The position numbers and the translations under genes are program-made. This document shows, in pieces, positions 1 to 12,819 of a stretch of 12,819 nucleotides of DNA. Each line of letters opens with the position of its first letter. The stretch's first letter is position 1. Source of the DNA: Kiritimatiellia bacterium (GTDB lineage: Bacteria > Verrucomicrobiota > Kiritimatiellia > RFP12 > DVOR01); NCBI GenBank assembly GCA_017548245.1, contig JAFYMU010000068.1, positions 1 through 12,819 of the forward strand, read 5' to 3'. The notes beneath the pieces were generated by a model, which saw only the letters and a list, made by a program, of their open reading frames with translations, made no database searches and had not been told where the DNA came from.

Positions 1-90
1 CATGCCTCCGTCGCCACCACCCAACTCTACACCCACCTCTCCAACAAAGGCTTGCAAAAAACCTTTAAGGACTGTTTCCCCCGCGCCTAA
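1..90 (+). CDS. XerC/XerD-type tyrosine recombinase, C-terminal fragment (runs off the left edge)
   Basis: Reading from base 1 in frame 1 gives 29 codons ending at TAA (88-90). The peptide starts HASVATTQLYTHL and ends in PRA. This matches the end of XerC/XerD-type site-specific recombinases. The opening His is the conserved His/Trp-position residue, and the Tyr at 28-30 in TTQLYTH is the nucleophile that attacks DNA. The length after the Tyr and the final PRA also fit Xer proteins. The family resolves chromosome dimers at dif sites with FtsK, or acts as integrases. XerC, XerD or an integrase cannot be told apart from this fragment, but the PRA ending favours a housekeeping Xer. It is the only plus-strand gene and converges on the dus gene. 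The start lies outside the window. Confidence 0.85.
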   Translation, partial: HASVATTQLYTHLSNKGLQKTFKDCFPRA

Positions 91-107
91 GGCGAACCGC
101 AGAAAAC

Positions 108-141
108 AAAAAAGGGCGAGGCTGATGCCCCCCCCTTTTTT
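108..141. terminator. Bidirectional intrinsic terminator between the Xer gene and dus
   Basis: A-run and GGG (108-116) face a C-run and T-run (about 127-141), forming a stem of AAAAAAGGG(C) with (G)CCCCTTTTTT. Read on either strand, the stem is followed by a run of T, so it can stop the plus-strand recombinase transcript and the minus-strand tex-dus transcript. It fills most of the 67-base gap between the two convergent stop codons. Confidence 0.8.
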
Positions 142-157
142 GATTACACGATTGCCC

Positions 158-1108
158 TTAGTCCTTCCAACGCAACGGCATCAACTGCAAGATGCGTTCA
201 AACTCCTCACGCGTGCGAGAGATTTTTAGGCTATCCCAAATCTTATCCCCGTGCACAAAGGTCGGCGCCAAGTAGCTCCAGAGTTCCTTCAAGTGCCCCA
301 AGAGCGCGTGATCGCCCGGTGCGCCCTCTGCATAACGCGCCAAAAGATCCGCATGCCACGCCATAAAGCGCGTCATGTCGCGCGTATCCTTGCCCGCACG
401 AATGCTTTCGGCCAGGAAGGGATTTGCCACAATGCCACGCCCCAACATCCAACGCGAAACCTTGGGGAAGCGCGCGGCAAGACGTTGGTAGTCCTCCAAC
501 GTGCGGATGTCACCATTGTAGGTGAGCGGCAAGGTGCATTGATTGGCCACCGCTTCGAAGGCATCCAAGTCCACCGTGCCCTCATACATCTGCTTCGCGG
601 TTCGCGGATGGACGCAAAGTTCGCGCAAGGGGAACTGTTGGATCAACGGCAAACGCTTGGGCAAGAGCTTGTTATCCTCCAAGCCGAGGCGAACCTTGAT
701 GGAGAAGTTGCCCTCACCCAAGACCTCGCAACCGGTTTCCAACATGCTCGCCAGCACGCTTTCGTCACGCAACAGTCCCGAACCGCGCCCCTTCTTTGCC
801 ACAAAGGGCCAAGGGCAACCGGCGTTAAGGTCAACCTGACGGTAACCCAACTCCATCATCGCGTGCAACATGACGCGCAACTGACGCGGATCTTTACCAA
901 TGACTTGGGGAATTAAGGGCAACCCCTCGGGTTGAACACTCGGATCAATACCACGCAAGATTTCGGGTTTTACGCGGTCGCCTTGCACGGTGGCGATAAA
1001 AGGCGCCACGGCCAAGTCAAGGCCCGTATGATGGGCTTGGAAGGCTTGGCGGAAGCGTAATCCAGTGACACCACGCAACGGCGCGAGACAAATCGAACCA
1101 ATAGCCAT
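158..1108 (-). CDS. tRNA-dihydrouridine synthase (Dus family)
   Basis: A 316-residue FMN enzyme that reduces uridine in the D-loop of tRNA to dihydrouridine, using NADPH. Visible family marks are the N-terminal LAPLRGVT segment (8-15), NAGCPWP with catalytic Cys98 followed by the GRGSGLL loop (107-113), KVR (138-140), VHPRT (166-170), YNGDI (197-201) and LGRGIVANP (222-230). These form the FMN-binding TIM barrel. Residues from about 240 on form the helical tRNA-recognition domain. The length is normal for the family. The ATG follows tex by two bases, with AGGA about 8 bases upstream lying inside the end of tex. The two genes are therefore probably co-transcribed, and the unit ends at the 108-141 terminator. 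Which Dus subtype (A, B or C), and so which tRNA position, cannot be settled from sequence alone. Confidence 0.93.
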   Translation of the reverse strand: MAIGSICLAPLRGVTGLRFRQAFQAHHTGLDLAVAPFIATVQGDRVKPEILRGIDPSVQPEGLPLIPQVIGKDPRQLRVMLHAMMELGYRQVDLNAGCPWPFVAKKGRGSGLLRDESVLASMLETGCEVLGEGNFSIKVRLGLEDNKLLPKRLPLIQQFPLRELCVHPRTAKQMYEGTVDLDAFEAVANQCTLPLTYNGDIRTLEDYQRLAARFPKVSRWMLGRGIVANPFLAESIRAGKDTRDMTRFMAWHADLLARYAEGAPGDHALLGHLKELWSYLAPTFVHGDKIWDSLKISRTREEFERILQLMPLRWKD

Positions 1109-1110
1109 AC

Positions 1111-3369
1111 TTAGAGTCCTGCAAAGGGATTATTGGAAAAGGTTGAGGTCGGACGCGGAGCCGAACGCATCGGCTTGGAGAAGCGCTGCCCACCCGTTTG
1201 CGCCGGCTTGGCATTCCCCTTGGGTGCCGAACGAGCCGAGAGCGAGATACGACGACGCGCGACATCCACATCCAAGACACGCACGGTCAATTTATCGCCA
1301 GCCTTCACCACTTCCGAGGGATCACGCACAAAGCGGTCAGAGAGTTCGGAGACGTGCACCAAGCCATCCTGATGGACGCCGATATCCACGAAGGCGCCGA
1401 AGGCGGTCACATTGGTCACGATACCTTCCAGCTTCATCCCAGGATGCACATCTTCAATCGTGCAGACATCTTCGCGGAAGGCGGGCGGTTCAAAGACAGC
1501 ACGCGGGTCACGACCAGGCTTCTTGAGTTCCTTCAAGATATCTTCAACGGTCAACTTGCCCACCGTCTCACCGACATAGTGATTGACCTGGATACGATTG
1601 ATTGCCTCTTGGTTGCCCACCAACTGTTCCAACGAAACGCCGACATCCTTTGCCATCTGTTCGACCAAGGCATAACGTTCGGGGTGAACCGCAGAGCGAT
1701 CCAAGGGGTTCTGGCTCTCACGGATGCGCAAGAAGCCTGCGCACTGTTCGAAGGTCTTGGCACCCAACCCCGAGACGCGCAACAATTCGCCGCGACTCCG
1801 GAAGGCGCCATTCGCATTACGATGTTCAACAATGCGCTTAGCCAAGGCCGAACCAATACCCGAGACACGCGTCAACAAGGGGACGCTGGCGGTATTCAAT
1901 TCCACGCCCACATTGTTCACGCAGCTAATCACGACCTCGTCCAACTTGGACGCAAGCAAGGTTTGGTTGACATCATGCTGATACTGTCCCACGCCAATGG
2001 CCTTGGGATCAATCTTCACCAACTCCGACAAGGGGTCTTGCAACCGGCGACCAATCGAAATGGCACCACGCACCGTCAAATCAAGTTCAGGAAATTCATC
2101 ACGTGCCACAGGGCTAGCCGAATAGACCGAGGCGCCGGCCTCATTCACCGAGACGACGATAATGTCACTCTTGCCGCTACGCTTCAACGCCTGACGCACG
2201 AAGCGTTCGGTCTCGCGGCCTGCGGTACCATTACCAATCGCGATGGCATAGGGGTGATACTGCGCCACCAACTTCAAGAGTTCAACGGTGGCTTCAATCT
2301 CCTTCTGTTGGCTCTGCGAGGGGTAGATGGTGATATTTCGCAAGAACTTACCCGTCGAATCCAAAGCCACACACTTACAACCCGTACGAATGCCAGGGTC
2401 AATGCCCACGACAAAGCGTTCGCCCCAAGGTGCTTGCAACAACAAGTGACGCAGGTTCTCAGCAAAGACATCCACTGCCGCGCGGTCAGACTGCTGCTTC
2501 AACACTACCGCGACGTCCAATTCAACCGAAGGCGCGATCAAACGACGATAGGCATCCTTGGCCGCCAATTGCAGTTGGTCGGCCCATGCCCCCGTGCGCA
2601 TGCCAAAGGTTTCGGTTGCGAATTGGACAGGTGCATCACCATCCACAAGGAGGGAGACGCGCAAGATGCCTTCAGCTTCACCACGCTTCAATGCCAAGAA
2701 GCGGTGCGAAGGAATCGCGGCAACGGGTTCTTCAAAGTCGTAGTACTGTTCGAACTTCGTCGGCTCAGTGGGTTGAGGTTCGACCACTTCCGAACGCACC
2801 ATGCCGTGTTTTGCCAAATATTCACGAGCAAAACGGCGCACTTCAGAGTTTTCCGAAATCGCCTCTGCCACGATATCACGCGCGCCCTTGAGCACGGTTT
2901 GCGGATCAAAGAGTTCCTTCTCGGGGCTGACAAAGGCTTCGGCCTCAGCAAGCGGATCGCCCGTAAGTGCCTGTTCCAAGATGCGATCAGCCAAGGGTTG
3001 CAACCCCTTTTCACGTGCAATCATGGCACGTGTACGACGTTTGGGACGATAGGGCAAGTAGAGGTCTTCCAATTCGGCACGCTTGGTGCAAGCCAAGATC
3101 TTTTCCTTCAACGCCTCGGTCAGCTTGCCTTGTTGGATAATGGAAGAGAGGATTGTTTCGCGACGCGCTTCAAGTTCGCGATGATAGGTTAACTGTTCCT
3201 GAATGGAAGCAATCTGCACTTCATCCAGGTTGCCATGCGCCTCTTTACGATAACGTGCAATGAAGGGAATGGTACATCCCTCTTCAAACAACTGAATCAC
3301 CGCATTGACTTGACGCGGAGATAGGTTTAACGTCACTGCGATTTCATCTGTAAAACGATTGTCCGCCAT
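1111..3369 (-). CDS. tex: Tex-family transcription accessory / S1 RNA-binding protein
   Basis: A 752-residue protein matching Tex from end to end (usual length about 720-780). The order of parts is: N-terminal helical/HTH region with the conserved PFIARYRKE (35-43); YqgF/RuvC-like fold beginning VGIDPGIRTG (321-330); two helix-hairpin-helix motifs, VSGIGSALAKR (502-512) and VSGLGAKTF (532-540); and an S1 RNA-binding domain from about 644 to 712 with AFGAFVDIG and GLVHVSELSD. The tail (713-752) is basic and rich in Ser and Pro. Tex is a cytoplasmic nucleic-acid-binding protein linked to transcription and stress tolerance in several bacteria; its exact role is not settled. The start ATG is preceded by GGGAAGAGAG and GAGG, a modest ribosome site. 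It lies just downstream of the ppiC terminator and so needs its own promoter, which I could not identify. It is followed by dus after 2 bases. Confidence 0.96.
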   Translation of the reverse strand: MADNRFTDEIAVTLNLSPRQVNAVIQLFEEGCTIPFIARYRKEAHGNLDEVQIASIQEQLTYHRELEARRETILSSIIQQGKLTEALKEKILACTKRAELEDLYLPYRPKRRTRAMIAREKGLQPLADRILEQALTGDPLAEAEAFVSPEKELFDPQTVLKGARDIVAEAISENSEVRRFAREYLAKHGMVRSEVVEPQPTEPTKFEQYYDFEEPVAAIPSHRFLALKRGEAEGILRVSLLVDGDAPVQFATETFGMRTGAWADQLQLAAKDAYRRLIAPSVELDVAVVLKQQSDRAAVDVFAENLRHLLLQAPWGERFVVGIDPGIRTGCKCVALDSTGKFLRNITIYPSQSQQKEIEATVELLKLVAQYHPYAIAIGNGTAGRETERFVRQALKRSGKSDIIVVSVNEAGASVYSASPVARDEFPELDLTVRGAISIGRRLQDPLSELVKIDPKAIGVGQYQHDVNQTLLASKLDEVVISCVNNVGVELNTASVPLLTRVSGIGSALAKRIVEHRNANGAFRSRGELLRVSGLGAKTFEQCAGFLRIRESQNPLDRSAVHPERYALVEQMAKDVGVSLEQLVGNQEAINRIQVNHYVGETVGKLTVEDILKELKKPGRDPRAVFEPPAFREDVCTIEDVHPGMKLEGIVTNVTAFGAFVDIGVHQDGLVHVSELSDRFVRDPSEVVKAGDKLTVRVLDVDVARRRISLSARSAPKGNAKPAQTGGQRFSKPMRSAPRPTSTFSNNPFAGL

Positions 3370-3418
3370 GCCTCTGTACTCTCTTCCCTACGATGTTCCA
3401 GCACACCCATCACACAAC

Positions 3419-3456
3419 AAAAAAGGGCTGTCGCTTCCTCGCGAAACGACAGCCCT
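3419..3456 (-). terminator. Intrinsic terminator after the PpiC-type gene
   Basis: GGGCTGTCG (3425-3433) pairs exactly with CGACAGCCC (3447-3455) around a 13-base loop. A further A-T pair closes the base. On the minus strand the stem is followed by six T (A-run 3419-3424). It sits 12 bases past the isomerase stop codon and separates that gene from tex. Confidence 0.92.
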
Positions 3457-3467
3457 ACTCAAAACCG

Positions 3468-4367
3468 TTACGACAGCTTCACGTCAGCCTTAGCGCGCAA
3501 TTCTGCCACATGGTCAGAAACGGCCTGGCCACGCTTAGCATGGAAAACAAATTCCGTCACCTTGTCACGGATTTCATCCAACGTCGGCGTGTGACCTGCT
3601 TCTTCGCCGGTCTTCACGATGATGTGATAACCGAACTGCGTCTCCAAAATCTCAGAGATTTCGTTCTGCGCAATGGCGAAGGCCACGTCTTCGAAGGGCT
3701 TCACCATCATGCCCTTGCCGAACCAACCGAGCGAACCACCGTTCGACTTACCGCTGGGGCAATCGGAGTGGGCCTGAGCTTCAGCTTCGAAGGTGCTTTC
3801 GCCCGAGACGATACGTGCGCGGATATCCGCCAACTTGGCCTTTGCGGCGGCCTTATCATCAGCCGAATCCGAGGCAGGCTTAATCAAGATGTGCTGTGCC
3901 AAGACGCGATCTTCCGTGGCGTACTCAGCCTGGTGAGCTTCGTAGTGAGCCGTCACTTCTTCTTCGGTGGGGGCAGGCACTGCGGCGCACACCTGGTCGA
4001 TCAAGGTGTTGATCATCACGCCCTGCTTCAATTCCTGCTTGAAGGAGTCCAACGTCATGCCCTGGGCTTCGACAGCCTTTGCAAACTTTTCGCGATCGCC
4101 GCCGAACTGCATCACATAGCGTTCGAACTGGGCATCCAAGGCTTCGCCCGACACGGGGATGTCCAAGCGCTTGGCTTCGTCAATCAACAACTTGGTGCCG
4201 ATGGCCTGATTCAACGCATGAGCACGAAGCGCATCAATCTGCAAACGCAACTGCTGTTCGGGCATTCCCTGCTGCTGATAGAGATGGATCAAACGCTGAA
4301 GTTCGAAATCAACCGCCTGCTGAAGAATCGGTTCACCATTCACGGTAGCGACAATTTTTGCTTCCAT
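3468..4367 (-). CDS. Parvulin-type (PpiC/SurA-like) peptidyl-prolyl isomerase without a signal peptide
   Basis: A 299-residue protein that should catalyse cis-trans isomerisation of prolyl bonds. The N-terminal part (1-130) is a SurA-N-like chaperone region beginning VATVNGEPI. The rotamase domain runs from about 153 to 253, with VLAQHILIK (155-163), SDCPSG (201-206), GGSLGWFGKG (210-219), the MVKPFEDVAFA helix (221-231) and TQFGYHII (243-250). A charged helix follows. SurA, PrsA and PpiD relatives normally carry an export signal or membrane anchor. Here the N-terminus is MEAKIVATVN, and an in-frame TAA at 4377-4379 rules out an upstream extension, so the protein is predicted to stay in the cytoplasm. 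A ribosome site AAAGG lies about 12 bases upstream, a little far. The gene is followed by a strong terminator and appears monocistronic or read from upstream. The isomerase fold is sure; the substrate is unknown. Confidence 0.92.
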   Translation of the reverse strand: MEAKIVATVNGEPILQQAVDFELQRLIHLYQQQGMPEQQLRLQIDALRAHALNQAIGTKLLIDEAKRLDIPVSGEALDAQFERYVMQFGGDREKFAKAVEAQGMTLDSFKQELKQGVMINTLIDQVCAAVPAPTEEEVTAHYEAHQAEYATEDRVLAQHILIKPASDSADDKAAAKAKLADIRARIVSGESTFEAEAQAHSDCPSGKSNGGSLGWFGKGMMVKPFEDVAFAIAQNEISEILETQFGYHIIVKTGEEAGHTPTLDEIRDKVTEFVFHAKRGQAVSDHVAELRAKADVKLS

Positions 4368-4446
4368 AATCTTTATTTACCTTTCTAAAAGAAATTGAAC
4401 GTCGGGAAAGTTTAGCATAACCGACAACTTTTGAAAAATCCGAATC

Positions 4447-5094
4447 CTAAAAGAAACGTTCCTGTAACATCGGTAAGAGATCGTGTAAGGAGTCAATAAC
4501 AGGGAATCCAAAGGGTTTGAGGCGGTCTGCGGTCTGGTGGCCCGCCGCACACAAAATGCAGTTCCAACCCTGTGCTTGGGCGACCTCTGCATCATGCGTT
4601 GTGTCACCGATTAAGACTACGGGTTGCCTGAGTTGCAGCGCGGTGGCGGCGGACAACTTGGAAGCACCATCATACGAACGGCTCCCCGAGATAAAGTCCA
4701 TCTCATGCGCCAAGCCAAACTGTTGCAACTGCAGTTCAAGCAAGCCCTGCTCTAGTGCCGAGAGGACGCCCTGGCGAATGCCCATGCGATGCAAATTAGA
4801 AACGCATTCCTGCGCACCAGGTTGCAACTGTAGCGACTTCGAGAAGAGATAGCGCATGTGGAAACTTTCGCCGATATTCTCCCAATCTTCGGCATCGGTC
4901 GGAATCATCCCAAGCGATTCATAGAACTGAATCACAGGAAAGCCAAAGTGTTCCCGATAATACGTTTGCGTAATCGGTTGGAGGTGGCGCGCCTTTAAGA
5001 GGACATTCAATGCATTCAAGCACGCCTGAATGTCATTGAGCAAGGTGCCATTAAAATCCCAAACAATCGTGGGCGGCTGACGGCGATTAGTCAA
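4447..5094 (-). CDS. HAD-superfamily hydrolase (phosphoglycolate phosphatase-like)
   Basis: About 215 residues from the TTG at 5092-5094. HAD motifs in that numbering are: motif I WDFNGTLLND (12-21) with nucleophile Asp13; an alpha-helical cap around 25-90; motif II Ser112 in GVLSALEQ; motif III Lys146 in YDGASKLSA; and motif IV GDTTHD (163-168). The usual second Asp of motif I (DxD) is Asn15, a variation I recall from HAD proteins with WDWNGTL. The family removes phosphate from small metabolites; the substrate cannot be named. Start choice is uncertain. The TTG overlaps the ftsW stop (TTGACTAA) and gives a compact N-terminus, which suggests translational coupling. In-frame upstream starts such as an ATG at 5128-5130 would overlap ftsW by about 44 bases and add basic residues with no family counterpart. 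No convincing terminator follows the stop. Confidence 0.85.
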   Translation of the reverse strand: MTNRRQPPTIVWDFNGTLLNDIQACLNALNVLLKARHLQPITQTYYREHFGFPVIQFYESLGMIPTDAEDWENIGESFHMRYLFSKSLQLQPGAQECVSNLHRMGIRQGVLSALEQGLLELQLQQFGLAHEMDFISGSRSYDGASKLSAATALQLRQPVVLIGDTTHDAEVAQAQGWNCILCAAGHQTADRLKPFGFPVIDSLHDLLPMLQERFF

Positions 5095-6208
5095 AGGACA
5101 CCACTTTCTGCGTCGTGGGACGTTCGGCATCTTCGTTTTCCAACTCAATCGTCTTACGGCCCACACCCAAAATCACGCCCACAGCAAAGACCGACGAGAG
5201 CAAACACGAGCCGCCGTAGGAGAGGAAGGGCAAGGCCAACCCCTTCGTTGGAAAGACATTCGTCGTCACGGCCATGTTGGAAACGCCTTGCACACAGATC
5301 AACATCGTTGAACCAAAGGCAAGTAACATCCCTTGTTTATCCTTCGCACGGAAGGCGACCACCGAGCCACCACAAAGCAACAACAAGAAAGCGGTCCAAA
5401 TGGAGGCCGTAGCGACCAAGCCAAAATCCTCTGCAATCACGGCAAAGATAAAGTCCGTGTGACATTCTGGCAAGTAGTTTTCCTTCTGCATGCCCTGACC
5501 GAGACCAACGCCATAGGCGCCGCCATTCTGAAAGGCAATACACGACTGCTTGGCTTGGTAGTTCTCATCCTTTTGGTGATCCATCAAACGCTGCCGACGG
5601 TTGGGGTTCATCAAGAGCAACGCGCCCACCGCCACGGCCGCAATGGTGCCCAAAATACAGCAACGTCCAAAGCCCACGCCCGCCAAAAGCATCAAAACGC
5701 CCACCAAGAAGCAAAGAATCATGGTACCGCCGAAGTCAGGTTGGCAAACAAGCAAGAAGGCCACAGTACCCACCACCGCAGCGGGAATGAAGGCGCCTTG
5801 CTTCCAACGTAATACGCGACCGCCAATGGTCTCGTAGTACGCGGCCAAAAAGAGAATCATCATCAACTTGACAAATTCAACAGGCTGTACGCTCAAGGGG
5901 CCCAAGCGAATCCAGCGCATCGAACCATTCACCTTGCGCCCAATTCCTGGAGTAATCACCAAGACCAAGGCAAAGATCATCAAACCTGCGATAGTCCACA
6001 TCAGTTGAGGCTTCAGGTACCATCGGTAATCTATGCGATACAACACCGCCGCGCCCACCACCGCAACAGCCAAAAACATCCCCTGCATCATAAAGTGACG
6101 CATCACCTCATCCGACTGCGTCTTTCCTGCGTACGCAATAATGAGCACGCCGAAAATGGACAACGCCATCGCGATAATCATGGTGGTATAAGTCCAAAAC
6201 TTAAGCAT
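5087..6208 (-). CDS. ftsW: FtsW/RodA/SpoVE-family peptidoglycan glycosyltransferase, most like FtsW
   Basis: A 373-residue polytopic membrane protein of the SEDS family, which polymerises lipid II into glycan strands together with a class B penicillin-binding protein. Visible marks from the ATG at 6206-6208 are: about ten hydrophobic segments; GSMRWIRLG with QPVEFVK (95-114); QPDFGG (156-161); the periplasmic loop motif ENYLPECHTDFIFAV (243-257), whose HTDF Asp is the residue essential for polymerisation in FtsW and RodA; and KGLALPFLSYGGS (322-334). The first four residues of a GTG start at 6218-6220 are also possible. The ATG is preferred because GGAAG lies just upstream and the hydrophobic segment starts directly. 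The C-terminal tail is acidic. The gene overlaps the HAD hydrolase by 8 bases. FtsW is favoured over RodA by motif wording, not by dcw-cluster context, which is absent. Confidence 0.9.
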   Translation of the reverse strand: MLKFWTYTTMIIAMALSIFGVLIIAYAGKTQSDEVMRHFMMQGMFLAVAVVGAAVLYRIDYRWYLKPQLMWTIAGLMIFALVLVITPGIGRKVNGSMRWIRLGPLSVQPVEFVKLMMILFLAAYYETIGGRVLRWKQGAFIPAAVVGTVAFLLVCQPDFGGTMILCFLVGVLMLLAGVGFGRCCILGTIAAVAVGALLLMNPNRRQRLMDHQKDENYQAKQSCIAFQNGGAYGVGLGQGMQKENYLPECHTDFIFAVIAEDFGLVATASIWTAFLLLLCGGSVVAFRAKDKQGMLLAFGSTMLICVQGVSNMAVTTNVFPTKGLALPFLSYGGSCLLSSVFAVGVILGVGRKTIELENEDAERPTTQKVVSFD

Positions 6209-6237
6209 TTTCTTCCACACAAATAACGTCTATTGAG

Positions 6238-6267
6238 AAAAAAAGCGCGGTGTTAAGCCGCGCTTTT
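6238..6267 (-). terminator. Intrinsic terminator after the LysM lipoprotein gene
   Basis: AAAAGCGCGG (6241-6250) pairs with CCGCGCTTTT (6258-6267) as a perfect 10-base stem with a 7-base loop. A T-run of seven follows on the minus strand (A-run 6238-6244). Only 29 bases separate it from the ftsW ATG and I see no promoter in that space, so ftsW may rely on partial read-through or on a promoter I cannot recognise. Confidence 0.9.
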
Positions 6268-6287
6268 GAAAGAATCGATCGCCACGC

Positions 6288-7337
6288 TTACTTGTTATTC
6301 GCAGGCATCGGGATGCGAAGCGTCGTGCCCACGGGGACTTCCATCGTGGAGGAGTCCAAACCGTTCAACGCACGGAGTTCGGTCAAGCCGACCAACCAGG
6401 AGATCGAGATGCTCATCAAGTCTTCGCCTTCCTTCACCACGTGCACGCGGTCGCTCTGAACCACAGGGGTGTCAACCACAGGTGCGGGCGGCAAAATTTC
6501 ATCGCCATCCTGAATCGGCAACACTTCTTCCTGTTCGGGAGCCACTTCAGGCACTGGTGCAGGAGCGGGTGCTTCCACAATCGGTTCAACCACAGGGGCA
6601 TCCACAGGCGTCACCGTAGGAGCGGGCTTAGCAGGAGCCTTTTCTGCAGGCTTCTTTTCTGCGGGCTTAGCAGGAGCCTTCTTGGCGGGTGCCTTCTTAG
6701 CAGGCGTCTTGCTAGCGGCAGGAATGGTCAACTTCTGACCGACCCAAATCATATCCTTCTTGAGATTGTTTGCCTTCTTGAGGTCAGCCACCGTAACGCC
6801 GTGCTTGAGGGCAATGCCACCCAACACATCGCCAGCCTTCACCGTGTACACCGTGGTGCCCGTGGGACGCTTCGTGTTTGCGGGCGGTGCGGAGGTTTCG
6901 CGACGCTGAGCCTTCTTGCTCACATCCGTACCTGCAGGGAAGAGCAACTTCTGACCGATGCGAAGATCGCCCGGATTGTTGCGCAACGAGGGGTTCAACG
7001 CCAAGATGTCAGCCTTACGAACGCCGAAACGCACGGCCAAAGCGGTCACCGAGTCACCTGCCGTCACCGTGTATTCCACCAATGCCGGACGCACAGGTTC
7101 CACCTTAGGAGCAGCTTCAACGGGAGTTTCAGTCGGAGCAGCAGTTTCTGCAGGCGTCACCTGAGGAAGCGTTTCTTCATACACAGCGGCTTCCATCTGC
7201 TGTTCTTCAGCCACCGTCATTTCCGTGGCTTCCATCTGAGACTTCTGCGCGGCGACCTCTTGCTTCGTAGCGCAACCAGTGAAAACGGCCGCAGAAGCGG
7301 CGGTCAAACATACTGCAAACAAGGCTTGCTTCTTCAT
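6288..7337 (-). CDS. Lipoprotein with three LysM domains and a Lys/Ala/Pro-rich linker
   Basis: A 349-residue envelope protein. The N-terminus MKKQALFAVC... is a lipoprotein signal with the lipobox FTGC, so Cys22 is the likely lipidated residue and the mature protein is membrane-anchored. LysM domains, which bind GlcNAc-containing glycans such as peptidoglycan, lie at about 88-133 (YTVTAGDSVTALA...IGQKLLFP), 162-206 (YTVKAGDVLGGIA...VGQKLTIP) and 297-343 (HVVKEGEDLMSIS...VGTTLRIP). Between the second and third is a low-complexity linker: basic repeats of KKAPAK/KPAEK type (about 208-240), then a Pro/Val/Glu-rich acidic stretch (245-295). There is no catalytic domain such as NlpC/P60, M23 or amidase, so it looks like a wall-binding or scaffold protein. 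The ATG has GGAG 6 bases upstream (7344-7347) and a candidate promoter further up. ftsW lies next downstream, past a terminator. Confidence 0.9.
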   Translation of the reverse strand: MKKQALFAVCLTAASAAVFTGCATKQEVAAQKSQMEATEMTVAEEQQMEAAVYEETLPQVTPAETAAPTETPVEAAPKVEPVRPALVEYTVTAGDSVTALAVRFGVRKADILALNPSLRNNPGDLRIGQKLLFPAGTDVSKKAQRRETSAPPANTKRPTGTTVYTVKAGDVLGGIALKHGVTVADLKKANNLKKDMIWVGQKLTIPAASKTPAKKAPAKKAPAKPAEKKPAEKAPAKPAPTVTPVDAPVVEPIVEAPAPAPVPEVAPEQEEVLPIQDGDEILPPAPVVDTPVVQSDRVHVVKEGEDLMSISISWLVGLTELRALNGLDSSTMEVPVGTTLRIPMPANNK

Positions 7338-7386
7338 TTAAAACTCCATAAAAGATAACTAGAGCGAATGTTCACTCACGCCATTA

Positions 7387-7416
7387 ATGATAACACAATC
7401 CGCCACACGCAAACAA
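7387..7416 (-). promoter_or_regulatory. Candidate sigma-70-type promoter for the LysM lipoprotein gene
   Basis: On the minus strand TTGTTT (complement of 7411-7416) and TATCAT (complement of 7387-7392) are separated by 18 bases. The -10 box matches the consensus at five of six positions and the -35 box at three. The start codon is about 50 bases downstream. This is a visual match only. Confidence 0.5.
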
Positions 7417-7447
7417 GCAGAAGATTATTAAAAGCGCGTAAAAACAA

Positions 7448-7481
7448 TAAAAAAAAGCAACCAACAAAGTGTTGATTGCTT
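7448..7481 (-). terminator. Intrinsic terminator after tRNA-Cys
   Basis: AAGCAACCAACA (7455-7466) faces TGTTGATTGCTT (7470-7481) with a 3-base loop. This gives a 12-base stem with one G-U pair on the RNA. A run of eight T follows on the minus strand. It lies 9 bases beyond the tRNA 3' end. Confidence 0.92.
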
Positions 7482-7490
7482 GTAAAAGGA

Positions 7491-7564
7491 TGGAGGCGCG
7501 AATCGGAGTCGAACCGATCTAGAAGGATTTGCAGTCCTCTGCCTAACCGCTTGGCTATCACGCC
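7491..7564 (-). tRNA. tRNA-Cys (anticodon GCA)
   Basis: A 74-base tRNA fold on the minus strand. The acceptor stem GGCGTGA pairs with TCGCGCC (one T-G pair). The D stem is GCC/GGC. The anticodon stem GAGGA/TCCTT holds the loop CTGCAAA with anticodon GCA. The variable loop is short, and the T stem ATCGG/CCGAT holds the loop TTCGACT. The discriminator base is U73, a known identity element for tRNA-Cys, and CCA is encoded in the DNA. It stands alone with its own promoter and terminator and is not part of a tRNA cluster. Confidence 0.97.
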
Positions 7565-7578
7565 CTAAAACGCACATA

Positions 7579-7607
7579 ATAATATAAGATTTCAAAATCA
7601 TTTGCAA
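7579..7607 (-). promoter_or_regulatory. Promoter for tRNA-Cys
   Basis: On the minus strand TTGCAA (7602-7607) and TATTAT (complement of 7579-7584) are spaced by exactly 17 bases. They match the sigma-70 consensus at four and five of six positions. Predicted initiation lies 6-9 bases after the -10 box, just before the first tRNA base at 7564. The surrounding sequence is strongly A/T-rich. Confidence 0.7.
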
Positions 7608-7672
7608 GTACTATTTTTCAAAAAGCGCATTTTACCTCCCAAAAAGCCTCTTTTCGCCTCTCTTTACAACAA

Positions 7673-7700
7673 ATTCGGCGAGGATTACCCCTCGCCGAAT
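7673..7700 (-). terminator. Stem-loop, probable terminator after the lepA-DUF212 unit
   Basis: ATTCGGCGAGG (7673-7683) pairs perfectly with CCTCGCCGAAT (7690-7700) around a 6-base loop, an 11-base GC-rich stem. The tail on the minus strand is TTGTTGT rather than a pure T-run, so termination may be less efficient. It starts 28 bases after the stop codon. Confidence 0.7.
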
Positions 7701-7728
7701 GGACTGTTGCGCTTGTGTTTATCCCAAC

Positions 7729-8235
7729 TTAGATGCCAGGCCAACCCAATTTGCGCCACAACAACATCACGCAAATCGCCACAATTGTGCCAGTAATCAT
7801 ACCGCCCAACACCTCTGTGCGCGTGTGTCCCAACATCTCCTTAAGCGGTTTCGCCGAGAAACGATGTTCCTTAAAGAGTTGACGCGTCAATTTATTCAAC
7901 AAACGCGCCTGCTGCCCTGCTGCGCGACGCACCGTTGCGGCATCAAACATCGTAATCGTAGCCACCACGCTGGCGAGCACCGTCACTGGCGCATCCCAAC
8001 CGATACCCATGCCCAAGCTCACAAAGATGCCCACCACCGTCGAAGAGTGCGCACTCGGCATCCCGCCCGTACTCATCAAGTAGGTGAAATCCACGCTCTT
8101 CGTGCGAATGGCACCACGCGTCATCTTAATCGTCTGCGCGACGCACCACCCCATGAATCCACTCCAAAAGTAGGGATTCAAGAAAAAGGACCAAAAATCA
8201 CCATGAAGCGGCTGTGTTGTGATTAACTCGTTCAT
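7729..8235 (-). CDS. Divergent PAP2-family (DUF212, YuiD-like) membrane protein
   Basis: A 168-residue membrane protein of the divergent PAP2 group related to acid phosphatase/vanadium haloperoxidase folds. It contains TGGMPSAHSS (56-65), the family's phosphatase-like motif with Ser61 and His63. It also has FDAATVRRAAGQQA (97-110), the helix LKEMLGHTRTEVLGG (131-145) and hydrophobic segments at about 15-35, 60-98 and 143-160. The length suits the family (about 150-170). Its reaction is not firmly established; a lipid- or isoprenoid-phosphate phosphatase role is only a possibility from the fold. The start ATG overlaps the lepA stop as ATGA, with a strong GGAGG 4 bases upstream, so translation is coupled to lepA. 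Confidence 0.9.
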   Translation of the reverse strand: MNELITTQPLHGDFWSFFLNPYFWSGFMGWCVAQTIKMTRGAIRTKSVDFTYLMSTGGMPSAHSSTVVGIFVSLGMGIGWDAPVTVLASVVATITMFDAATVRRAAGQQARLLNKLTRQLFKEHRFSAKPLKEMLGHTRTEVLGGMITGTIVAICVMLLWRKLGWPGI

Positions 8236-10046
8236 TTCTCCTCCGTCGTTCCTCGTAAAACTGCAATAAACGCACTCTGCGGCACGTTCACCGAACCAAA
8301 TTCCTTCATGCGCTTCTTACCTTCGGCCTGTTTCTTCAGCAACTTCTGCTTACGCGTCACGTCACCGCCATACAGTTTCGCCGTCACGTCCTTACGGAAG
8401 GGGCGAATATCCTCACGCGCAATAATCGTGCGACCAATGCAAGCCTGCACCGGAATCTTAAACATGTGCGGCGGAATCGTCTCACTCAACGCCTTGCACA
8501 TCTGCTTACCACGCGCCACCGCACGATCCTTATGGACCATGCAGCTAAAGGCATCCACAGGTTCGGAATTCAACAAAATATCCATGCGCACAATGTCGCT
8601 CGCCTGATGACCATGCGGTTCATAGTCCATCGACGCATAACCGCGCGAAATTGACTTCAACGTATCATGGAAGTCGATTAAGATTTCGTTCAACGGCAAG
8701 ATGCACGTCAAAATCACACGCTGCGCATCCAACGTCTCCGTGCAATCCACCACGCCACGACGTTCCATCACCAAACGCATGATATCGCCCATGCAATTAC
8801 TCATCGTGATGATACGCGCCTTAATCATCGGCTCCTCAATCATCTCGATACGCGTCACATCGGGCAAGAGCACCGGGTTGTCAATCTCCATCACCGTGCC
8901 ATCCTTCAACGTCACCTTATAGATAACCGCAGGATGCGTATTGATGATATCCAACTGGAATTCGCGGCGCAAACGTTCCTGCACCACCTCCATATGGAGC
9001 AAACCCAAGAAGCCGCAACGGAAACCGAAGCCCAACGCCACCGAACTCTCCGCGTGGAAGGTAAAGGCCGAGTCATTCAAATGCAACTTCTCAAGCCCCG
9101 TGCGCACCTTATTGTACTCATCCGTACTCACCGGATAAATACCGCAAAACACCGTTGGGTGAATTTCCTTAAAGCCATTCAACGGTTCATCCGCGCCATC
9201 ACGATCATACGTCAACGTATCGCCGATCTTGATTTCAGACGGATCCTTAATCGCCCCCACGATATAACCCACCTGACCTGCTTCCAACTTATCCACAGGC
9301 TTCTGCGACGGCGAGAAAATGCCCACTTCCTTCACCGGCGTCGACTGCCCCGTGCTCATAAAGCGCAACATGTCGCCCGCACGAATGCAACCATCTACCA
9401 CGCGCACATACGTAATTACGCCGCGATAGATATCAAACACCGAGTCAAACACCAACGCGCGCAACGTCCCATCCGGCTTATCCGTCATCGGCGGCGGTAC
9501 ACGTTTAATCACCTCCTCCAACACCTCCGGCACACCCTCACCCGTCTTTGCCGAAATCTTCAACACCGGATCCACCGGAATCCCCAACACATCCTCAATC
9601 TGCTGAATCACACCCGGCACATCCGCGCTCGGCAAATCCACCTTATTGAGCACAGGAATGATCTCCAGATTCGCATCAATTGCCAAATACGCATTCGCAA
9701 CCGTCTGCGCCTCCACACCCTGTGCCGCATCGACCACCAAAATGGCGCCCTCACACGCACCCATCGCACGACTCACCTCATACGCGAAGTCCACATGCCC
9801 AGGCGTGTCGATCAAATTCAAACGATACACCTGACCATCCTTAGCCGTGTACTCCATCGTCACCGGATGACTCTTAATCGTGATTCCACGTTCACGCTCC
9901 AAATCCATCGCATCCAACGTCTGCTCCTTCAGCTGACGCGGGTCAATAGCTTTAGTCAACTCCAAAATGCGATCCGACAACGTCGTTTTACCGTGGTCGA
10001 TATGAGCGATAATACAAAAATTGCGTGTGCGTTCTAACTCTGTCAT
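8232..10046 (-). CDS. lepA: Elongation factor 4 (LepA), ribosome-associated GTPase
   Basis: A 604-residue protein of the normal length for LepA/EF4, a GTPase that acts on the ribosome and is involved in back-translocation or 30S maturation. GTPase motifs are G1 AHIDHGKT (14-21), G2 RGIT (53-56), G3 DTPGH (80-84), G4 NKVD (134-137) and G5 SAKTG (165-169). These are followed by the EF-G-like domains and the LepA-specific C-terminal domain with KLYGGDVTRKQKLL and EGKKRMKEFGSVNVPQSAF. The last segment distinguishes it from EF-G, TypA and RF3. There is no export signal. The ribosome site before the ATG is weak (GAGTAG). A candidate promoter lies about 26-56 bases upstream. The DUF212 gene is coupled directly behind it. 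Confidence 0.98.
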   Translation of the reverse strand: MTELERTRNFCIIAHIDHGKTTLSDRILELTKAIDPRQLKEQTLDAMDLERERGITIKSHPVTMEYTAKDGQVYRLNLIDTPGHVDFAYEVSRAMGACEGAILVVDAAQGVEAQTVANAYLAIDANLEIIPVLNKVDLPSADVPGVIQQIEDVLGIPVDPVLKISAKTGEGVPEVLEEVIKRVPPPMTDKPDGTLRALVFDSVFDIYRGVITYVRVVDGCIRAGDMLRFMSTGQSTPVKEVGIFSPSQKPVDKLEAGQVGYIVGAIKDPSEIKIGDTLTYDRDGADEPLNGFKEIHPTVFCGIYPVSTDEYNKVRTGLEKLHLNDSAFTFHAESSVALGFGFRCGFLGLLHMEVVQERLRREFQLDIINTHPAVIYKVTLKDGTVMEIDNPVLLPDVTRIEMIEEPMIKARIITMSNCMGDIMRLVMERRGVVDCTETLDAQRVILTCILPLNEILIDFHDTLKSISRGYASMDYEPHGHQASDIVRMDILLNSEPVDAFSCMVHKDRAVARGKQMCKALSETIPPHMFKIPVQACIGRTIIAREDIRPFRKDVTAKLYGGDVTRKQKLLKKQAEGKKRMKEFGSVNVPQSAFIAVLRGTTEEK

Positions 10047-10071
10047 AGTACTACTCTATAGAATGTCGCCT

Positions 10072-10102
10072 ATTTTAGCATAAACTGCCCCACTCCGCAC
10101 AA
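10072..10102 (-). promoter_or_regulatory. Weak candidate promoter for lepA
   Basis: On the minus strand TAAAAT (complement of 10072-10077; five of six consensus positions) follows TTGTGC (complement of 10097-10102), but at 19 bases, longer than ideal. An overlapping TATGCT could serve as an alternative -10. It lies between the fumarase-type gene terminator and lepA, so some promoter is expected here. Confidence 0.35.
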
Positions 10103-10187
10103 CCTCCACCCTATTCTCCACATCACATCCCCTTTCGCCCGCGTAGCAAGCATCCTCCCGCACAACGTCGTTTTTCAGGTGTGCAAC

Positions 10188-10216
10188 AAAAAAGGACGTC
10201 GAGTGACGTCCTTTTT
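10188..10216 (-). terminator. Intrinsic terminator after the fumarase beta-type gene
   Basis: AAAAAGGACGTC (10189-10200) pairs perfectly with GACGTCCTTTTT (10205-10216), a 12-base stem with a GAGT tetraloop. T-runs flank it on both strands, so it could also stop plus-strand transcripts. It lies 20 bases past the stop codon. Confidence 0.93.
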
Positions 10217-10236
10217 CAGCGTTGTCGCAGATAATC

Positions 10237-10815
10237 TTACGACTTGAGCAGTTTTTCAAGTTGTTGTGCCGAGTGTTCTTGCACTTGTTTGTAGAGGCTA
10301 TTGCCGTGGGCGTCCATTGCCACGGTGACAGGGAAGTTGCGAACGCGCAGATGCCACATCGCCTCTGCGGCGCCAAAATCTTCCAAAAAGTCAACACCTT
10401 CAACGCATTCCACCGCATTGGCGATGCTTGTCGCGGCGCCCCCTACTGCCTGCAGATAGACGCAACCATATTGACGGCAGGCTTCCAAGGTCTTTTCGCC
10501 CATGCCGCCCTTGCCGATAATCATGCGCAACCCAAAGCGCGCAATCACATCGGCCTCATAGGGTTCTTCACGCGAAGAGGTGGTGGGGCCACCGGCAACC
10601 ATCTGCCACTGCACCGCTCCCTCTTCCGTTTCACGTTGCACCATCACAGGGCCGCAATGATAGAGTGCCGAGGTCTTCAGATCAACGCCTTCAGGAAGCG
10701 TGCCGCCGTCATGCAGATGTTTATGGAAACGATCGCGCCCTGTATGCACAATCCCATCCAACAACAACGTCTCACCCAATTTCAACGTGCGCACATCAAG
10801 TGTTGCAATATCCAT
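10237..10815 (-). CDS. Class I fumarate hydratase / tartrate dehydratase beta-type subunit, standing alone
   Basis: A 192-residue protein matching the C-terminal (beta) half of Fe-S class I hydro-lyases (FumA/FumB C-terminal domain, TtdB). These enzymes interconvert fumarate and malate, or dehydrate tartrate. Conserved pieces are HTGRDRFHK (24-32), HCGPV (53-57), GPTTSSREEPY (76-86), GKGGMG (101-106), FGAAEAMW (147-154) and MDAHGNSLY (167-175). The alpha subunit, which carries the 4Fe-4S cluster, is normally adjacent or fused but is not in this window; leuA lies upstream and lepA downstream, each across a terminator. An active enzyme would need an alpha subunit made elsewhere. GAGGG lies 6 bases before the ATG. 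No promoter is clear in the 26 bases after the leuA terminator. Fumarase versus tartrate dehydratase cannot be decided; fumarase is more common. Confidence 0.9.
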   Translation of the reverse strand: MDIATLDVRTLKLGETLLLDGIVHTGRDRFHKHLHDGGTLPEGVDLKTSALYHCGPVMVQRETEEGAVQWQMVAGGPTTSSREEPYEADVIARFGLRMIIGKGGMGEKTLEACRQYGCVYLQAVGGAATSIANAVECVEGVDFLEDFGAAEAMWHLRVRNFPVTVAMDAHGNSLYKQVQEHSAQQLEKLLKS

Positions 10816-10841
10816 AACGCGCCCTCATCACCTCTCAAACG

Positions 10842-10890
10842 AAAAACGGCAAAACGGAGGTTAGTGTTTCCCAATTCCGTTTTGCCGTTT
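10842..10890 (-). terminator. Intrinsic terminator after leuA
   Basis: AAACGGCAAAACGGA (10844-10858) pairs perfectly over 15 bases with its complement at 10876-10890; the loop is 17 bases. On the minus strand the stem runs into TTTTTCGTTTG. It begins 17 bases after the leuA stop codon. Confidence 0.9.
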
Positions 10891-10907
10891 CATTAACCTA
10901 GCGTGTC

Positions 10908-12476
10908 TTAGACCAAACCGCCTGCAGCCATCACCGAAGCATTGACCGCCATACGCTGTTCATCTTCCAGCAAACCGTTCAATGCGTGGACATAAGCACG
11001 GATTGCCGCTTCAATGATGTCCTGTGCCACACCGCGGCCCAAGTAGACCTTCTGGTTATGACGCACGCGCAAATCGCATTCGCCCTGTGCATCGACGTTG
11101 GAGGTCACGGCCGAGACCGAGAAGTTTTCCACGGTGACATGGAGGTTCAACATCTTGTTAATGGCGTTGAAGGAGGCTTCAATCGGACCATTACCCATGG
11201 CGACCTCTTCCACCGAGTTGCCATCCACGCGCAGGCGCACGGTCGAGACGTTGGTCGTGGTGTTACCGGTCGAGGTGAGGAAGCGTTCGAAGACCAACTT
11301 CTGCTGAGCATCGTTGCGCATTTCCAAACCACGTGCCAACGCTTCAATATCGGCGTCGGTAACGACCTTCTTCGCATCAGCCAACTCCTTGAAGCGGCCG
11401 AAGAGTTCCTGCAAGTGTTCTTCCGAGAGGATGATACCGAGCTGTTCCAAGCGATCCTTGAGCGCGTGCTTACCAGAATGCTTACCGAGCACCATCTGAC
11501 TCTGCGTCAAGCCCACCGATTCAGGGGTCATGATTTCATAGGTTTCGCGGTTCGCGAGCATGCCATGCTGGTGAATACCCGATTCATGTGCGAAGGCGTT
11601 CTGACCAACGATAGCCTTGTTATTCTGCACGCGGCTACCCGTCACCGAACACACGCAGCGGCTCGTCGACATGATACGCGTGGTATCCACATCGCAACGC
11701 AGCCCTTCGAAGAAGTCACGACGCGTACGCAGCGCCATTACGATTTCTTCCAACGCAGCGTTACCCGCGCGTTCGCCGATGCCATTCACCGTACATTCGG
11801 CCTGACCAGCACCCGCACGCAACGCGGCGAGCGTATTTGCCGTTGCCAAACCGAGATCGTTGTGACAGTGCACTGCGATCGTCGCATTAGTCACATTCGG
11901 CACATGTTCCATCACGCGAGCGATGCGTGCGCCAAACTCTTCAGGGATATCATAACCCACCGTATCGGGCAAGTTCACCGTGGTAGCGTCAGCAGCAATC
12001 ACGGCTTCAATCACGCGCCACGAGAATTCTTCTTCAGTACGCGTGTAGTCTTCCAAGGAAAATTGAATATTCGGGCAGAGACTGCGGGCATAACGCACCA
12101 TCGTCGTCGCCTGCTCCAACACCTGTTCAGGACTCATGCGCAGCTTAAACTGCATGTGCACAGGGCTCGTGGCCAAGAAGGTGTGAATGCGCGGATTTAC
12201 GGCATCGCGCACAGCGGCCCAAGCCTGGTCAATATCACCCTTCAGCGCACGCGCCAACGAGGCCACAGAGCTCGTCTTGACCTGACGGGCAATTGCTTGA
12301 ACGCTTTCGAAGTCGCCCGGCGAAGCAATCGCAAAGCCAGCTTCAATCACATCCACCTTCAACGCTTCAAGATTGCCTGCCACCAGCAACTTGTCATGCA
12401 ACTTCATGCTGCAACCAGGGCTCTGTTCGCCATCACGGAGCGTGGTATCAAAGATGGTAATCTTGCGTGTACTCAT
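10908..12476 (-). CDS. leuA: 2-isopropylmalate synthase
   Basis: A 522-residue enzyme for the first committed step of leucine synthesis: 2-oxoisovalerate plus acetyl-CoA gives 2-isopropylmalate. The catalytic TIM barrel has DTTLRDGEQSPG (10-21, metal ligand Asp11), LPDTVGY (169-175), HCHND (203-207, metal ligands His203 and His205), NGIGERAGNAALEE (231-244) and HESGIHQHG (297-305). The C-terminal regulatory domain, about 395-510, has GNGPIEASFNAI (428-439) and GRGVAQDIIEA (480-490). It is the usual site of leucine feedback binding. Length and the regulatory domain favour LeuA over homocitrate synthase, though citramalate synthase-like activity cannot be fully excluded. AGGAA lies 8 bases before the ATG. 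Upstream is a Leu-codon leader peptide and attenuator, and downstream a strong terminator, so leuBCD are not co-transcribed here. Confidence 0.95.
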   Translation of the reverse strand: MSTRKITIFDTTLRDGEQSPGCSMKLHDKLLVAGNLEALKVDVIEAGFAIASPGDFESVQAIARQVKTSSVASLARALKGDIDQAWAAVRDAVNPRIHTFLATSPVHMQFKLRMSPEQVLEQATTMVRYARSLCPNIQFSLEDYTRTEEEFSWRVIEAVIAADATTVNLPDTVGYDIPEEFGARIARVMEHVPNVTNATIAVHCHNDLGLATANTLAALRAGAGQAECTVNGIGERAGNAALEEIVMALRTRRDFFEGLRCDVDTTRIMSTSRCVCSVTGSRVQNNKAIVGQNAFAHESGIHQHGMLANRETYEIMTPESVGLTQSQMVLGKHSGKHALKDRLEQLGIILSEEHLQELFGRFKELADAKKVVTDADIEALARGLEMRNDAQQKLVFERFLTSTGNTTTNVSTVRLRVDGNSVEEVAMGNGPIEASFNAINKMLNLHVTVENFSVSAVTSNVDAQGECDLRVRHNQKVYLGRGVAQDIIEAAIRAYVHALNGLLEDEQRMAVNASVMAAGGLV

Positions 12477-12520
12477 GGTTTGGTTCCTGTTTTTATTCGG
12501 TCTCTCGGGAGGCAGAGGTC

Positions 12521-12565
12521 CTAAAACAACAATGGCCCCCGCCGTTACTTACCCTGCGGAGGCCA
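12521..12565 (-). terminator. Attenuator-type terminator in the leuA leader
   Basis: On the RNA, GGCCTCCGC (complement of 12556-12564) pairs with GCGGGGGCC (complement of 12534-12542), a 9-base stem with one U-G pair. An outer U-A pair extends it to 10. The loop has 13 bases. The tail is AUUGUUGUUUU, U-rich but interrupted. It ends about 45 bases before the leuA start and 21 bases after the leader-peptide stop, the place expected for an attenuator. Confidence 0.75.
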
Positions 12566-12585
12566 ATTGGTGTGCATCAAACGCG

Positions 12586-12675
12586 TTACTTACACTGCAT
12601 GACGCTCCGCTTTTCATCGCCTTTAAGCGACAAAAGGGTAAGTCGAAACAACGTGTTCTGCGTATTGAATGTCAT
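12586..12675 (-). CDS. leuL: leu leader peptide (29 residues, five Leu codons in nine)
   Basis: A short frame starting at ATG (12673-12675) and ending at TAA (12586-12588). The peptide is MTFNTQNTLFRLTLLSLK followed by GDEKRSVMQCK. Residues 9-17 contain Leu at 9, 12, 14, 15 and 17 (TTG, CTT, CTT, TTG, CTT). Such a run just upstream of leuA and of a terminator hairpin is the mark of a leader peptide whose translation measures charged tRNA-Leu. I see no clear Shine-Dalgarno before the ATG; transcription may begin close to the start codon. The reading frame stays open upstream into the repeat region to the window edge, so a longer protein is formally possible, but the repeat-derived residues do not look like a protein. 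Confidence rests on codon content plus context. Confidence 0.75.
   Translation of the reverse strand: MTFNTQNTLFRLTLLSLKGDEKRSVMQCK
12605..12653 (-). promoter_or_regulatory. Alternative-pairing segments of the leuA attenuator
   Basis: On the RNA, GCGGAG (complement of 12605-12610), inside the leader-peptide frame, can pair with CUCCGC in the 5' arm of the terminator (complement of 12556-12561). That would act as an antiterminator. Upstream, the Leu-codon stretch CGTTGTTTCGACTTACCCT (complement of 12635-12653) can pair with AGTGTAAGTAACG at the leader-peptide stop (complement of 12584-12596), with one mismatch and one bulge, giving the 1:2 protector hairpin of the classical model. Pairings were found by eye; energies were not computed. 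Confidence 0.55.
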
Positions 12676-12706
12676 AACGGCGCATACAATAACAAAACCC
12701 TCACCC

Positions 12707-12720
12707 CTCCGCAAGCGGAA
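12707..12720. promoter_or_regulatory. Short inverted repeat upstream of the leu leader
   Basis: TCCGC and GCGGA flank a 2-base centre (12709-12720, minus-strand reading TCCGCTTGCGGA). A weak promoter-like pair overlaps it on the minus strand: TTGCGG, 17 bases, TATTGT (three and four of six consensus positions). It could be an operator or chance. If the promoter is real, the leader transcript would begin almost at the leader-peptide ATG. Confidence 0.25.
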
Positions 12721-12743
12721 AATAAGGAAATTGTTCGGAATTA

Positions 12744-12819
12744 GGGTTCTAGGTTCTAAGTTCTGGGTTCCCGGAGTTTCCGGACGTTCCAGATGTTCCG
12801 GAGGTTCCGGAATCCACAC
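12744..12819. repeat. Degenerate short tandem repeat, unit 7 then 9 bases (runs off the right edge)
   Basis: The core GTTCT/GTTCC recurs at 12746, 12753, 12760, 12767, about 12777, 12786, 12795 and 12804. Spacings are 7, 7, 7, 10, 9, 9 and 9. The left half has units like AGGTTCT and the right half units like GTTCCGGAN. I see no gene or stable hairpin in it. It may continue beyond the window. Confidence 0.8.

Follow-up and report, generated by a model that had tools for sequence, protein, structure and literature searches.

A probable leucine-sensing transcription attenuator with a predicted near-leaderless leader ORF upstream of leuA in uncultured Kiritimatiellia

Introduction

Is the leuA gene of an uncultured gut bacterium placed behind a transcription attenuator that reads the supply of charged Leu-tRNA? 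The leu operon attenuator of Salmonella and Escherichia coli, catalogued in Rfam as Leu_leader and using CUA as Leu codons in E. coli, provides the model for such a device. Leader-peptide attenuation was known from Proteobacteria and Actinobacteria by 2010, when the Firmicutes were added (available text of PMC2965389). An earlier note proposed a classical leucine attenuator ahead of leuA in the DNA considered here, and held that it would deserve recording if the host lay outside the Proteobacteria. It does: NCBI taxonomy places Candidatus Spyradenecus, the genus to which a genome search assigns the window, in the Lentisphaerota of the PVC group. A literature search that lacked most subscription journals found, among the papers listed, no published report of leader-peptide attenuators in this lineage. 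We examined the region in the window (the whole 12,819-nt stretch analyzed, contig JAFYMU010000068.1) and in related genomes, and conclude that leuA is very probably preceded by a ribosome-mediated attenuator sensing charged Leu-tRNA.

Results

The leuA upstream region is laid out like an attenuator

Inspection of the sequence located all elements of an attenuator layout on the minus strand of the window:

12714-12709, minus strand: -35-like hexamer TTGCGG, matching TTGACA at 3 of 6 positions, with a 17-nt spacer to the -10 element; its TTG is invariant in a 15-sequence alignment
12694-12686, minus strand: extended -10 element TGT-TATTGT (hexamer TATTGT at 12691-12686), 10 nt before the leader ATG
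12675-12586, minus strand: leader ORF of 29 codons, with ATG at 12675 and TAA at 12588-12586; peptide MTFNTQNTLFRLTLLSLKGDEKRSVMQCK
12651-12644, minus strand: segment 1, UUGUUUCG in the window and GGCCUUCG in several relatives, which can pair with segment 2
12645-12640, minus strand: CGA-CTT dicodon (Arg11-Leu12), found in R-L type leaders of families f1, f3 and f4
12634-12613, minus strand: internal hairpin P1 over the Leu-codon region
12610-12600, minus strand: segment 2, the antiterminator 5' strand GCGGAGCGTCA, best leader duplex partner of segment 3
12565-12556, minus strand: segment 3, the terminator 5' arm TGGCCTCCGC, placed by sequence, duplex scan and alignment
12542-12533, minus strand: segment 4, the terminator 3' arm GCGGGGGCCA
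12532-12523, minus strand: U-rich tail TTGTTGTTTT, directly after the terminator stem in the sequence
12488-12485, minus strand: AGGA, the probable Shine-Dalgarno sequence of leuA, from the sequence
12476-10908, minus strand: leuA, 2-isopropylmalate synthase, the gene presumed to be regulated (TIGR00973, 685.6 bits; cut-off 598.7)
10815-10237, minus strand: FumA C-terminus/TtdB-family hydratase beta subunit, the next gene (TIGR00723, 153.2 bits; cut-off 145.15)

The minus-strand sequence bears out the 29-codon frame with five Leu codons in nine positions that had been described for this region; they are codons 9, 12, 14, 15 and 17. The terminator is as the earlier note had it, a 10-base stem with a U-rich tail, except that the gap between stop codon and stem is 20 nt and not 21. 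Its stem, TGGCCTCCGC:GCGGGGGCCA, has 10 pairs including one G-U and closes a 13-nt loop; a simple promoter and terminator scan of the window missed it because that scan allows loops of at most 8 nt. The claimed complementarity of GCGGAG (12610-12605) to CTCCGC (12561-12556) is also present. It can be lengthened to GCGGAG-C-GTCA : TGGC-CTCCGC, with a single bulge and at -15.2 kcal/mol, which makes this the strongest partner of segment 3 between the leader ATG and the stem. The region thus has the product-codon-rich short ORF of a classical attenuator and an intrinsic terminator between ORF and gene.

Searches for known elements gave little. Rfam returned no leader family and no T-box for the window at E <= 1, only a tRNA and a sub-threshold AsrC match, and none for 11 related loci at the gathering threshold. 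The fold of positions 12690-12477 is only mildly more stable than its shuffles (z = -1.82).

From this layout we infer how the region would operate. Transcription would begin 2-4 nt upstream of the leader ATG, giving a near-leaderless 5' end on which a ribosome would load. With leucine scarce, this ribosome would stall on Leu codons 9-17; segment 2, left uncovered, could then bind segment 3 ahead of the synthesis of segment 4, allowing read-through into leuA. With leucine plentiful, the ribosome would pass codon 18 and cover segment 2 en route to the stop; segment 3 would then be free, the 3:4 helix would form and transcription would end at about 12523.

Two further features of the neighborhood were seen. 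The hydratase beta subunit gene, possibly co-transcribed with leuA, is unexpected company directly downstream of it, and by eye similar DNA lies beside leuA in two same-genus relatives (L004, L010). Short repeats occupy 12745-12815, upstream of the promoter-like element: GGTTCTA twice, then four CCGGA-rich units of 18 nt with 9-nt spacing.

Leader, hairpin P1 and terminator are conserved across the genus

Counting the window's own genome, 15 of the 17 same-genus genomes yielded a leuA match; the assemblies of G002 and G013 gave none. All 15 loci have a Leu-rich leader (27-29 codons, 5-8 of them Leu), P1 and the terminator. Loss of the Leu run or of the alternative stems in close relatives, which the earlier note had named as evidence against its reading, is therefore not what these genomes show, with the 2:3 pairing retained at 85%.

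In an alignment of the 15 sequences (A1), the 3:4 helix is paired in 96.6% of cells and 3 of its 10 pairs show changes on both sides; for P1 the figures are 98.1% and 4 of 7. Segments 2 and 3 pair in 85.2% of cells, with double changes at none of their pairs, and 1:2 is the weakest helix of the set (70.8%). The covariation score of the whole structure was reached by 0 of 500 shuffles, while slid structures were 45-55% paired; further pair types did not rise above the shuffles (438 of 500 reached the observed number). The rows of this alignment are related, so none of these shuffle counts is a probability.

An antiterminator that excludes the terminator is supplied by the 2:3 complementarity, though without support from covariation and with another best partner in 3 of 15 loci. 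In 12 of 15 loci, segment 3 finds its top leader partner 22-24 nt ahead of the stop codon; in L010, L012 and L015 that partner is elsewhere. Exchanging segments 2 and 3 among genomes yielded no clear sign of covariation (p ~0.07 per family); segment 3 hardly varies. A stem closing the ORF (P0, start region with post-stop region) convinced by eye, but its swap values (p = 0.17 for 13 f1 sequences, 0.019 for 11 f3 sequences) led us not to claim it.

A covariance model gave a single strong match per genome (E <= 6.8e-12) in 15 of the 17, each time immediately upstream of leuA. Weaker matches elsewhere in them reached E = 0.002 at best, with at most 150 candidates scored per genome.

Ribosome position and the choice between the two folds

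The earlier note had suggested folding the leader with part of it masked. We folded transcripts cut 8 nt after segment 3, with a 30-nt mask standing for the ribosome. Across 15 f1 leaders, pairing of segment 3 with the leader averaged 0.77 for a ribosome on the Leu codons and 0.51 for one at the stop codon (13 of 15 higher at Leu); the corresponding means for 15 f3 leaders were 0.75 and 0.38 (higher in 14 of 15). In the window itself, segment 3 pairing was ~0.9 for A-site codons 2-18 and ~0 at codon 19, the last Leu codon being 17, so that the Leu codons agree with the ribosome positions that permit 2:3. Three leaders (L008, L015, L142) gave the opposite result, with the stop value above the Leu value. 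In these in silico folds, a ribosome stalled at the regulatory codons leaves segment 2 free. With the ribosome at the stop, 2:3 pairing in the window was 0.49, that is, about half of it is still possible.

Without a ribosome, the fold made before segment 4 was the antiterminator in the window (0.90; f1 mean 0.48). Untranslated transcripts may accordingly read through in this model, unlike those with a textbook protector. The classical reading as a whole is supported, with most of the features that a sequence can test in place, but it departs from the textbook in this ribosome-free antiterminator, and the 1:2 helix, the candidate protector, is only 71% paired.

At full-length equilibrium, 3:4 pairing in the window came to 0.74 when no ribosome was present and to 0.95-0.96 when one was. 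In 14 f1 leaders the terminator prevails at almost every ribosome position, only L005 and (at codon 14) L012 switching clearly. If the switch is real, the choice must therefore be kinetic, set by the order of events. A terminator that forms in nearly all states at equilibrium would also suit constitutive partial termination, or a hairpin that ends an independent small transcript, the Leu-rich ORF being incidental; attenuators can release sRNAs, such as rnTrpL of Sinorhizobium meliloti (in the available part of PMC7298713). We regard this explanation as improbable: segment 2, inside the ORF, is still complementary to segment 3 in most same-genus loci, and the amino acid specificity described below speaks against it as well.

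A promoter-like element close to the leader ATG

A transcription start downstream of 12675 would have refuted the earlier note's reading. The -10-like element puts the predicted start upstream of that position, though only just, and a strict consensus promoter scan of the window found none; the hexamers match the consensus too weakly. By general promoter geometry, a start 7-9 nt after the -10 element would give a 5' UTR of 2-4 nt, and translation of the leader is probably leaderless. The motif TGnTATnnT lies 6-11 nt before a leader ATG in 15/15 same-genus loci.

The best match to AGGAGG in the 14 nt before the ATG covers 2-4 of 6 positions in 30 f1 and f3 leaders. More broadly, TTGAC was counted 48 times between 20 and 70 nt ahead of in-frame ATGs in 32 class-level leaders, 32 times at 34-40 nt, and CTTG[CT] 45 times in 59 order-level leaders, 31 times at 37-42 nt; both motifs had been picked after the sequences had been seen. 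These distances likewise leave no room for a ribosome-binding site. Most f3 leaders of the LLLNGLLLL type (g3, g11, g22, g31) are exceptions: by eye, their -10-like element lies 20 nt or more upstream, and they are therefore not leaderless.

Leucine leaders before leuA recur across the order and class

A leuA match (E <= 1e-140) was present in 103 of 161 genomes of the order, with 104 matches in total; we analyzed 78 of their upstream regions, leaving out 26. Requiring at least four Leu in nine codons and a terminator within 90 nt, we found a Leu-rich ORF with a terminator at 60 of 78 loci, against 1/234 dinucleotide shuffles and 2/78 reverse complements. Positives occurred in f1 (15/15), f2 (1/2), f3 (35/43), f4 (5/12), f5 (1/3) and f6 (3/3). 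Leader types vary (LRLTGLWLL, LLLNGLLLLALTRRG, SRLTNLALL, GLLLRSLSLLV), yet all are rich in Leu and keep the terminator. Runs of other amino acids reached at most 14 of 78 loci (Gly, next best after Leu), a specificity that argues against an incidental ORF.

Outside the order, the class gave 35 positives at 70 leuA loci, taken mostly from the top of the ranked matches (159 of 240 genomes had a leuA match), against 1/210 shuffles and 0/70 reverse complements. No attenuator was detected at the remaining 35 of 70 class loci, nor at 18 of 78 order loci, and some positives with loosely leucine-rich ORFs may be due to chance. Elsewhere in the phylum, 3 of 26 loci were positive, all in family f52; the 26 came from 33 out-of-class genomes with a leuA match, seven f54 genomes being left out. 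In three f52 loci (L374, L377, L379; same phylum, other class), two leaders and two terminators may stand in tandem before leuA, the first rich in Leu and the second in Ile/Leu/Val.

Class loci that lack a detected ORF-plus-terminator pair would fit Rho-dependent or translational control exerted through the leader ORF, and leader ORFs with no clear terminators precede mycobacterial cys operons (according to the available text of PMC1262725). Such control is extremely improbable for the window, where, as in 15/15 same-genus loci, a strong intrinsic terminator with a covarying stem stands between leader and leuA.

A set of 80 leuA loci from a sequence search contained 8 positives among 8 Kiritimatiellae and 3 among 72 loci from other groups. 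Two of these three (L069, L111) look spurious, their ORFs lying far upstream. The third, L104 from a Planctomycetota MAG, looks real: leader MIRRRDNLSLLNLLALGLR lies ~173-116 nt upstream of the match to leuA, together with a long stem resembling a terminator, and may belong to a leu attenuator in the Planctomycetota.

Tryptophan leaders precede trpE-like genes

We scored as trpE-like the best TIGR00564 match in 27 genomes of the order, all of them below the cut-off (best 511.9, against 517.7) and with six weaker ones left out. A Trp leader (W..W) with a terminator preceded 19 of the 27, against 0/135 shuffles and 0/27 reverse complements. Leu-type leaders stood before 1 of 27 trpE-like genes and Trp-type leaders before 2 of 78 leuA genes; since the two types so rarely swap, codon choice follows the pathway. 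That trpE-like genes take Trp and hardly ever Leu further argues against a Leu-rich ORF that accompanies a constitutive terminator or sRNA by accident.

Among these 27 upstream regions (L250-L276), the Trp leaders read RWLWRGDSPER in the window's genus and are of WWWR type elsewhere, and several show by eye the near-leaderless promoter layout. Before ilvB, a Leu or branched-chain amino acid (BCAA) leader with a terminator was absent in 13/13 f1 loci (the window's genus). Overall, a BCAA- or Leu-rich leader with a terminator was found at 4 of 30 ilvB loci, in families f2, f5 and f6: L280 (f5; ending in LMLLVVVAVIIITV), L281 (f2), L282 (f6) and L285 (f2).

A fixed CGA codon precedes the presumed sensing codon

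Among 32 R-L type leaders (15 f1, 14 f3 and 3 f4, related and so not independent samples), CGA encodes the core Arg in all 32, followed by CTT for Leu in 31; the Arg is codon 11 in 27. This set leaves out L142 and L140 (no Arg there), L151, L153 and L179 (CGA-CTT), L152 (CGC-CTT) and ORFs in other frames. CGA is otherwise rare, accounting for 4 of 462 Arg codons in the 15 leuA genes of f1 and 11 of 263 in eight from f3; of the other Arg codons in the R-L leaders themselves, 2 of 51 are CGA. The other Leu codons of these leaders vary (52 CTT, 45 CTG, 37 TTG, 8 CTC, 7 TTA, 4 CTA). Before the first TGG of the trp leaders, CGA occurs in 10/10 same-genus cases and not in the other families examined.

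In G008, a same-genus genome 93% complete, all 43 tRNA matches were assigned; they included Arg anticodons ACG, CCG, UCU and CCU, and no UCG tRNA-Arg was found among them. CGA should therefore be read by an inosine (I34) tRNA-Arg, apparently the only one able to do so.

One tentative idea, which we hold with considerable doubt, is that CGA would serve as a built-in pacing codon, either pausing the ribosome and so bringing it into step with the polymerase, or slowing the reading of the Leu or Trp codon that follows, which would make that codon more sensitive to charging. In the hisL speedometer of Salmonella, an inserted CGA-CGA is handled as slowly translated, with high his-lac expression (in the available text of PMC11805395); that pair is artificial, whereas here a single natural CGA stands directly before the sensing codon. 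The effect may also not be one of codons. The base after CGACTT is A in 31 of 32 leaders though the residue changes (Thr, Ser, Lys, Met; Pro in L004), so the constraint may be on nucleotides, and CGACUUA may be a nucleotide-level signal.

Conservation of CGACTTA beyond the needs of the peptide could likewise point to a protein- or RNA-bound switch in which the Leu codons matter only as pairing sequence. Such a switch has been suggested for the LEU element of Actinobacteria, in which mutating the Leu codons did not have the effects expected of classical attenuation (as the available text of PMC1262725 describes). The window offers a candidate pairing, its Leu segment ACTTACCCT being fully complementary to the terminator loop AGGGTAAGT (-13.5 kcal/mol). 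We rejected this pairing as a general element: it is weak in L003, L005, L008 and L015 (-1.8 to -4.9 kcal/mol), in a comparison that used, for L006, a segment other than its core. Leader sequences also differ between families while the Leu codons stay, no Rfam leader family matched, and the Trp counterpart argues for codon sensing. We judge a bound switch very improbable, and favor a ribosome that senses leucine through its codons.

Discussion

The predicted attenuator shares with its enterobacterial counterpart a Leu-rich leader peptide, mutually exclusive hairpins and an intrinsic terminator before leuA. It differs in having no Rfam match, in using CTT and TTG rather than CUA and in its CGA-CTT core. 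If the predicted start is right, there is also no room for a Shine-Dalgarno sequence. The ribosome-free fold in the window is not a protector.

A leaderless leader peptide has a precedent in trpL of S. meliloti, where transcription of the attenuator starts with the leader ORF's own ATG (available text of PMC7298713). That system concerns Trp, belongs to the Alphaproteobacteria and has a known start site, whereas the start in the window is predicted. Attenuators of Actinobacteria and Firmicutes likewise place a leader peptide and a terminator before amino acid genes, in other lineages and before other genes, a likeness of description (available portions of PMC1262725 and PMC2965389). The actinobacterial leuA element is portrayed as a pseudoknot, linking the Leu-codon run with the Shine-Dalgarno sequence of leuA, with doubtful codon sensing (PMC1262725, in its available text), and the title of PMC5794164 names a leucine-rich attenuator peptide in Staphylococcus aureus. 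What sets the present case apart is a leader ORF predicted to be near-leaderless, combined with a fixed CGA just ahead of the presumed sensing codon; the mechanism at its core is already known.

Should CGA prove to be a pacing element, ribosome-polymerase timing in attenuation would reduce to a single-codon test. That predicted attenuators stand so often ahead of leuA in one class of the PVC group, and ahead of trpE-like genes in the order studied here, points to a mechanism with a longer history, or an easier origin, than has been supposed. A prediction also follows for the control of leucine and tryptophan synthesis in these uncultured gut bacteria.
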